Assembly (NCBI RefSeq): GCF_003841405.1
Contig: NZ_PXYA01000002.1
Coordinates: forward strand, 310,001-374,000
Reading direction: 5' to 3'
Length of the DNA stretch: 64,000 nucleotides
Source: Tetragenococcus halophilus subsp. halophilus DSM 20339
Lineage (GTDB): Bacteria; Bacillota; Bacilli; Lactobacillales; Enterococcaceae
In this document: in pieces, positions 1 through 64,000 of the stretch
How positions within the stretch are numbered: position 1 is the first letter of the stretch
Layout of the letters: every line of letters starts with the position of its first letter
Translations under genes and position numbers: made by a program
Notes under the pieces: model-generated
What the model was told of the DNA's origin: nothing
The model's input: the letters and a program-made list of their open reading frames with translations, nothing else
The model's database searches: none

Positions 1-112
<112 letters not shown>

Positions 113-236
113 TTAAACACTTCCTTTATCCCAACATTCAATCGCGCACGATTGATTCTGTTTCTATACTAAACTTATTCTATAATTTTCGCAATTATTT
201 TGTTTAACTTTCATTACAATAAATCAATCCTAACAT

Positions 237-1168
237 TTATTGAACGATTTGTACTTCCAAAGCTTCTGAAAAATGTAATTGTCCATCTTTGGTAATTACC
301 AAACCTTCTAATTCATTCGATTGATTTAAAATATCAATGATTTCATCCGGCTGTTTACCAAACAAACGTGTCGTCCAAATCTCGCCATCTACTGACTTAT
401 CAGAAACAATCGTTACACTCGCTAAATCTGTTTCAAGTGGAAATCCTGTTTCTTGATCAAAAATATGATGGAAAGTTTGACCATTGATCGTATTCGTCCG
501 TTCATAGATCCCTGAGGTAACCACTGACTTATCTTTTACCCTAACAACTGCTTTTAGTTCTCCTCTTTTTGAAAATGGGCTTTGAATACCAATACGCCAA
601 CAACCATCTTCATGTTTTGGAGCAGGTCCATAAGTTAACACATTCCCCCCAAATCAATTAAGGCCGAATGTACACCATTTTCTTTAAAGAAAGTTAACAG
701 TTTATCCGCAAAGTAGCCTTTAGCGATAGCGCCTAAATCTAAAGACATTCCTTTTTTCTCTAAAAAAACGGTCTTAGCTTCTTCATTTATATAAATATTT
801 TGCGGATCAATTCGTTGTAATAATAATTGAACCATCTGATCTGACGGACGGTTGGCATTATCAAAACCGATACGCCAAGCTTGAATCAACGGTCCAATAG
901 CAATATTTAAAAAACTATCTTTGGGCAAACTATGTTTCTTTCCTAATTGGATCAATTCAAATAATTCATCATCAGCCTTTACAGGTGCTACACCTGCTTG
1001 GTGATTGATTATCATTAATTCTGAAGCATCATCATTTGCGCTAAAACGTTTTTCATAATCGATGAGACGATTCTCGGCTTCTGGCAATAGTTCATCTGCT
1101 TGTTCATGTTGAATCCATAATTTAATGACTGTTCCCATCAAGTAACAGGTACGTCTTTCTTCATTCAT
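237..1168 (-). pseudogene. apbE: FAD:protein FMN transferase (ApbE family), frameshifted
   Basis: Two overlapping frames together make a normal-length ApbE protein of about 310 residues. The first (635-1168) holds the N-terminal part with the conserved DLGAIAKGYFADK segment and ends at ALIDLGG. The second (237-641) continues with VLTYGP and later the conserved HHIFDQETGFPLETD. The frames are joined by a run of six G (minus strand) where seven would restore LGGNVLTYG. ApbE proteins attach FMN covalently to threonine residues of flavoproteins. No lipobox is visible at the N-terminus, unlike many secreted ApbE proteins. As written the product stops after 177 residues, without the C-terminal half. 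It could be a real mutation, a phase-variable tract or a homopolymer sequencing error. Confidence 0.85.
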
Positions 1169-1175
1169 AAGCTCC

Positions 1176-1832
1176 CTACTTTCTTTTTGTTAAAATTAAT
1201 CGATAACCATCTAAAAAACTCGTCGCAAATGTCGACTGGTTTTTCACATAAATTTTTCCAAATTCATCAAGTAGGCCATGGAATTCTTGCGCCTGTTCTA
1301 GGGTAAAATCGTCTAATACTGGTAGAAGTTTTTTTAATGAGCGATAATTTTTGATTCCTTCCACCTGCAAAAAAGTAAATAATTTTTGTGTATATTTATC
1401 CGCTACAAATACTTTTTCAGCAAACACATAAAGCAGTAATACATCTGCAGTTTCCTCGCCAATCCCATGTAAAGACAATAATCGTTGACGTAGCTTCCCT
1501 TGATAAACTTTTTTTATTTTTTCTAAGTCAAAGTTATATTCTTGCAACCACTGAAATACGTCCATAATCGCTTTACTTTTATTTTTATAAAAACCGCTAG
1601 GACGAATCAAAGAGATTAGATGTTCTTTATCCAGTTTGCTAACTTCTTCGGGGGCAAAATCCGTCACTGATTTAATATTTGCTAATGATTTTTCAACATT
1701 CTTCCAATTTGTATTTTGAACTAAGATGGCGCCTAAAATAATTTCAAACTTACTATCTGCTGGCCACCATCCTTGCGGTCCCATTATAGCTAGCATTTTT
1801 TGATACAATTGATATAATGTTAGATACTGCAT
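1176..1832 (-). CDS. HhH-GPD family DNA glycosylase (endonuclease III-like)
   Basis: The 218-residue protein has the helix-hairpin-helix segment LHGIGEETADVLLLY in its centre and the conserved aspartate of the HhH-GPD fold in VADKYT. This family cuts damaged bases from DNA in base-excision repair. The lysine that gives endonuclease III its lyase activity (LPGVGRKTA in Nth) is here a glutamate, and the C-terminal four-cysteine iron-sulphur cluster is absent. These two changes suggest a monofunctional glycosylase, perhaps for alkylated bases; the substrate is inferred. apbE begins 8 bases downstream on the same strand, so the two are probably cotranscribed. Confidence 0.8.
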   Translation of the reverse strand: MQYLTLYQLYQKMLAIMGPQGWWPADSKFEIILGAILVQNTNWKNVEKSLANIKSVTDFAPEEVSKLDKEHLISLIRPSGFYKNKSKAIMDVFQWLQEYNFDLEKIKKVYQGKLRQRLLSLHGIGEETADVLLLYVFAEKVFVADKYTQKLFTFLQVEGIKNYRSLKKLLPVLDDFTLEQAQEFHGLLDEFGKIYVKNQSTFATSFLDGYRLILTKRK

Positions 1833-1903
1833 ATTTACTTCTCTTTCCTATTTTATGCTATTTATTTTAACATAAATACTTCCTAAGATTGACCGCTTAT
1901 TTA

Positions 1904-1946
1904 TAAAAAAACAGACTAGAAAACGTAACAAAGTCTTCAGTCTGTA
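1904..1946 (-). terminator. Rho-independent terminator after the DUF4387 gene
   Basis: On the minus strand CAGACT (1939-1944) pairs with AGTCTG (1912-1917) and is followed by a run of T. It lies just downstream of the AtuA/DUF4387 pair and upstream of the glycosylase, so it ends that two-gene transcript. Confidence 0.65.
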
Positions 1947-1959
1947 AAAGTACAATTTT

Positions 1960-2277
1960 TTATTTTTCTGGTATTTCAAGTGCTAAAAGATTAGCGTATT
2001 GTTGAGAGCCATGCATATCACTTTCTCCAACTGATCCTTGTGGCCAAGGTCGTGGGATCGTGATTTTAATTCCTCGAGCTGCTTTTATCTGTTCAAAAGC
2101 AATAATATCGTTTACATCTATTTGGTATAATTTAGCAAAGCTTTCTTTGGTTAAAACCTTACTGCTTACAAAATATTCATAGTCCTCTAAATTAGCAAAA
2201 AGAATATCAAAGGTTAACTCAAAAGGTCCTGAGTTCTTACTACGAATAACACGGGCATAGTCTTGTAATTTTATCAT
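1960..2277 (-). CDS. DUF4387 family protein
   Basis: A 105-residue protein of the DUF4387 family, recognised by the opening MIKLQDYARVIRSKNSGPFELTFDI and by its position next to an AtuA-family protein, which is the usual partner of this family. Its ATG overlaps the stop codon of the upstream gene by four bases (ATGA), so translation is probably coupled. The biochemical role of DUF4387 is not known to me. The pairing suggests a two-subunit enzyme or an accessory subunit. Confidence 0.75.
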   Translation of the reverse strand: MIKLQDYARVIRSKNSGPFELTFDILFANLEDYEYFVSSKVLTKESFAKLYQIDVNDIIAFEQIKAARGIKITIPRPWPQGSVGESDMHGSQQYANLLALEIPEK

Positions 2278-3635
2278 CTTCCCACCTCCTGCATTCTTAC
2301 TGGAAATTGTCCTACAGGATCATCAATTTCTAATAAATGATAAACATTAAACTGACAAACTTTTCCTAATGGAATCTCTAAAGGAGTAAATGGCATACCA
2401 ATATTTCCAGAAGTTGCAACACGTCCAGGATAACCGTAATGTAGTAATGTTGTGCGAATACGATTCACTACTAAATGTGCCATCTCTTGTGTAGGAGAGG
2501 CAACTTCTGCAATAACACACATTTCGTGTCCAACTTCATCGGCTAAACTTTCCAAATTTTTCATTGTAGCGTTTTTTCCATAGGGATGGAAAATTATTTG
2601 AGATTGTGCACATTCCTCTGGCAATTCTTTTTCTGTTTGATTTTTGACATAATCTAGTGCTTCATCTATCTGTGAAATTAATATGGGATCACGCAGGCCC
2701 ATTACCGTAATCGAACGATAACCAGTAACTTTAGCGCCTTCTAGTTTAACTGTATACTGCTCATCTTTTATAAAACGACTTCCAGAAACCCGGGTAATAC
2801 GATCTGTTTCAGCATTAAATTCACACTCTTCTAGATTTAACACGCCACCCGGACCAGGTAAGTTTAAGGCGCTACTTTTTTCATACATCGTATGTGCCGC
2901 CACGGTATGTGGCATCGCTTTAGCATTCGGGTCCATCGGCTCAATCAAAAAATGATCAGAACGCAAAGTCCCCAGAACTGTTTTACCTGCTGGCACACAA
3001 CAGATTGCTCCACATTCGATAATTTTTCCCATATGCCAAGCTAATGCTGGATCAAAACCATAATACATCCCTAAAGCAGCTGTTGGTGAAGGATCATAAG
3101 TGCGTCCTGCAATAATCACATCCGGTTTGTTTTCTGCTTGTAATAAAGCTAGATAAGGCTCTGCACCCATTTGTGCGGTGATCACTGTTGTTTGTTCTAT
3201 TTCTTCCAAGTTTATTTCAGGCACATTTTGCATAGCCGTTATTTTCTCATCGTTTAAAGCGCTAGCAATTTCGGTTTTAGGAATATCACTATAAATTCTT
3301 GCAACACTGGCTGACAAATTTTGTTCTTTTGCAATTTGTTCGACCATTTCGGCGAATAAATCAACGTGCTGATTGCTACCATCGCCGCCTGCTGAACTTA
3401 CAATTAAAGGAATCCCTGCTTTTTTAGCTGCTGGCACTAAAATAGAAAGCTCCTTATAATAAGCAGACTCAGGACAAGTCATTTCCCCTAAAGCTAGTTT
3501 TTGCGGACCGGAATCAGTAGAACCTGCATCAACAACAATACCATGAGGCTGCCTTTTCATTCCTCGCTCAAAATCTTCTAATGGAAATCCATAACCTAAC
3601 ATCCCATTAGGAACCATTATACGTAATTCATCCAT
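2274..3635 (-). CDS. Acyclic terpene utilization AtuA family protein (DUF1446)
   Basis: The 453-residue protein has the features of the AtuA/DUF1446 family: VVDAGSTDSGPQKLALGEM near the N-terminus, SSAGGDGSNQHVD, and AGRTYDPSPTAALGMYYG in the middle. The family is named after a Pseudomonas gene for citronellol/geraniol catabolism, but most members lie in other catabolic clusters and their reaction is unclear. The start ATG at 3635 follows a GGGAGG ribosome site. It forms an operon with the DUF4387 gene. No CoA-transferase, carboxylase or other terpene-pathway gene lies nearby, so the terpene role should not be assumed. Confidence 0.8.
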   Translation of the reverse strand: MDELRIMVPNGMLGYGFPLEDFERGMKRQPHGIVVDAGSTDSGPQKLALGEMTCPESAYYKELSILVPAAKKAGIPLIVSSAGGDGSNQHVDLFAEMVEQIAKEQNLSASVARIYSDIPKTEIASALNDEKITAMQNVPEINLEEIEQTTVITAQMGAEPYLALLQAENKPDVIIAGRTYDPSPTAALGMYYGFDPALAWHMGKIIECGAICCVPAGKTVLGTLRSDHFLIEPMDPNAKAMPHTVAAHTMYEKSSALNLPGPGGVLNLEECEFNAETDRITRVSGSRFIKDEQYTVKLEGAKVTGYRSITVMGLRDPILISQIDEALDYVKNQTEKELPEECAQSQIIFHPYGKNATMKNLESLADEVGHEMCVIAEVASPTQEMAHLVVNRIRTTLLHYGYPGRVATSGNIGMPFTPLEIPLGKVCQFNVYHLLEIDDPVGQFPVRMQEVGR

Positions 3636-3797
3636 CCTATCTTTTACCTCCCTTTCATATATGACTCATAATTATTGTATACTCAAATAGAATAAACGTC
3701 TAACGTATTTTTTAATCGTTTATTTTGAATCTTGATAGAAAATTGAATGACTGTCCTGTCTTTCATAATTATTGGAGGCAACTCCTTTTATATCGCG

Positions 3798-3953
3798 CCA
3801 ATAACTTTGCAGATTGGTGATACATCTCTCGACTTCCCTCCAATATTTTACAGATTGGTGGCACTTCGCTTGACTTCCCTCCAATATTTTGCAGATTGGT
3901 GGTACATCTCTCGACTTCCCTCCAATATTTTATAAATTGGTGGCACTTCGCTC
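3798..3953. repeat. Tandem repeat, four copies with a 41-bp period
   Basis: Copies begin at 3798, 3840, 3881 and 3922 (first copy 42 bp, then 41 bp), each opening with CCAAT and carrying ATTGG about 15 bases on, so each can form a small hairpin. Two versions of the right half alternate: copies 1 and 3 carry TACATCTCTCGAC, copy 2 CACTTCGCTTGAC and copy 4 CACTTCGCTCG. The array lies between the AtuA gene and the uvrC promoter. An open frame crosses it but looks like a chance product of the repeat. Function unknown. Confidence 0.85.
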
Positions 3954-4024
3954 GGTTTTCAATAATCTTCCTTGTTGAGTCTAGGTTTAAATCTGCTATT
4001 GAAAAAGCTTAGCAGACAGAATTA

Positions 4025-4052
4025 TTGAATTTTTCACAAATTCTGCTATAAT
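4025..4052 (+). promoter_or_regulatory. Probable sigma-A promoter of uvrC
   Basis: TTGAAT at 4025-4030 and TATAAT at 4047-4052 are separated by 16 bp, and a TG lies just upstream of the -10 box (extended -10). It faces uvrC, about 60 bp upstream of the start codon. Confidence 0.7.
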
Positions 4053-4112
4053 GAACATAAGTTCTCAATAACTGTTTGGACATTTCCTGCACAATATTTG
4101 AGAGCTATTTTT

Positions 4113-5918
4113 ATGAAGATAAATAAGGTGATCAAAACGAATCAAAAAATAAAAAACAAATTAGCCTTACTTCCTGATCAACCTGGTTGCTATATTATGA
4201 AAGATCAAACAGGGACGATCATATACATCGGCAAAGCCAAAATCTTAAAAAATCGTGTACGTTCTTATTTCACTGGCGGTCACGATACAAAAACTGAACA
4301 CCTAGTAAGCGAGATTGCTGATTTTGAATACATTGTTACTGAATCAAATATTGAAGCACTGTTGTTAGAAAATAATTTAATTAAAGAAAACTTGCCTCGT
4401 TACAATATCATGTTGAAAGATGACAAAACTTATCCTTTCATCAAAATTACCAATGAGAAATATCCGCGGCTTTTGATTACTCGTAAAGTATTAAAAGATG
4501 GGGCAGAATATTTCGGTCCTTATCCTGATATAGGTGCTGCTAATGAAACCAAAAAAATCTTAGATCGTATTTTTCCTTTACGTAAATGTGGACCTCATCA
4601 AAAAACACCTTGTTTGTATTACCATCTAGGACAATGTTTGTGTCCATATGCTTTTGATGTTGACCCAGCGGTTTATAAAGGTATTGTAAAAGAAATCAAA
4701 CACTTTTTTAACGGCGGTTATAAAGATGTTCAAACAGCATTAAAGGGACAAATGGATGAGGCTGCTGAAAATATGGAATTTGAGAAAGCGGCAGAACTAC
4801 GTGATCAGATCAATTCCATCGATACGATTATGACTCGCCAAAAAATGACCTCTACTGATTTAAAAGATAAAGATGTCTTTGGCTATACAGTAGATAAAGG
4901 TTGGATGTGTGTCCAAGCATTCTTTATCCGACAAGGAAGAATGATTCAACGCGATGCATCAATTTTTCCGTTTTATAAAGAAGAAACAGATGATTTCTTG
5001 ACATTTATCGGTCAATTTTATCAAAAAAATGAACACTTTATTCCCAAAGAGATCTTAATTCCAAATGATATTGATAAAACAGCGGCAGAAGCATTATTAG
5101 ATACGAAAATTTTACAACCACAACGTGGCCAAAAGAAAAAATTAGTTGAATTAGCGAATAAAAATGCGCAGGTTGGCTTGCAAGAAAAATTTGATTTGAT
5201 CGAACGAGCACAAGAACGGACAGTAGGTGCTGTTGAAAGATTAGGACAAGCACTTAATATTCCTACTCCTATACGTATTGAAGCCTTTGATAATTCAAAT
5301 ACTATGGGAACAAATCCAGTTTCTGCGATGGTCGCTTTTGTGGATGGTAAACCTGCAAAAAAAGATTATCGTAAATACAAAATTAAGACGGTCGAAGGAC
5401 CGGATGATTATGCTTCGATGCGTGAAGTGATTTATCGTCGTTACTCGCGCGTACTAAAAGAAGAAGGTATTCTACCTGATTTAATTTTAATTGATGGCGG
5501 TAAAGGGCAAGTAGATGCGGCCAAAGAAGTATTAGAAAATCAACTGGGTGTAGATATTCCTGTCGCAGGTTTGGCTAAAGATGATAAACACAAAACTAGT
5601 GAACTATTGTTTGGAGAAGAGCTGACTCCTGTGCCTCTTGATCGTAGCTCTACTGAATTTTTCTTGCTGCAACGGATTCAGGATGAAGTACACCGTTTCG
5701 TTATAAATTTTCACCGTCAACTACGAAGCAAAAACAGTTTCTCTTCAAAATTAGATGAAGTTACAGGACTAGGGCCAAAACGAAAGAAAAAATTGCTGAA
5801 AAAATTTAAGTCCTTAAAAGGAATCCAACAAGCATCCCTTGAAGACTTACAAGAAGCAGGAATTCCTAAAAAAGTGGCTGAAACAGTTATGAAAGAATTG
5901 GCTCCTGTAAAAAAATAA
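4113..5918 (+). CDS. uvrC: Excinuclease ABC subunit C
   Basis: UvrC makes both incisions in nucleotide excision repair after UvrAB has found the lesion. The protein has an N-terminal GIY-YIG nuclease (CYIMKDQTG followed by IIYIGKAK), a cysteine segment ([13 protein letters not shown]), a UVR motif that contacts UvrB ([12 protein letters not shown], about residues 215-225), an RNase H-like second nuclease (IEAFDNSN and [12 protein letters not shown]), and C-terminal helix-hairpin-helix repeats ([13 protein letters not shown]). The length of 601 residues is normal. The start chosen is ATG at 4113; an in-frame TTG at 4098 also exists, but neither has a strong ribosome site. The gene is monocistronic. 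Confidence 0.95.
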
Positions 5919-5920
5919 CA

Positions 5921-5981
5921 AAAGACCGCGAAGTTTGTATCTCGTTTAAAAGTAATACAAACTTTATCGCGATCTTTTTTT
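5921..5981. terminator. Bidirectional terminator between uvrC and the TDT transporter gene
   Basis: A long inverted repeat: AGACCGCGAAGTTTGTAT pairs with ATACAAACTTTATCGCGATCT across a short loop, with T runs on both strands. It can serve uvrC (+) and the convergent transporter gene (-). Confidence 0.85.
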
Positions 5982-6007
5982 AGTAGTTTTATCTTATAAA
6001 TACGCGA

Positions 6008-6940
6008 TTAAACAAAGGTTTCATCTTGTTTTTCTTCCTTAATAAGAAGAAAAAGACTGTAACGGATGAGTATGTAAATACATAAAAAAATAGCAAGAAT
6101 AATCTGTATATTGGCTATCACAGTAATTATTTTGCTAAAACTATAACCTTGTATTATAAAAAATTCCGCTGCTTTTTTTGTCGCTAAAGCAGAGATGGCA
6201 AAGGGAAACGTCGCTGCAGAAAAAGTAGGAAAAAAGATTTGGTGGTTCATACGAATAAAAAAGTAATAGCCTGAAAATGTACTCACTAAGGATAGACTCA
6301 GCAATACACCGACTACTTCAACAGAAGGATTTAAAAATGACGATAAATACCCTGCTAAACACAAATTAGCAGGTGCTGCAATAATCATATTCGTAGGTTG
6401 TAAAAATATAGACATTTTTTTGATAACAAAAATACGATATATAACCGGTAGTAATAAAATAGCAAAAAACACAAATCCTAAATAAAATAAAATTTTTCCT
6501 AAGGTTAACATCGCAAAAACAGGCGCCGTTACACTAGCGACAACAAAGCCCACAAACGGTATAAAGTAAGTAGCGCAAAATCCTTCCCAAGTATACCTAC
6601 GCACAAAATTGTTGATAATAAAAATTAACAAGATAAAGTGCAGAACTAAGCCAATGAACCATATAAACTTGGCGAAATTTTCATTTAAAAAAAGTAAATA
6701 AGTTGAAAAAACGATCAAAACCATAGGAAAAGTTGCAGAACTGCTTACAATAATAGGATTTGTTAACTCTAATCTCACTAGTTTAGCTGATGTAAATAGT
6801 TTGATTATAATTAATATTAAAATAAGACTAGCAATTATACCACAGAAAATATACATTACAGAGGATATCTCTTTTAAGATATTTCCCCAAGTTAAAAAAG
6901 CAAGAGCCACTCCAGCAATAGGTAAAGGTAATTTTTGCAT
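6008..6940 (-). CDS. TDT-family (TehA/SLAC1-like) transporter
   Basis: A 310-residue integral membrane protein with about ten hydrophobic segments. The N-terminal LPLPIAGVALAFLTWGN is characteristic of the tellurite-resistance/dicarboxylate transporter (TDT) family, which includes anion channels and sulfite or malate exporters. The substrate cannot be read from the sequence. It starts three bases after the stop of the C_GCAxxG_C_C gene and follows msrA on the same strand, so the three are probably cotranscribed. That company hints at export of a reactive sulphur anion; this is inference. Confidence 0.75.
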   Translation of the reverse strand: MQKLPLPIAGVALAFLTWGNILKEISSVMYIFCGIIASLILILIIIKLFTSAKLVRLELTNPIIVSSSATFPMVLIVFSTYLLFLNENFAKFIWFIGLVLHFILLIFIINNFVRRYTWEGFCATYFIPFVGFVVASVTAPVFAMLTLGKILFYLGFVFFAILLLPVIYRIFVIKKMSIFLQPTNMIIAAPANLCLAGYLSSFLNPSVEVVGVLLSLSLVSTFSGYYFFIRMNHQIFFPTFSAATFPFAISALATKKAAEFFIIQGYSFSKIITVIANIQIILAIFLCIYILIRYSLFLLIKEEKQDETFV

Positions 6941-6943
6941 AAG

Positions 6944-7423
6944 CTAATCCTTACTCTCCTCTTCTACAATAGGTAAATCTTTTTCTCTTGCTATGATGCG
7001 CGCCAAATCCTCTGCTACTTCACCTGTAAAACGCACACATTGTTTTTTATGTTCAGGAGAACCCATTTCAAATTTGTGAGTTAAAATACTACAGCAAGCA
7101 ACTCGATTACGTGCTAAAAATTTCTTATGTAATTCTTGGGATAGTTCCAATGTTTTTTCACTTTTATCTCTTTGCCCCCCAGTGGTTCGTCCAAAAGCGT
7201 ATCCAATACACATTACACCACCTGAAATCGCACCACACATACATTTGCTACGACCTACTCCTATAGGAAAACCTGAAGCTGCCGCAATCAGCTCTTCAGG
7301 CATATCATCTAAAAGTGTTTCTTTGAATGCGGATACAATTCCTTCTGAACAATACATGCCCCCATCACGATAATTTTCTTCAGCTGCTTCTCGAATCTTT
7401 TTTACATCAATTTCTTTTAACAT
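6944..7423 (-). CDS. C_GCAxxG_C_C family redox-active protein
   Basis: A 159-residue cytoplasmic protein with the family's spaced cysteines: YCSEGIVSAF near residue 20, then SKCMCGAISGGVMCIGY, then VACCSILTHKF and a last cysteine in KQCVRF. The family is predicted to be redox-active or metal-binding, but no reaction is firmly assigned. The start chosen is ATG at 7423, preceded by AAGGAG seven bases upstream; a longer frame to 7504 lacks a ribosome site. It sits between msrA and the TDT transporter gene. Confidence 0.8.
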   Translation of the reverse strand: MLKEIDVKKIREAAEENYRDGGMYCSEGIVSAFKETLLDDMPEELIAAASGFPIGVGRSKCMCGAISGGVMCIGYAFGRTTGGQRDKSEKTLELSQELHKKFLARNRVACCSILTHKFEMGSPEHKKQCVRFTGEVAEDLARIIAREKDLPIVEEESKD

Positions 7424-7506
7424 TTTTTCGCTCCTTAATAAGCTTTTCGCTATCTCAAACAAAGTATAACACTTTCTAAGAGCTATTAAAATATTTTTTT
7501 GCACAA

Positions 7507-8349
7507 CTAATTATTTTTTATTTTATGCCATCTTCTCCGAATTTCTCCTTTTAAATATTGGTAGAACAAAAAACGTTGTCGATATCTTTTGATCCGTTTA
7601 TATCTTTTTGGATTCTTTTTATAAAATTGTTGATAATGATTTTCAACTGGCCAAAAAGTACTTATCGCTTTAATTTCTGTGATGATCGGTTGCTTATATC
7701 TAGCTGATTCAATCATTTTTTGCTTTGATTTTTCTGCAATTTTTCGTTGCTGCTCATTTCTTACAAAAATAATAGGGCGATATTGATTCCCTCTGTCTTG
7801 AAATTGGCCTTGGTTATCTGTTGGATCGATAAGTTGCCAATATAAATCCACTAATTCTTGATAGCTAATCTTGCGCGTATCAAATATGATTTCAACCGCT
7901 TCAACGTGCCCTGTGCCACCACTAAGAACCTCATCATAACTTGGATATTGGGTGTCACCTCCGGTAAATCCTGATAAAACAGAATCAATGCTTGCTCTTG
8001 TTTCAAAAGGCTCTACCATACACCAAAAACAACCACCGCCAAATACTGCGTAATCTTGATGAGTGAAATCTTTAATCATATGTTTTGAAAAATCATACTG
8101 TTCTTCTTCAATAGATTCTCCTAATATTTTTAAATAAAAATCTGCGACGTCTCCAGTCAAGTTATCCCGTAGCGCAAGTGGACGTAATTTTTCTTCCAAT
8201 TTTGCCATCTGAACTTTGGAATTCTCATTTGTTTCTAAGGCATCTTTTGTGGTTGTTAATACAGAGCGCTCCCAATCCCGCGTATCTTTATTCAAAATAA
8301 GATTATAAAGTTCTCTTAGCGCCTCTTCCCTTGTTAGATTCATATCCAT
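7507..8349 (-). CDS. msrA: Peptide-methionine (S)-S-oxide reductase with extra N-terminal domain
   Basis: MsrA reduces methionine-S-sulfoxide in oxidised proteins, using thioredoxin. The catalytic motif GCFWC is near residue 106, followed by FTGGDTQYPSYDEVLSGGTGHVEAVE and the C-terminal NHYQQFYKK. A stretch of about 95 residues precedes the catalytic domain, and a basic tail of about 30 residues follows it; together they make the protein longer (280) than the usual 170. The N-terminal region (MNLTREEALRELYNLI onward) is helical and of unknown role. No cysteine other than the two in GCFWC is present, so recycling may differ from two-cysteine MsrA enzymes. Confidence 0.88.
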   Translation of the reverse strand: MDMNLTREEALRELYNLILNKDTRDWERSVLTTTKDALETNENSKVQMAKLEEKLRPLALRDNLTGDVADFYLKILGESIEEEQYDFSKHMIKDFTHQDYAVFGGGCFWCMVEPFETRASIDSVLSGFTGGDTQYPSYDEVLSGGTGHVEAVEIIFDTRKISYQELVDLYWQLIDPTDNQGQFQDRGNQYRPIIFVRNEQQRKIAEKSKQKMIESARYKQPIITEIKAISTFWPVENHYQQFYKKNPKRYKRIKRYRQRFLFYQYLKGEIRRRWHKIKNN

Positions 8350-8583
8350 CCCTCCTAAGAGAATTAGTCAAAAAACACAATGTTCTTTCAAAACAAAACA
8401 ATTTTACAATATATGTTTCAAAGTAAATAATCCTGCTAATACTATTATAAACACTAATTTTTTATACTGCTAATATTCACCATCATGTATACAACAAAGC
8501 AAATAGTACTTTATAAAAAACAAAACTTTTCAAAAAAGTTGTAAAACTAAACAAGAATAATATTCTTTAAAAGAATACGTAGA

Positions 8584-9111
8584 TTATAAAAGGTTATTTT
8601 TAATAATTTCTATATTGGTATTGATAGCTAAAGTCCCATCTACTATTAAATCTACTTCTTGAATGACAAAATTTTCATAATCTATAAAAATCGATCGACC
8701 AAAATTTAAATAGTGTTCTGTCATACTTTTTATACTACTAGAAGTTTCATCTTTAAAATCTCGTAATAACCTACGAGCAAAACAAATATCTAAAGGAGTT
8801 TTTACATAGATTACTTTATCAATTATCGCTTTGATAGATTTATGTTTATAACCAAAAGGAAAATCAACAAACAAGTAAGTATAATTACCGTATACCATTT
8901 TTAAATCTTCTAATAGCGCACTAATATCATATTGATTTACAGCTAATTGAATAGGCGTATATAAAGAAGGCGCAGAAGGAAGCGCATCAATATCATAATC
9001 ATCAAAAAATAAGCATTTGCTATTTGTATAATTTTTTGCAAGTTCTCGAACAAAAGTCGTTTTCCCACTACCGCCCATACCACTAACAATAACTACTTTA
9101 CTATTTATCAT
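8584..9111 (-). CDS. P-loop kinase-like protein of unknown substrate
   Basis: A 175-residue protein with a Walker A motif at the N-terminus (VSGMGGSGKTTF), an aspartate pair at LFFDDYDID and a lid-like segment CFARRLLRDFKDE. This is the layout of small nucleoside or uridine kinases, but I cannot name the substrate. The ATG at 9111 is preceded by AGGAGG ten bases upstream. It lies between msrA and rlmH, flanked on the 3' side by 234 bp of AT-rich DNA in which I see no gene, and may be an acquired gene. Confidence 0.65.
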   Translation of the reverse strand: MINSKVVIVSGMGGSGKTTFVRELAKNYTNSKCLFFDDYDIDALPSAPSLYTPIQLAVNQYDISALLEDLKMVYGNYTYLFVDFPFGYKHKSIKAIIDKVIYVKTPLDICFARRLLRDFKDETSSSIKSMTEHYLNFGRSIFIDYENFVIQEVDLIVDGTLAINTNIEIIKNNLL

Positions 9112-9154
9112 TTAACAATGTCCTCCTATATTAAAACCAATAGACGCTAACTAT

Positions 9155-9634
9155 TTATTTATGATAAGGCTCACCACGATTGATTCGAAAGGCACGATAA
9201 ATTTGTTCAACTAAAATAAGGCGCATCAACTGATGAGGATAGGTCATTTTTCCAAAAGAGATCTGTGCGTTACTTCTTTTTAAAACTTCTTCACTCAGTC
9301 CTAAAGAACCCCCGATAACAAAAGTTAAATGACTCGTTCCTCCTGTTGTTAATTGGTCTATTTGTTTTGCAAAGGCTTCGCTAGAAGGATTTTTCCCATC
9401 AATTGCTAAAGCAAATAAGAACTCTGTATCACGGACTTTTGCTAAGATGCGCTCCCCTTCTTTATCTTTCACTTTTTTCATTTCTGCTTCGCTCAGATTT
9501 TCTGGTGCTTTTTCGTCTGTAACTTCAATCAATTCAATCTTTGTGTATGCTTGCAGCCGTTTGGTATATTCTTGAATTCCTTGGACAAGATATTTTTCTT
9601 TTAATTTTCCTACACTAATAATTTTAATATTCAT
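9155..9634 (-). CDS. rlmH: 23S rRNA pseudouridine-1915 N3-methyltransferase
   Basis: RlmH, a SPOUT-fold methyltransferase, methylates pseudouridine 1915 of 23S rRNA in the assembled ribosome. The 159-residue protein begins [16 protein letters not shown] and has the SAM-binding knot segment [14 protein letters not shown] and the C-terminal [17 protein letters not shown]. The start is ATG at 9634 with AAAAGGAG upstream; the longer frame to 9661 has no site. Its 3' end resembles the attachment site used by staphylococcal SCC elements, as expected from protein conservation alone. Confidence 0.95.
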
Positions 9635-9663
9635 AAAAGACTCCTTTTCAATTTTCAACAAAG

Positions 9664-9880
9664 TTATTCACAATTTAAACAGACTTATCCCTAGTTTTCT
9701 GTGGATAACATCCCTTTTATCATAAGGTTTTTTATAGGAACGTATGTTTTTAACAAAAATATCCACTTTATCCACACCCCTGTGGATAAAAAACACTTCA
9801 CTTATACACAAGTTTTCCGCAAAATTTTACACAGCTTTTGTGGAATTTTTTTCTTCATTTTTTTGAAATTTTTTTATCCC
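9664..9880. promoter_or_regulatory. Cluster of DnaA boxes with AT-rich tract between rlmH and htrA
   Basis: Three perfect 9-bp DnaA boxes are present: 9700-9708 (minus), 9768-9776 (plus, TTATCCACA) and 9781-9789 (minus). Boxes with one mismatch are at 9664-9672 (TTATTCACA) and 9802-9810 (TTATACACA), and weaker ones are near 9685 and 9835. The T-rich stretch 9841-9895 follows directly, like the unwinding element of an origin. No dnaA, dnaN or parB gene is in the window. It may regulate rlmH and htrA through DnaA, titrate DnaA, or be a relic of an origin. Confidence 0.75.
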
Positions 9881-9975
9881 AAGTTTTTCATAATTCTTTC
9901 AAAGTCTGGCAGTAGACTAAACTTACCTGATAATATTATACTAGGAGTATAGCAATTACCAAGGAGGTAATGATC

Positions 9976-11244
9976 ATGGCAAAAAAGAATGTAACACCTG
10001 ATTCTAAAAAAGGCGGGTGGATTAAAAAATTCGGAATTGGCCTATTAGGTGGATTAATAGGCGGGTTACTTGTCATTGGTGGCTTTTATTATTTTTCTAA
10101 TGGTAACCCATTTCAAACAAATGAAGCAACTTCTTCATCTGGCGTAACAGATAATAACGACGACGTACAGGTCAGTGATGTTAAAGTTGATGCCGATAGT
10201 GATACCACAGACGCTGTAGAAAATGTACAAAATGCTGTCGTTTCAGTGATCAATTTACAAAACTCTTCTCCTCAAGAAAGCGGAGGTATTTTTGGCACCG
10301 AGCAACCAGAAGGCAACTCTGAAGACGACGAGGAGCCAGCTGGTGAAGGTAGTGGTGTGATTTACAAAGAAGATGGCGGCGATGCCTACATTGTAACAAA
10401 TAATCACGTAGTTGCCGGACAAAGTGGCTTGGAAGTAGTTATGGCAGACGGTAGTAGAGAACAAGCAGAATTAGTAGGTACTGATGCTTATACTGACTTA
10501 GCCGTATTAAAAATTTCTTCTGATAATGTAGACACAGTAGCTACATTCGGTGATTCTGATGAATTACAAGTAGGTGAACCAGCGATCGCTATTGGTTCTC
10601 CTCTAGGTTCTGATTATGCTAATTCAGTAACCCAAGGAATTATTTCTTCAGTCAATCGTTTAGTATCCAGCCAAAATGAATCTGGCGAAGATGTGAGCAC
10701 AAATGCTATTCAAACGGACGCTGCAATCAACCCAGGAAATTCTGGCGGGCCATTGGTCAATGCTGGTGGACAAGTTGTTGGAATTAACTCCAGTAAAATT
10801 GCTAGTTCCGGACAAGCTGGCGTAAGTGTTGAAGGCATGGGCTTTGCTATTCCAAGTAATGATGTAACAGATATTATTAATGAATTGGAAGAAAATGGTG
10901 AAATTGCTCGTCCAGCGTTAGGCATCTCCATGCTTGATTTAAATACCATTCCTACAGAACAAAGACAACGTGTTTTACAAATCCCTGAGGATGTAGAAAA
11001 CGGCGTTGTTGTAGAAAACCCTGGCGATGGCACACCAGCAAGTGATGCAGGATTAGAACAATATGATGTTATTACAAAAGTTGACGATAAAGAAATAAAA
11101 GATTCTACTGAGCTACGTGCCGCTTTATATGAAAAATCAGTAGGAGATACTTTGAAATTGACTTTTTATCGACAAGATGACGCACAATCTGTAAATGTTA
11201 AACTATCAGAAGATCAATCAATCATTGAAAGCAACAACGAATAA
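9976..11244 (+). CDS. htrA: HtrA/DegP-like membrane-anchored serine protease
   Basis: HtrA degrades misfolded proteins outside the cell membrane. The 422-residue protein has one membrane segment (about residues 20-40), a long acidic linker, a trypsin-like domain with the catalytic residues in TNNHVVAG (His), YTDLAVLKI (Asp) and GNSGGPLV (Ser), and a C-terminal PDZ domain. The start chosen is ATG at 9976, eight bases after AAGGAGG; ATG at 9970 is too close to that site. A -10 box (TATACT) lies near 9938. The linker (about residues 45-125) is unusually rich in Asp and Glu. The neighbour rlmH is divergent. Confidence 0.95.
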   Translation: MAKKNVTPDSKKGGWIKKFGIGLLGGLIGGLLVIGGFYYFSNGNPFQTNEATSSSGVTDNNDDVQVSDVKVDADSDTTDAVENVQNAVVSVINLQNSSPQESGGIFGTEQPEGNSEDDEEPAGEGSGVIYKEDGGDAYIVTNNHVVAGQSGLEVVMADGSREQAELVGTDAYTDLAVLKISSDNVDTVATFGDSDELQVGEPAIAIGSPLGSDYANSVTQGIISSVNRLVSSQNESGEDVSTNAIQTDAAINPGNSGGPLVNAGGQVVGINSSKIASSGQAGVSVEGMGFAIPSNDVTDIINELEENGEIARPALGISMLDLNTIPTEQRQRVLQIPEDVENGVVVENPGDGTPASDAGLEQYDVITKVDDKEIKDSTELRAALYEKSVGDTLKLTFYRQDDAQSVNVKLSEDQSIIESNNE

Positions 11245-11251
11245 AACATAG

Positions 11252-11290
11252 AAAAAGCGAGGTCGAAATAAAAACGACCTCGCTTTTTTA
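11252..11290. terminator. Bidirectional terminator between htrA and ytpR
   Basis: AAAAAGCGAGGTCG pairs with CGACCTCGCTTTTT, leaving T runs on both strands between the convergent genes. Confidence 0.9.
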
Positions 11291-11899
11291 TGCTTTCACA
11301 CTAAACGGTTCTCCTACAACAGTACCTTGCGCTAGTTCTAGTATTCCACGCTTTTCAGAAGCGTTAGGTAAATGTAGTTCTCTAGCCGAACAAATCATAC
11401 CAAAACTTTCAACACCCCGCAGTTTTCCTGGCCAAATTATACTACCATCTGGCATCATCGCTCCAGGTTTAGCAACGACAACTTTCAACCCTCGACGAAT
11501 ATTAGGCGCACCGCATACAATCTGCAGTGTTTCTTCGTGATCAACTTCAACTTCAGTAACCGATAAATGATCACTATCTTTATGGGGTTCACAAGTTTTC
11601 ACATAACCCACAACAAAGCTAGCTTGTTGTTTGAAAGCTAATGTTTCAGTAAATCCAGCTTCTTCTATCACTTGATTTAATACCTTCATTTGTTCTTTAG
11701 TAAGTTGCACTTGTCCAATATCTTGTAAAGCCATCAGTTGTGAAATACCAAAAATATTCCATCCAACTGTGCGCTTATCTTCTGTTTGAATACGCGCAAC
11801 TCTTCCCTTGCGTGTAACTTCTTGAATCATTCCTTTATCATCATCTGTAACAATCAATAATGTATCACCGACATAGGCTGGATTATAAGCAAAAATCAA
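11288..11899 (-). CDS. ytpR: YtpR family tRNA-binding protein
   Basis: The 203-residue protein has an N-terminal DUF4479-like half and a C-terminal tRNA-binding (EMAP/OB-fold) domain like that of the phenylalanyl-tRNA synthetase beta chain: VGYVKTCEPHKDSDHLSVTEV and IVCGAPNIRRGLKVVVAKPGA. Its exact function is unknown. The start is TTG at 11899, with AGGAGG eight bases upstream. It is followed by the terminator shared with htrA. Confidence 0.88.
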   Translation of the reverse strand: MIFAYNPAYVGDTLLIVTDDDKGMIQEVTRKGRVARIQTEDKRTVGWNIFGISQLMALQDIGQVQLTKEQMKVLNQVIEEAGFTETLAFKQQASFVVGYVKTCEPHKDSDHLSVTEVEVDHEETLQIVCGAPNIRRGLKVVVAKPGAMMPDGSIIWPGKLRGVESFGMICSARELHLPNASEKRGILELAQGTVVGEPFSVKA

Positions 11900-11951
11900 A
11901 ATTGTTCCTCCTAAAAATTCATTTCACAGCGTATTTTTTCCGTCATTATGT

Positions 11952-12410
11952 CTAAGATTCCTCTATACTTGGCGTAATCACCAAAACATCACAAGGTGCT
12001 TGGCGGATAACATAGCTTGCTATACTACCAGTAATAAAACGTTCTACAGCATTTAAACCAGATTGACCCACCATAATTAAATCTACACCATATTTTTCTG
12101 GAAGTTCAACAGTTAAAACATTTTTAGCTGATCCATAGACTACTAATCCTTCAACATTTTCAAAAGAAACGGAGTTGGCGTATGCTTTACATTCTTCGAT
12201 CAATTCATTCGCATCTTTTTCTTCTTGAGCAAGCACTGATTCACCCAAAGGAGCAAACCCCATTGTTGAAGGAACTTGTTGTTCAATTACTTTAACTACC
12301 AGCACGCGTCCATTGTTTCTTCTGGCAACCTCAATCGCTTTTTCAAATGCTTCGTTTGCTTGAGAAGAACCATCCACGCCAACTAGAACGGTTTGATATG
12401 TTTGATCCAT
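11952..12410 (-). CDS. Universal stress protein (UspA family)
   Basis: A 152-residue nucleotide-binding-fold protein with VLVGVDGSSQANEAFEKAIEVA at the N-terminus and VGQSGLNAVERFITGSIASYV with CDVLVITP at the C-terminus, the ATP-binding pattern G-x2-G-x9-G(S/T) of UspA proteins. Its role in stress survival is known for the family only. The start chosen is ATG at 12410, after AAAGGGTG; a GTG at 12419 lies upstream in frame. It follows the thioredoxin gene on the same strand. Confidence 0.9.
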   Translation of the reverse strand: MDQTYQTVLVGVDGSSQANEAFEKAIEVARRNNGRVLVVKVIEQQVPSTMGFAPLGESVLAQEEKDANELIEECKAYANSVSFENVEGLVVYGSAKNVLTVELPEKYGVDLIMVGQSGLNAVERFITGSIASYVIRQAPCDVLVITPSIEES

Positions 12411-12432
12411 TTTTCTCACCCTTTGTATTTTT

Positions 12433-12747
12433 TTATCTTACACTGCTCAGAAAATCTTCAATTTCTTCTTTAGTTTTCCTATTTTTGCTAACAAAGCGTC
12501 CACGCTCTTCACCATTCTTTATTACTACAAAACTAGGAATACCTAAAATGTTCCACATCTTGGCAATGTCTATATATTGATCACGGTCAACTTCAATAAA
12601 CTGTAAATCAGGGAAATCCGCTTCAATTTCTGGTAAATAAGGTTTAATAAAACGACAATCACCACACCAATCTGCCATAAAACAAAAAACATTTTCGCCA
12701 TTTTCTACATAATTAGCTAAATCTTCAACATTTTTTGGAATAATCAT
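12433..12747 (-). CDS. Thioredoxin-like protein
   Basis: A 104-residue thioredoxin fold with the active site WCGDC (residues 28-32) in place of the classical WCGPC, and the cis-proline segment GIPSFVVIKNG. It resembles the YtpP group of small thioredoxins in Firmicutes. It probably reduces cytoplasmic disulfides; the Asp between the cysteines may shift its redox potential. The ribosome site before ATG at 12747 is weak. Confidence 0.88.
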   Translation of the reverse strand: MIIPKNVEDLANYVENGENVFCFMADWCGDCRFIKPYLPEIEADFPDLQFIEVDRDQYIDIAKMWNILGIPSFVVIKNGEERGRFVSKNRKTKEEIEDFLSSVR

Positions 12748-12834
12748 AAGTCGCCAACTTTCTCTTTATATTAATCTCATTATAACATTTTTTATGCAAA
12801 ACCGTTATTTTAATATTTAATGAAAATCAGCTCT

Positions 12835-13911
12835 TTATTTTCCCGCAATAATCGTTTCGATTGTCGTTTTATCCAAACCTTTTAATACTTGGATTAACAT
12901 TTCGCGCGCAGCTTCAAAATCGGCAATATTAAACATGGTTTGATGTGTATGAATATAGCGTCCACATACACCAATGACTGAGCTTGGAATTCCGTTATTT
13001 GCAGTATGTGCATTGCCTGCATCAGTCCCGCCTTTAGAAACAAAATATTGGTAGGGAATATTATGTGTTTCTGCCGTATCTAATAGATATTCTTTTAAAC
13101 GCGGCAACATAATCAAACCTGGATCATAAAGCCGCAATAAGGTCCCTTCACCTAAATGACCAAAAGTGCCTTTTGTCGTTTTAGTGTCATCGGCAGCTGA
13201 ACAATCAACCGCGAAAAATAAATCTGGATCAAATTTAGTCACTGCTGGTTTCACACCACGTAAACCAACTTCTTCTTGTACATCAGCGCCTGCAATCAAG
13301 TGATGTCCTAATTTTTCATTTTTTAAAGCTTCCAAAGCTTCTAAAACAACTGTACAGCCATATCGGTTGTCCCAAGATTTTGCGATAATATTTTTCCCAT
13401 TTGCAGTTTTTGTGGTTTCTACTGCTGGAACTAATGTATCACCAGGACGTACACCGTATTCTTCTGCTTCTTCTTTAGATTCAAAACCTGCATCAAATAA
13501 AATATCTGTTACTTGCAATGCTTTTTGTCCAGCAGTGCCTCGCAAAAGATGAGGAGGAATAGAAGAAGAGATACAAGGGTAGTTTCCTTTTGCCGTTTGT
13601 AAGGTAAAACGTTGTGCCGAAACTACATAAGGATTCCACCCACCTAGAGGCGTTACTTCAAATAATCCTCGGTCTGTAATCTGGGTAACCATAAAGCCGA
13701 CTTCGTCCATATGCGCTGCTACCATAACACGTGGTGCTGTTTTGTCCTCATTTTCACGAATGCCAAAAACACCACCCAAACCATCTTGTTGCACGTCATC
13801 GACTAAGGGAGTCATCGCCTTTTTCATATATGCACGGATGTCTTGTTCAAATCCGCTCGTGCCTTGTAATTCTGTTAATTCTTTAATCCGTTGAAATGTT
13901 TTGTCTTCCAT
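12835..13911 (-). CDS. pepA: Glutamyl aminopeptidase, M42 family
   Basis: A metallo-aminopeptidase that removes N-terminal acidic residues from peptides in the cytoplasm. Family motifs: TELQGTSGFEQDIR at the start, VAAHMDEVGFMV (first metal ligand), SWDNRYGC, QEEVGLRGVK (catalytic Glu), AVDCS and IHTHQTMFN. The best start by homology is ATG at 13911 (358 residues). No ribosome site precedes this ATG; a strong GGAGG (about 13939-13944) lies some 28 bases upstream, in front of a six-codon TTG reading frame that ends one base before the ATG. Translation may be coupled to that mini-frame, or start at an upstream non-ATG codon. Confidence 0.9.
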   Translation of the reverse strand: MEDKTFQRIKELTELQGTSGFEQDIRAYMKKAMTPLVDDVQQDGLGGVFGIRENEDKTAPRVMVAAHMDEVGFMVTQITDRGLFEVTPLGGWNPYVVSAQRFTLQTAKGNYPCISSSIPPHLLRGTAGQKALQVTDILFDAGFESKEEAEEYGVRPGDTLVPAVETTKTANGKNIIAKSWDNRYGCTVVLEALEALKNEKLGHHLIAGADVQEEVGLRGVKPAVTKFDPDLFFAVDCSAADDTKTTKGTFGHLGEGTLLRLYDPGLIMLPRLKEYLLDTAETHNIPYQYFVSKGGTDAGNAHTANNGIPSSVIGVCGRYIHTHQTMFNIADFEAAREMLIQVLKGLDKTTIETIIAGK

Positions 13912-14020
13912 ATTAATATCTGGCAAAAGCCAAATCTTACCTCCTTTTTGTGTCTTATATTTTTTATTATAACGCAAATTCGGTTACAGAAAAGCAAGTT
14001 TGATCGTAAAATCCAGTTAA

Positions 14021-14222
14021 TTTTGCTATAATCCTTAAAAAGGAGAGCACTGATATGCGTAGTACAACTGAAATGACGGATCTAATTTTAGAGACTGCTC
14101 AAAAGCTGCCAGAAGTAAAGGCAGTTGCTATGAGTGGTTCTAGAGCGAATAAAAGTATCCCAAAAGACAACTTTCAAGATTTTGATATTGTTTATATTGT
14201 AGATGAAGCAACCAAGAGTTAA
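14021..14222 (+). pseudogene. Remnant of aminoglycoside 6-adenylyltransferase (AadE/ANT(6)-like)
   Basis: A 55-codon frame (ATG 14055 to TAA 14222) encodes the N-terminal nucleotidyltransferase motif of the ANT(6) family: VAMSGSRANKS followed by NFQDFDIVYIV, with the two metal-binding aspartates. Intact family members have about 290 residues, so more than 80% is missing. The 5' part is well kept: TATAAT near 14028 and AAAGGAG before the ATG. It sits between pepA and a small membrane protein gene. A fragment of this size would not inactivate streptomycin by itself. Confidence 0.75.
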
Positions 14223-14298
14223 AGATCTATAAGACGACAAGAAGGATTCTATGTTAAAATATAAGTAAGTGAATTTATGCAAAGAAAGGGGCCTGGCA

Positions 14299-14640
14299 AT
14301 GTATGAAAAAGAGCAATTAAACAATTTTAAAGGTGGCATAGCTATCGGTATAGGTATCGGCCTTTTGAGCGGCGTTGCTTCTACATTATTGATCAAAAAC
14401 AAGCAAAATTTATCCGCAGACCTTATCTTACAGCGTATTAAAAAAGCCTTTTTAAAAGAAGGACCCATCGAAGGCTCATGGATTAGTTTTGAAAAACAGC
14501 CTGTACGAAAATTTGCGGTTCATACCGAAGGATATAATGGTGGCATTACGCGCTTAGAAGATAATCGTCTGGTTACTTACGAATTTTTAGCTAACGCAAA
14601 AACTGGGAGTGTACTAGATATTAATCGTATTAGTGTTTAA
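14299..14640 (+). CDS. Small membrane-anchored protein, possibly PepSY-like
   Basis: A 113-residue protein with one glycine-rich membrane segment near the N-terminus (GGIAIGIGIGLLSGVASTLL) and an outward-facing domain of about 75 residues with FLKEGPIEGSWISFEK and a C-terminal LANAKTGSVLDI. The last part resembles the Y-E-x-Dx(N)TG pattern of PepSY domains, but the match is loose and the function unknown. The ATG at 14299 follows AAAGGGG. It is convergent with pepV. Confidence 0.65.
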   Translation: MYEKEQLNNFKGGIAIGIGIGLLSGVASTLLIKNKQNLSADLILQRIKKAFLKEGPIEGSWISFEKQPVRKFAVHTEGYNGGITRLEDNRLVTYEFLANAKTGSVLDINRISV

Positions 14641-14680
14641 CTTGAAACAAAGTCATGCCGTAAAGCTTACTTTTCCTGAT

Positions 14681-14720
14681 AAAAAAAGTTCCGAGCCGTT
14701 TAATGACTCGGAACTTTTTT
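14681..14720. terminator. Bidirectional terminator between the small membrane protein gene and pepV
   Basis: AAAAAGTTCCGAG pairs with CTCGGAACTTTTTT around a short loop, with T runs on both strands. Confidence 0.9.
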
Positions 14721-14748
14721 GTTCATATACAGTTATTTTATTGATTTT

Positions 14749-16161
14749 TTACTTTGCTAAGCGATAAATTGCATCTGCATAAATAACTGCTGCACGATAC
14801 AAATCATCTAATACCATAAACTCGTTTGCTTGATGCATTGTATCTTTAGCTCCGGGAAACATTGCCCCAAAAGCAACGCCTCGTTCTAACAAACGACCAT
14901 AAGTGCCGCCGCCAATGATTTGTTCTTCCCCTTTTTCACCAGTATGTTCTTCATAAACATCCAACAATGTTTCAACTAATGGATCTTCTTGCGGAACATA
15001 GTGAGGCAGCATATGATGTCCGCCGATAGATAAACTAACGCCATACTCACCGATCGTATCATTGATCACCGCTTGGATAGTGTCTGCTGAAGTTCCTTGT
15101 GGGTAACGAAAATTCAAATTGATCAATGAATGATCTTTATTGATATCAAAATCAAAGATACCTGCGTTCATGGTCAATTGTCCCATTTTAGGATCTTTAA
15201 AATCTACCCCTAAGTTTTTACCATAAAAATCTTCATGAATGTAAGAGCCAGCAACATGTAAAAAGTTCTTGGCACCATCAGCAAAATCATATTTATCTAG
15301 AAAGTTGGCTAACCAAGTTGCAGCGTTATGTCCAAATTGTGGGCTAGCGCCATGAGAACCTTTCCCAGCGACCCTAAAAATAATAGTATTTTCTTCTCTA
15401 TCACTAGAACCTGTGATTGGATTTATCCCAAGATATTCAGAAAAAGCAATATCCATTGCATCTGCCTGTTCAGCAGTTACTGTTTTTACTCGAGCAAAAG
15501 CACTTGTAGGTACCATATTGGCACGTAAACCACCTTGGAATTGTTCTAAAACATAATCTCCATCATTTGCTGTTTCAATATGCACTTCAATCGAAACATT
15601 CCCTTTTTCTCCATTAATAATTGGAAATTCAGCATCAGGAGAAAAACCAAAGTCAGGTGTCTCTTCTTTTTCAAAATAATGGTCCATATCGCCCCAGCCG
15701 CTTTCTTCATCTGAACCTACGACAAAGCGGACTTTTTTAGATAAAGGTAAATTTAATTCTTTAATGATTTTCATTGCATAATAAGCAGCAATACTTGGAC
15801 CTTTATCATCTGAAGAACCACGAGCAAATAATTTACCATCTTTTACTACAGGATCATATGGATCAGTATCCCAGTCATCGCCTGCAGGCACTACATCCAT
15901 GTGGCCAAAAATCCCTAGCGTCTCTTCACCTTCGCCAAATTCGATATGCCCTGCATAGTTGTCTACATTTTTAACCGTGAAACCATCACGTTCACCATAA
16001 GAAAGCATTTGTTTCAACCCATCACGAGGGCCTGGACCAAAGGGTGCGTCAGCTGTTATTTTATCATCGTCACGTTCACTTTTTACCTTTAATAGTTCTT
16101 TTAAATCATCTAAAAGATCGTCTTTTCTTGCATCGACCTCTTTTTGCCAATCAATTGCCAT
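14749..16161 (-). CDS. pepV: Dipeptidase PepV (M20 family)
   Basis: A zinc dipeptidase of lactic acid bacteria that splits dipeptides imported or produced during proteolysis. The metal-binding and catalytic motifs are in place: FGHMDVVPAGDDW, GSSDDKGPS, DEESGWGDMD and SPDAEFPI, with the C-terminal His in KDTMHQANE. Length 470 is typical. The start chosen is ATG at 16161 after a GAGGGGG site; the frame could begin two codons earlier. The protein is markedly acidic. Confidence 0.95.
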   Translation of the reverse strand: MAIDWQKEVDARKDDLLDDLKELLKVKSERDDDKITADAPFGPGPRDGLKQMLSYGERDGFTVKNVDNYAGHIEFGEGEETLGIFGHMDVVPAGDDWDTDPYDPVVKDGKLFARGSSDDKGPSIAAYYAMKIIKELNLPLSKKVRFVVGSDEESGWGDMDHYFEKEETPDFGFSPDAEFPIINGEKGNVSIEVHIETANDGDYVLEQFQGGLRANMVPTSAFARVKTVTAEQADAMDIAFSEYLGINPITGSSDREENTIIFRVAGKGSHGASPQFGHNAATWLANFLDKYDFADGAKNFLHVAGSYIHEDFYGKNLGVDFKDPKMGQLTMNAGIFDFDINKDHSLINLNFRYPQGTSADTIQAVINDTIGEYGVSLSIGGHHMLPHYVPQEDPLVETLLDVYEEHTGEKGEEQIIGGGTYGRLLERGVAFGAMFPGAKDTMHQANEFMVLDDLYRAAVIYADAIYRLAK

Positions 16162-16302
16162 AGTCAATTCCCCCTCGAAATTTTAACTTCTCTTTTATCA
16201 TACCATTTATTTTCTCGATAAAAAAGTTTTACAAAGCAGTCATTTCATTCTAAACGTAAAATTTATTGAGGTTTTCTAGTGGACAAATAAACAGTGAATA
16301 AT

Positions 16303-16425
16303 GGACAAAAGTTAAACAATTTATTATCTGAAAACGAAATCACGGACAACAGTTTAGAAAAACCTTATCTGAGAATACAAACATGGAGAGCGGATTGGAA
16401 AAGTTTTATCTGAAAACCAAGGCTA
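16303..16425. repeat. Degenerate tandem repeat, three copies of 41 bp, upstream of nnrD
   Basis: The stretch 16162-16599 between pepV and nnrD has no gene. It contains three degenerate units starting at 16303, 16344 and 16385; the anchor GGACAA is in units 1 and 2, and TTATCTGA recurs at 16324, 16365 and 16406, giving a period of exactly 41 bp. The units diverge in between. Function unknown. The remainder (16426-16599) holds the ribosome site of nnrD and nothing else I can identify. Confidence 0.7.
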
Positions 16426-16599
16426 TAATCTTTATTTTATCAAACCGGGAGTTTCTCAACGTTTTATTCTCTGTTTTTGCCCAATAGCCTTGAATTGCTT
16501 AGCCCTGAAGGCTTTATACCATTTCATTTAAGTAATTTTCCTTTGCTAAGTCAAAGCGTTATAATAAAAATAAACAAATGCTTTTAAGGAGTTGTTTTT

Positions 16600-17424
16600 A
16601 TGCAAACTTTATCAAAGGAATGTTTATCCATTATCCAACAGCGTCCACAAAATTCTCATAAAGGGACGTTTGGACGTACCGTCTTAATTGGAGGAAATGC
16701 TCAATTTGGTGGTGCGATTATAATGAGTACTGAAGCTTGTGTAAACGCTGGTAGTGGTTTAACTACAGTAATCACTGATTCAACAAATCATCCAGCATTA
16801 CACGCGCGTATGCCAGAAGCTATGTCTGTTGATTGGAATGATAGACAATTATGCGACTCGGTTATCGCCACGGCAGATGTTATATTAATTGGTCCTGGTT
16901 TGGGTGAAGATAAGAAAAGTCAAGAGCTATTATCCTATATTTTTAAATCACAAACAAAAGATCAGTATCTAATTATTGATGGTTCAGCAATTTCCTTATT
17001 CGCCAAAGGAAATGAAGAGTTACCTTATCCAGAAATGACGGTTTTCACTCCGCATCAAATGGAATGGCAACGTTTGAGTGGTATAAAAATTGCCGATCAA
17101 ACTGAAAAAATAAATCAAGCTGTCCAACAAGAGTTACAAGCAACTATTGTTTTGAAAAGTCATCAAACAGAAATTTACAATGCTAGAAATGCTTTTCAAA
17201 ATCCCTTAGGTAATCCTGGCATGGCAACTGGTGGAACTGGAGACACTTTGGCTGGTATTATCGCCGGATTTTTAGCACAATTTCCTCATTCAGTTGAAAC
17301 TATCAATGCCGCGGTTTACTTACACAGTTATATCGCTGATCAATTGGCGCATGATAATTATGTCGTCTTACCTACTAAAATTAGCCAAGCTTTGCCTTAT
17401 TGGATGAAAAAATTTGAAAAATAA
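16600..17424 (+). CDS. nnrD: ADP/ATP-dependent (S)-NAD(P)H-hydrate dehydratase
   Basis: This ribokinase-fold enzyme repairs hydrated NAD(P)H. The 274-residue protein has KGTFGRTVLIGGNAQFGGA at the N-terminus, the nucleotide/NAD binding segment LIGPGLGEDK, TPHQMEWQRL, and the catalytic signature NPGMATGGTGDTLAG with its aspartate. It is the stand-alone C-terminal YjeF domain; no epimerase domain is fused. ATG at 16600 follows AAGGAG. It is convergent with ackA. Confidence 0.9.
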   Translation: MQTLSKECLSIIQQRPQNSHKGTFGRTVLIGGNAQFGGAIIMSTEACVNAGSGLTTVITDSTNHPALHARMPEAMSVDWNDRQLCDSVIATADVILIGPGLGEDKKSQELLSYIFKSQTKDQYLIIDGSAISLFAKGNEELPYPEMTVFTPHQMEWQRLSGIKIADQTEKINQAVQQELQATIVLKSHQTEIYNARNAFQNPLGNPGMATGGTGDTLAGIIAGFLAQFPHSVETINAAVYLHSYIADQLAHDNYVVLPTKISQALPYWMKKFEK

Positions 17425-17434
17425 TTTAGTTCTC

Positions 17435-17475
17435 ATAAAATAAGCCTCGAGTAAAAACCCGAGGCTTATTTTATA
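17435..17475. terminator. Bidirectional terminator between nnrD and ackA
   Basis: ATAAAATAAGCCTCG pairs with CGAGGCTTATTTTAT across a short A-rich loop. Confidence 0.9.
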
Positions 17476-17490
17476 AACTATTATGTTTTG

Positions 17491-18681
17491 TTAACCATTT
17501 TTACGTAATGATTCTACATCGCGCGCAATCACTAGTTCTTCATCTGTGGGTACCAATAAAACTTTGACCTTGGAATCGTCAGTAGAGATAACTCTTTCCT
17601 TACCACGTACATTATTTTTCTCTGGATCGATTTCACAACCAAACCAAGTCATTCCATTAATAATATTCGCACGTGCATTCGCATCATTTTCTCCAATACC
17701 AGCAGTAAATACAATCGCATCTACACCGTTCATTGTACTTACATAGCTGGCGATATATTTACGGATACGATCTGCAAAAATATCCAAAGCGATTTTTACA
17801 TCTTCATTATCCATATTATCTTCCAAATCACGCATGTCACTTGAAATATCAGTTAAACCAAGTAAACCTGATTTTTTGTTCAAGATATTTAGCATTTCAT
17901 CGATACCAATATTTAGTTTATTCATCAGATATTGTAAAACAGCTGGGTCAATATCTCCGGAACGTGTTCCCATAGTAACGCCTGCTAGTGGCGTAAAGCC
18001 CATTGAAGTATCTACTGATTTGCCATTTTCAACAGCAGTAATAGAAGCACCGTTACCTAAGTGACAAGTAATAATTTTCAAGTCTTCAAGTGGACGATCA
18101 AGCATATCAGCTGCACGTTCTGCAACATAGCGATGACTTGTTCCATGAGCCCCATACTTACGAATTCCATATTCTTTTCGATATTCTAAAGGAATACTAT
18201 AACGGGCATTTGATTCTGGCATGTTTGCATGAAATGCTGTATCAAAAACAGCGACATTAATAACATTAGGTAACAACTCTTTAAACGCGCGAATCCCCAT
18301 CAAGTTAGCTGGATTATGCAATGGTGCAAAGTCAGCTAGTTCTTCAATTTTTTGCATGACATCGTCATCAATCACTACAGATTGGTCAAAATATTGTCCG
18401 CCTTGAACAACACGATGACCTACACCAGTGATTTCATCATAGGAAGCTAAAATGTCTAATTCGAGCAATTGATCTAACAACATTTTAACCGCTACTTCAT
18501 GATCATCAATATCTTTTGTCACTTCATATTTTTGATCGTCTCCATATTCAATTGTAAAGATAGAATCATTCAAACCGATTCTTTCTACAATTCCTTTAGC
18601 TACGGCTTTTTCTGTCGGCATTTCATATAATTGCCATTTTAAACTTGAACTTCCTGCATTAATCGAAATTGTTTTTGGCAT
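17491..18681 (-). CDS. ackA: Acetate kinase
   Basis: AckA converts acetyl phosphate and ADP to acetate and ATP. The 396-residue protein starts with [14 protein letters not shown] and has the family signatures [12 protein letters not shown] and [16 protein letters not shown] followed by [10 protein letters not shown]. It lies directly downstream of the comG operon and a methyltransferase gene, an arrangement found in many Lactobacillales. The ATG at 18681 follows AAAAGGGG. Confidence 0.97.
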
Positions 18682-18729
18682 TTTTATCCCCTTTTCTCTT
18701 ATTTTAAAATTTTATTATTAATAATAAAC

Positions 18730-19743
18730 CTAATTTGCTAAATTAGCAGCTTGCCATTCTTTAAATTCTTTAAAGAAAGCTGTCACTTGTGATGGCTCTT
18801 TTAGTGAAGCTACTTTTGCTAACAATACTTCAGGTACTTGCTGAGCTGTTTTTCCTTTTTGCTGTAAAATCAAAATACTTTTACTAGCAGCCTTGTTTTT
18901 AAACAGATCCTCTGGTAATTGAATAATACCTTGTAAATATACTTTATCTGTCAGCCATTTTTTTAAATACTCACTTTGATCCGTTTCTAGAAAGTTTGTC
19001 GGGACTAAAAACAAACCAAAACCATCTTCTTTTACATACTTCATACTTTGTTCCAGCAACAAATGATGGGCAAAACTATGATCTTTTTCTGCCGCTGTAT
19101 CAAATTTCTTCGCATTTTCATCCATTGGATAATAACCAACGGGTAAATCACTTAAAACCGCATCACTCGGATCCATTAATAAATCCGTAGTTGCATCCTG
19201 ATGAATAAATGTCACATCTGTCGGCAACCACTGGCTATTACTAGCTGCCACAGCTAACATGGTTTCATCATTATCTACACCATAAGCATGCAAACCATAG
19301 CCTTCTTTTTCAAGGTTTGTCAATACCGTAGAAAGTAAATTTCCCATCCCACAAGCTAGATCAGCGATCGTCTTTAATGAATCTTTTTTGGGATATAATT
19401 GCTCTAATAAAAAGACAAATAAAAAACCAATACTATCCGGAGTTAACTGATGGTTTGGTTGTAGTGGCTCTGTCTGCATTCCTTTTAAAAGCAATAACTG
19501 CGAAAGCTTACGCCCTTCTTCTTTTTCTAAAGAAATTCCTTGAAGCTTTTGATAAATTCGTTGAATTTCTTCTACCGTTGATTGCTTAGGGACACCATTA
19601 ACAACACGAACTTGGTAGTGATCGTTAATGTTTTCTATATTTTCTATGTAAGCATCTAAATAAGAAGTTTCTAGTGCATTTTGCAATAGTTGAATGGCCT
19701 CAAGTTGTAAATTAAAACTTTCTTCAACATTTTCTGCAGACAT
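18730..19743 (-). CDS. Class I SAM-dependent methyltransferase (YtxK-like)
   Basis: A 337-residue protein with an N-terminal helical part and a Rossmann methyltransferase domain resembling N6-adenine methylases: SAM motif IADLACGMGNLLST, VDNDETMLAVA, and a motif-IV variant SDLPVGYYP in place of NPPY. No specificity domain or restriction partner is present. In related genomes this gene sits between comG and ackA as here. The substrate is unknown. Confidence 0.85.
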   Translation of the reverse strand: MSAENVEESFNLQLEAIQLLQNALETSYLDAYIENIENINDHYQVRVVNGVPKQSTVEEIQRIYQKLQGISLEKEEGRKLSQLLLLKGMQTEPLQPNHQLTPDSIGFLFVFLLEQLYPKKDSLKTIADLACGMGNLLSTVLTNLEKEGYGLHAYGVDNDETMLAVAASNSQWLPTDVTFIHQDATTDLLMDPSDAVLSDLPVGYYPMDENAKKFDTAAEKDHSFAHHLLLEQSMKYVKEDGFGLFLVPTNFLETDQSEYLKKWLTDKVYLQGIIQLPEDLFKNKAASKSILILQQKGKTAQQVPEVLLAKVASLKEPSQVTAFFKEFKEWQAANLAN

Positions 19744-19874
19744 AGTCTTCCCCCACTTCCTTAGTTTACTATAACAATAAATTCACCTGTTTTATTTTAT
19801 CTGATTTAACCTAATTAATCAACTAACTCCATTTATAGCACTTTTTCTTCTCTTAATTTTCGTATTTGAATCAA

Positions 19875-19903
19875 TAAAAACAGAATGAGGTCATTCTGTT
19901 TTT
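19875..19903 (-). terminator. Terminator downstream of comGG
   Basis: AAAAACAGAATGA pairs with TCATTCTGTTTTT around two bases. On the minus strand it follows comGG by about 25 bases and separates the comG operon from the methyltransferase gene. Confidence 0.8.
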
Positions 19904-19929
19904 ATGTCACGCATTTTTATTGTGTATTA

Positions 19930-20271
19930 TTATTTACTTTCTTCTATGACTTCTTTAAATTTTCTTTCTTGGTCATCCACATAAACAGTTAAAACTAAGT
20001 GATCGTTCTTTTTTTCATAACTTAACTTTCCCTGGTTATAAAACACTTCTCCGGTTTTTGAACGTTTATTTTCTGCCAATGCTTGATAATCTGTCAAAAA
20101 TAATTCTTTCATAATTTGCGCTTCATAGTATTGGCGAGTGCGACGCGTAAATTGCGCTTGAATACGATAGTTTTCTGCTAAAAATAGTAATAAAATACTA
20201 AGGACAACCACCGTGAAAACCGCCGTCAGTAACACACCACCTTCATATTTTTTCGATCGTCCATTTCCCAT
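19930..20271 (-). CDS. comGG: Competence pseudopilus protein ComGG
   Basis: The seventh gene of the comG operon. The 113-residue protein has a short basic N-terminus followed by one membrane segment (GGVLLTAVFTVVVLSILLLFL) and an exported domain. ComGG is a minor component of the competence pseudopilus and is poorly conserved, so the call rests on position as well as architecture. It overlaps comGF by 29 bp. Confidence 0.8.
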   Translation of the reverse strand: MGNGRSKKYEGGVLLTAVFTVVVLSILLLFLAENYRIQAQFTRRTRQYYEAQIMKELFLTDYQALAENKRSKTGEVFYNQGKLSYEKKNDHLVLTVYVDDQERKFKEVIEESK

Positions 20272-20680
20272 TTTTTATTTCTCCATTCAAAAAAGTTACC
20301 GTAAATAAAATATATCTATTATTTTTACGAAACTGTAATTGTTTTACTTCTGTTAAAATTGGTTCATATCCATTTTTTTCGCGTATAGCGATCTCATTTC
20401 GATTCGCATTTAACTCGATTCGACATTCATATGCTCTTTTGGTCGTTGAATTTATCTTGTCATAGTAAATCTTATCTTTGGCTAGACGAGAAAAACGACC
20501 TTCAGCTAGTTTACTTTCAAATTGTATCAAAAATACATGCCACTCTTGTAGATTTCTACCGTAAACCATTTGTTGCACTTGTTTACTTTGTTGAAAAACC
20601 CCCAAAATCCCTGTTAAAAATAGACCTAAAACCATCAGTGCAATTGCACATTCTATTAATGTAAAACCTTTATTTTTCAC
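20243..20680 (-). CDS. comGF: Competence pseudopilin ComGF
   Basis: A minor pseudopilin with a class III signal at the N-terminus (KNKGFTLIECAIALMVLG): prepilin peptidase would cut after the glycine. The likely start is GTG at 20680, giving 145 residues; the frame stays open further upstream, inside comGE. The start overlaps the stop of comGE, so translation is probably coupled. Confidence 0.85.
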   Translation of the reverse strand: MKNKGFTLIECAIALMVLGLFLTGILGVFQQSKQVQQMVYGRNLQEWHVFLIQFESKLAEGRFSRLAKDKIYYDKINSTTKRAYECRIELNANRNEIAIREKNGYEPILTEVKQLQFRKNNRYILFTVTFLNGEIKNGKWTIEKI

Positions 20681-20993
20681 GTATAAACGTCCAATCTTGT
20701 TGATTTGTAGAAATTTTTGCCTGTGCCATAGGACTTTTTTGATAGAAAATTGTAAAAGTTCCATCTCTTTTTACTTGATAACTAGCAGTCTCTAGTTCAT
20801 AGTTTCTTCGTTCCTTTGTCTCTTCATACAACACACGCAGCATTTGTAACTCTTCTTGGCTTTCTTTGGTCTTTTTTAGTACATGAATTTGGCTTGTCTG
20901 AAAAAGAAAAACGGTTGTCGTTAAAAGAGATAAAGCAATAATACATTCTAGCAAAATAAAACCGTTATTTAATGGATGTGATATTTTTTTCAT
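20670..20993 (-). CDS. comGE: Competence pseudopilin ComGE
   Basis: A 107-residue pseudopilin-like protein with the class III signal variant NNGFILLECIIALSLLTT. The start is ATG at 20993, with AAGGGGGC upstream and overlapping the end of comGD. It is a minor component of the DNA-uptake pilus. Confidence 0.82.
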   Translation of the reverse strand: MKKISHPLNNGFILLECIIALSLLTTTVFLFQTSQIHVLKKTKESQEELQMLRVLYEETKERRNYELETASYQVKRDGTFTIFYQKSPMAQAKISTNQQDWTFIREK

Positions 20994-21399
20994 AATGCCC
21001 CCTTGCAAACAAAAAACGATAAGTGATTTGTTGTTCATTTTTATCCCAATAAAAATGGATATTTTGTAAACTGCTGTTATTTCCAGAGCCTGAATTAAAA
21101 TAAAGTGTTTTGCTTCTACTTGCCCTTAAATCCTTTGGTAGATCGAGTTTTTCGATGGTATCTGTATAAAAATAATATTGCTGGGTGTTATCTTTTTGTA
21201 TCATCTTTGTTTTCTTATTGGATGTAATGGCGGCTTGCTGGGTTGCAAGAATATTTTTTTCAAAGTGGTCAAAAAAATGAATAACATCCAGCGTCTCTTT
21301 AGTATCTTTTATAACAATTGAAGGAAGTGCAATAAATAAAGTTACGACCAATAGCACCAACAAGGACTCGATCAAAGTAAAAGCTTGATGAGTTTTCAT
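20965..21399 (-). CDS. comGD: Competence pseudopilin ComGD
   Basis: A 144-residue pseudopilin with the class III signal HQAFTLIESLLVLLVV at the N-terminus; the residue before the FTLIE motif is Ala, as in ComGC here. Its position between comGC and comGE supports the name. It is exported and processed by the prepilin peptidase ComC, which is not in the window. Confidence 0.85.
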   Translation of the reverse strand: MKTHQAFTLIESLLVLLVVTLFIALPSIVIKDTKETLDVIHFFDHFEKNILATQQAAITSNKKTKMIQKDNTQQYYFYTDTIEKLDLPKDLRASRSKTLYFNSGSGNNSSLQNIHFYWDKNEQQITYRFLFARGHYEKNITSIK

Positions 21400-21408
21400 G
21401 ACATTCTC

Positions 21409-21732
21409 CTAATTTTTATACTTTTTGTATACCTTATATTGTTCGGGCGTGACTAATTCTTTCAACTTACTATCGGTGATTTTTTGGTTATGATTGATTT
21501 CATAAACTTCAATCTGAGTCTCAACAGTTTTGACAATAGCTTCATCTCCTTGCTCTGAAACTGTATCTTTTTGCTTTGATAAATTAGGGATAAATAGCAA
21601 GACTAAAACACTAATAATTAAAAGTACGATCATCATTTCTATTAACGTAAACGCTTTTTTGGATCTTTTTTTAAGTTTAATCAATTGATTGTGTAAAAAT
21701 TCGCTTAATTGAAACTTCCGTATTTTTGTCAT
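21409..21732 (-). CDS. comGC: Major competence pseudopilin ComGC
   Basis: ComGC is the main subunit of the transformation pilus. The 107-residue protein has a long positively charged leader and the class III signal KKAFTLIEMMIVLLIISVLVLL, then a soluble domain ending KVYKKYKN. The ATG at 21732 overlaps the end of comGB by four bases. Confidence 0.9.
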   Translation of the reverse strand: MTKIRKFQLSEFLHNQLIKLKKRSKKAFTLIEMMIVLLIISVLVLLFIPNLSKQKDTVSEQGDEAIVKTVETQIEVYEINHNQKITDSKLKELVTPEQYKVYKKYKN

Positions 21733-22748
21733 TTCATAATACCTCCAACGTTCTCATACATAGGTAAAAACATCGCAATATAAATAGCCATAATCAAAAC
21801 AGCGACAAATAAAAAAACAAGCGGCTGTATCCATTGAATCCAACCTTCTATTTTTTCAACGATTCTTTTGGTCAGCAATTGACTATAAAGGAGTAGTTCT
21901 TCGCCTAGTTTTCCTTTAACTTCTCCTTGTAAAATAATTAGAGAAAATTCTGGCAGTAAAAAAGGATAGCTTTCTAACTCTTTAGCTAATGAATTTCCTT
22001 TAGATAATGCATCGTTTAATTCTCTAGCTAAGCTAGCAACTAAAGAATGAGGATTAACACTTTCCATAAATCCTAATATCTGTCTGGCCTCAAGACCTTG
22101 TTTGAACATCTTCCCCCACTCTAAAGCAAAATAGCTGGTCTGATACATTTTGTATAAAAAGCCAATAAACGGTAATCCTGCCAAAAAAACACCGCGATCA
22201 ATCACAGTTTGCTGCTTGGCATACCACCAACCAGCAACAAGTAAGCATAAGATAATAAGGATAAACCCCACCATAATAAATGGCCCATAAGCAATTAACC
22301 AAATACTCCAATGGCTTGTTTCAATCATCCCTGATTGTAGTAATGAAGGCAGGAGAAAAAAACGCATAGCAAATAATAAAGCAAGTACAAATAGAAATAA
22401 TAATAACGGATAACTTGCCACTTTACTTAATTCTTTTTTCTGTTTTCTTAAAATTTGCATAGTATTTAGAATGTTTTTTAGCGTAACAACGATATTGCCA
22501 TGTATATCTGCTAACTGTACTTGTGTCGTTTCTGCCAGGCTAAACCCTGCCTGATAAAAACATTCTGCAAAACTAGCGCCCTTAGCAAGACCGCTTGTAA
22601 AACATTGCAAAATTTCCCAAGAAAATTGTTTGTTACGCTGCATTACTGCTAAACTTTCTTGTAAAGAAAACCCATTTTCCAATAAACTAATCAGCATTTC
22701 TAAAAATTGTTCACGCATAAGGGCGTTATTTTTATGTTTTCTTTTCAA
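21729..22748 (-). CDS. comGB: Competence type IV pilus membrane protein ComGB
   Basis: The polytopic platform protein of the pseudopilus, of the GspF/PilC family. The 339-residue protein has two repeated helical domains and hydrophobic segments near residues 110-135, 145-170 and 305-330, with the family pattern FSLIILQGEVKGKLGEEL in the second repeat. The frame begins at TTG 22748 inside the end of comGA; ATG at 22718 is an alternative start. Confidence 0.9.
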   Translation of the reverse strand: MKRKHKNNALMREQFLEMLISLLENGFSLQESLAVMQRNKQFSWEILQCFTSGLAKGASFAECFYQAGFSLAETTQVQLADIHGNIVVTLKNILNTMQILRKQKKELSKVASYPLLLFLFVLALLFAMRFFLLPSLLQSGMIETSHWSIWLIAYGPFIMVGFILIILCLLVAGWWYAKQQTVIDRGVFLAGLPFIGFLYKMYQTSYFALEWGKMFKQGLEARQILGFMESVNPHSLVASLARELNDALSKGNSLAKELESYPFLLPEFSLIILQGEVKGKLGEELLLYSQLLTKRIVEKIEGWIQWIQPLVFLFVAVLIMAIYIAMFLPMYENVGGIMK

Positions 22749-23670
22749 TACCCAGTAACCCTTTCTTTTGTGCTTGTGCGTATGCTTTTGTCCACTGTCT
22801 TTGTTCTAACTCACCCGTAAAAAATTCGTAGGCCAGTAAAGCTCGACTTTCTTTTTGGCTGTCTAAAAATAGTTGTTGATAGATCACTCCATTTAAACAA
22901 TCCCCCAGCTCTGTTTGACTACCTACTAAATCTAACAGGCGCCCCTTTGTTTCAAGCACTCCTTTTGCATGTACCGTTGCTAGTACAGTATGCCCAGTCA
23001 ATGCTGCACGTATGGCTGCTTTTGCTGTTAATTGATCGCGAATTTCGCCAATGATCAGTAAGTCTGGACGATGTCGTAGTGACAGTTTGATAAGCTGGTC
23101 ATATGTCTGCTGAATTTTTTCATTTGTTTGTAGCTGTAAAAACTTCGGTTCTTCGATTTCCACAGGGTCTTCAATGGTAATCACCTGTCCTTTTGTATAT
23201 TGTGCAATGTGATACATCAAAGTAGTTTTCCCCGATCCGGTAGGACCACTAAAAAGATATAACCCCCTTTCTTTTTGGATTTTTTGTTGAATTAACTCTG
23301 CATCTTGTGGGAAAAAATAGGTTGGCTTCTCTTGTTTTAAGTTGTACAAAAAACGAATCACTAGACTTTCATTTCCTTGGTAATCGCCAACAGTTGATAA
23401 GCGCAATCTTTGCGTATAATCTTTGATTAAGTAACTTATAGCCCCTAGTTGCGCTTTACGCTTTTCACCTACATCCATTTCTCCTAGATATTTAAACCTT
23501 GAAATCAACTGCTGTGCTTGTTCATAAGAAAGCTCTTTGTACTTAAACAACTGTGCATTTTTTCGAAAATAGATGATTGCCTGCTCGTTCAACAAATACA
23601 GATACATGTCCTGCATTTTTTGTTCTTTCCCATAGCTAATTAATTCATCAGATAATTTCTCGATTGTCAT
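22732..23670 (-). CDS. comGA: Competence pilus assembly ATPase ComGA
   Basis: ComGA is the cytoplasmic ATPase that drives pseudopilus assembly for DNA uptake. The 312-residue protein has Walker A GPTGSGKTT, Asp box VITIEDPVEI, Walker B LLIIGEIRD and His box LTGHTVLATVHA, the pattern of GspE/PilB ATPases. The start is ATG at 23670, after AAAGGAGG. It heads a seven-gene operon with overlapping genes. A comX/sigma-H type promoter could not be identified with confidence. Confidence 0.93.
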   Translation of the reverse strand: MTIEKLSDELISYGKEQKMQDMYLYLLNEQAIIYFRKNAQLFKYKELSYEQAQQLISRFKYLGEMDVGEKRKAQLGAISYLIKDYTQRLRLSTVGDYQGNESLVIRFLYNLKQEKPTYFFPQDAELIQQKIQKERGLYLFSGPTGSGKTTLMYHIAQYTKGQVITIEDPVEIEEPKFLQLQTNEKIQQTYDQLIKLSLRHRPDLLIIGEIRDQLTAKAAIRAALTGHTVLATVHAKGVLETKGRLLDLVGSQTELGDCLNGVIYQQLFLDSQKESRALLAYEFFTGELEQRQWTKAYAQAQKKGLLGIEKKT

Positions 23671-23864
23671 CTCTGTCCTCCTTTCACTATTAAGTACGCA
23701 ATTTTTACTCATTTCTTTTTTGTACTCATAACTTTTTTAGTTTTCAATTAGCTTAGAATAGTAGAGGCAAAAACTAGCGAGATAGACATAAAATAAGGGC
23801 ACAAAAAAAGCGTTCCTATGCGCCTAATAAGACTTAAGCACATAAGAACGTTATAATCATAAAC

Positions 23865-23900
23865 AAAAGCCCCGCTGAAAATTTTTACAGCGAGACTTTT
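23865..23900 (-). terminator. Terminator of the oatA-like gene
   Basis: On the minus strand AAAAGTCTCGCTG pairs with CAGCGGGGCTTTT (with G-T pairs). A second imperfect hairpin lies next to it at about 23809-23851. Confidence 0.75.
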
Positions 23901-23905
23901 GCGTA

Positions 23906-25795
23906 TTATTCTAATATTTTTTCAGCTAATAAAGAAGTATATTCGACTCTGCCGACATCAGTTGGATGAACTTGATCTTCTCGGAACCAGTTGGTATTTT
24001 CATTACTTAAATCATACCAATCGACCAAGGTAATGCGTTTATATTTATCATTCATTTTTTTAAATAAGCTATTATTATCGTTTTGCCAACGTTGCGTAGG
24101 CACTCGGACATTAATTAAATAAACTTTTCGATCACCTATAACATCCATCAAATCATCAAATTGAGCTTCATCCGCGTAACCATTGCTTCCTAAAGCTAAA
24201 ACAACATTTTCTTTTAGATTATCTTCATCTTTTAATTCCTGTAAAAGATCCACACTATCATACAATTGTCTTCCCACATCAGCATCAATAACAGCATCCG
24301 GGAAAATTTCTTGGATGTTTTTAGTAGAACCTAATAAAACAGAATCTCCAAAGGCTGTAACTTCAGTCTCTCTCGCCTGTTTTACTTGTTTTTCTGTCAA
24401 GCCATATTTTTCCGTCACATGATCTATATCCGTACTATAAGTTTCTAAAATATTTTCATCTGTAGCAGTATCTTGTGTCTCTTCTTCTGAATCATTTGTG
24501 TCATCTTCATTTTTAGTCTTTTGGGCAGCCTGTTTGTTTTCTTGAATTTCCTCTTGAAACTCTGCCTGGTTTGCATTGACAGCACTACTAGGCGCTATAC
24601 TAACACCAATAGACGCAATAAGAACTACTATAAAGCTGGCTATCCCCACAGCTTTTTGTTTACTAAGTATTGGTTTAGAAAACCAACCTTTAATCATTGT
24701 CCAAGTCTTTTTATAATCAAATTTTCTAAGAGGTTCTTCTATAAAACGATAAGACAACTCACTACATAAGACAATCAATGCTAATTCAATAAACACATGC
24801 AACCAAACGTTATTGGCCACATTAACTTTAGCTTCATAAAAAATCATTACTGGAAATTGATATAAGTAAATACCATAACTACGTTTCCCTAAATAACTAA
24901 ATACTGGGTTAGTGAGCCAACGATTCAAGCTTGCGCCAGGATGAGCCGTAACAGCAACTAAAACAGCTGTAACAACACTGACTAAATAGATTCCTCCATA
25001 ATAAGGAAAACTAAAACGATCATCCATAAAAATATATGAAACGATAAGTAGGAATAAAGAAGCTAAGCCAGCAGTATTTAAAATCTTTTTGGCACTGTCC
25101 GGAATTTCTTCTTTCAAACGAGTACTTGGCCAGATAAAAGCTAAAGCATTCCCAATCAGTATGGAAAAAATCCGCGTGTCGGTACCATAATAAATTCTTG
25201 TAGGATCTTCTCCTGGGGTAAAACCAACTGCCATTCCTATGGCTGATAGAAGACCTCCAATAGTTAATATATAAAAGATCCAATCTTTCCGTCTCACAAA
25301 TTTTATTAAAAGGATAAAAAGAAGCGGCCAAATCAAGTAATTTTGCCCTTCAACTGCCATCGTCCACAAATGAGTAAAAGGAGATTCATTGCCAAAACGA
25401 TCAAAATAAGAAAGTCCATGATCAATTTGCCACCAATTATTCACATATAAAAGACTGCTAAAAACGGCACCTCGTATGTTATTTAATAAGTTTCTTTGGA
25501 ACAAAGTTATGTAAGCAGTTGAAACAACCAATACCGTAACTAAAGATGGATATAATCTTTTTAGACGCCGAATATAAAATTTTAAAACATCTATCTTCTC
25601 ATTTTGTTTCCATTCCTGCCGTAATAAATCAGTAATCAAATAGCCAGAAATAACCAATAGAATGGGTACTCCTAAATAGCCTCCTGGTAAATAAGAAGGC
25701 AATAAATGATATAAAATGACTCCGATAACCGCTAGTGTACGGATACCATCAATACCTGTGATATATCGGCTGTTTTTAATTCTTTTTTTCTCCAT
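23906..25795 (-). CDS. OatA-like membrane O-acetyltransferase
   Basis: The 629-residue protein joins an N-terminal acyltransferase-3 membrane domain (about ten segments; YITGIDGIRTLAVIGVILYHL with its conserved His) to an outside SGNH-type domain. In the latter, FGDSVLLGS carries the catalytic Ser, GSNGY the Asn block, and DQVHPTDVG the Asp-His pair. This is the layout of OatA, which O-acetylates peptidoglycan and protects against lysozyme; other acetyl acceptors are possible. The linker between the domains (about residues 415-455) is very rich in Glu, Asp and Gln. Confidence 0.87.
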   Translation of the reverse strand: MEKKRIKNSRYITGIDGIRTLAVIGVILYHLLPSYLPGGYLGVPILLVISGYLITDLLRQEWKQNEKIDVLKFYIRRLKRLYPSLVTVLVVSTAYITLFQRNLLNNIRGAVFSSLLYVNNWWQIDHGLSYFDRFGNESPFTHLWTMAVEGQNYLIWPLLFILLIKFVRRKDWIFYILTIGGLLSAIGMAVGFTPGEDPTRIYYGTDTRIFSILIGNALAFIWPSTRLKEEIPDSAKKILNTAGLASLFLLIVSYIFMDDRFSFPYYGGIYLVSVVTAVLVAVTAHPGASLNRWLTNPVFSYLGKRSYGIYLYQFPVMIFYEAKVNVANNVWLHVFIELALIVLCSELSYRFIEEPLRKFDYKKTWTMIKGWFSKPILSKQKAVGIASFIVVLIASIGVSIAPSSAVNANQAEFQEEIQENKQAAQKTKNEDDTNDSEEETQDTATDENILETYSTDIDHVTEKYGLTEKQVKQARETEVTAFGDSVLLGSTKNIQEIFPDAVIDADVGRQLYDSVDLLQELKDEDNLKENVVLALGSNGYADEAQFDDLMDVIGDRKVYLINVRVPTQRWQNDNNSLFKKMNDKYKRITLVDWYDLSNENTNWFREDQVHPTDVGRVEYTSLLAEKILE

Positions 25796-25932
25796 GATTT
25801 TTGTACCTTCTTATACTCTATCTAGCGTTGTGACAAATTTTATCTAACCAAAAAAAACGCACAAAAGCAATCTGTAATATAATTCTTATAAAAAATTAAA
25901 ACTAGTGTTTCCCTCAATAACTGTAAAAGCTG

Positions 25933-26808
25933 TTATAACTCTTCTTCATAGAAATTCCCTAAAATCTGGACATTTTCTGTAATACTGACAAATGCTTCTT
26001 TGTCAGATTCCTTCATGGCCTGACGTAGTAAAGGTAATTCGTAACGGGTCACTATTGTAAATAGTACCTTTTCGCCTTCTTTAGTATAAGCTCCTTGAGC
26101 GTTATTTATAATAGTAATTCCACGACGTAGATGACTTTGCAAAGTTTCGACCACAATGTCTGGCTGACGCGTAATAATCATTACTTGCATTTTCTGTTGT
26201 TTTGTATAAACGACATCTGTCACTTTTCCACTAACAAATATTGATAAGGCACTATATAAAGCGTATTGCCAACCAAACAATACACCCGCCGCAAACATGA
26301 TCATACCATTAAAAATAATGGCAAGTGAACCCACATCTCTGCCGGTCTTTTTACGAATGTAGATCGTAATAAAATCTAATCCACCTGAAGATAAACCATT
26401 TTTAAAAGCATAACCAATTCCTGCACCTGTTAACACTCCGCCAAAAATAGCACAGATAATTGGATCAGTCGTTAAAACTTCTGTAGGAATAAATTCCATA
26501 AATAAAGAAGTAAGAACCACTGTAATTCCGGTAAATACAGTAAAACGTCGACTAATCTTAAACCAGCCCAATACAAATAAAGGCAGATTAATTAATAATA
26601 GTACCCAGCCAATGGGAAAGTCTATATGAAAAAACTGTTGAAATACCGTGGAAATAATTTGTGCCAAACCTGTTGCACCATTAGCATAAATATTGCCTGG
26701 TTCATAGAAAAAATTTAAAGCCACAGAAGCCAATAATGCATAGACTAAAGAAAAAGAAAAACGATTAACATAGTCAGCATGGAAGAAATCACTTAAAAGT
26801 TGCTTCAT
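25933..26808 (-). CDS. YitT family membrane protein (DUF2179)
   Basis: A 291-residue protein with five or six membrane segments (YALLASVALNFFYEPGNIYANGATGLAQI at the start) and a C-terminal soluble DUF2179 domain beginning near VMIITRQPDIVVETLQ. The family is widespread in Firmicutes and its function is not established. ATG at 26808 follows AGAGGG. It is a single gene downstream of the aspS terminator. Confidence 0.85.
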   Translation of the reverse strand: MKQLLSDFFHADYVNRFSFSLVYALLASVALNFFYEPGNIYANGATGLAQIISTVFQQFFHIDFPIGWVLLLINLPLFVLGWFKISRRFTVFTGITVVLTSLFMEFIPTEVLTTDPIICAIFGGVLTGAGIGYAFKNGLSSGGLDFITIYIRKKTGRDVGSLAIIFNGMIMFAAGVLFGWQYALYSALSIFVSGKVTDVVYTKQQKMQVMIITRQPDIVVETLQSHLRRGITIINNAQGAYTKEGEKVLFTIVTRYELPLLRQAMKESDKEAFVSITENVQILGNFYEEEL

Positions 26809-26846
26809 TAATCTACCCTCTTTTTGTTATTTATTCTATTATAACA

Positions 26847-26905
26847 AAAAATTCGAATAAGGAGAAAAGCAGTACACTATTCATATGCTTTTCCTTATTC
26901 GATAA
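26847..26905 (-). terminator. Terminator of the hisS-aspS operon
   Basis: On the minus strand CGAATAAGGAAAAGC pairs with GCTTTTCTCCTTATTCG, followed by a T-rich stretch. Confidence 0.8.
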
Positions 26906-26908
26906 ATT

Positions 26909-28678
26909 TTACTCTTCAGTGTCTGTTACATCAATGTTTAATTCATATAATTGAAGTGGAGATACTGTACTTGGCGCGTTAGTCATCGGATCCATAGCTT
27001 TACCATTTTTTGGAAAAGCGATAACTTCGCGAATATTGTCTTCTCCGGCTAATAACATTACTAAGCGATCTAGACCTAAAGCAATACCACCGTGCGGAGG
27101 AAAACCATAATCTAAAGCTTCTAATAAAAAGCCAAATTGTTCCTCCATCTTTTCTGGTGAAAAACCTAAAGTCTTAAACATTTGCTCTTGCAGTTCTTTA
27201 GTATGGATACGTAATGAACCACCACCTAATTCATAACCATTTAATACAATATCATAAGCTTCAGCATGAACTTTTGCTGGATCAGTTTCTAAATAAGGAA
27301 TATCTGATTCTTTAGGCATGGTAAAAGGATGATGGGCAGAAACATAACGTCCTTCTTCTTGACTATATTCAAACTGTGGAAAGTCAACCACCCATAGAAA
27401 GTTAAATTTACTTTGGTCGATCAAATCTAGCTCTCTTGCCAAACGTGTGCGAATAGCGCCTAAGGTTGCTGCTACCACTTCAAAAGAGTCAGCACCGAAC
27501 ATAATTAAATCGCCCACTTCTGCGTCTGTTTGACGAATAATTTCATCGGATACATCTGTTAAGAATTTTGCAATCGGACCTTTAAGTCCATCTTCTTCTA
27601 CTTTCAACCAGGCTAGTCCCTTAGCTCCAAATTGACTCGCGTACTGCCCTAATTGATCCATATCCTTACGTGAATAATTTTTGGCCGCCCCTTTGGCATT
27701 CAACGCTTTTACTACACCACCATTTTGTAAGGCCATTTGAAAGACTTTAAAGTCTACATCTTTAACGACTTCTGAAAGATCGATCAATTCCATGCCAAAA
27801 CGGGTATCTGGCTTATCACTACCAAAACGATTCATCGCTTCATCCCAAGTCATTTTAGGAAAAGGTCGTTCAATGTCTATTCCCAAAGTATCTTGCATTA
27901 CTTTAGCAAGCATTTGTTCTGTATAATTTTGAATATCTTCAGGTGTTAAAAAAGAAGCTTCAATATCAACCTGGGTAAATTCCGGTTGCCGATCTCCTCG
28001 TAAATCTTCATCTCTAAAACAACGAACAATTTGATAATAACGATCCAGACCAGCATCCATCAATAATTGTTTAAAAATTTGTGGTGATTGTGGCAATGCA
28101 TAAAAGTGGCCCGGATGTACACGTGAAGGCACTAGATAATCACGAGCTCCTTCTGGCGTCGATCTCCCTAAAAAGGGCGTTTCAATATCTAAAAACTCAT
28201 GATCGTCTAAAAAGTGGCGAATTGCTCGCGTTGTTTTTGATCGCAACTTCAAATTTCTAGTCATATTAGTTCTTCGCAAGTCTAAATAACGATATTTTAA
28301 GCGAATATCATCCCCTGCTTTGGTATCTTCCTCAATTGAAAAAGGAGGCGTTTTTGCTTTATTTAAAATTGTAATATTGCTAGCCATCACTTCGAATTCA
28401 CCCGTCTGCATATTAGGGTTGATCGCTTCTTTGCCCCGGTTTTTTACAATACCGGTAACTTCTATTACGTATTCACTACGACAACTGTCCGCAATTTCCC
28501 AAGCTTCTTGTGAATTTTTCGGGTTAAATACTACTTGGACGATCCCTTCTCGATCCCGTAGGTCAATAAAAATAACGCCGCCCAAATCTCTTCTTTTTTG
28601 TACCCAGCCTTGTAATGTAATTGGCTGTTCCAAATTATCTTTTGACACTCGACCACAATAAACGGTTCTATTTCCCAT
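26909..28678 (-). CDS. aspS: Aspartyl-tRNA synthetase
   Basis: A class II synthetase of 589 residues that charges tRNA-Asp. It has the N-terminal OB-fold ([15 protein letters not shown]-like segment), motif 2 ([18 protein letters not shown]), the bacterial GAD insertion and motif 3 ([13 protein letters not shown]). It is the second gene of the hisS-aspS operon, 14 bases after hisS, and AAAGGAG precedes its ATG. Expression should depend on the T-box leader upstream of hisS. Confidence 0.97.
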
Positions 28679-28691
28679 GCTCTTTTCTCCT

Positions 28692-29975
28692 TTAGTTCAT
28701 TTCATCAAAAATTTGTGTTAAATCATTATAAACTGTAGTTAGTGGAATCCGTTTTTCTTCTCCACTTGCCATTGATTTTACATTGATCATCCCAGCGTTT
28801 AATTCATCTTCACCTAAAGTAAAGACAAATTTAGCCCTTTGTTTATCAGCTGATTTAAATTGCGCTTTTGCTTTACGTCCCATTACATCACGATCAGCAG
28901 AAAAACCCGCATCACGTATTGCCTGTGTAACTTTCAAAGCTTCAGTATTGGTTGATGCACCGATATTAACAACGTAAGCATCCAATTGATGTAACGCAGG
29001 TAGTTCGACTTCTTCATTTTCAAGAACTAGTAACAACCGCTCAATACCAATAGCAAAGCCAAAACCAGGCGTATCGGGGCCGCCTAATTCTTCTACCAAT
29101 TGATCATAACGACCCCCAGCACAAAGGGTGGATTGTGCACCTAATTGAGGGTTATCACTCATAATTTCAAAAATAGTGTGGGTATAATAATCCAAGCCAC
29201 GCACCATTGTTGACTCAATCTCATAGGAAATTTCCAACGCATCCAACATTGTAGTAACCTGAGTAAAATGCGCTTGTGCTTTTTCACTTAAGTAGTCCAA
29301 AATCGAAGGCGCGTCAGCTACCAATTTTTTATCCGCCTTGTCTTTACTATCTAAAATACGTAAAGGATTTTCATGCAAGCGTCTTTTAGAATCTTCACTT
29401 AGTTTATTTTCATAGGCAGAAAAATAATCAATTAGTGCTTGACGGTAGTTTTCTCTAGTCGCTTTATCGCCTAAGGTATTAATAACCAAATGCAAATGTT
29501 GGATTCCCAACTGTTTGAAAAACGCTAAGGCCATAACCATTGTTTCAACATCCGTTGCCGCATTATCCGATCCAAAGGCTTCCACGCCGATTTGGTGAAA
29601 TTGACGCAAGCGACCCTTTTGTGGACGTTCATAGCGAAACATCGGTCCAATATAAAAGACCTTATAAGGCTTACTATATTCAGGCCCAAATAATTTATGC
29701 TCAACATAGGCACGCACAATAGGCGCTGTCCCTTCTGGACGCAAAGTGATATGGCGTCCGCCCTTGTCATAAAAATCATACATTTCTTTAGAAACAATAT
29801 CCGTTGTATCTCCTACGCTTCTTGAAATCACTTCATAGTGTTCAAATAAAGGCGTACGAATTTCTTGATACTGGTAGTTATTAAACAAACTACGTGCTGT
29901 ATCTTCAATAAACTGCCATTTTTCCGATTCACCAGGTAGAATATCATTTGTACCTTTTGGTCGTTGATAACTCAT
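28692..29975 (-). CDS. hisS: Histidyl-tRNA synthetase
   Basis: A class II synthetase of 427 residues that charges tRNA-His. Motifs: [13 protein letters not shown] at the start, motif 2 region [23 protein letters not shown], the HisRS signature [11 protein letters not shown] and motif 3 [14 protein letters not shown]. The ATG at 29975 follows AGGAGG. Its leader is unusual: about 430 bp lie between the T-box terminator and the start codon, filled with a tandem repeat. Confidence 0.97.
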
Positions 29976-30013
29976 TGTTTTTCCTCCTAAAACTCGTACC
30001 GATAAAAAAATAA

Positions 30014-30406
30014 TTCGGTCACTACGCCTCGCTTTTGCTCGCCCTAGTACTGTTCATCTCTTCGCTTACGCTTCGATCTCATCAAGGTCTAAGCGACAAG
30101 TCGCTAAGGCCTTGAAGGATCTACTCTTAGCTCCCTTTGGTCGCTGAATCGTAGTGATTCGGTTACTTCGGTCACTACGCCTCGCTTTCGCTCGCCCTAG
30201 TACTGTTCATCTCTTCGCTTACGCTTCGATCTCATCAAGGTCTAAGCGACAAGTCGCTAAGGCCTTGAAGGATCTACTCTCAGCTTCCTCTGGTCGCTGA
30301 ATCGTAGTGATTCGGTTACTTCGGTCACTACGCCTCGCTTTCGCTCGCCCTAGTACTGTTCATCATCTACTCTCAGCTCCCTTTGGTCGCTAAATCGTAG
30401 TGATTC
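30014..30406. repeat. 153-bp tandem repeats in the hisS leader
   Basis: Units start at 30014, 30167 and 30320, an exact period of 153 bp; the third lacks an internal stretch and ends at 30406. Copies are almost identical. Each unit holds a near-perfect stem of 14 bp (AAGGTCTAAGCGAC with GTCGCTAAGGCCTT, two mismatches), and at each unit border CGTAGTGA pairs with TCACTACG. The array lies between the T-box terminator and the hisS start, so it is transcribed only when the T-box reads through. Confidence 0.92.
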
Positions 30407-30416
30407 ACAGCAAATA

Positions 30417-30640
30417 AAAAAGCCCTTGTTTTTACAAGGGCGAATCAGTCGCGGTACCACCTAATTTTGAAAGTCTTGCTTTCCTTTGACGAATAACGCT
30501 CGTTTAAGCGGAACGGCTTTTGGCTCGCTCTCCTCCGGAATGTCTTTACATCTAGTATTCACTTAAACTATTTTCAGCCAAGATAGTTTTTCTCTAAAAA
30601 GTTTTTTACTAAATGTTTGTTCCTTCTCAGGCATTTTTGT
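30417..30640 (-). promoter_or_regulatory. T-box riboswitch upstream of hisS-aspS
   Basis: On the minus strand the conserved T-box sequence AGGTGGTACCGCG is at 30450-30462, followed by a terminator hairpin GCCCTTGTTTTTACAAGGGC with a T run (30415-30441). Upstream are GCCGTTCCGC and the stem I region with GAAGGAACA and AGTA elements. Uncharged tRNA binding would favour the antiterminator and allow hisS-aspS transcription. A GAC (Asp) triplet at 30542-30544 is a possible specifier, but I could not fold stem I well enough to be sure of Asp rather than His. Confidence 0.9.
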
Positions 30641-30649
30641 ATTAGCTTT

Positions 30650-30678
30650 AAATTACAAGAAAAGCCTTGAAAAGTCAA
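30650..30678 (-). promoter_or_regulatory. Probable promoter of the hisS T-box transcript
   Basis: On the minus strand TTGACT (30673-30678) and TAATTT (30650-30655) are separated by 17 bp. The transcript would begin just before the T-box stem I. Confidence 0.6.
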
Positions 30679-30772
30679 GCTTTTTAGCAAGATTATTACT
30701 GAAAGTTTCCTTTTTATTTTCTTGTAATTTAAATAGAAAAATTTTAGACTATAATAAGAAAGAGGTGAGAAT

Positions 30773-31204
30773 ATGTATCCTGGCTATTACCGTAAGCCTC
30801 ATTACTATGAAACAGATCAAATGGGTATTGTTCATCATTCAAATTATATTCGTTGGTTTGAAGAAGCTCGAGTTGGTTTATTAGAATATTTAGGGCTTGC
30901 TTATCAAGACATGGAAAAAGCGGGGATTATCGTTCCTGTATTAGCAGTTGACTGTCAATACAAGGGCATGCTCCACTATGGAGAACAAGTACGGATCGAT
31001 CCTTTAGTTGCAAAATATAACCGTACACGATTAGATTTTTCTTATACAATAACCAATGAAAAAGATCAAATAGTAACCACTGGAAGCAGCAAGCATTGTT
31101 TTTTAGAACAAAATACGAATCATTTTATACGTTTAAAAAAGGATTATCCTGATTTTCATCAAATATTTACGAACTATCAAAAAATTAGCTCTTCTGATTT
31201 TTAA
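30773..31204 (+). CDS. 4HBT-fold acyl-CoA thioesterase (YbgC/FadM-like)
   Basis: A 143-residue single hot-dog domain with the catalytic motif ETDQMGIVHHSNYIRWFEEAR (its Asp near residue 17). The family hydrolyses acyl-CoA thioesters; chain length cannot be told. The ATG at 30773 follows AGAGGTGAG, and TATAAT lies at 30750-30755. It is divergent from the hisS T-box transcript. Confidence 0.85.
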   Translation: MYPGYYRKPHYYETDQMGIVHHSNYIRWFEEARVGLLEYLGLAYQDMEKAGIIVPVLAVDCQYKGMLHYGEQVRIDPLVAKYNRTRLDFSYTITNEKDQIVTTGSSKHCFLEQNTNHFIRLKKDYPDFHQIFTNYQKISSSDF

Positions 31205-31342
31205 TGCTTTGCTTAAATATACGAACTCTCGTAGGCGGGTTAAATAAAATTTTAATATTTTTATTAAATGTGAGCGTTTTTATTGCTTTTCTGCTAGTCT
31301 TTCGTATAATCAAGGTTACATTAGAATAAGGGAGGACTTTTT

Positions 31343-31510
31343 ATGTATGTAGTCAAAGTTTTTCATGGATACATTTCTAAAGAGGGTCGCCGAACACGTG
31401 ATAAAACCCCTAGAAATCTATTGGTGTTTTATACAAAAAAAGATTCCGAAAAATTCGCGGATAAAATCGGCGGACGTGTTAAAAAGTTAGAAGAAATAAC
31501 AAAGGCTTGA
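31343..31510 (+). CDS. Small protein of 55 residues, unknown function
   Basis: An open frame starting MYVVKVFHGYISKEGRRTRD and ending LEEITKA. It has an excellent AAGGGAGG site seven bases before the ATG and is followed at once by a strong terminator, so it looks like a real monocistronic gene. It is basic, with no membrane segment. I do not recognise a family. Confidence 0.65.
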   Translation: MYVVKVFHGYISKEGRRTRDKTPRNLLVFYTKKDSEKFADKIGGRVKKLEEITKA

Positions 31511-31547
31511 GTTTTCCTTTTATAGGAAAAAACTCAAGCCTTTGTTA
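31500..31547 (+). terminator. Terminator of the 55-residue ORF
   Basis: AAAGGCTTGAGTTTT pairs with AAAACTCAAGCCTTT around a short loop and is followed by GTTATTTT. The stem overlaps the last codons of the ORF. Confidence 0.88.
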
Positions 31548-31619
31548 TTTTGCCTATTCCTCCTTTTCTAAACATAAAATGTCAGATCTATGTTATTCTT
31601 ATAGCGAGGTGGTTATATA

Positions 31620-32675
31620 GTGAAAAATAATTTTTTCAAAGATTTATTGCATCTACATAAACTCAAAATCAACGCAGTGCAACTTTTCGGAACAATTCTT
31701 TGTATGACTTTTATATTTTTTATTGGATACTTTTCACACAATATGTCTATTGCAAGTTTTGGCTTTTTAGGTATTTTTATTCTGATGTATTATGAAAACA
31801 TCCCTTTAAAAAACTTACTCCATCGTTTCATAGCCATCACTCTTTTTATCCTAACAAGTTTTTCAGCAGGTATTTTAACCTCTTCTGCTAGCTGGTTTAC
31901 ACCCATCATTATTGGATTGATTGCTTTTTTTGGCCGAGTTTTTTTCCGACTTTATGATATCAAAAAACCCGGGGTATTTTTTTGTATTTTAGTTGCAGCT
32001 ATGGGGACAAATATCAACGTTCCCTTTAATCAAGTTCCTATTTTATGTAGTTATTATATATTGGGTGCTGTTATTGCTATGCTTATGGCTATTATTGTAC
32101 ACTTTGCGGAAAAAGAAGCGCCAGAAATTTTAGAGGAAAAATCTATTTCACAACACGTTTACGAAGACCCTGGCGTTTTTATCGATGGTATTTTTTATGG
32201 TTCAACGTTATTTTTAGCTGTCTACTTAAGTGCCGGTTTACAGTTACAAAATCCTTATTGGATGGTTATTTCTTGTGCAGCTATTTTACAAGGCGATAAC
32301 TTAAGAGCTATTTTGCAACGCAATATCCAACGTATCCTAGGAACCGTGATCGGTATCGGAATTGCCGCTGTACTTTTGTATACTCCTTTAACAACTTTAG
32401 AAACAATTTTCATAATCATCACACTTTTTACAATGTCACAAATCGCAGTACGTACGAATTATGGTCTTTCTGCCTTTTTTACAACACCTATGGCTTTACT
32501 GTTGGCCAGTTTAACTAAAGAAATAGATGTACCTTCTTTATTACAATATCGCTTTATAGGAATTGCTTTAGGATCCTTATTGGGCGCTTTTTCTGCATTT
32601 TTGATCACAACCGGACTCAAATTTTACAACCGTTCATTTCATTTACACGAAAGTTTCGATAAAGATCCTAATTGA
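31620..32675 (+). CDS. FUSC-like membrane protein
   Basis: A 351-residue protein with two blocks of five to six membrane segments (about residues 20-165 and 190-340) separated by a short charged linker (EKEAPEILEEKSIS). The second block contains NPYWMVISCAAILQGDNLRAILQRNIQRILGT, which is the pattern of the fusaric-acid/aromatic-acid exporter (FUSC) superfamily. The substrate is unknown. Its start is GTG at 31620 after AGGTGG. Confidence 0.75.
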   Translation: MKNNFFKDLLHLHKLKINAVQLFGTILCMTFIFFIGYFSHNMSIASFGFLGIFILMYYENIPLKNLLHRFIAITLFILTSFSAGILTSSASWFTPIIIGLIAFFGRVFFRLYDIKKPGVFFCILVAAMGTNINVPFNQVPILCSYYILGAVIAMLMAIIVHFAEKEAPEILEEKSISQHVYEDPGVFIDGIFYGSTLFLAVYLSAGLQLQNPYWMVISCAAILQGDNLRAILQRNIQRILGTVIGIGIAAVLLYTPLTTLETIFIIITLFTMSQIAVRTNYGLSAFFTTPMALLLASLTKEIDVPSLLQYRFIGIALGSLLGAFSAFLITTGLKFYNRSFHLHESFDKDPN

Positions 32676-32809
32676 AACAAACGTTGCGATTTACCAATGA
32701 TCTAATAATATCAACTTATGCTCATTTCCCAATAATCGTTTAATATTCCCAATGGTTTACCTAGGTGATACCTAAGGACTGCCGAGGTTTTCATAAGCTT
32801 TATTTTAAA

Positions 32810-32847
32810 GTAAAGAGGCCTATTCCAATGAATAGACCTCTTTTTAT
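32810..32847. terminator. Bidirectional hairpin left of the intron, probably the original rplT terminator
   Basis: AAGAGGCCTATTC pairs with GAATAGACCTCTT and has T runs on both sides. It ends four bases before the 5' end of the group II intron. On the minus strand it is the first terminator downstream of rplT, now 1.9 kb away. Confidence 0.85.
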
Positions 32848-32850
32848 TAT

Positions 32851-34738
32851 GTGTGCCAGGCATGGCATTTATCTAGCTAGTGAAAGTCTAGTCACGGGTA
32901 GTTACCGCCAAGTGTAGCGAGCCACAAGCCGAAATCAGCGATGATGGGGTGAAGGAAGTGGTGGCGCAAATCTCTTGAACCTACGCACAGGAACTTGATG
33001 AGGCTAAATGGTGGATAAGGCTGCATATCAAGCCGAAGTCCAAAAGGTAAACGTAAAACCAAGACAGTAAATCAAGAGGTTGTGGAGAGAAAGATAAGTG
33101 TCTTACCCTGGGAGATCTTACGGACGTTTGCGAACGGTCGAAAAAGGTTTGTCGTAAGAAGTCAGCCGAGGCCATAGTAGCTATGATATTACATGTAGTG
33201 AAGGGCTGAATGTTTGTATAGTGTGAATCGCTAGAAGAAAATATCCAAGCAGTCCGGAAACGAGGATACCCTAGAACGGTAGAACGTAACTATCGATGGG
33301 AAAAGTAGTGAGGACGATCTTGGATCCATCTACACCTAGAGGAGGAACAGCGCATGAGATTCATTGAAAAGATCACGAGCCAGCAAAACATGAGACAAGC
33401 CATCGAGCAGGTCAAAAAGAATAAAGGCGCTCCGGGTGTTGATAAAATGACAGTCGACGAACTTGACCATTATTTCTATCAACACGGACATTCCCTTGTT
33501 CAAGAGATTCGATCGATGACTTACCGTCCGAAAACAGTCAAACGAGTTTATATCCCTAAGCCCGATGGAAAACAAAGACCTTTAGGGATTCCAAGTGTCG
33601 TGGACCGTGTGGTACAACAAGCAACCGCGCAACAGCTGAGTCGCATTTTCGATGTTCACTTCAGTGAAAGCAGCTATGGTTTTCGTCCCAATCGAAGTGC
33701 ACATCAAGCGATTGAAAAAGTTCTTGATTACTTGAATGAAGGTTATGAATGGCTCATTGATATGGACATTGAGAAATATTTTGATACGGTTCATCATGAT
33801 AAATTAATCTCGACCCTTAGAGAACGGGTCAAAGATAGAGAAACGCTTCACTTAATACGTGTTTTCTTAAAAGCAGGGATTATGGAAAATGGCTTTGTTC
33901 GTCCGAATGAAACGGGCGTTCCGCAAGGCGGACCTTTAAGTCCCATTTTAGCGAATATTTATCTGGACAAATTGGATAAAGAACTAGAAGCAAGAGGACT
34001 CTATTTTGTCCGTTATGCGGATGATACGGATATCTTTGTCAAAAGTGAGCGGGCAGCCAATCGTGTAATGAAATCTATTACGAGTTGGATTGAAAGAAAG
34101 CTTTTCTTACGAGTGAACGTCACAAAAACCAAGGTGGTACGACCGACACAGAGTCAATTTTTAGGGTTTACCTTCTGGAAGAACCAGAAGGGTTGGCAGT
34201 GTAAACCGAGCAAAGTCAGTAAAACAAAGCTCTATGATAAAACGAAAGCCATCCTTAAAAGAAAACAGGCTGTGTCACGACCCTTAGCGGTGACATTCAC
34301 GAAACTCAACCAAACGATAAGAGGCTGGATCAATTACTACCGTATCGGGAATATGAAAACCTATCTAGCAAAGTTTGGGCAATGGTTACGACATAAAGTC
34401 CGAGTGATCATCATAAAGCAATGGAAACTGCCACAACGAATCTATACGAATCTACAACAATTAAACCGATTATTCAAATGCCATTTTACCAAAGAAAATA
34501 TTTATAAGGTGGCAAATTCGAGATTAGGTTGGTATAGGAAATGTGGCATGGACGTCGTCAATTTTACCCTAAGTCCGAAAGTTTTAGCCATAAAGAAAAA
34601 GGATCGACCTGGATTGGTCAATCCTTTAAATTACTATCTTAATCAAGCGTGAAAACAATACAAATGGAGCGCCGTATACGAGAACCGTACGTACGGTGCG
34701 ACGGGAGGGGCGGAAATCTTATTTCCCCTCTACCCTAT
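32851..34738 (+). mobile_element. Group II intron with reverse transcriptase
   Basis: The intron begins GTGTGCC at 32851, directly after a hairpin and T run, and ends CTACCCTAT at 34738. About 500 bp of structured RNA precede the reverse transcriptase gene. Domain V is visible at about 34669-34710 (GAGCGCC, GAGA tetraloop region, TACGGTGCG), and domain VI is the GAGGGG/CCCCTC hairpin before the 3' end. The size of 1.9 kb, the short reverse transcriptase without an endonuclease domain, and insertion next to a terminator hairpin fit the class C (IIC) introns. It lies seven bases beyond the rplT stop, in the opposite direction. Confidence 0.9.
33354..34652 (+). CDS. ltrA: Group II intron reverse transcriptase/maturase
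   Basis: A 432-residue protein with reverse transcriptase blocks (PDGKQRPLGIPSVVDRVVQQ, ESSYGFRPNRSAHQAI, GVPQGGPLSPILANIYLDKLD), the active site YADD at residues 221-224, and a maturase domain (WINYYRIGN region). The C-terminus ends LNYYLNQA with no HNH endonuclease. It helps the intron splice and retrohome. ATG at 33354 follows GAGGAGGA. No frameshift is seen, so the protein is probably functional. Confidence 0.95.
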   Translation: MRFIEKITSQQNMRQAIEQVKKNKGAPGVDKMTVDELDHYFYQHGHSLVQEIRSMTYRPKTVKRVYIPKPDGKQRPLGIPSVVDRVVQQATAQQLSRIFDVHFSESSYGFRPNRSAHQAIEKVLDYLNEGYEWLIDMDIEKYFDTVHHDKLISTLRERVKDRETLHLIRVFLKAGIMENGFVRPNETGVPQGGPLSPILANIYLDKLDKELEARGLYFVRYADDTDIFVKSERAANRVMKSITSWIERKLFLRVNVTKTKVVRPTQSQFLGFTFWKNQKGWQCKPSKVSKTKLYDKTKAILKRKQAVSRPLAVTFTKLNQTIRGWINYYRIGNMKTYLAKFGQWLRHKVRVIIIKQWKLPQRIYTNLQQLNRLFKCHFTKENIYKVANSRLGWYRKCGMDVVNFTLSPKVLAIKKKDRPGLVNPLNYYLNQA

Positions 34739-34744
34739 TATCAT

Positions 34745-35107
34745 TTAGTTGTCGTTCAATGCAGATTTTGCTTGTTCTACCAAGGCAGTAAAACCACTTT
34801 CGTCATTTACTGCAATATCTGCTAACATTTTACGGTTTACATCGATGCCAGCTTCTTTTAGCCCATGCATCAATTTTGAATAGCTAATATTATTCATACG
34901 AGCTGCTGCATTAATACGCGCAATCCATAATTTACGGAAATCGCGTTTTTTCTGACGACGATCGCGAAATGCATAACTATTCGATCTCATCATTTGTTCT
35001 TTTGCTTTTTTATATAAAGTATGTTTAGCTCCGTAGTAACCTTTTGCTAATTTTAGCGTTCTTTTACGACGTCTACGAGTTACTGCTCCACCTTTAACAC
35101 GTGCCAT
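34745..35107 (-). CDS. rplT: 50S ribosomal protein L20
   Basis: L20 is an early-assembly protein of the large ribosomal subunit and can repress its own operon. The 120-residue protein starts [20 protein letters not shown] and has the usual length. It is the last gene of infC-rpmI-rplT. The group II intron begins seven bases after its stop codon, between the gene and its terminator. Confidence 0.98.
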
Positions 35108-35166
35108 GTTTAATTCCTCCTAAGTAGTTCTTTCATTTAAATGGATATGCGACATTTGCGCAAAAC

Positions 35167-35367
35167 TTATTTCATTTTAGCTATTTGTTGGCTGATGCGT
35201 TTTTGGTCATCAGCTGAAACCATTGCTGGTTTGCGCAATTGACGACGTTGTTTTTTGGTTTTACCGTGGAAACGGTGACTTGTAAACGCACGATGTCTTT
35301 TTAAACCGCCATTAGCAGTACGCTTTACACGTTTAGCTAATCCGCGATGTGTTTTTTGTTTTGGCAT
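35167..35367 (-). CDS. rpmI: 50S ribosomal protein L35
   Basis: A 66-residue basic protein starting [17 protein letters not shown]. The correct start is ATG at 35367, seven bases after AGGAGG; an upstream in-frame codon at 35385 lacks a site. Middle gene of the infC operon. Confidence 0.98.
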
Positions 35368-35424
35368 AACTAATTTCCTCCTCAAAATCTATATAACCTG
35401 ACTGTTAATTAATCTTTCAGCAAG

Positions 35425-35952
35425 TTATTTTTCCTTGTCATTTTTAGGCGCAAGCATCAAATTCATACTGCGACCATCCATTTTCGCTTTTTGCTCAACT
35501 GTTGCAACGTCTTCTGTTTCTTGAGCCAAACGATCTAAGACTTCCTGACCAATTTCTTTATGGGTAATGGCGCGTCCTTTAAAACGAATAGAAGCTTTCA
35601 CTTTATCGCCTTTTTGAAGGAACTTACGTGCATTACGTAGTTTCGTATTGAAATCATTCTCATCGATCGCTGGACTTAAGCGGACTTCTTTTACGTTGAT
35701 CACTTTTTGTTTTTTACGAGCTTCACGTGCTTTTTTCTGTTGTTCGAAACGATATTTTCCGTAGTCCATAATTCGCGCAACGGGTGGTTTTGCTTTTGGT
35801 GCTACCAAAACAACATCTAAGTTTGCTTGTTCAGCTATCTCCATCGCTTCCGCTTTTGTTTTGACGCCAAGTTGATCTCCGTTTTGATCGATCAATCGCA
35901 ACTCACGTGCACGAATGCCGTCGTTAACCATCATATCTTTTGCTATGGTCAT
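35425..35952 (-). CDS. infC: Translation initiation factor IF-3
   Basis: IF-3 binds the 30S subunit and checks start-codon choice. The protein has the N-terminal domain ([23 protein letters not shown]), a lysine-rich linker ([18 protein letters not shown]) and the C-terminal domain ([19 protein letters not shown]). The ATG at 35952 is only three bases from GGAGG; the codon ATA at 35946 lies nine bases from it and would be a better-spaced, non-canonical start, as IF-3 genes in other bacteria use ATT. Which is used cannot be settled from sequence. Regulation by the L20 leader upstream is likely. Confidence 0.96.
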
Positions 35953-35994
35953 TCACCTCCAAGTTTTTTGAGAGAAAGAAAGATTTATTGAAAA

Positions 35995-36125
35995 TCACCA
36001 TAAAAAAACGAGTTCTTCTATAAGAACCCGCACGTATCCACACTAAGCTCTAACGAACTTTTTTGTGTAAAAACTATTCTGCCCAGCCACATCTGTCACT
36101 AAGGCGAGAAGCGGGTGCTTCTACT
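35995..36125 (-). promoter_or_regulatory. L20-type leader of the infC operon with attenuator
   Basis: The minus-strand leader ends in a hairpin GGGTTCTTATAGAAGAACTC followed by a T run (about 36002-36032), just before the infC ribosome site, and has further complementary segments upstream. This is the layout of L20 leaders, where L20 binding stops transcription early. From 36126 to 36390, before the oppA-like gene, I see only AT-rich DNA. Confidence 0.75.
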
Positions 36126-36390
36126 TCCATTTCTCAACTTAAACACTATACCATATAACCCTATCTACGTCAATTATTTATACTATTTTTCTTTATTATT
36201 CGCTAATTCCCCAATTTCTTTTTCTGTATTTAGTCCGTTTGTTCAAAATGACCAAATACAGATAGTTCTTATTGTAACTTTTGACGGTTTCTTCTTTTAT
36301 CGATTATGGTAAATTAGCAATTACAAATATTAAAAATTATCTGACGATTCAGAAATTTATTTATTTATTTATAAAAAGGGGGATGAGAAA

Positions 36391-38055
36391 GTGAAAGCAA
36401 AAAAACTAACATTATTAGGCGCTATTTCTGCTACATTACTATTAACAGCTTGTCAAGGAAATTCAACAAACCAAGACACCCAAGGTAACAATGCCCAACA
36501 AGATTTAGAATTAAGTTCTTCAGCAGCTATCTCTACAATGGAGCCTAGTCAAGCTGGTGACACAACTTCAACTTTGGCTATGAGCCAAGTTTTTGAAGGT
36601 CTTTATGTTTTAGGACCAGATGATGAATTGCAACTAGGAGTTGCTGCAGAAGAACCTGAAATCAGCGAAGATGAAACAGTCTATACATTTACTTTAAGAG
36701 ATGATGCCGAGTGGTCTGATGGCACCCCTGTTACAGCTGATGATTTTGTCTTTGCTTTTCAAAAAATCACAGATCCAAAATATGCAGCACCCAACGCTGA
36801 TGTGCTTTTTGATGTAGTGAAAAATGCCCGAGAAATCAACTTAGAAGATGGCGATATTGACACATTAGGTGTCAAAGCAATTGACGATAAAACATTAGAA
36901 TTTACCTTAGAACGGCCTGTTCCTTACTTCAAGTCACTACTAGCTTACCCAGTATTGTATCCGCAAAATAAAGAATATGTAGAAAACCAAGGGAAAAAAT
37001 ATGCTACTGACTCAGATCATTTAATTTATAATGGTCCATTTAAATTAAGTGATTGGAGCGCTTCTGGTGACGATTGGGGTTATGAAAAAAATGAGAGCTA
37101 TTGGGATAAAGATGAAGTCAAATTAGACAAAGCAAATGTCACTGTAGTAAAAACACCTTCTACAGCAATTAATTTATATACGACTGATGCTTTAGATATG
37201 ATTGATAAACTAAGCAGTGAATACATCCCAACCTATAAAGACGATCCATCGTTTGAATCCGTCGAACAATTTACCACTTTCTTTTTGAAAATGAATAGTG
37301 AGCGCGATGGCAAAAAGAATGCATTAGATAATGAAAATATTCGTAAAGGGATTGCCCAAGCATTTGATAAGGAGAGCTTTGTAAAAAATATACTACAAGA
37401 TGATTCAAACCCAACGGATCACTTAATTCCAAAAGGGCAAACTAAAGCTCCTGATGGTAAAAAAGATTTTACTGAAGTAGCAGATGAAAGAAATGATTAT
37501 CTATCATATGACCCTGAAAAAGCCAAAGAAGCTTGGGAAAAAGGGAAAGAAGAACTTGGTGTTGATAAAGTAGAACTTGGTTTCTTAACTGACGACACCG
37601 AAGAAGCTAAGAAAAATGCGGAATTTTTCCAATATGAACTACAAGATAACTTACCTGGTCTAGAAATAACTGTTGAACAAGTTCCTTTTACTGTTCGCGT
37701 AGATCGCGACTCCAACAAAGAGTATGATTTAGAACTAGCAGGTTGGGGAACTGATTACCGTGACCCACTAACAGTAATGCGTATCTTTATGTCTAGCAGT
37801 GATTTAGGAGGCGTTACTTACAGTAATGAAGATTATGATAAGTTAATCCAAGATACAAGAGAAGATCATGCGGCTGATAAAGAAGCACGATTTGATGATT
37901 TTGTTGAAGCACAAGATATACTAATTAACCAAGATGCAGTGATCGCTCCTATCTACAATAGAAGTCTTTCTACTTTAGTAAATCCAAGTGTTAAAGACTT
38001 ACACTGGCATGCCTACGGACCAAGTTATAATCTGAAATGGGCTTATAAAGAATAA
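36391..38055 (+). CDS. Oligopeptide ABC transporter substrate-binding lipoprotein
   Basis: A 554-residue OppA-family (SBP_bac_5) protein. The N-terminal signal peptide ends in the lipobox LLTAC, giving a lipid-anchored cysteine. The fold segments VFEGLYVLGPDDELQLGVA, WSDGTPVTADDFVFAFQKITDP and the C-terminal LHWHAYGPSYNLKWAYKE are typical of peptide binders. Start is GTG at 36391 after GGGGGATGAG. No permease or ATPase genes follow, so it must work with a transporter encoded elsewhere. The mature protein is very acidic. Confidence 0.9.
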   Translation: MKAKKLTLLGAISATLLLTACQGNSTNQDTQGNNAQQDLELSSSAAISTMEPSQAGDTTSTLAMSQVFEGLYVLGPDDELQLGVAAEEPEISEDETVYTFTLRDDAEWSDGTPVTADDFVFAFQKITDPKYAAPNADVLFDVVKNAREINLEDGDIDTLGVKAIDDKTLEFTLERPVPYFKSLLAYPVLYPQNKEYVENQGKKYATDSDHLIYNGPFKLSDWSASGDDWGYEKNESYWDKDEVKLDKANVTVVKTPSTAINLYTTDALDMIDKLSSEYIPTYKDDPSFESVEQFTTFFLKMNSERDGKKNALDNENIRKGIAQAFDKESFVKNILQDDSNPTDHLIPKGQTKAPDGKKDFTEVADERNDYLSYDPEKAKEAWEKGKEELGVDKVELGFLTDDTEEAKKNAEFFQYELQDNLPGLEITVEQVPFTVRVDRDSNKEYDLELAGWGTDYRDPLTVMRIFMSSSDLGGVTYSNEDYDKLIQDTREDHAADKEARFDDFVEAQDILINQDAVIAPIYNRSLSTLVNPSVKDLHWHAYGPSYNLKWAYKE

Positions 38056-38084
38056 GTCGGATGGTAACATAGCATCTTAAGCAA

Positions 38085-38158
38085 TAAAATATCCGAACGA
38101 ACAAAAGATTGTTGCTGCAATAAGCAGACCTTCTCAAATGTAGTTCGGATATTTTTAC
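38085..38158 (+). terminator. Terminator after the oppA-like gene
   Basis: AATATCCGAAC pairs with GTTCGGATATT, followed by TTTTAC, across a loop of about 45 bases that itself holds short complementary stretches. It could also act on the convergent pucR-like gene. Confidence 0.7.
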
Positions 38159-38179
38159 TTATGACATAAGCTCTGGTGA

Positions 38180-39853
38180 TCACTCTAGCTCGTTTTCCTG
38201 ATAAAATTTTAACGCTAGTTGTAACGACAAGGCAATATTAGGTTCAGTAATATCTATGGCCAAAATATTTTCAATGCGTTCAATACGGTATATCAATGTG
38301 TTGCGATGAATATAGAGCTTTCTTGCGGTAACTGCAATATTTTGGTGATTAGCTAAATAACTTGCTAAAGTTTGTAGTAAATTTAGCTGATTCTTTTGAT
38401 CATAAGCAATAAGTTTGTATAAATAATGCGCAGAAAATTCGGCAGCAGCTTGAGTAGAAATTTGTTCTGATAAAAAGGTATCTAGATAAAATTCATTTAA
38501 AAAATGAATCCCAGTTTGTTTTGCAGCGATTGTTTTTAACATATTGGTTGCTTCAGAATAACTTTTAGCAACGGATAAAACCGACTGACTAGAACCTACT
38601 ACAACCGAAAAGTGTAATGTCCGATTGATTTGTTGCTTTAAGTACTTCAACAATCTTTTTAATACTTTACTTTGTTCAGCTTGAATGGCAGCCTTTTTTG
38701 TCTCTTTTGCATTACCTAGTAGTCCTATCAATTGATTCCCTTGTTTAAACACATTTGAATCTAAGAAATTATTTTGAATATAGCGATGTAGAGCTGACAA
38801 TAACATCTGCATCGCCTGTTCTTCGTACTTACGTTGTTCAAAAAGTGTTTTATCCGTAAGTTTGGGAAAATACACAGAAATAATATAAACAGAATATTCC
38901 AGCTCTACGTTGATATCTATATTAAAAGACCTTAAAGTTTCAACGTCTGTTATTTTTTCTGCAAATAAACGAGCAAAGAAATCACGATAAACTTGATTGT
39001 TCACTCGTTCTTTTTCAATTTGATGAGCGACTTCTAAAGCAATAGACATGGTACAACTTTCTAAGGCAATATGATCCGTATTCACTAGCGAACGATTCGT
39101 TAAATAAACAATAATATAACCATAATTAATTTGATTAAAAAAAATCGGCATAACACAACATAAAATTTCTTGCCCGTTTTTATATAATTTACGATAAAAT
39201 GGGTGTTGTAACTGCTCTACATTTTTAGGAAGGTTTTGCAAATTTTGTTTCGGGAAATGATACGCTTTTCCTTGCTTCATTAAGCTAGTACGTAATTCAT
39301 TTTCAAAACCTGTTAAAGACAAAACTTCCCAATTAGATGTAGTAACAAGGACAGGATTTTCCACAATTGCTCTGAGTTTTTTGGCAATATAATCGATACC
39401 GCCATTATTTAAAGAAGATTCGAAAAATTGCGAATAAATATCTAATGTAAATTGTTGTTCACTTGCTAAATCAGAAGATAATTGATTCATTATCATCTTT
39501 AAAATTTTTGAAAAAGCAATCCCATAAGGTATTTCAATCAAAGGAATCTCCAATTGTTGACTAAGTTTTATAAGATCACTCGGAATTTCTTTAAAAAACT
39601 GCCCTGTTTTAATACAAACTGCGGCAATATTTAATTCCTGAAAATGTTGGAAATAACGTTTTTGCTGGGCATAGTTTTCATAGAAAAAGTAACCTGATGT
39701 AATAATCAGTTCTCCTGCTGTCAGCCAATCATCTGCTTTAGGATTATCCAAGATATTAGCCCCCGTAATGTTATGATCCATCCCTAGATCATCCCCAGTG
39801 AGTAATTTAAAGTTATGCGCCATTGGTAATTTCAGAAATTCAGCAATATTCAT
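38180..39853 (-). CDS. PucR family transcriptional regulator
   Basis: A 557-residue regulator with an N-terminal PucR domain (FLKLPMAHNFKLLTGDDLGMDHNITG), a middle GGDEF-like sensory part and a C-terminal helix-turn-helix (LANHQNIAVTARKLYIHRNTLIYRIERIENIL). PucR activates purine catabolism in Bacillus. It is divergent from the two amidohydrolase genes with 91 bp between starts, so it probably controls them and senses their substrate. Start chosen: ATG at 39853, with AAGAAGTG upstream. Confidence 0.88.
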   Translation of the reverse strand: MNIAEFLKLPMAHNFKLLTGDDLGMDHNITGANILDNPKADDWLTAGELIITSGYFFYENYAQQKRYFQHFQELNIAAVCIKTGQFFKEIPSDLIKLSQQLEIPLIEIPYGIAFSKILKMIMNQLSSDLASEQQFTLDIYSQFFESSLNNGGIDYIAKKLRAIVENPVLVTTSNWEVLSLTGFENELRTSLMKQGKAYHFPKQNLQNLPKNVEQLQHPFYRKLYKNGQEILCCVMPIFFNQINYGYIIVYLTNRSLVNTDHIALESCTMSIALEVAHQIEKERVNNQVYRDFFARLFAEKITDVETLRSFNIDINVELEYSVYIISVYFPKLTDKTLFEQRKYEEQAMQMLLSALHRYIQNNFLDSNVFKQGNQLIGLLGNAKETKKAAIQAEQSKVLKRLLKYLKQQINRTLHFSVVVGSSQSVLSVAKSYSEATNMLKTIAAKQTGIHFLNEFYLDTFLSEQISTQAAAEFSAHYLYKLIAYDQKNQLNLLQTLASYLANHQNIAVTARKLYIHRNTLIYRIERIENILAIDITEPNIALSLQLALKFYQENELE

Positions 39854-39944
39854 GGCAAACACTTCTTTCTTTAATAATTTGTATAAGTATATATGATTTA
39901 AAAGATAGAAACAATAAATAAACTAATTTTTAAGGAGTGAAAAA

Positions 39945-41195
39945 ATGAAACAATTGATCCGAAACGCCCGACTAGAAACTGGTTACCAAACAAAAGATGA
40001 AGTAGTGATAAAAACAAACACTGAAATAACAGACCTATTAATAGAGGAAGGTCACTTTACCAAAATCGGTCCTCATTTACAAGAATCAGCGGATGTCACG
40101 ATAGATGCTAAAAAGCAGCTATTACTCCCTAGTTTACGTGAAATGCATATTCATATCGACAAAACTTATTTTGGCAATGGTTGGCAAGCCCCTATTCCAG
40201 CAAAGAATGGTATCTATACTCGTTTAGAAGAAGAAAAAACATTATTGCCAGAACAATTAGAAGTTGCTGAACAACGTGCCCATACTATGATACAACATTA
40301 TATTCGGCTCGGGCACACCCATATCCGTACGCACGTAAATGTAGACCCGCAGATTAAAACGAAACATGTACAATTGGTTAAGCGTGTTTTACAGGACTAT
40401 GAAAATCAGATTACTTATGAAATCGTTGCTTTTCCTCAGCATGGATTGCTACGTAATGGTTCAGAATTTCTAACTATCTTAGAGGATGCATTAAAATTAG
40501 GTGTGACTCACATTGGTGGTGTAGATCCTGCTTCTTTGGACCGCAATATTGGCGAGGTTTTAGCAACAACTTTTGCTTTAGCCAAAAAATACAATGTTGG
40601 CATTGATATGCATTTACACGACCGTGATACGCTAGGCGCTTTTGAAATCCATCGCATCTTAGACTTTATTGAGCAAAAGAAATTCTCTCAGCCAGTCACT
40701 CTCAGTCATGCATTTGCTTTAGCAGGTATTAGTGACAATGAATTAGATGAATTAATGCAACGAATGGCCGAAAATAAAGTAGATGTCACCACCACAGTGG
40801 TTATTAGTGATGAAAATCTTACCCTTCCAGTTAAAAAATTATACGACAATGGTGTCACGGTTTCCTTTGGTCACGATAGTTTAACCGATCACTGGTCTCC
40901 TTTTGGTACGGGCGATACGATTCAAAAATTAAATTTATTTATTGAACGTTGCGGTTATATCGACGAGTACCAGATCAGTCAATCTTTAAGATATGCTAGT
41001 GGTGGTATTACGCCTTTAAATGAACAGGGAGAACAAGTTTGGCCAAAAATCGGTGATCAAGCAAATCTTATCTTAGTAGATGCCGTAAGTAGTGCTCACA
41101 TGATCGCCCGCCAGTGTCCTATCTCAACAGTAGTTTCTGCTGGTGAAATCATTTATCAAACAGATATTGCATTGAAAGGAGCTTACCGTGGATGA
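39945..41195 (+). CDS. Cytosine deaminase-like amidohydrolase, first copy
   Basis: A 416-residue metal-dependent hydrolase of the CodA type. Metal and catalytic segments are EMHIHIDKTYF (HxH), VAFPQHGLL, DMHLHDRDT, LSHAFAL and FGHDSLTDHWSPFG (Asp). The glutamate that CodA uses for proton transfer (in DVHCDEID) is replaced by Asp-Arg-Asp, so the substrate is probably not cytosine. No signal peptide. Its stop overlaps the start of the second copy by four bases (ATGA). AAGGAG precedes ATG at 39945. Confidence 0.85.
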   Translation: MKQLIRNARLETGYQTKDEVVIKTNTEITDLLIEEGHFTKIGPHLQESADVTIDAKKQLLLPSLREMHIHIDKTYFGNGWQAPIPAKNGIYTRLEEEKTLLPEQLEVAEQRAHTMIQHYIRLGHTHIRTHVNVDPQIKTKHVQLVKRVLQDYENQITYEIVAFPQHGLLRNGSEFLTILEDALKLGVTHIGGVDPASLDRNIGEVLATTFALAKKYNVGIDMHLHDRDTLGAFEIHRILDFIEQKKFSQPVTLSHAFALAGISDNELDELMQRMAENKVDVTTTVVISDENLTLPVKKLYDNGVTVSFGHDSLTDHWSPFGTGDTIQKLNLFIERCGYIDEYQISQSLRYASGGITPLNEQGEQVWPKIGDQANLILVDAVSSAHMIARQCPISTVVSAGEIIYQTDIALKGAYRG

Positions 41196-42403
41196 AAACA
41201 TTAAAAAATGTGCGCTTAGAAACCGGAGAATACTTTGATAACCGACATCGACTGCAGACAAAGACAGAATTATTTGATCTAAGAATTGACGGCAAAAAAA
41301 TTACACAAATCATACCGACTAAGCAAAACTCAGAAGAAGCTGGTATTGATATGCAAGGACAACTATGTTTACCAGCCTTCAAAGATATGCATAACCATTT
41401 AGATAAAACCTACCTATCCTTGCCTTGGAAAGCTTGTATACCTAGCAAAAATTTAGCACACCGCTTAAAATTAGAAGCAGAAGAATTAACAGAATTAGCG
41501 GAAACCACTGAGCAGCGAGCTTCTACAATGATAGAAAAATATTTGGCTAGCGGAGTAGACCACATCCGTACCCATGTTAATATTGATCCTTTCATCGGTT
41601 TAAAAAATCTTGAAGGTGTTAAACAAGCACTGAAAAAATATGAAAAATATTTAACAGCAGATATTATCGCTTTCCCGCAACATGGTCTACTTGCCCATCC
41701 TGAAATGCCAGATTTGTTAAGAAAAGCATTAAATTCAGGAGCAAGCATGTTGGGCGCTTTAGACCCAGGAGGAATCGATCAGGATATTGAACGTTCTTTA
41801 CAAATAACGATGGACATTGCCAAAGAATTCCAAGTAGATGTTGATATGCATTTTCATGATCCTGGCCAATTAGGCTATTATACAATGGATAAGTGGTTGG
41901 ACATGGTTGAAGAACAAGATTTTAAAGGAAAAACAGGCTTTAGTCATGCTTTTGGATTATGCGATTTGTCAAATAAAGCATGGGAAAACATCTATCCACG
42001 CTTACAAGAACACGCAGTTCAGATTCTTACAACCATTCCTATCAGTATGAAGAAAAAGCTCTTACCTATCGAAGCCTTACAAAAGGCTGACATTTTTGTT
42101 GGTATAGGTTGTGATGGCTTTTATGATTCGTGGAGTCCTTATGTATCGGGAGATGTAGTAGAAAAACTACGTAATTATTGTGATTATACTGGAAAAAGTA
42201 ATGAACAAGCTTTAAGACAAAGTTTAAGTTTAATTACCAATAATCTTACACCTCTTGATGAAAATGGACAGAAACAATGGCCCGAGGTCGGTGATACAGC
42301 CAGCTTTGTTTTCACTGATGCTGTATGTAGTGCGCAAGTTGCAGCTCGCATACCGGAAAAAAGAATACTAATGCATGAAGGAAATTTTTATTCTTCTAAA
42401 TAA
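41192..42403 (+). CDS. Cytosine deaminase-like amidohydrolase, second copy
   Basis: A 403-residue paralogue of the preceding gene (both begin N-x-RLETG). Key segments: DMHNHLDKTYLSLPWK, IAFPQHGLL, DMHFHDPGQ, FSHAFGL and GCDGFYDSWSPYVSG. The conserved HxH is HNH, and the usual GHD before the catalytic Asp has become GCD. Translation is coupled to the first copy. The divergence at these sites suggests the two act on different substrates or form a heteromer; that is inference. Confidence 0.83.
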   Translation: MKTLKNVRLETGEYFDNRHRLQTKTELFDLRIDGKKITQIIPTKQNSEEAGIDMQGQLCLPAFKDMHNHLDKTYLSLPWKACIPSKNLAHRLKLEAEELTELAETTEQRASTMIEKYLASGVDHIRTHVNIDPFIGLKNLEGVKQALKKYEKYLTADIIAFPQHGLLAHPEMPDLLRKALNSGASMLGALDPGGIDQDIERSLQITMDIAKEFQVDVDMHFHDPGQLGYYTMDKWLDMVEEQDFKGKTGFSHAFGLCDLSNKAWENIYPRLQEHAVQILTTIPISMKKKLLPIEALQKADIFVGIGCDGFYDSWSPYVSGDVVEKLRNYCDYTGKSNEQALRQSLSLITNNLTPLDENGQKQWPEVGDTASFVFTDAVCSAQVAARIPEKRILMHEGNFYSSK

Positions 42404-42427
42404 AATTTTAATCCCAAATTTGAACAA

Positions 42428-42483
42428 AAAAACTAGTAAGTAAGAAGGAAGGTAGTCATTCCTCTTACTTACTAGCTTTTAAT
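42428..42483. terminator. Bidirectional terminator between the amidohydrolase pair and nox
   Basis: AACTAGTAAGTAAGAAGGA pairs with CCTCTTACTTACTAGCTTTT; T runs follow on both strands. Confidence 0.85.
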
Positions 42484-42495
42484 TTTAGTTCATTA

Positions 42496-43827
42496 TTATT
42501 CAGCAGCTAGAGCGGCTTTATTAATATAATTATATGGTTGGTTGAAATGTGGTAAGAAGAATAAATCAAGCATGCCCAATTCGTCAATCGTTACTTGGCG
42601 TTCAATTGCTAGTGAGAACATATGAATCGCCATAGAAATATCTGAAGTTGTAGAAGACATTTGTGCGCCTACAATACGGCGAGATCTTGTTTCATAGACA
42701 ATACGTAATTTTACCGAGTCATTTTCTTTCATAAATTCTGGTTTTTGTGTGTCTTCAATATCTGTATATTTAACATCTAAATTAAATTTAGCTGCCGATT
42801 CCACAGAATAACCAGTTGATACCATATGATGTCCAAAGATTGAAATACCGTTTGATCCTTGAACTCCTGGAGATTCTACCGGATTACCCGCAATATTTTC
42901 ACCAGCAACAATGCCTGTACGTAGAGCATTTGATGCTAGAGCAATATAAGTCGTTCCTTGTAAAGCATTTGAATAAACAGTCGCACAATCTCCTACTGCA
43001 TAAACATCGGGGTCACTTGTTTGTTGGTGACGATCTACTAGATAAGCTCCGTTTACAAACAATTCTAAATGATCTTTTGCCAATTGATTGTTAGGCAAAA
43101 AACCGATCGCGTTAATCACTAAATCAACGTCATATTCGCCTTTTTCAGTCACGATCTGTTCCACTTTGTCTGAACCTTTATATTCCTTAACCAACTCATC
43201 ATAATGCAATTCAATACCATGATCAGCCAAATTTTTGTCCATATCATCAGTAAACCAGGTATCATAATAATTAGGTAAGCAACGGTCTAAGGCATCAAAT
43301 AACAATACATTTTTATTACGACGTTTAGCAGCTTCTGCCATTTCTACACCGATATAGCCAGCGCCAATAACTGCGATATTTTTCACATTTTCATTTTCAA
43401 ACATTTGGTCTATATTTTGACCTTCTTCATATTTTTTCATAAAGGTAATGTTTTCTAATTCACGACCAGGCACCTTAGGAGAGATAGGAATGGATCCTGT
43501 AGCTAAAACTAGTTTGTCATAGCTTTCTTCGACCTTATCACCCTGCTGTGTTATGGCATGAACCACTTTTCCATCAAAGTCAATAGATTCAACAGTTGTT
43601 TGTGTACGTACTTTAGCGCCTTTAGCTTCAAAATCTTCCCGATTCGTATAAAACAAGCCGTCTACACCGTCAATTTGTTTACCTACCCATAAAGCAGTGC
43701 CACAACTTAAATAACTAAAATTTTCATTACGCTCAATCATCACAACTTCTTGATCTGAATTATCTAAAATAGCATTTGCTGCTGCTAGACCTGCATGATT
43801 CGTTCCTATAATTACTGTTTTTGCCAT
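42496..43827 (-). CDS. nox: NADH oxidase, water-forming type
   Basis: A 443-residue FAD enzyme that oxidises NADH with oxygen, regenerating NAD+ for fermentation and removing oxygen. Features: IIGTNHAGLAAANAIL with catalytic His11, the redox-active Cys42 in FSYLSCGTALW, a second Rossmann motif IAVIGAGYIGVEMAEAA, and VYAVGDCATVY for FAD. The single cysteine fits NADH oxidases and related CoA-disulfide reductases. ATG at 43827 follows GGGAGG. Monocistronic. Confidence 0.92.
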   Translation of the reverse strand: MAKTVIIGTNHAGLAAANAILDNSDQEVVMIERNENFSYLSCGTALWVGKQIDGVDGLFYTNREDFEAKGAKVRTQTTVESIDFDGKVVHAITQQGDKVEESYDKLVLATGSIPISPKVPGRELENITFMKKYEEGQNIDQMFENENVKNIAVIGAGYIGVEMAEAAKRRNKNVLLFDALDRCLPNYYDTWFTDDMDKNLADHGIELHYDELVKEYKGSDKVEQIVTEKGEYDVDLVINAIGFLPNNQLAKDHLELFVNGAYLVDRHQQTSDPDVYAVGDCATVYSNALQGTTYIALASNALRTGIVAGENIAGNPVESPGVQGSNGISIFGHHMVSTGYSVESAAKFNLDVKYTDIEDTQKPEFMKENDSVKLRIVYETRSRRIVGAQMSSTTSDISMAIHMFSLAIERQVTIDELGMLDLFFLPHFNQPYNYINKAALAAE

Positions 43828-44036
43828 CTATTTTTCCTCCCTTATTTTACATATATAATATATCAAGATTGTGAAGATAAGAACTATCAATATTTTTTGC
43901 ACAACCTAAAGAATTGCAAGGAAATTCACATGAAAAACTAAATCAAAGGATTTGAATCATAGAAAAATTATCTATAAAAATTTATTTGTGAAAAAGGAGG
44001 AATATTATAACTTTTTTTCACAAAATAAAATGTTCA

Positions 44037-44237
44037 CTATGAACCTCGTATTTCTGCGAACTTCACGTTAATCATCGACAAAACTTGCTGAGATATCTCC
44101 AAACTTTCTACAAAATTCAATTGCTCTCCATTAATTTGGATTTTAGAACTATGATTATAATTTTCATACCATGCAGCGTAACGCCGGTTTAATTCTTTAT
44201 AATAAGCATCCAAACTAGGATTGTTAATTAGGATATT
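44037..44237 (-). pseudogene. C-terminal remnant of a deoxynucleoside kinase
   Basis: In the minus strand, one frame ending with TAG at 44037-44039 reads NPSLDAYYKELNRRYAAWYE, then about 40 further residues including SKIQINGEQLNFV and SMINVKFAEI. This matches the C-terminal end of dAK/dGK-type kinases (pattern DPELEDYYKELHxxYxxWY... DF). A TAG stops the frame at its left end and no start or P-loop is present, so roughly 70% of the gene is gone. The rest of the 43828-44369 gap is AT-rich, with the start signals of the mevalonate operon. Confidence 0.6.
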
Positions 44238-44369
44238 CTAGCTTTTTTCCTCTAAAAAACCTTAAGATTTGACTTTTTTTCTTATAAAACGTTTTGATTA
44301 CTTAACGAGAACCTATTAATTTAGTAAAATGTTTAAAGGATAAAAAATGAAAACAGAAAGAGGGACAAC

Positions 44370-45302
44370 ATGTTATTTCAGGGAAACGGTCGATCAAACG
44401 GAAAAATCATTTTAATTGGGGAACACTCTGCTGTTTATGACAAAGCAGCTATTGTTCTCCCTTTTAATGACACGCAGATTCATGTGACTGTGCAACAAGC
44501 GCCTAGAAACTTTTTAATGTCACGTTATTATATAGGTTATTTAACAGACGCTCCTGAAAATCTACAAAGTATCAAAGAACTAACTTATAAATTACAAACT
44601 TATTTACATACACCTAATTTTCAGTTAAATATCAATAGCACTATTCCCGTTGCCAGGGGCATGGGATCAAGTGCTGCCGTTGCTATTGCCATTACGCGTG
44701 CTTTTTTTGCTTGGAAAGAACAGTATCTTGATCAAGAAACTTTACTATCCTTTACTGATTATGCTGAAAAAATTGCACACGGTAATCCTAGCGGAATGGA
44801 TGCTGCGGCTGCTAGCAGCAAGGAACCTATTTTTTTTGAGCATAAACAATTCACTACCTTTCCGATGAATATTGACGCTTACTTACTTGTGGCTGATACG
44901 GGGGTTCTTGGCCAAACAAGAGCAGCTGTTAAGTCTGTCTCCCAACGATTAAAAACATTTCATAAGCAAACGAGTCATGCAATTGAAGAACTGGGCTTAT
45001 TAACTGAACGAGCAAAAGAAGCCATCATTATGAACCAACCGGAAATTTTAGGCGAAGTTATGAACCAAGCACAAAATCATTTACGATCATTAACAGTCAG
45101 CAATAAATTGTTGGATGATTTGATTCAATTTTCTTTAGAAAACGGTGCTTTAGGAGCAAAGTTAACCGGTGGAGGCCGCGGCGGGTGCTTTTTAGCCTTA
45201 GCTAAAACAAAAGAAGAAGCTGAAGAATTAGCCCAACTTTTACAAGAAAGAGGCATAAAAGAAAGCTGGATACAAGGATTAGGAGTTTACCAATATGCAT
45301 AA
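44370..45302 (+). CDS. mvk: Mevalonate kinase
   Basis: The first step of the lower mevalonate pathway: mevalonate plus ATP gives 5-phosphomevalonate. A GHMP kinase of 310 residues with GKIILIGEHSAVYDKAA, the ATP loop PVARGMGSSAAVAIA and KLTGGGRGGCFLALA. It heads a four-gene operon with overlapping ends. AGAGGGAC precedes the ATG. Confidence 0.95.
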   Translation: MLFQGNGRSNGKIILIGEHSAVYDKAAIVLPFNDTQIHVTVQQAPRNFLMSRYYIGYLTDAPENLQSIKELTYKLQTYLHTPNFQLNINSTIPVARGMGSSAAVAIAITRAFFAWKEQYLDQETLLSFTDYAEKIAHGNPSGMDAAAASSKEPIFFEHKQFTTFPMNIDAYLLVADTGVLGQTRAAVKSVSQRLKTFHKQTSHAIEELGLLTERAKEAIIMNQPEILGEVMNQAQNHLRSLTVSNKLLDDLIQFSLENGALGAKLTGGGRGGCFLALAKTKEEAEELAQLLQERGIKESWIQGLGVYQYA

Positions 45303-46287
45303 TGGAAAAGCTAGAGCATTTACTAACATCGCGCTAATTAAATACTGGGGCAAAAAAGATCCACAGTTGATTTTACCTATGAATAATAGTTTATCTTTAA
45401 CATTAGATGCTTTTTACACTGAAACAAGTGTTTCTTTTTCTAAGGAGTATACAGCTGACAGCTTTTATCTTGATGGTCAATTGCAAGACGAAAAGTCTAC
45501 AGAAAAAGTTAGGCGGTTTTTAGACTTAGTTCGTGAACAAAGCCAGATTTTTGAATATGCCATTGTTCAAAGTCAAAATTTTGTCCCCACAGCAGCTGGT
45601 CTGGCTTCTTCTGCCAGTGGCTTAGCTGCTTTAGCCGGTGCTTGTAACGATGCTTTAGGACTTAACCTTTCCGATAAAGAGCTATCCCGTTTGGCTAGAA
45701 AGGGGTCTGGCTCTGCTTGCCGAAGCATCTATGGCGGATTTGTCGAATGGGAAAAAGGAGATTCTGACCAAAACTCCTACGCTTTTCCTGTACCGTCTAA
45801 CCATTGGGAAGATGAATTGGCGATGATTTTTATCCTTATTAATGATAAAGCCAAAGATATTTCTAGTAGAAATGGTATGCAACGTACAGTAGGCACTTCA
45901 ACTTATTATACCGATTGGGTAAAAAACGTTGATGTAGATATAAAAAAAGCAAGAGAAGCCATTATTGAACACGACTTTCAAGCTTTAGGCGAAGTAACCG
46001 AAAGTAATTGTTTAAAAATGCACGCGACGACTCTAGCGGCTTCTCCACCCTTTACTTATTGGACACCTGATAGTCTAAGAGCAATGAACAAAGTACATGA
46101 CATGCGTCAGGCGGGTCAAGATTGTTATTTTACTATGGACGCAGGTCCCAATGTAAAAGTTCTTTGTCAAAAAAAAGATAGCCAAAAGATCTATAATGAG
46201 TTGCAAAAAGAATTTCCTGTAGAACAACTAGTGATGGCTTATGCAGGAAAAGGAATGGAAACTTTAGAAACGGAAGTGGCAAAATGA
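45295..46287 (+). CDS. mvaD: Diphosphomevalonate decarboxylase
   Basis: Converts 5-diphosphomevalonate to isopentenyl diphosphate with ATP. The 330-residue protein has NIALIKYWGKKD, TAAGLASSASGLAALAGA and RKGSGSACRSIYGGFVEW, the family signatures, and an acidic catalytic segment at MDAGPNVKVL. Its ATG overlaps the mvk stop by eight bases, and GGAGT in mvk serves as ribosome site. Confidence 0.96.
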   Translation: MHNGKARAFTNIALIKYWGKKDPQLILPMNNSLSLTLDAFYTETSVSFSKEYTADSFYLDGQLQDEKSTEKVRRFLDLVREQSQIFEYAIVQSQNFVPTAAGLASSASGLAALAGACNDALGLNLSDKELSRLARKGSGSACRSIYGGFVEWEKGDSDQNSYAFPVPSNHWEDELAMIFILINDKAKDISSRNGMQRTVGTSTYYTDWVKNVDVDIKKAREAIIEHDFQALGEVTESNCLKMHATTLAASPPFTYWTPDSLRAMNKVHDMRQAGQDCYFTMDAGPNVKVLCQKKDSQKIYNELQKEFPVEQLVMAYAGKGMETLETEVAK

Positions 46288-47375
46288 TTGAGGTCTCTAC
46301 CCCGGGAAAATTGTATATCGCAGGCGAATACGCTGTTGTTGAACCGGGTCATCTGGCGATCATAGCAGCTGTAGACCAATTTATTAATGTAACTATCGAA
46401 AGTGCAACAGAAAACGGCAGTATTCAATCCCAGCAGTATAGCGACCTACCTATACGCTGGACAAGAAGAGAGGGCGAACTGGTTTTAGACCATCGTGAAA
46501 ATCCTTTCCATTATATTTTAGCTGCTATACGTTTAACAGAACGCTACGCTAAGGAACAAGGGACTTTATTAAGTTTTTATCATTTAAAAGTTACTAGTGA
46601 ACTTGATAATTCTAGTGGGCGCAAATACGGTTTGGGTTCAAGCGGTGCAGTTACAGTAGGAACAGTTAAAGCACTTAATTTGTTTTATGACTTGCAAATG
46701 GATCCACTGATGCAATTTAAAATTGCCGCCCTAGCTCACCTCGCTGTTCAAGGAAACGGTTCTTGTGGTGATATTGCTGCTAGTTGCTTTGGCGGTTGGT
46801 TAGCTTTTTCAACCTTTGATCATCAGTGGGTAAAAAAAAGACAAGAAACCTGGAAAATCAGTGATCTACTTAAAAGCGATTGGCCAAAACTTTCTATTCA
46901 ACCGCTACAGTCTCCTAAAAATATGCGTTTATTAATTGGTTGGACAGGTAGTCCAGCCTCTACTTCTGATTTAGTCGATCAGGTGAATCAGTCCAAAGAA
47001 GATAAAGACGATATACAAAAGAATTATGAACAATTTTTAACTGATAGTCATCATTGTGTAGAAGATTTAATGGATGGTTTTGTTAAAGATGATGTGACAA
47101 AAATAAAAAAAATGATTAGAAAAAATCGGACATTACTGCAAAACCTGGCTAAAGCAACAAATGTTGTAATTGAAACCCCCGCTTTAAAACAATTGTGTGA
47201 TCTAGCGGAAAATTGTGGTGGCGCAGCAAAATCTTCGGGCGCAGGTGGCGGTGATTGTGGCATTGTGATCGCCGATCAAAAGACAGGAATTCTGCCTTTA
47301 ATGAGCAAATGGGAAAAAGCAGACATTATACCATTACCTTTACATGTTTACCATTATCGAGGAGGACCCAAATGA
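46284..47375 (+). CDS. mvaK2: Phosphomevalonate kinase
   Basis: Phosphorylates 5-phosphomevalonate to the diphosphate. A GHMP kinase of 363 residues with PGKLYIAGEYAVVEPGHLAI, KYGLGSSGAVTVGT and KSSGAGGGDCGIVIA. Start ATG overlaps the mvaD stop (ATGA). Third gene of the operon. Confidence 0.95.
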   Translation: MIEVSTPGKLYIAGEYAVVEPGHLAIIAAVDQFINVTIESATENGSIQSQQYSDLPIRWTRREGELVLDHRENPFHYILAAIRLTERYAKEQGTLLSFYHLKVTSELDNSSGRKYGLGSSGAVTVGTVKALNLFYDLQMDPLMQFKIAALAHLAVQGNGSCGDIAASCFGGWLAFSTFDHQWVKKRQETWKISDLLKSDWPKLSIQPLQSPKNMRLLIGWTGSPASTSDLVDQVNQSKEDKDDIQKNYEQFLTDSHHCVEDLMDGFVKDDVTKIKKMIRKNRTLLQNLAKATNVVIETPALKQLCDLAENCGGAAKSSGAGGGDCGIVIADQKTGILPLMSKWEKADIIPLPLHVYHYRGGPK

Positions 47376-48421
47376 ACCGAAAAGATGAACATGTTTCACT
47401 TGCAAAAGCATTCCACAAACCACATCATAATGACTTTGATGAAGTAAGAATTGTTCACCAATCTTTTACTTTAAATCGTTTTAGCGATGTATCTATTCGT
47501 ACTGAATTATTCCAACGTGAGTTTTCTAGTCCTTTTTTTATTAATGCGATGACTGGAGGCAGCGAATGGACGAAAAAAATCAACCAGCAGTTAGCGATTG
47601 TCGCCAGAGAAACTGATTTAATGATGGCTACAGGTTCGGTTTCTACCGCCTTAAAAACACCTGAAACCAAAGATTCTTTTTCTATTGTTAGAAAAGAATT
47701 TCCTGATGGTTTTTTATTGGCTAATATAGGCGCTGGTTCTTCTTTAAAAAGCGCGCAACAAGCAGTTCATTTGTTTCAAGCAGATGCTTTACAAATTCAT
47801 TTGAACACTCCTCAAGAGCTTGTAATGCCTGAAGGAGATCGCGATTTTGCCGACTGGCTTTTTTTACTAGAAGAAATCGTAGAGCATATTGAAGTTCCGG
47901 TTATTGTCAAAGAAGTCGGTTTTGGTATGAGCAGGGAGACGATTAATCAAATACTGGCAACAGGCGTTAGAACTATTGATATCGCGGGTAGCGGCGGTAC
48001 CAGTTTTACACAAATCGAAAATGCTCGTCGAAAAAAAAGAGAATTTAATTATTTAGACCAATTTGGTCAAACAACAGTCGAGTCTTTGTTAGAAGCAAAT
48101 GAAATTTCCCAAGAATTTAATTTGATCGCATCCGGCGGAATTCGAAATGCCTTTGATATTTTTAAATCTCTTTGTTTTGGTGCAAAGATGGTAGGCATCT
48201 CTGCTACAATTTTAAATTACCTATTGACCAATGGTTGCCAAGCAACCATTGAACTTATCGAACAATGGAAAAATGAATTAAAAACCCTTTATACGATGAG
48301 TGGTGCCTTAAAAACTTCTGATTTAACATCCGTTCCTTTAATTTTATCTGGGAATCCCGAAAATTGGTGTCAGGCTAGAAACATTGACATAAAAAAATAT
48401 AGTATGCGTAAACCTGTATAA
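47372..48421 (+). CDS. fni: Type 2 isopentenyl-diphosphate delta-isomerase
   Basis: An FMN- and NADPH-dependent isomerase that balances isopentenyl and dimethylallyl diphosphate. The 349-residue TIM barrel starts NRKDEHVSLA and has FFINAMTGGSE, VIVKEVGFGMS, DIAGSGGTSF and LIASGGIRNAFD. The start is ATG at 47372, overlapping the mvaK2 stop (ATGA) and preceded by GAGGAG; the longer upstream frame is antisense to sense in no known family. It ends the operon. Confidence 0.95.
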   Translation: MNRKDEHVSLAKAFHKPHHNDFDEVRIVHQSFTLNRFSDVSIRTELFQREFSSPFFINAMTGGSEWTKKINQQLAIVARETDLMMATGSVSTALKTPETKDSFSIVRKEFPDGFLLANIGAGSSLKSAQQAVHLFQADALQIHLNTPQELVMPEGDRDFADWLFLLEEIVEHIEVPVIVKEVGFGMSRETINQILATGVRTIDIAGSGGTSFTQIENARRKKREFNYLDQFGQTTVESLLEANEISQEFNLIASGGIRNAFDIFKSLCFGAKMVGISATILNYLLTNGCQATIELIEQWKNELKTLYTMSGALKTSDLTSVPLILSGNPENWCQARNIDIKKYSMRKPV

Positions 48422-48462
48422 ACAAAGCCTTCCACTTTGTTTATACAGGTTTTTTTATAAAA
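48413..48462 (+). terminator. Terminator of the mevalonate operon
   Basis: GTATAAACAAAG pairs with CTTTGTTTATAC, followed by a T run. It overlaps the fni stop codon. Confidence 0.85.
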
Positions 48463-48512
48463 AAAAGACTAGTGCTATACTAGCCCTTAATCTTATGATT
48501 TTATTCAAACAA

Positions 48513-48896
48513 CTATTCTTGTGATTCGTCTTTTTCTTCTTGCGATTGTTCTTCAGCATTTCTATCTTCATTATTTGCCTCTTCTGAAGGTTCTGGTGTG
48601 TTATCTGTAGGAGGCACTGAAGTGCTTTGTGCTGTTTCTTCACTATAAGTTGGTTTTACTGTACGAATAGACGCACGGTCAAACTCTAAAAAGATTCCTT
48701 CACAATCAAGTGTCACTGTCTTTTTGTCATCATCAATTTCTGAAACTACGCCATGTAAGCCACCAATTGTTACCACTTGGTTGCCTGGACGCATGCTATC
48801 TAATACCTCTTGACGTTTTTTTTGCTGTTTCTTTTGTGAACGTTGCATAAAATACATCAAAATGATGATAGGTACCAGCATTATAAGTATTTCCAT
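48513..48896 (-). CDS. yajC: Preprotein translocase subunit YajC with long acidic tail
   Basis: YajC associates with SecDF at the membrane. The 127-residue protein has one membrane segment at the N-terminus (ILIMLVPIIILMYFMQ), the conserved block RPGNQVVTIGGLHGVVSEIDDD, and a disordered C-terminal tail of about 45 residues made almost wholly of Glu, Gln, Ser, Asn and Pro. Its usual neighbour tgt lies upstream. Confidence 0.93.
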   Translation of the reverse strand: MEILIMLVPIIILMYFMQRSQKKQQKKRQEVLDSMRPGNQVVTIGGLHGVVSEIDDDKKTVTLDCEGIFLEFDRASIRTVKPTYSEETAQSTSVPPTDNTPEPSEEANNEDRNAEEQSQEEKDESQE

Positions 48897-48977
48897 TATT
48901 TTTTCACCTCAACTTTTATCGTTTCATTCTCTACTTTATCAGAAGCAAGTACTTTTCACTAGTATTTTTCTAGAAAG

Positions 48978-50132
<1,155 letters not shown>

Positions 50133-50328
50133 CTACTTTCTTAAGTTTATCAGTTAAAAAATACCCTTAACTTTCAAAATATTTACAAACCACCTTTTAT
50201 CATAAAGGTAAAAACAAGATTTTGCAATATCCAAAGAGACTATTGATACTTCTTAGTTTTGCTTTTTATCGCCCTCTGTTATACTATTTATAAGATAACA
50301 ATATCTAAACAGATAAAGGAGGGTTTTT

Positions 50329-51024
50329 ATGAAATCAAATGCTGAATTACGTGCTGAAGCTAGACAAATGCTAAAGGGGCGCTGGAAAGAAAGTGTGTTA
50401 ATGAACTTAGTTCCCGTACTGATTACATTTGCTATAATTGCAATTATCACGATACCCGCTATATTATTTCTCAGCCAAAACTTCCAAGCTATAAATGAAC
50501 CAACTGCTTATAATACTGGTTCTGATGGATCGAGTGGTAGTTCTTCGGGATTTATTTCAGGGCTTATCACTACTTTTTTTACCGTAGCTATGAGCTGGAC
50601 ATTTTTGGATATTTTACGGGGAAAAAAGGAAATTATTCGTCCATTTAGGGATGTTTTCCGAACTTTTCGCGCTCCCTACGCTTTAGCAGTTCTTGTTATT
50701 TACTTGCTGACGGCAATATTCCAATTTTTGTGGACATTATTGCTTGTCATTCCTGGTATCATTAAAGGCTATTCTTATTCACAAAGTTATTTTATCTATT
50801 ATGATACTTATGAAAAAACAGGAGAAACTCCTCGTTACCTTGACTCTATTACTGCTAGTCGACATTTAATGGACGGTTTTAAAGCAAAATTATTTTTCTT
50901 AGATTTAAGTTTTATCGGATGGCATATTCTTTCTTTCCTTACTTTAGGAATTGGTTATCTTTGGTTAATGCCTTATATCTACGCTACCAAAGCAGCGTTT
51001 TATGACAGCTTGCCTAAAGAGTAA
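50329..51024 (+). CDS. DUF975 family membrane protein
   Basis: A 231-residue protein with four to five membrane segments. It begins KSNAELRAEARQMLKGRWKESV, the characteristic start of the DUF975 family, and has IPGIIKGYSYSQSYFIYYD near the middle and a C-terminal LMPYIYATKAAFYD. Function unknown. AAAGGAGGG precedes ATG at 50329. It lies between tgt and queA, against their direction. Confidence 0.85.
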   Translation: MKSNAELRAEARQMLKGRWKESVLMNLVPVLITFAIIAIITIPAILFLSQNFQAINEPTAYNTGSDGSSGSSSGFISGLITTFFTVAMSWTFLDILRGKKEIIRPFRDVFRTFRAPYALAVLVIYLLTAIFQFLWTLLLVIPGIIKGYSYSQSYFIYYDTYEKTGETPRYLDSITASRHLMDGFKAKLFFLDLSFIGWHILSFLTLGIGYLWLMPYIYATKAAFYDSLPKE

Positions 51025-51051
51025 ATAAAATGATTATAAACATTTGGCTAG

Positions 51052-51087
51052 TAAGACAGCACTTTATCATGTGCTGTCTTTTTTTTG
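51052..51087 (+). terminator. Terminator after the DUF975 gene
   Basis: AAGACAGCAC pairs with GTGCTGTCTT around a short loop and is followed by eight T. Confidence 0.92.
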
Positions 51088-51174
51088 CCCATACAAATAT
51101 CACAACGAGAAATAAAAAAACCAAACGTCTTCCCTTCATCTTATCGATAAATGTGAAAACATTTGATTTTAATT

Positions 51175-52206
51175 TTATTTAATAAACATCGCATCGCCAA
51201 AGCTAAAGAAACGATAACGCTCGTCAACCGCATGTTGATAAGCGTTTAAAATATTATCTCTACCAGCAAAAGCACTGACCATCATCACAAGTGTGGATTT
51301 AGGTAAGTGAAAGTTGGTAGAAAAAGCATCAACAACTTTAAATTGATAACCAGGCGTGATAAAGATATCCGTCCAGCCGCTATCTGCTTTAATCTCTCCA
51401 TTAAATTTTGTTCCAATCGTTTCAAGCGTACGAATGGAGGTTGTTCCTACAGCAACAATTTTTCCGCCCTGCGCTTTTACTTGATTCAAACGATCTGCTG
51501 CATTGTCTGTTAAGCGATAAAACTCACTATGCATATCATGATCTTCAATATTTTCAACGCTCACAGGACGAAAAGTGCCTAATCCAACATGTAGCGTTAA
51601 ATATACAAGTTCGATCCCTTTTTGCTGGATCTTATCTAATAACTCTTGGGTAAAATGCAATCCAGCTGTTGGCGCCGCGGCTGATCCATTTTCTTTAGCA
51701 TAAACGGTTTGATAACGTTCCGGGTCATCTAACTTTTCTTTAATATAAGGAGGCAGTGGCATTTCACCTAAAGCTTCTAGGTTTTCCAAAAAAATACCTT
51801 CGTAACTAAAACGAATCATTCGTCCACCATGGTCTAGTTCTTCTTCCACTACCGCTTTTATACGACCATCGCCAAAAGTAATTTGGGTGCCTACTTTGGC
51901 TCGTTTAGCAGGCTTTACTAACGTTTCCCAAACGTCACCTTCAGTGTTATTTAACAATAAAACTTCAAGATGTGCGCCTGTTTCTTCTTTTTCTCCATAT
52001 AAACGAGCAGGTAATACTCTTGTATCATTCATAACCAGCGCATCTCCAGGATGTAACTCATCGATAATGTTATAGAAATGCTTATCTTGCAATTTTCCAG
52101 TCTTTGAATCTAATACTAATAGACGAGAACTTGTACGATCTTCTAATGGTGTTTGCGCAATTAATTCTTCAGGTAAATCAAAATCAAAATCTTCTGTAGT
52201 TAACAT
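51175..52206 (-). CDS. queA: S-adenosylmethionine:tRNA ribosyltransferase-isomerase
   Basis: QueA adds the ribose part of SAM to preQ1-tRNA, forming epoxyqueuosine. The 343-residue protein has [24 protein letters not shown] at the start, [31 protein letters not shown] and [13 protein letters not shown]. The start is ATG at 52206 (GAGTG upstream); a GTG three codons earlier is possible. No preQ1 riboswitch was seen upstream. The gap 52207-52610 is AT-rich; the only structure noted is a TATAAT at 52567-52572 facing opuCA. Confidence 0.96.
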
Positions 52207-52610
52207 TGTTTTCACTCTTTTCTACACAATCTGTTTTACATTTTAGCACTTTTCTTCCTTGCTTCAAAGCTTGCCATTCTATTTATAGAATTGTGTTATA
52301 ATAAAGATATATTTCTTCTGTATAACAGCCAAAAAAGATGCGGTAGTATAAGTCTTATTCTCTTTGTAACTTTGTCCATAAAAAATGTTACTTTTAGTCA
52401 AAATCTTATTTATGCATATTTCTTACTAAATATAAGCTTCAAGCAAATTATTTACAATATATATCGCTTATTCGTTCGTAAATCAATCATTTTATCATTT
52501 CCAAAAGACACAAATGTTTGTTTTTTGAACTTAACTGTTGTATTTTTTTAAGTTTTATGCATATTATATAATATAGAGTAACAAATAAAAAAAGTTTGAG
52601 GGTGGAAAAT

Positions 52611-53783
52611 TTGATTGAATTTCAAGATGTATCAAAAATCTATAAAGGTGGCAAAAAAGCCGTCGACGATATCTCCTTTATAGTCGAAACAGGAGAAATG
52701 GTTTGCTTAATTGGCACAAGTGGAAGTGGAAAGACAACATCTATGCGAATGATCAATCGTATGACTGACCCCACAAAAGGAAAAATTTTGATCGATAACC
52801 AAGACGTTACAGATATTAATCCAGTAGAACTTCGTCGCAGAATTGGATATGTTATCCAAAACATTGGGCTCATGCCTCACATGACTATTCGAGATAACAT
52901 CACAGTGGTTCCTAAGTTATTAAAAACATCACAAGATGATCGAAATAAAACTGCAGAACGCTTGATTAAGCTAGTAGAAATGCCAGAGGAAATGTTAGAC
53001 CGTTATCCACATGAATTATCCGGTGGACAACAACAACGTGTCGGCGTTATACGAGCTTTAGCAGCCGACCAAGATGTCATCTTAATGGACGAGCCGTTTG
53101 GTGCTTTAGATCCGATTACACGAGACTCTTTGCAGGATTTAATTAAAGATTTAAATAAACGGTTAAAAAAGACGATCATCTTTGTAACTCATGATATGGA
53201 TGAAGCTTTAAAACTAGCTGATCATGTAGCCATTATGAGCGAAGGAAAAGTCATCCAATATGACACGCCAGAAAATATCTTACAAAGTCCAGCCAATGAA
53301 TTTGTTGAAGAATTACTAGGCGAAGATCGTTTGATGCAAGCTCAACCCGATAATACTTTAGTTAAAGATGTAATGACAACTGCCGTTACAATCACTTCCG
53401 AAAAATCAATACAAGAAGCGATTACCTTGATGCGCGAAAAAAGAGTAGATACTTTACTAGTAACAGACAATCGCGAAATTTTAAAAGGTTTCATTGATAT
53501 TGAAACAATTAATCGAAGAAGCGATCGTACAATGAGCGTTGGTGATATCATAAAAACAGACGTCTCATCTGTAAAAGAAGATACGCTTTTACGTAACACA
53601 TTACAACGTATTTTAAAACGTGGACTGAAGTATGTCCCTGTCGTTGACGATAAAAATCGCGTTGTCGGTATATTAACTCGTGCTTCATTAGTCGATATCA
53701 TTTACGATGTCTTATGGGGAGAAGAACAATCGATTAGAGATGCTGTCGAGTCATTTAAGCCAGAAGATACAGAGGAGGTCTAG
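52611..53783 (+). CDS. opuCA: Osmolyte ABC transporter ATPase with CBS domains
   Basis: The ATPase of an OpuC-type importer for glycine betaine, carnitine or choline. It has Walker A GTSGSGKTT, Q-loop, signature LSGGQQQRV, Walker B VILMDEPFGALDP, and two CBS domains at about residues 250-375 that in related systems sense ionic strength. The start is TTG at 52611, five bases after GAGGGTGG; the frame stays open to a TTG at 52596. It heads a four-gene operon. Uptake of compatible solutes would suit a salt-tolerant organism. Confidence 0.93.
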   Translation: MIEFQDVSKIYKGGKKAVDDISFIVETGEMVCLIGTSGSGKTTSMRMINRMTDPTKGKILIDNQDVTDINPVELRRRIGYVIQNIGLMPHMTIRDNITVVPKLLKTSQDDRNKTAERLIKLVEMPEEMLDRYPHELSGGQQQRVGVIRALAADQDVILMDEPFGALDPITRDSLQDLIKDLNKRLKKTIIFVTHDMDEALKLADHVAIMSEGKVIQYDTPENILQSPANEFVEELLGEDRLMQAQPDNTLVKDVMTTAVTITSEKSIQEAITLMREKRVDTLLVTDNREILKGFIDIETINRRSDRTMSVGDIIKTDVSSVKEDTLLRNTLQRILKRGLKYVPVVDDKNRVVGILTRASLVDIIYDVLWGEEQSIRDAVESFKPEDTEEV

Positions 53784-53786
53784 ATT

Positions 53787-54428
53787 ATGCAAGCCTTCTT
53801 TTCAGAATATGGTTCACAATTAATGAGTAACCTATTTGAACATATTATTATTTCATTCATGGCACTGTTTTTAGGTACCTTAGTCGCAATTCCTTTAGGC
53901 GTTTTATTGACAAGAACCAACAAAATCGCCGGTATCGTGATCAGTACTGCCAGTGCTTTACAAACTATCCCAGCACTAGCTCTACTTACTTTAATGATCC
54001 CATTTCTTGGTGTAGGACGAGCACCTGCAATTGTTGCACTATTTATTTATTCTCTATTGCCGATTTTGCGTAATACATATATCGGTATGGAAAATGTAGA
54101 TCCCAACTACGTAGATGTAGCAAAAGGCATGGGCATGACAAATATCCAATCGATTATAAGTGTAGAACTGCCAATTGCAGTCCCTACTATCATGGCTGGA
54201 GTACGATTAGCAGCTACTTATGTTATTGCTTGGGCAACACTTGCTTCTTATATTGGCGCTGGCGGTTTAGGGGTCCTAATCTTTAGTGGTCTGGACAATT
54301 ACCAACCAGAACTAATCATTGGGGGTACCGTTCCTGCGATTTTACTAGCGATAATTGTTGATTACTTGTTAGAAAAATTAGAAACATTCCTTACTCCAAT
54401 TTCATTAAGGGGGGGAAGCGAACAATGA
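53787..54428 (+). CDS. opuCB: Osmolyte ABC transporter permease
   Basis: A 213-residue permease with about six membrane segments and the binding-protein-dependent transport motif VDVAKGMGMTNIQSIISVELP (EAA loop) that contacts the ATPase. GAGGAGG precedes the ATG. It is paired with opuCD, which is a similar protein. Confidence 0.93.
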   Translation: MQAFFSEYGSQLMSNLFEHIIISFMALFLGTLVAIPLGVLLTRTNKIAGIVISTASALQTIPALALLTLMIPFLGVGRAPAIVALFIYSLLPILRNTYIGMENVDPNYVDVAKGMGMTNIQSIISVELPIAVPTIMAGVRLAATYVIAWATLASYIGAGGLGVLIFSGLDNYQPELIIGGTVPAILLAIIVDYLLEKLETFLTPISLRGGSEQ

Positions 54429-55345
54429 AAAAAATGAAAAGTTTTATTTTATTTTTAGGTGGACTACTTTTATTAGCAGGCTGTTCCTTTCCTGGTCTAG
54501 CCTCAAATCAATCTGAAGATACAGTTGCGATTACTGGTGGTATCACCACTGAATCACAGATCTTAGCTAGTATGGTTGCAGGTATGGTCGAGCATTATAC
54601 AGACAAACAAACGTCCATTATTAATAACTTAGGAACAACGAATATTAATCATGAAGCGATGATGAATGAAGATGCTGATATATCTGCCGCTCGCTACACT
54701 GGAACCGATGTTGCTTCCACCTTACTTCTGCCGCCAGAAAAAAATCCAGATAAGGCATTGGACCTTGTACAAAAAGAGTTTAAAGAACGTTACAATCAGG
54801 ACTGGTTGGCATCTTATGGTTTTGATAATACCTATGTTTTCTTAGTGCGTAGAGATACAGCAGAAGAATACGGTTTAGAAAAAGTCAGTGACTTAGAAGA
54901 CGTCGCTGATGAGTTGACGGTGGGTGCTGACCGAGCATGGATGACACGTGAAGGTGACGGTTACCCAGGATTTACGCAAGAATACGGTTTTGAATTTGAC
55001 CAAATCTATCCAATGCAGATTGGTTTAGTTTATGACGCTCTAGCTGCGCATCGAATGGATGTTGTATTAGGCTATTCAACCGATGGCCGGGTTGCAAGTT
55101 ATGATCTTGTGATGTTAGAAGATGATCGCCAATACTTCCCGCCTTATGATGCTTCTCCAATTATAAATGATGAGTTAGCCCAAAGGGATCCGGAAGTAAA
55201 AGATGCCCTCGATCGACTCGCTGGTAAAATTGATACAGAAGCAATGCAAGAAATGAATTATCAATCAGATAATAACCTGGTTGAACCATCGATTGTGGCC
55301 GAACGTTTCCTAGAAGAACATAATTATTTTGAAGATGAGGAGTGA
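54425..55345 (+). CDS. opuCC: Osmolyte ABC transporter substrate-binding lipoprotein
   Basis: A 306-residue OpuAC-type binding protein with a lipobox LLAGC near residue 20. The mature domain includes GGITTESQILASMVAGMVEHYT, NLGTTNINHEAMM and VLGYSTDGRVASYDL, typical of OpuC/OsmX binders. Its ATG overlaps the end of opuCB (ATGA). Strongly acidic. Confidence 0.93.
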   Translation: MKKMKSFILFLGGLLLLAGCSFPGLASNQSEDTVAITGGITTESQILASMVAGMVEHYTDKQTSIINNLGTTNINHEAMMNEDADISAARYTGTDVASTLLLPPEKNPDKALDLVQKEFKERYNQDWLASYGFDNTYVFLVRRDTAEEYGLEKVSDLEDVADELTVGADRAWMTREGDGYPGFTQEYGFEFDQIYPMQIGLVYDALAAHRMDVVLGYSTDGRVASYDLVMLEDDRQYFPPYDASPIINDELAQRDPEVKDALDRLAGKIDTEAMQEMNYQSDNNLVEPSIVAERFLEEHNYFEDEE

Positions 55346-55351
55346 TGGAAA

Positions 55352-56023
55352 ATGGATATGAGTCAAATGAATTTAATGCAACAATTTATTTATTACTTTC
55401 AAGAAAATGGAAGTTACGTTTTTTCTCAATTTATTCGTCACTTCTTAATCTCGATTTATGGAGTGATCTTTGCTGCGATAATTGGTATACCTATTGGTAT
55501 TATCATCGCAAGACGTACAACATTAGCTAGTTGGGTCGTTCGAGTCGCAAATATCATCCAGACTGTTCCCCAATTAGCTATGGTATCTATCTTGATGTTT
55601 GCCTTTGGCTTAGGTGTCAATGTAGTTATTATTACCGTATTTTTATATTCTCTATTACCGATTATTAAAAATACGTACACAGGCATGACACAAGTAGATA
55701 AAAACGCGCTGGACGTAGGCAAAGGAATGGGGATGACGGCCTGGCAGCGACTGTATATGATCGAATTGCCCTTATCTATTTCAGTGATCATGGCAGGTAT
55801 TCGAAATGCTTTAGTGGTCGCGATTGGAATCACTGCCATCGGTACTTTTGTTGGTGCAGGTGGATTAGGTGACATTATTGTTCGTGGAACGAACGCAACT
55901 GATGGTGCCGCCATCATTTTAGCTGGTGCATTACCAACCGCTTTAATGTCAATTTTAACTGATTGGTTATTAGGATTAGTTGAACACCAACTAGATCCGT
56001 CCAGTCGTACTAGCAAAAGTTAA
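55352..56023 (+). CDS. opuCD: Osmolyte ABC transporter permease, second
   Basis: A 223-residue permease with about six membrane segments and the EAA-type loop LDVGKGMGMTAWQRLYMIELP. It follows opuCC by six bases and ends the operon, before a strong terminator. Confidence 0.93.
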   Translation: MDMSQMNLMQQFIYYFQENGSYVFSQFIRHFLISIYGVIFAAIIGIPIGIIIARRTTLASWVVRVANIIQTVPQLAMVSILMFAFGLGVNVVIITVFLYSLLPIIKNTYTGMTQVDKNALDVGKGMGMTAWQRLYMIELPLSISVIMAGIRNALVVAIGITAIGTFVGAGGLGDIIVRGTNATDGAAIILAGALPTALMSILTDWLLGLVEHQLDPSSRTSKS

Positions 56024-56033
56024 TACTAGAATA

Positions 56034-56101
56034 AAAAGAAAACTAAGCTACTTTACATTTAACACAACAGTTGAATGTAAAGTAGCTTGGTTTCTTTTTT
56101 T
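56034..56101. terminator. Bidirectional terminator between opuCD and proC
   Basis: AAGAAACCAAGCTACTTTAC-type arms on both sides of a short loop form a stem of about 25 bp with T runs at both ends. Confidence 0.92.
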
Positions 56102-56106
56102 GTATT

Positions 56107-56919
56107 TTAGTCTTCTTTGCTCATCTCACGATTTTTATTAGCAGCAGCTTGAACAGCTTTCATAACACTAGCACGAAAGTTGCTTTCTTCCAGGGATTGA
56201 ACTGCTGCAATCGTTGTACCTTTAGGTGAAGTGACCATATCTTTTAATTCTGCTGGATGTTTCCCGGTTTCTGCCACCATTTTGGCTGCTCCTAAAACAG
56301 CTTGACTGGCAAATTCATAAGCATCGCCTCGGGACAATCCTTCTGCTACCGCACCATCCGCTAGAGCTTCGATAAACAAATAAACATAAGCTGGGGCTGA
56401 ACCTGAAACACCAACAACAGCATCAATAACCTCTTCTGAAACGACTTTGGCCTTCCCAAATTTGTTGAATATATCTACAACAATTTGTATCTGTTTGTCA
56501 GAAACAAGTTCGTTTGGCGAAATAGAAGTCATCGCTTCATTGACCATGGCTGGGGTGTTGGGCATTGCACGAATGATTTTATGTGGCCCAGTTAACTCGG
56601 CAATTTGTTGAATACTAATCCCAGCTGCAATTGATACAAGAAGGTGTTCTTCTTGTAAATATGCCTTTATTCGAGGAAGTATCTGAAGCAAAATTGCTGG
56701 TTTGACTGCTAAAATAACCACATCCGTTTGTTCAAACAATTCTTTTTCATCTATAACTGCCTGAATACCATACTTTTTTTCTACTTCTTGCAAAGTTGGT
56801 TCATAACGATGATTATAAACAAAAATTTCTTCTTTCTTATAAATATTAGAAGCAACTAAACCTGCAATAATTGCCTGAGCCATATTTCCTGCTCCATAAA
56901 ATCCGATCCGATGTCTCAC
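56107..56919 (-). CDS. proC: Pyrroline-5-carboxylate reductase
   Basis: The last step of proline synthesis, using NADPH. The 270-residue protein has the Rossmann motif IGFYGAGNMAQAII, ILAVKPAILLQILP, IRAMPNTPAMVNEAMT and the C-terminal signature VTSPKGTTIAAVQSLEE. A GTG at 56919, eight bases after GAGGAG, is the best start; the frame also has a GTG at 56928. Proline is also a compatible solute. Confidence 0.95.
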   Translation of the reverse strand: MRHRIGFYGAGNMAQAIIAGLVASNIYKKEEIFVYNHRYEPTLQEVEKKYGIQAVIDEKELFEQTDVVILAVKPAILLQILPRIKAYLQEEHLLVSIAAGISIQQIAELTGPHKIIRAMPNTPAMVNEAMTSISPNELVSDKQIQIVVDIFNKFGKAKVVSEEVIDAVVGVSGSAPAYVYLFIEALADGAVAEGLSRGDAYEFASQAVLGAAKMVAETGKHPAELKDMVTSPKGTTIAAVQSLEESNFRASVMKAVQAAANKNREMSKED

Positions 56920-56924
56920 ATCAA

Positions 56925-57215
56925 TCACTCCTCTGTTTTAAATGTTAATACTTTGCCATTTTCAGCATGTAAGTATCCTCTTTGTGGTACTTGTAAATGT
57001 ATGTACAAAGAAAATGCTAATTCAAGTTGATACTCTTTTTCTCCTTGCTGAAAGATGCCATAGAATTTTCCTAAATTATTTTCCTTTTGCTTTTCCACCA
57101 GCAAATAGTAACCATAAACCCCTTGCTTTCTTGTTTTAAAGAAAAATTGCCAAATTTGTTTAAAAATTAATGACAATAATAATCCAATCATAAGAACGAC
57201 AACGAGATATCCCAA
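56925..57215 (-). CDS. Small membrane protein, unknown function
   Basis: About 96 residues with one membrane segment near the N-terminus (LGYLVVVLMIGLLLSLIFKQIW) and a basic, then mixed, soluble domain. The best start is TTG at 57215, seven bases after AGGTGA; a longer frame to 57260 would overlap mazF. It overlaps the proC start region, so the two are probably cotranscribed. I recognise no family. Confidence 0.6.
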   Translation of the reverse strand: MGYLVVVLMIGLLLSLIFKQIWQFFFKTRKQGVYGYYLLVEKQKENNLGKFYGIFQQGEKEYQLELAFSLYIHLQVPQRGYLHAENGKVLTFKTEE

Positions 57216-57231
57216 GTTTTCACCTGCTTTT

Positions 57232-57603
57232 TTATGTACTGAGGCCTTCTTCATTAACAACTACATCAATGCCAATACTAACTTTTAATGCCTCATTCGC
57301 TTTTTCCATTGTTTCTTCTTCTAAAATGCATACTTTTTCTTTTAAACGGGACTTATCCACCGTTCGAATCTGCTCTAATAAAATAACCGAATCTTTATCT
57401 AAACCTTTCGTCGTTTTCTCAATGCCGATATGTGTAGGTAGACTCGTTTTTTCCATTTTCGCGGTTACTGCAGCCACAATAACTGTTGGACTAAAATAAT
57501 TACCCAAGTCATTGGAAATAACCAAAACAGGACGAATACCGCCTTGTTCTGACCCTACAACTGGAGATAAATCTGCGTAATAAATCTCTCCACGTTTTAT
57601 CAT
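57232..57603 (-). CDS. mazF: MazF/PemK-family endoribonuclease toxin
   Basis: A 123-residue mRNA interferase of the NdoA type that cuts RNA at short sequences. It has [37 protein letters not shown] and [17 protein letters not shown], with the catalytic Arg and Thr region intact. Start chosen: ATG at 57603, with AAAAAGG upstream; it follows alr by five bases. The usual antitoxin gene between alr and mazF is missing: there is no room for one. Confidence 0.9.
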
Positions 57604-57608
57604 AGACT

Positions 57609-58724
57609 TCATCCTTTTTCTACATATTCTCTTGGTACACGATTTGAAATTAAGCAAGCCACTTCATAATTATTTGTACCTTTATATGTAGCGATATCTT
57701 GCAAGGTGATTTCATTTGTTCCATCTTTTCCCACTAAGGTTACTTTTGTACCTTCTTTTACTTTTTCCGGCAAACGTACCATGATTTGGTCCATACATAC
57801 ACGTCCTACAACTTCACAGAATTCACCGTTAATCAGTACGTGAAATCCCTGTAGATCACGAGTAAACCCGTCGGCATAACCAATCGGTATGGTAGCAATC
57901 CATTCCTCAGTTTTTGTTTCATAAGTTTTACCGTAACCAATACCATAGCCTTTAGGTAATTTTTTTGTTTGAACAATCTCTGAAACTAGAGAGAGGGCTG
58001 GGACTAAAGGATAAGTAGAAGTAAGTGCTGTTCCGGAAGGATTTAACCCATACATTGCTATACCCAAACGAACCATATTCCCTATGTCCTGATGCCACAT
58101 AGCAGTTGCGCTATTGGCCGTATGAACATACTTAGGTTGATAAGGTAATGTATTTAGTATCTCATTAAAATAACGGCTCTGAGCTTGAAAATATTGTACA
58201 TCTTCTTGGTCAGCCGTAGCAAAATGCGTAAAAATACCTTCCCAATAAAAGTTCTGTTCTTTTTCAATAACTGCTAGTGCTTGTGTTGTTTCTTCTGCAT
58301 TTAAAAAACCGATTCGACCCATGCCAGTGTCTATTTTAATATGTAAATGTAGTGTTAAAGAACTGTCCTTTAAGTATACAGCTGCTTCTTTCAACCACTC
58401 GATCTCTGCCACTGGTACAGATAAGTGATAAGCTGCAGCTAATGCTGCATCAGCCGGAGAAATAATCCCTAAAATAAGAATGGGCTGTGTGATCCCACTA
58501 TGGCGTAATTCTATAGCTTCATCAAGTGTAGCAGTACAAAATCCTTGAGCGCCAGCTTTTAAAGCAACTTTCGCAACAGAAACCGCACCGTGTCCGTAAC
58601 CATCTGCTTTAACTACAGCAAAGATTTCTTTTTCTGGATGACGTTGCTTTTCTTGTACGATATTTTGCCAAATAGCATTTAAGTCGATCACTGCTTTTGT
58701 TGGACGGTGATATGAAATAACCAA
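57609..58724 (-). CDS. alr: Alanine racemase
   Basis: A PLP enzyme that makes D-alanine for peptidoglycan. The 371-residue protein has the PLP lysine in [12 protein letters not shown], the substrate Tyr region [14 protein letters not shown], and [13 protein letters not shown]. The start is TTG at 58724 after AAGGAA. It is normally cotranscribed with acpS, but the IS110 element now separates them. A small hairpin (ACCTG/CAGGT) lies just upstream at about 58770-58785. Confidence 0.95.
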
Positions 58725-58819
58725 AATTCATTTCCTTCTTTCTACTACAATATATTTATGGTTTATAAGACCTGATGAACAGGTTCTTTTATCCAGCTCG
58801 TTGTTTAAGCTGTTATAAT

Positions 58820-58985
58820 GAGGAGGCAATCGGGTATATCGACTTTCTTTCTTGGACTTAGCGTCCGTAATTTAGACTGATAACCCGCACCTCATTTGCA
58901 GCGTTCGTTTTATGCAGGTTGAACTGCTGTCCTACAGTACGTTCGTGTCACACCCCAGTAGATTGAATAGGCAATGAGTCAAACG
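58820..58985 (+). ncRNA. Candidate bridge RNA of the IS110 element
   Basis: Downstream of the left-end TATAAT is a region that can fold into two loops. In the first, CGGGT-A-TATC (58831-58840) pairs with GATAACCCG (58879-58887), enclosing a GGAC/GTCC hairpin (58854-58866); the strand 58867-58875 (GTAATTTAG) can pair with the target 60363-60371 with seven Watson-Crick pairs, one G-U and one mismatch. Further on, ATTTGCAG (58894-58901) is identical to the right end at 60354-60361, TGCAGGTT (58913-58920) nearly so, and ACAG (58934-58937) complements the left end. The expected left-target guide is not recognisable. Extent and fold are inferred. Confidence 0.55.
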
Positions 58986-59027
58986 GGTCTTTATCCATTG
59001 CAATTTTTTTAAAGGAGTGACGAATTT

Positions 59028-60239
59028 ATGAATCGAAACGCTGTAGGTATTGACGTCGCTAAGGGTAAAAGCATGGTAGCTATTCTTCGCCCCTTTGGAG
59101 AAGTGGTTTCTTCCCCCTTTGAAGTTCACCACACCTCCGATGAGATCCGTTCTTTAATTGAACAGATTCAATCCGTTCCAGGAGAAACGCGTATCGTTCT
59201 GGAACATACAGGGCGTTATCATGAACCCCTCGTCCACGAGCTTTCCCAAGCCCACCTCTTTATCAGCCCCGTTAATCCTAAACTGATCAAAGATTTTCGA
59301 ACCCCCTCTCTTCGTAAAGTAAAGTCAGACAAGACCGATGCATTAAAGATCGCCCGCTATGCTCTTGACAGTTGGCCAGAATTGAAACAGTATGGACCTA
59401 TGAACGAAATACGGAATCAATTAAAAACCATGAACCGACAGTTTGACTTTTATATGAAGCATAAAACCGCTATGAAAAACAACTTGATTGGGGTCCTCGA
59501 TCAAACCTATCCAGGAGCCAACGCCTACTTTAGTAGTCCTGCTCGCAATAACGGACACCAGAAGTGGGTAGATTTTGTCACGACTTACTGGCATGTGGAC
59601 TGCGTTCGTCAAAAGACGCTCCCGGCTTTTATCGACCATTACCAAAATTGGTGTCAACGCAAGAAGTACAACTTCAATCCAACAAAAGCGAAAGAAATTT
59701 ATGAAGGCGCTAAGAAGCTTGTTCCTGTACTTCCTAAAGACCCTTTGACTCACCAATTAGTAAAGCAGGCGGTCGAACAATTAAACACGGCTTCCATCAC
59801 CGTAGAGGGACTCCGAACCTTGATGAATGAAACGGCAGCCAAGCTCCCAGAGTACACGATCGTCATGGCCATGAAAGGCGTCGGCCCTTCTCTCGGTCCT
59901 CAGTTGATGGCTGAAATCGGAGATGTGACACGATTTACTCATAAAAGCGCCATCACGGCATTTGCGGGCGTTGATCCAGGTGTGAATCAATCGGGAGCCT
60001 ATGAACAAAAGGGAGTCCGTGCTTCTAAGAGAGGCTCTTCCACCTTACGTAAAACGTTGTTTCAAGTCATGGACGTATTGATCAAGACACAACCCCAAGA
60101 AGATGCCGTCTATCAATTTCTGGATAAAAAGCGAGCCCAAGGGAAGCCCTATTATGTTTACATGACGGCAGGGGCGAATAAGTTCCTTCGCATTTACTAC
60201 GGAAGAGTCAAAGAATATTTAAATGCTCTTTCCCAGTAA
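59028..60239 (+). CDS. IS110-family transposase (DEDD recombinase)
   Basis: A 403-residue recombinase with an N-terminal RuvC-like DEDD domain: GIDVAKGKSM (Asp9), VLEHTGRYHEPL (Glu) and KSDKTDALKIARYA (Asp pair), then a coiled-coil part and a C-terminal domain with the catalytic serine region GVDPGVNQSGAYEQKG. It moves the element through a circular intermediate. The ATG at 59028 follows AAAGGAG. The gene is intact, so the element may be mobile. Confidence 0.94.
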   Translation: MNRNAVGIDVAKGKSMVAILRPFGEVVSSPFEVHHTSDEIRSLIEQIQSVPGETRIVLEHTGRYHEPLVHELSQAHLFISPVNPKLIKDFRTPSLRKVKSDKTDALKIARYALDSWPELKQYGPMNEIRNQLKTMNRQFDFYMKHKTAMKNNLIGVLDQTYPGANAYFSSPARNNGHQKWVDFVTTYWHVDCVRQKTLPAFIDHYQNWCQRKKYNFNPTKAKEIYEGAKKLVPVLPKDPLTHQLVKQAVEQLNTASITVEGLRTLMNETAAKLPEYTIVMAMKGVGPSLGPQLMAEIGDVTRFTHKSAITAFAGVDPGVNQSGAYEQKGVRASKRGSSTLRKTLFQVMDVLIKTQPQEDAVYQFLDKKRAQGKPYYVYMTAGANKFLRIYYGRVKEYLNALSQ

Positions 60240-60362
60240 TTTTTTTCACATACCTCCTCTTTTCAAACCAGCAAAATCGATGGTTCTATTTGTGCTGCTT
60301 AATTTTCTGCACAAAACTTTTTGCCTAAAAGTCTAATTTCCTATTGACTTTTTATTTGCAGG

Positions 60363-60713
60363 CTAAGTTTCCAAAATAATTTGTGCCAAAGCTAAGTCAT
60401 CAGTATGAGTAATGGAAACAAACGCTGTTCCCTCAAACGGTGAAGCAGTGACGACTGGCGCTCCAACCGCGTTGGATAAAACCTCCATTTCCTGAAAAGA
60501 TATTTTTCCAATACCAGTACCCCAAGCTTTAGAAAATGCTTCTTTACAAGCATAACGTCCCCCTAAAAATTCAACTTGTCGTTTGGTGGATAGCTGTGAA
60601 AATAATTGTTGTTCATTTTCAGTCAAAATACGTTGAATCAACTTTGGTTTTTCTTTAATAATTGTTTTAATACGTGCTAATTCGACCACGTCTAGCCCAA
60701 TACCATAAATCAT
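60363..60713 (-). CDS. acpS: Holo-[acyl-carrier-protein] synthase
   Basis: Transfers 4'-phosphopantetheine from CoA to acyl carrier protein. The 116-residue protein has IYGIGLDVVELARI with the metal-binding Asp and the motif LGGRYACKEAFSKAWG with Glu and Lys. Its TAG stop (60363-60365) contains the CT core of the IS110 insertion and is preserved. alr used to follow directly. Confidence 0.95.
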   Translation of the reverse strand: MIYGIGLDVVELARIKTIIKEKPKLIQRILTENEQQLFSQLSTKRQVEFLGGRYACKEAFSKAWGTGIGKISFQEMEVLSNAVGAPVVTASPFEGTAFVSITHTDDLALAQIILET

Positions 60714-60790
60714 CTCATTTTCCCTTTTCTTAGAATTTACACTTATTTTATCAAACTTTTTTGAAAAACTATATATATTTATATGAAAAC

Positions 60791-60831
60791 AAAAAAATGA
60801 TTGAGAAATTTAAATTTCTCAATCATTTTTC
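60791..60831 (-). terminator. Terminator between cshA and acpS
   Basis: AAAAATGATTGAGAAATTT and AAATTTCTCAATCATTTTT form a perfect palindromic stem with T runs on both strands. It ends cshA transcription on the minus strand. Confidence 0.9.
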
Positions 60832-62349
60832 TTAACCCTTACCGTTTCGAATCACAAAATCTTGTTTCTTTTCGTTTCCACGTCGGCTTTTTTTAGGATA
60901 ACTATTTTTGTTTCCTTGGTTTTTATTATTCTTTTTATAGTAATCATTATTATTTTTCCGCCGATTACCATTACTATTATTACGGTCGCGCGAGTAATTC
61001 TTCCGACGTCCTTTATTTGATTTACCCTTAGGTAACGGACGTTCTGGTGTGATTTTTACTGGCACTGATTCCGCAGGATCTTTAGCTAACGTCTTTAATA
61101 ATAATGCTGCTAAATCTTGAGCTGAATAATGCTCCAACAATTCACTAGCATCTTTAGTGTATTTATCCAAGCCATTTTCGTTCATCTTTTCGTCAATTAA
61201 TTCTACCGCTTGAGAAACTTGACCTTTGAACGCTTCTTTATCAGAAGGTGGACGCATAGATGTCATACGTTTTTTCGTTAAGTTTTCAATAACGTGCAAA
61301 TAATTCATTTCATTGGGCGTTACAAAAGTCACTGACATCCCGCTTTTACCAGCGCGGCCAGTCCTTCCAATACGGTGCACATAACTTTCTGGGTCTTGAG
61401 GAATGTCATAATTATACACGTGAGTGACCCCAGAAATGTCTAAGCCTCTTGCGGCTACATCAGTTGCAACTAAAATATCCAAACGACCCTTTTTAAAGGA
61501 TTGTAAAATATTCATCCGTTTTTGTTGAGAAAGATCTCCATGGATCCCTTCTGCTTTATAACCACGGGCTTCCAGTCCACGTGCGATTTCGTCAACACGG
61601 CGTTTGGTGCGGGCAAAAATAAGTGTTAGTTCTGGCAATTGAACGTCAAAAAGACGCGTCATAATATCGAATTTCTCATAATCTTTTGCCTTTACATAAT
61701 ATTGGTCAATGGAATCGGCTGTCATTTCTTTAGCTTTGATTCGAACATGATGGGGATCTTTCATGAATTTTACGCCAATACTTTTAATTTCTTTAGGCAT
61801 TGTAGCTGAAAATAACAATGTTTGACGTTGTTCAGGGACTTGGGCAATAATTTTTTCAATATCTTCCAAAAAGCCCATATTCAACATTTCATCTGCTTCA
61901 TCTAGAACCAACGTTTCAACTGTAGAAAGTTTTAATGTACGACGATTGATATGATCAAGCATCCGTCCGGGCGTTCCTACAACAATTTGTGGATTATCTT
62001 TTAATTGACGAATTTGTCTGCCAATATCTGCTCCACCATAAACCGCTTGTACCCGAATTTTCTTCTCTTTTCCTAAACGAAATAGCTCTTCTTGGGTTTG
62101 AATTGCCAATTCCCGTGTAGGTGCAATGACCAAGCCTTGAATTTGTTTCTTTTTACCATCTATCTTGTCTAACATAGGCAAGCCAAAGGCAGCTGTTTTC
62201 CCCGTACCTGTTTGCGCTTGGCCAATGACATCTTTTCCTTCCATCGCTAATGGAATTGTTTCTGCTTGTATCGGCGTTGCTTCTTCAAAACCGATTTTTG
62301 TCACAGCATCCAATAATTCTTGTGACAAATTTAATTCTTTAAACTTCAA
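60832..62349 (-). CDS. cshA: DEAD-box RNA helicase CshA
   Basis: An ATP-dependent RNA helicase of the degradosome and ribosome-assembly type. The 505-residue protein has the Q motif ([14 protein letters not shown]), [29 protein letters not shown], and [13 protein letters not shown], followed by a C-terminal tail of about 80 residues rich in Asn, Lys and Arg ([14 protein letters not shown]), probably RNA-binding. GAGGAGG precedes the ATG. Its place between murF and acpS is the usual one in Lactobacillales. Confidence 0.96.
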
Positions 62350-62501
62350 ATAAATCCTCCTCTTTAAAAAACATGAAAAAGATTACTTTTTCCTTTTCAC
62401 TTTTGTGAAGCGTCTGCTTTTTTCTGTGATCACTTAAAACCTGTCCCCAAATAAGGTTTAAAGCATCGTTTCTACCGAAAAACCGCTTCTTGAAGGCATT
62501 A

Positions 62502-62547
62502 GAAAAGGCTAGGACAAAACATACTCTTTTTTTGTCTTAGCCTCATT
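62502..62547 (-). terminator. Terminator of murF
   Basis: On the minus strand GGCTAAGACAAAA pairs with TTTTGTCCTAGCC. The whole gap 62350-62690 holds this hairpin, the promoter region of cshA, and no gene that I can see. Confidence 0.75.
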
Positions 62548-62690
62548 TGAATTTATTCTGACGAATTTTACTATTTTTAACCTATAAAAGGTAGCGTTGT
62601 TTATCAGTTATTTCAATATATACTTCATCTTTCGGCACGTCCATTAGTATAGCATAATTTGAAACTTTCAGCAAGTTTGCAAGCTTCATT

Positions 62691-64000
62691 TCACTTTTCT
62701 TGTAAAGCCGTGATAACTTCTGCCAATCCCATACCATTACTCCCTTTTAAAAGCACCGAGTCTTGCGCTTGAATATCTCTTTTGATAGCTTCTATCATTT
62801 CTTTTTTTCTATCCTCAGTAAAATAAAAAACATCTTTATTGCTATCTTTTAATACCTGATATAAAGCCTCCATGTCAGAACCGTATAGATAAACTTCGGC
62901 CAAGGAATCACCAATATGTTTTGCCATTTGGCGATGCATTTGTTTAGAATCTTTTCCTAATTCAAGCATATCTGCCAATACAGCAATCTTTCTGCCTGGC
63001 AATGTTAATTCAGCAAAGCTATCTAACACTAACCCCATCGCTGTGGGATTTGCATTATATACATCGCTTAGGATATCCGCTCCGTTAGCGGCTTTACTCC
63101 ATTGCGTACGATCTTTGGTTAAATGAAAATTCTTTAGACCCGCTGCGATTTCTTCATTACTTAGGCCAAAATAATGGCCAAAACTATAAGCAACCAAGGC
63201 ATTTTTGACATTATAGCTTCCAATAACAGGAATCAAAAAGTTTTTTCCATCAATGGAAAACTCTGTACTTTGTTTTGTAGTATTTAATACCTCAGCTTGA
63301 ACCATCCCTTCTTTTAAACCAAAAGTTACTACTTTTTGATTTAAAGGACGAATAAGTGGAGATAATAGAGGTTCATCTACAGGAATAAACAATACACCGT
63401 CTTTCTTTAAACCAGCAGCAATTTCCATTTTGCCTTTTGCAATACCTTCTCGTGAGCCCAAGCTTTCAATATGAGCCTCACCGATTAAAGTAATCGCTGC
63501 TGCATCTGGCTGGCCTATCTGAGAAAGAAGTGTTAAATCACCTGCGTGATCCATTCCCATTTCCAAGACTAAAATCTCTGTTGTTTCAGGCATGTGTAAA
63601 ATCGTATAAGGCAAACCCAATTCGTTATTATAATTTCCTTGTGTTTTATACGTTTGATACTTTTGCGCCAAAACTGCTTCTGTCATATCTTTAGTCGTTG
63701 TTTTGCCGTTACTTCCTGTGATCGCCAGAACTTTAGGCGCAAGTTTTTGTCGATAGTAACTAGCTAATTTTTGGAAAGCTTTTTTGGTATCTGACACAAA
63801 AAATACAAATAAACCTGCTGGTGCTTCAGATACATCTTCACTCCAAAGTGTAGCAATCGCGCCACTTTCTTGGGCATAGGCAGCAAACTCATGGCCATCT
63901 CGTGTTCCCTTTAAAGGAACAAAGAGATCTCCTGTGGTTATTTTTCTACTATCAAATTCAACATTTGTAATCTTTTGTTCGCTAGTTTGAGAGCTTCCCA
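62691..64000 (-). CDS. murF: UDP-N-acetylmuramoyl-tripeptide--D-Ala-D-Ala ligase, 5' end outside window
   Basis: MurF adds D-Ala-D-Ala to the cell-wall precursor. The frame continues to the right window edge (VEFDSRKITTGDLFVPLKGT near the edge is the N-terminal MurF domain), so the ATG at 63797 is only internal. Motifs: VLAITGSNGKTTTKDMT (ATP loop), YNNELGLPYTILHMPE, VLEMGMDHAGDL and VYNANPTAMG. About 436 residues are visible of the usual 450. D-alanine for the dipeptide comes from alr downstream. Confidence 0.95.
   Translation of the reverse strand, partial: GSSQTSEQKITNVEFDSRKITTGDLFVPLKGTRDGHEFAAYAQESGAIATLWSEDVSEAPAGLFVFFVSDTKKAFQKLASYYRQKLAPKVLAITGSNGKTTTKDMTEAVLAQKYQTYKTQGNYNNELGLPYTILHMPETTEILVLEMGMDHAGDLTLLSQIGQPDAAAITLIGEAHIESLGSREGIAKGKMEIAAGLKKDGVLFIPVDEPLLSPLIRPLNQKVVTFGLKEGMVQAEVLNTTKQSTEFSIDGKNFLIPVIGSYNVKNALVAYSFGHYFGLSNEEIAAGLKNFHLTKDRTQWSKAANGADILSDVYNANPTAMGLVLDSFAELTLPGRKIAVLADMLELGKDSKQMHRQMAKHIGDSLAEVYLYGSDMEALYQVLKDSNKDVFYFTEDRKKEMIEAIKRDIQAQDSVLLKGSNGMGLAEVITALQEK

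Follow-up and report, generated by a model that had tools for sequence, protein, structure and literature searches.

A candidate bridge RNA in the left end of an IS110-family element of Tetragenococcus halophilus, from a clade whose left target guides often resemble the tail of 16S rRNA

The element, its insertion site and its recombinase

The window, a stretch of 64,000 nucleotides from the Tetragenococcus halophilus subsp. halophilus DSM 20339 genome, contains an IS110-family element between two open reading frames, 57609..58724 and 60363..60713, which we take from their translations to encode alanine racemase (alr) and holo-ACP synthase (acpS), respectively (Table 1). The two genes are adjacent in four inspected sister loci; in the window (57609-60713) the pair is split by the 1.6 kb antisense IS. 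The insertion site is empty in all of these loci (n = 4: G001, G002, G003 and G005, out of 7 sisters with a flank match), with an exact join of the flanks at 58742-58744 / 60363-60365 in G001, G002 and G003 and a 2-base difference in G005. Because the sister empty sites join there, the element is placed between two CT copies; both sides have CT and a third base, A, in common, which leaves the cut point uncertain over 3 bases. Only this CTA is shared across the junction in the empty sites, indicating that the core is short and that no long stretch of the target is duplicated. The unoccupied site of G001 reads ...TTCATTTCCTTCTTTCTAAGTTTCC..., the window junctions read ...TTCTTTCTACTACAATA on the left and ...TTTGCAGGCTAAGTTTCC on the right, and the joined empty target site is CCTTCTTTCT-AAGTTTCC. 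The first-pass annotation began the element and its RNA at 58820; the empty sites place the true end about 76 bases further left, and the outer stem of the RNA is at 58797.

Table 1. Features of the element, its predicted RNA and its surroundings, in window coordinates
Feature	Coordinates	Strand	Basis or remark
alr ORF (presumed)	57609..58724	-	TTG start at 58724; ribosome-binding region is the insertion target
Left target (LT) CCTTCTTTCT	58734..58743	+	Empty sites; overlaps alr Shine-Dalgarno word on minus strand
Left core copy CT	58742..58743	+	Empty sites; counted in guide matches
IS110-family element minus shared core	58744..60362	+	1619 bp; sister empty sites
-10 box TACAAT	58746..58751	+	Putative promoter formed when element ends join
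Bridge RNA, predicted extent	58758..58992	+	Consensus fold (A1) and promoter position
5' stem-loop ACCTGATGAACAGGT	58770..58784	+	Stem-loop kept in relatives with other stems (by eye)
Outer stem, 5' arm	58797..58806	+	Pairs with 58969-58978; consensus fold
Left target guide (LTG) CTTTCTTTCT	58843..58852	+	Tracks LT in relatives
Hairpin GGAC-TTAGC-GTCC in target loop	58854..58866	+	Between LTG and RTG; consensus fold
Right target guide (RTG) GTAATTTAG	58867..58875	+	Final AG pairs with core
Putative left donor guide (LDG) TGCAGGTT	58913..58920	+	Matches IS right end 60357-60364 at 7/8
Right donor guide (RDG) AGTAG	58957..58961	+	Pairs with left end CTACT 58742-58746
IS110 transposase/recombinase, 403 aa	59028..60239	+	Pfam PF01548 and PF02371 above cut-off
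-35 box TTGACT	60344..60349	+	Same junction promoter; 17 bp spacing across joined ends
Right core copy CT	60363..60364	+	Empty sites
Right target (RT) CTAAGTTTC	60363..60371	+	Empty sites
acpS ORF (presumed)	60363..60713	-	Stop codon overlaps right core; IS lies between acpS and alr

The Shine-Dalgarno word of alr is AAGGA (58737-58733, minus strand). A promoter scan found no outward promoter able to drive alr in the left end of the element, and a single promoter-like site on the minus strand (60266-60239; shuffles average 2.6). Between acpS and the next open reading frame, the window carries a 38-base inverted repeat (60793-60830, AAAAATGATTGAGAAATTTAAATTTCTCAATCATTTTT) that is conserved in four sister loci and is probably a bidirectional terminator.

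The recombinase possesses both DEDD_Tnp_IS110 and Transposase_20 domains, and in an alignment to the IS621 structure 8wt6, read by eye, its D9, E59, D101, D104 and Ser322 (Ser-Gly) lie opposite the IS621 catalytic residues, the roles of which are described in the accessible text of PMC11208158. It thus combines a DEDD RuvC-like N-terminal domain with a C-terminal Tnp domain bearing a conserved serine, the organization of the IS110 group, and the non-coding DNA is likewise distributed as in that group, with 284 bp upstream of the recombinase gene versus 123 bp downstream. The window genome encodes one copy of the element, and one of eight other genomes of the genus examined (G005) carries a 99% identical copy elsewhere in the genome; at the level of the family, these two are the only matches at E 1e-80 among 105 genomes. 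Close relatives (64-79% amino-acid identity) come from records of Lachnospiraceae and other Clostridia, and a search around the genome of one of them found matches in 22 of 397 genomes at E 1e-150. A plasmid collection contributed four distinct records (three found by DNA, three by protein), and viral contigs three relatives of 28-37% identity, which were left out of the tests. Rfam returned no match within the element (four weak miRNA matches lie elsewhere in the window, at 56029-56103) and none in relatives L003, L100, L111 and L138.

The predicted RNA, its putative promoter and its guides

The region 58760-59000 folds better than its shuffles (z -3.13; a fold as good arose in 1 of 200 shuffled sequences). 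RNAalifold, applied to an alignment of 28 of 35 non-redundant non-coding regions, gives a consensus of three parts: an outer stem, a donor arm, and a target arm whose hairpin separates the LTG from the RTG. On this structure 96.8% of alignment cells pair, a percentage that is favoured because the structure was derived from the same alignment; two-sided changes are the safer measure, and these number 40 cells versus 10.7 in shuffles and 11 pairs versus 5.6. Pairing falls to 34-46% when partners are slid along, and one of the five measures, further standard pair types, is not above shuffles (36 versus 37.2). The two-loop fold is thus preserved by compensatory changes. In the predicted fold, parts of the LDG and RDG segments pair with adjacent bases in helix 6. 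Part of this helix would bury the RDG; two-sided changes are absent from it, and it is possibly spurious. The 5' stem-loop lies outside the consensus, and relatives form it with stems such as CCTTAC/GTAAGG and CCCATC/GATGGG.

The fold model requires the RNA to start upstream of the outer stem, and its predicted 5' end lies about 7 nt past the -10 box, with the 3' end just beyond the outer stem. The two boxes of this putative promoter meet across the joined ends of the element; in the inserted state the -35 box is displaced from the -10. As sequence, TTGACT-17-TACAAT recurs in 45 of the 49 elements for which both ends are available, a count that a single place enters twice, as L007 and L124, and for which the ends of L111 and of the group ending in CTCCT were set by hand; the remaining four have TAATAT (three) or TTGATT (one). 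The arrangement is similar to the circle-junction promoters published for IS621 (PMC11208160) and ISEc21 (PMC11187229), according to the accessible parts of those papers. Another promoter candidate, TATAATG at 58814-58820, was rejected: its AATG is paired in a conserved stem, and many relatives read TAGAATG.

In the target loop, the LTG is identical to the left target (58734-58743) at nine of ten positions, the tenth being a U-G wobble. The earlier impression that a left guide at 58841-58853 does not match the left flank is superseded, as it arose because the left boundary of the element had been misplaced. The role proposed for 58867-58875 as right guide stands: GTAATTTAG pairs with CTAAGTTTC (60363-60371) through seven Watson-Crick pairs and one wobble, with one mismatch. 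The two guides match opposite strands of the target, and their matches extend into the core; outside it they amount to 7/9 for the LTG and 4/5 for the RTG. The joined empty window (62.4 kb) contains 6804 sites with a CT core, and the element's own site shares the best fit with one other. Because the genome holds one copy, the guides of the window rest on one insertion.

On the donor side, the first-pass annotation proposed three segments. One of them, 58913-58920 (TGCAGGTT), matches 60357-60364 (TGCAGGCT) at seven of eight positions and is kept as the putative LDG. By eye, it changes with the right end in five distant relatives: the base before GCAGG co-changes in L111, L116, L153 and L181, and L114 has GCAAG in both places; L136-L138 and L125 break the rule at one base. 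The identity of 58894-58901 with 60354-60361 (ATTTGCAG) is correct letter by letter, but its assigned role as a donor guide is not upheld: most of the segment is base-paired in the consensus structure, and L136, L137, L138 and L153 keep ATTTGCAG or ATTTGTAG despite a right end of TTAGCAG, so it is probably not a working donor guide. The complement of the left end is AGTAG (58957-58961) rather than ACAG as first suggested, and left end and AGTAG change together in relatives.

This RDG was read in 57 of 62 loci given (L094, L113, L114, L116 and L117 were left unread); in 52 it complements the left end exactly, the left ends being CTACT (44), CTCCT (5), CTATT (2) and TTGCT (1, L177). As for the rest, L153 meets CTCCC through a wobble, a single mismatch is present in each of L128 and L101, and L003 and L104, counted outside the 52 by pattern, have AGTAG on inspection. 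The CTCCT group and L177 are weaker cases: searches turned up no empty site for them, and the alignments that placed their ends were read knowing the RDG. L177 (2250-2618 of that locus, on the E. faecalis plasmid LR962024) is a truncated relative in which the core, read by eye, looks like TT rather than CT, and the core bases of its LTG, RTG and RDG are all altered to fit TT.

Guides and targets across relatives

Fifty-seven loci were read, including the window; the left end and target loop were parsed in 53 (without L113, L114, L116 and L117), and 47 of these also have a usable right flank and formed the permutation-test set, in which some loci are copies that share one guide and have different targets. 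The LTG was scored over 9 bases, with one register shift allowed for real and permuted pairs alike, and the RTG over the 5 bases beyond the core. L153, L154, L175, L176, L177 and L181 were read by eye, outside the permutation test. The RTG matches its own target at 4.13/5, versus 1.94 for the targets of other elements (z 14.7), and the LTG matches at 6.06/9, versus 4.50 (z 9.3; n = 47 insertions, window included, in both cases); 0 of 100,000 permutations reach the observed match of either guide (n = 47). The own target is best or tied in 36/47 cases for the RTG and in 11/47 for the LTG. The RTG fits perfectly in 16 of the 47, with one miss in 24 and two misses in six, and has zero match in one (L131, 0/5). 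Per position, the first five bases past the core match at 0.74-0.87 versus 0.32-0.45 expected, and LT positions -11, -10, -8 and -6 and RT positions 6 and 7 match no better than column composition predicts.

Comparison of the target loop with other insertion sites, as the first-pass annotation had advised, was carried out on relatives and bears out the proposed guide: four copies in G122 have identical guides, and their sites differ yet agree with the guide, which reads CTACT against right targets CTACT, CTACT, CTACA and CTACT. Poor fits include, besides L131, the left targets of L016 and L101 (the latter lacks a right flank and is outside the 47) and that of L003, the nearest relative, whose RTG fits at 7 bases. 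Sister matches to L003 start 150-175 bases into the flank and do not define its empty site. The right target of L003 starts a near-perfect palindrome, CTCAAATGAAAAAA...TTTTTTCATTTGAG (2837-2870 of that locus), and about 55 bases of its right flank (2924-2979) recur in G005, G007 and G008 at 88-95% identity as a small dispersed repeat. The left flank of L106 (1-60) consists of donor-loop sequence from a second copy of that element, but its right flank disagrees with such a site; a nested insertion, a rearrangement or an assembly joint near the contig end may account for this.

CTCC and CTTTCT, which are complementary to Shine-Dalgarno sequences, abound in the left targets. GGAG, GAGG, AGGA or GGAA occurs within 14 bases in 44/52 left flanks, versus 28.7% of 3968 control positions. 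A stricter rule (a Shine-Dalgarno-like word no more than 14 bases away, followed after 3-13 bases by a start codon with an open frame of at least 60 codons, or 25 if it runs off the contig) is satisfied by 35/52 left flanks, or 33/50 minus two duplicates, versus 215/3436 AG control positions on the same strand, 25/2275 on the opposite strand and 31/2328 along the right flank; the Fisher value of 6e-29 is indicative only, because control positions are not independent, and the rule is not data-independent, having been widened in distance and given its Shine-Dalgarno word after the outcome of a looser test. That looser gene-start test, without the word and leaving out L106 for its short flank, is satisfied by 27/52 left flanks versus 23.6% of same-strand and 13.0% of opposite-strand controls, and finds a gene start directly beyond the right junction in only 4/44. 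The weak word AGGT underlies two of the hits, L124 and its duplicate L007, and L136-L138 themselves end in CTCCT, which adds to the apparent word; by eye, their flanks still read AGGAA or AGGAG. Outside the count of 52, the element on the Selenomonas plasmid NC_017078 lies 12 bases from the annotated start of an L,D-transpeptidase gene.

The guides show the same theme. Among distinct LTGs, 25 of 33 share at least 6 consecutive bases with the 16S rRNA tail GGATCACCTCCTTTCT (L109 shares ten). Of the other 13-mers sampled from these regions, 1.4% reach that extent. On average the shared stretch is 6.39 bases long in LTGs and 4.40 in shuffled LTGs; base composition therefore explains part of the likeness. 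A 20-base pattern ending in the 16S tail has 5 occurrences in the genome of the window. In L116 and L181 (relatives of about 44% amino-acid identity), the left flanks, read by eye, end in T-tracts resembling intrinsic terminators (AGCTGCTTTTT, AGCGGCTTTTT), the left guide is GAGCTGCTTTTT or GAGCCGCTTTTT, and this sister clade may target transcription terminators.

Proposed mechanism, alternatives and comparison with known systems

The locus is best read as encoding an IS110 transposase and, next to it, a bridge RNA that carries guides for both target and donor. Taken as a whole, the observations make it highly probable that the left non-coding end encodes a bridge RNA; the element probably acts like IS621, and in its clade a guide resembling the anti-Shine-Dalgarno sequence is likely to steer it. 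The sequence-based part of this model comprises the ends, the two-arm fold, four guide segments that match the target and the element ends, the tracking of partners by guides in relatives, and promoter boxes that would meet only across joined ends. By analogy with IS621, as described in the accessible text of PMC11208160 and PMC11208158, the recombinase would excise the IS as a circle, the circle junction would drive transcription of the RNA, and the RNA would bind the recombinase; the first loop would pair with the target, the LTG with the bottom strand left of CT and the RTG with the top strand on the right; the second loop would pair with the joined element ends; and strand exchange would occur at CT through the RuvC and serine active site. 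Across this clade most LTGs look like the anti-Shine-Dalgarno tail of 16S rRNA, so the element would be steered to ribosome-binding sites, and it appears often to land directly upstream of the Shine-Dalgarno sequence of a gene, oriented away from that gene.

It is extremely unlikely that the matches are due to chance in a structured transposase leader RNA with no guiding role. Each match taken singly is indeed short, at 5-10 bases, and segments had to be picked in the first-pass annotation, but matching to own targets exceeds that of all 100,000 permutations across 47 insertions, the window site ties for the best of 6804, and left end and RDG change together. A recombinase that itself prefers CTCC/CTTTCT-like DNA, with the LTG match secondary and the Shine-Dalgarno placement a protein preference, would account for left targets that are pyrimidine-rich in most copies, for LTGs that match the targets of other copies at 4.5/9, and for positions -8 and -6 at composition level. 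Within that bias, however, the own LTG still matches better (6.06 versus 4.50), and the RTG tracks its target at every one of the five positions past the core, so we regard this explanation as very improbable. The assignment of the element to the IS1111 group, or to an unrelated IS with a different RNA system, is almost inconceivable: DEDD recombinases are common to both groups, but IS1111 elements, which are marked by sub-terminal inverted repeats of 7-17 bp as well, carry their RNA in a longer right end, whereas here that end is 123 bp against 284 bp upstream, and the guides lie in the left end with LTG before RTG, the order reported for the IS110 group in the accessible literature.

Survivorship is an alternative for the excess of Shine-Dalgarno sites in particular, in that insertions within genes would be lost and those just before genes retained. 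By the rule above, 17/52 insertions are off any detected start; the guide thus needs no start, and selection must also act. As the whole explanation survivorship is nevertheless unlikely, because the guides themselves resemble the 16S tail (25/33) and the effect is one-sided, with a gene start beyond the right junction in only 4/44. We consider it likely instead that this IS110 clade, found in Lachnospiraceae, other Firmicutes and the genus of the window, evolved an LTG that mimics the anti-Shine-Dalgarno 16S tail, such that the universal signal for translation start would serve as an address in any genome and drift of the guide among Shine-Dalgarno variants would tune which genes are entered. 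If confirmed, such a guide would explain how one guide theme is kept and targets are found in every host.

The guide RNA, called new in the first-pass annotation on condition that it is real, is new as a member of its class but not as a kind, because bridge RNAs have already been published. The element is a new member of the IS110 group that probably works like IS621. It adds naturally diverse bridge RNAs with mapped guides and ends from Gram-positive gut bacteria, far from IS621 in sequence, and supplies orthologues for testing guide rules, including the remnant L177 with its seeming TT core. Within the accessible literature, a search met no description of a 16S-tail-like guide and, as sole precedent for translation-start targeting, IS900. 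This member of the IS110 family is mycobacterial, and its target is GC-rich and differs from those described here. Going by the title of Doran et al. 1997 (cited in PMC8141618), it reportedly targets translation initiation signals and is said to be linked to expression of its hed gene. The accessible text on IS900 makes no mention of a guide RNA, and the accessible portions of PMC7823733 (Mycobacterium; Shine-Dalgarno, IS110) and PMC3196728 (Amoebophilus) contain nothing bearing on targeting.

As far as the accessible text of PMC11208160 and PMC11208158 describes it, IS621 of E. coli (IS110 group) shares with the element a DEDD-Ser recombinase, a CT core, an RNA in the left end with LTG and RTG in the first loop and the donor loop second, and a junction promoter, the RNA and promoter of the element being predicted ones. 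In contrast, the recombinase of the element is distant by sequence (E 8.6e-17, two local matches), its predicted RNA is longer (about 235 nt versus 177 nt), and its clade targets translation start regions, whereas IS621 targets REP elements. The ISEc21 seekRNA system (IS110 type), in the available part of PMC11187229, resembles the element in its upstream non-coding region, its circle-junction promoter and an RNA with short matches to both target strands, but differs in its target, a conserved region of certain IS3-family elements.
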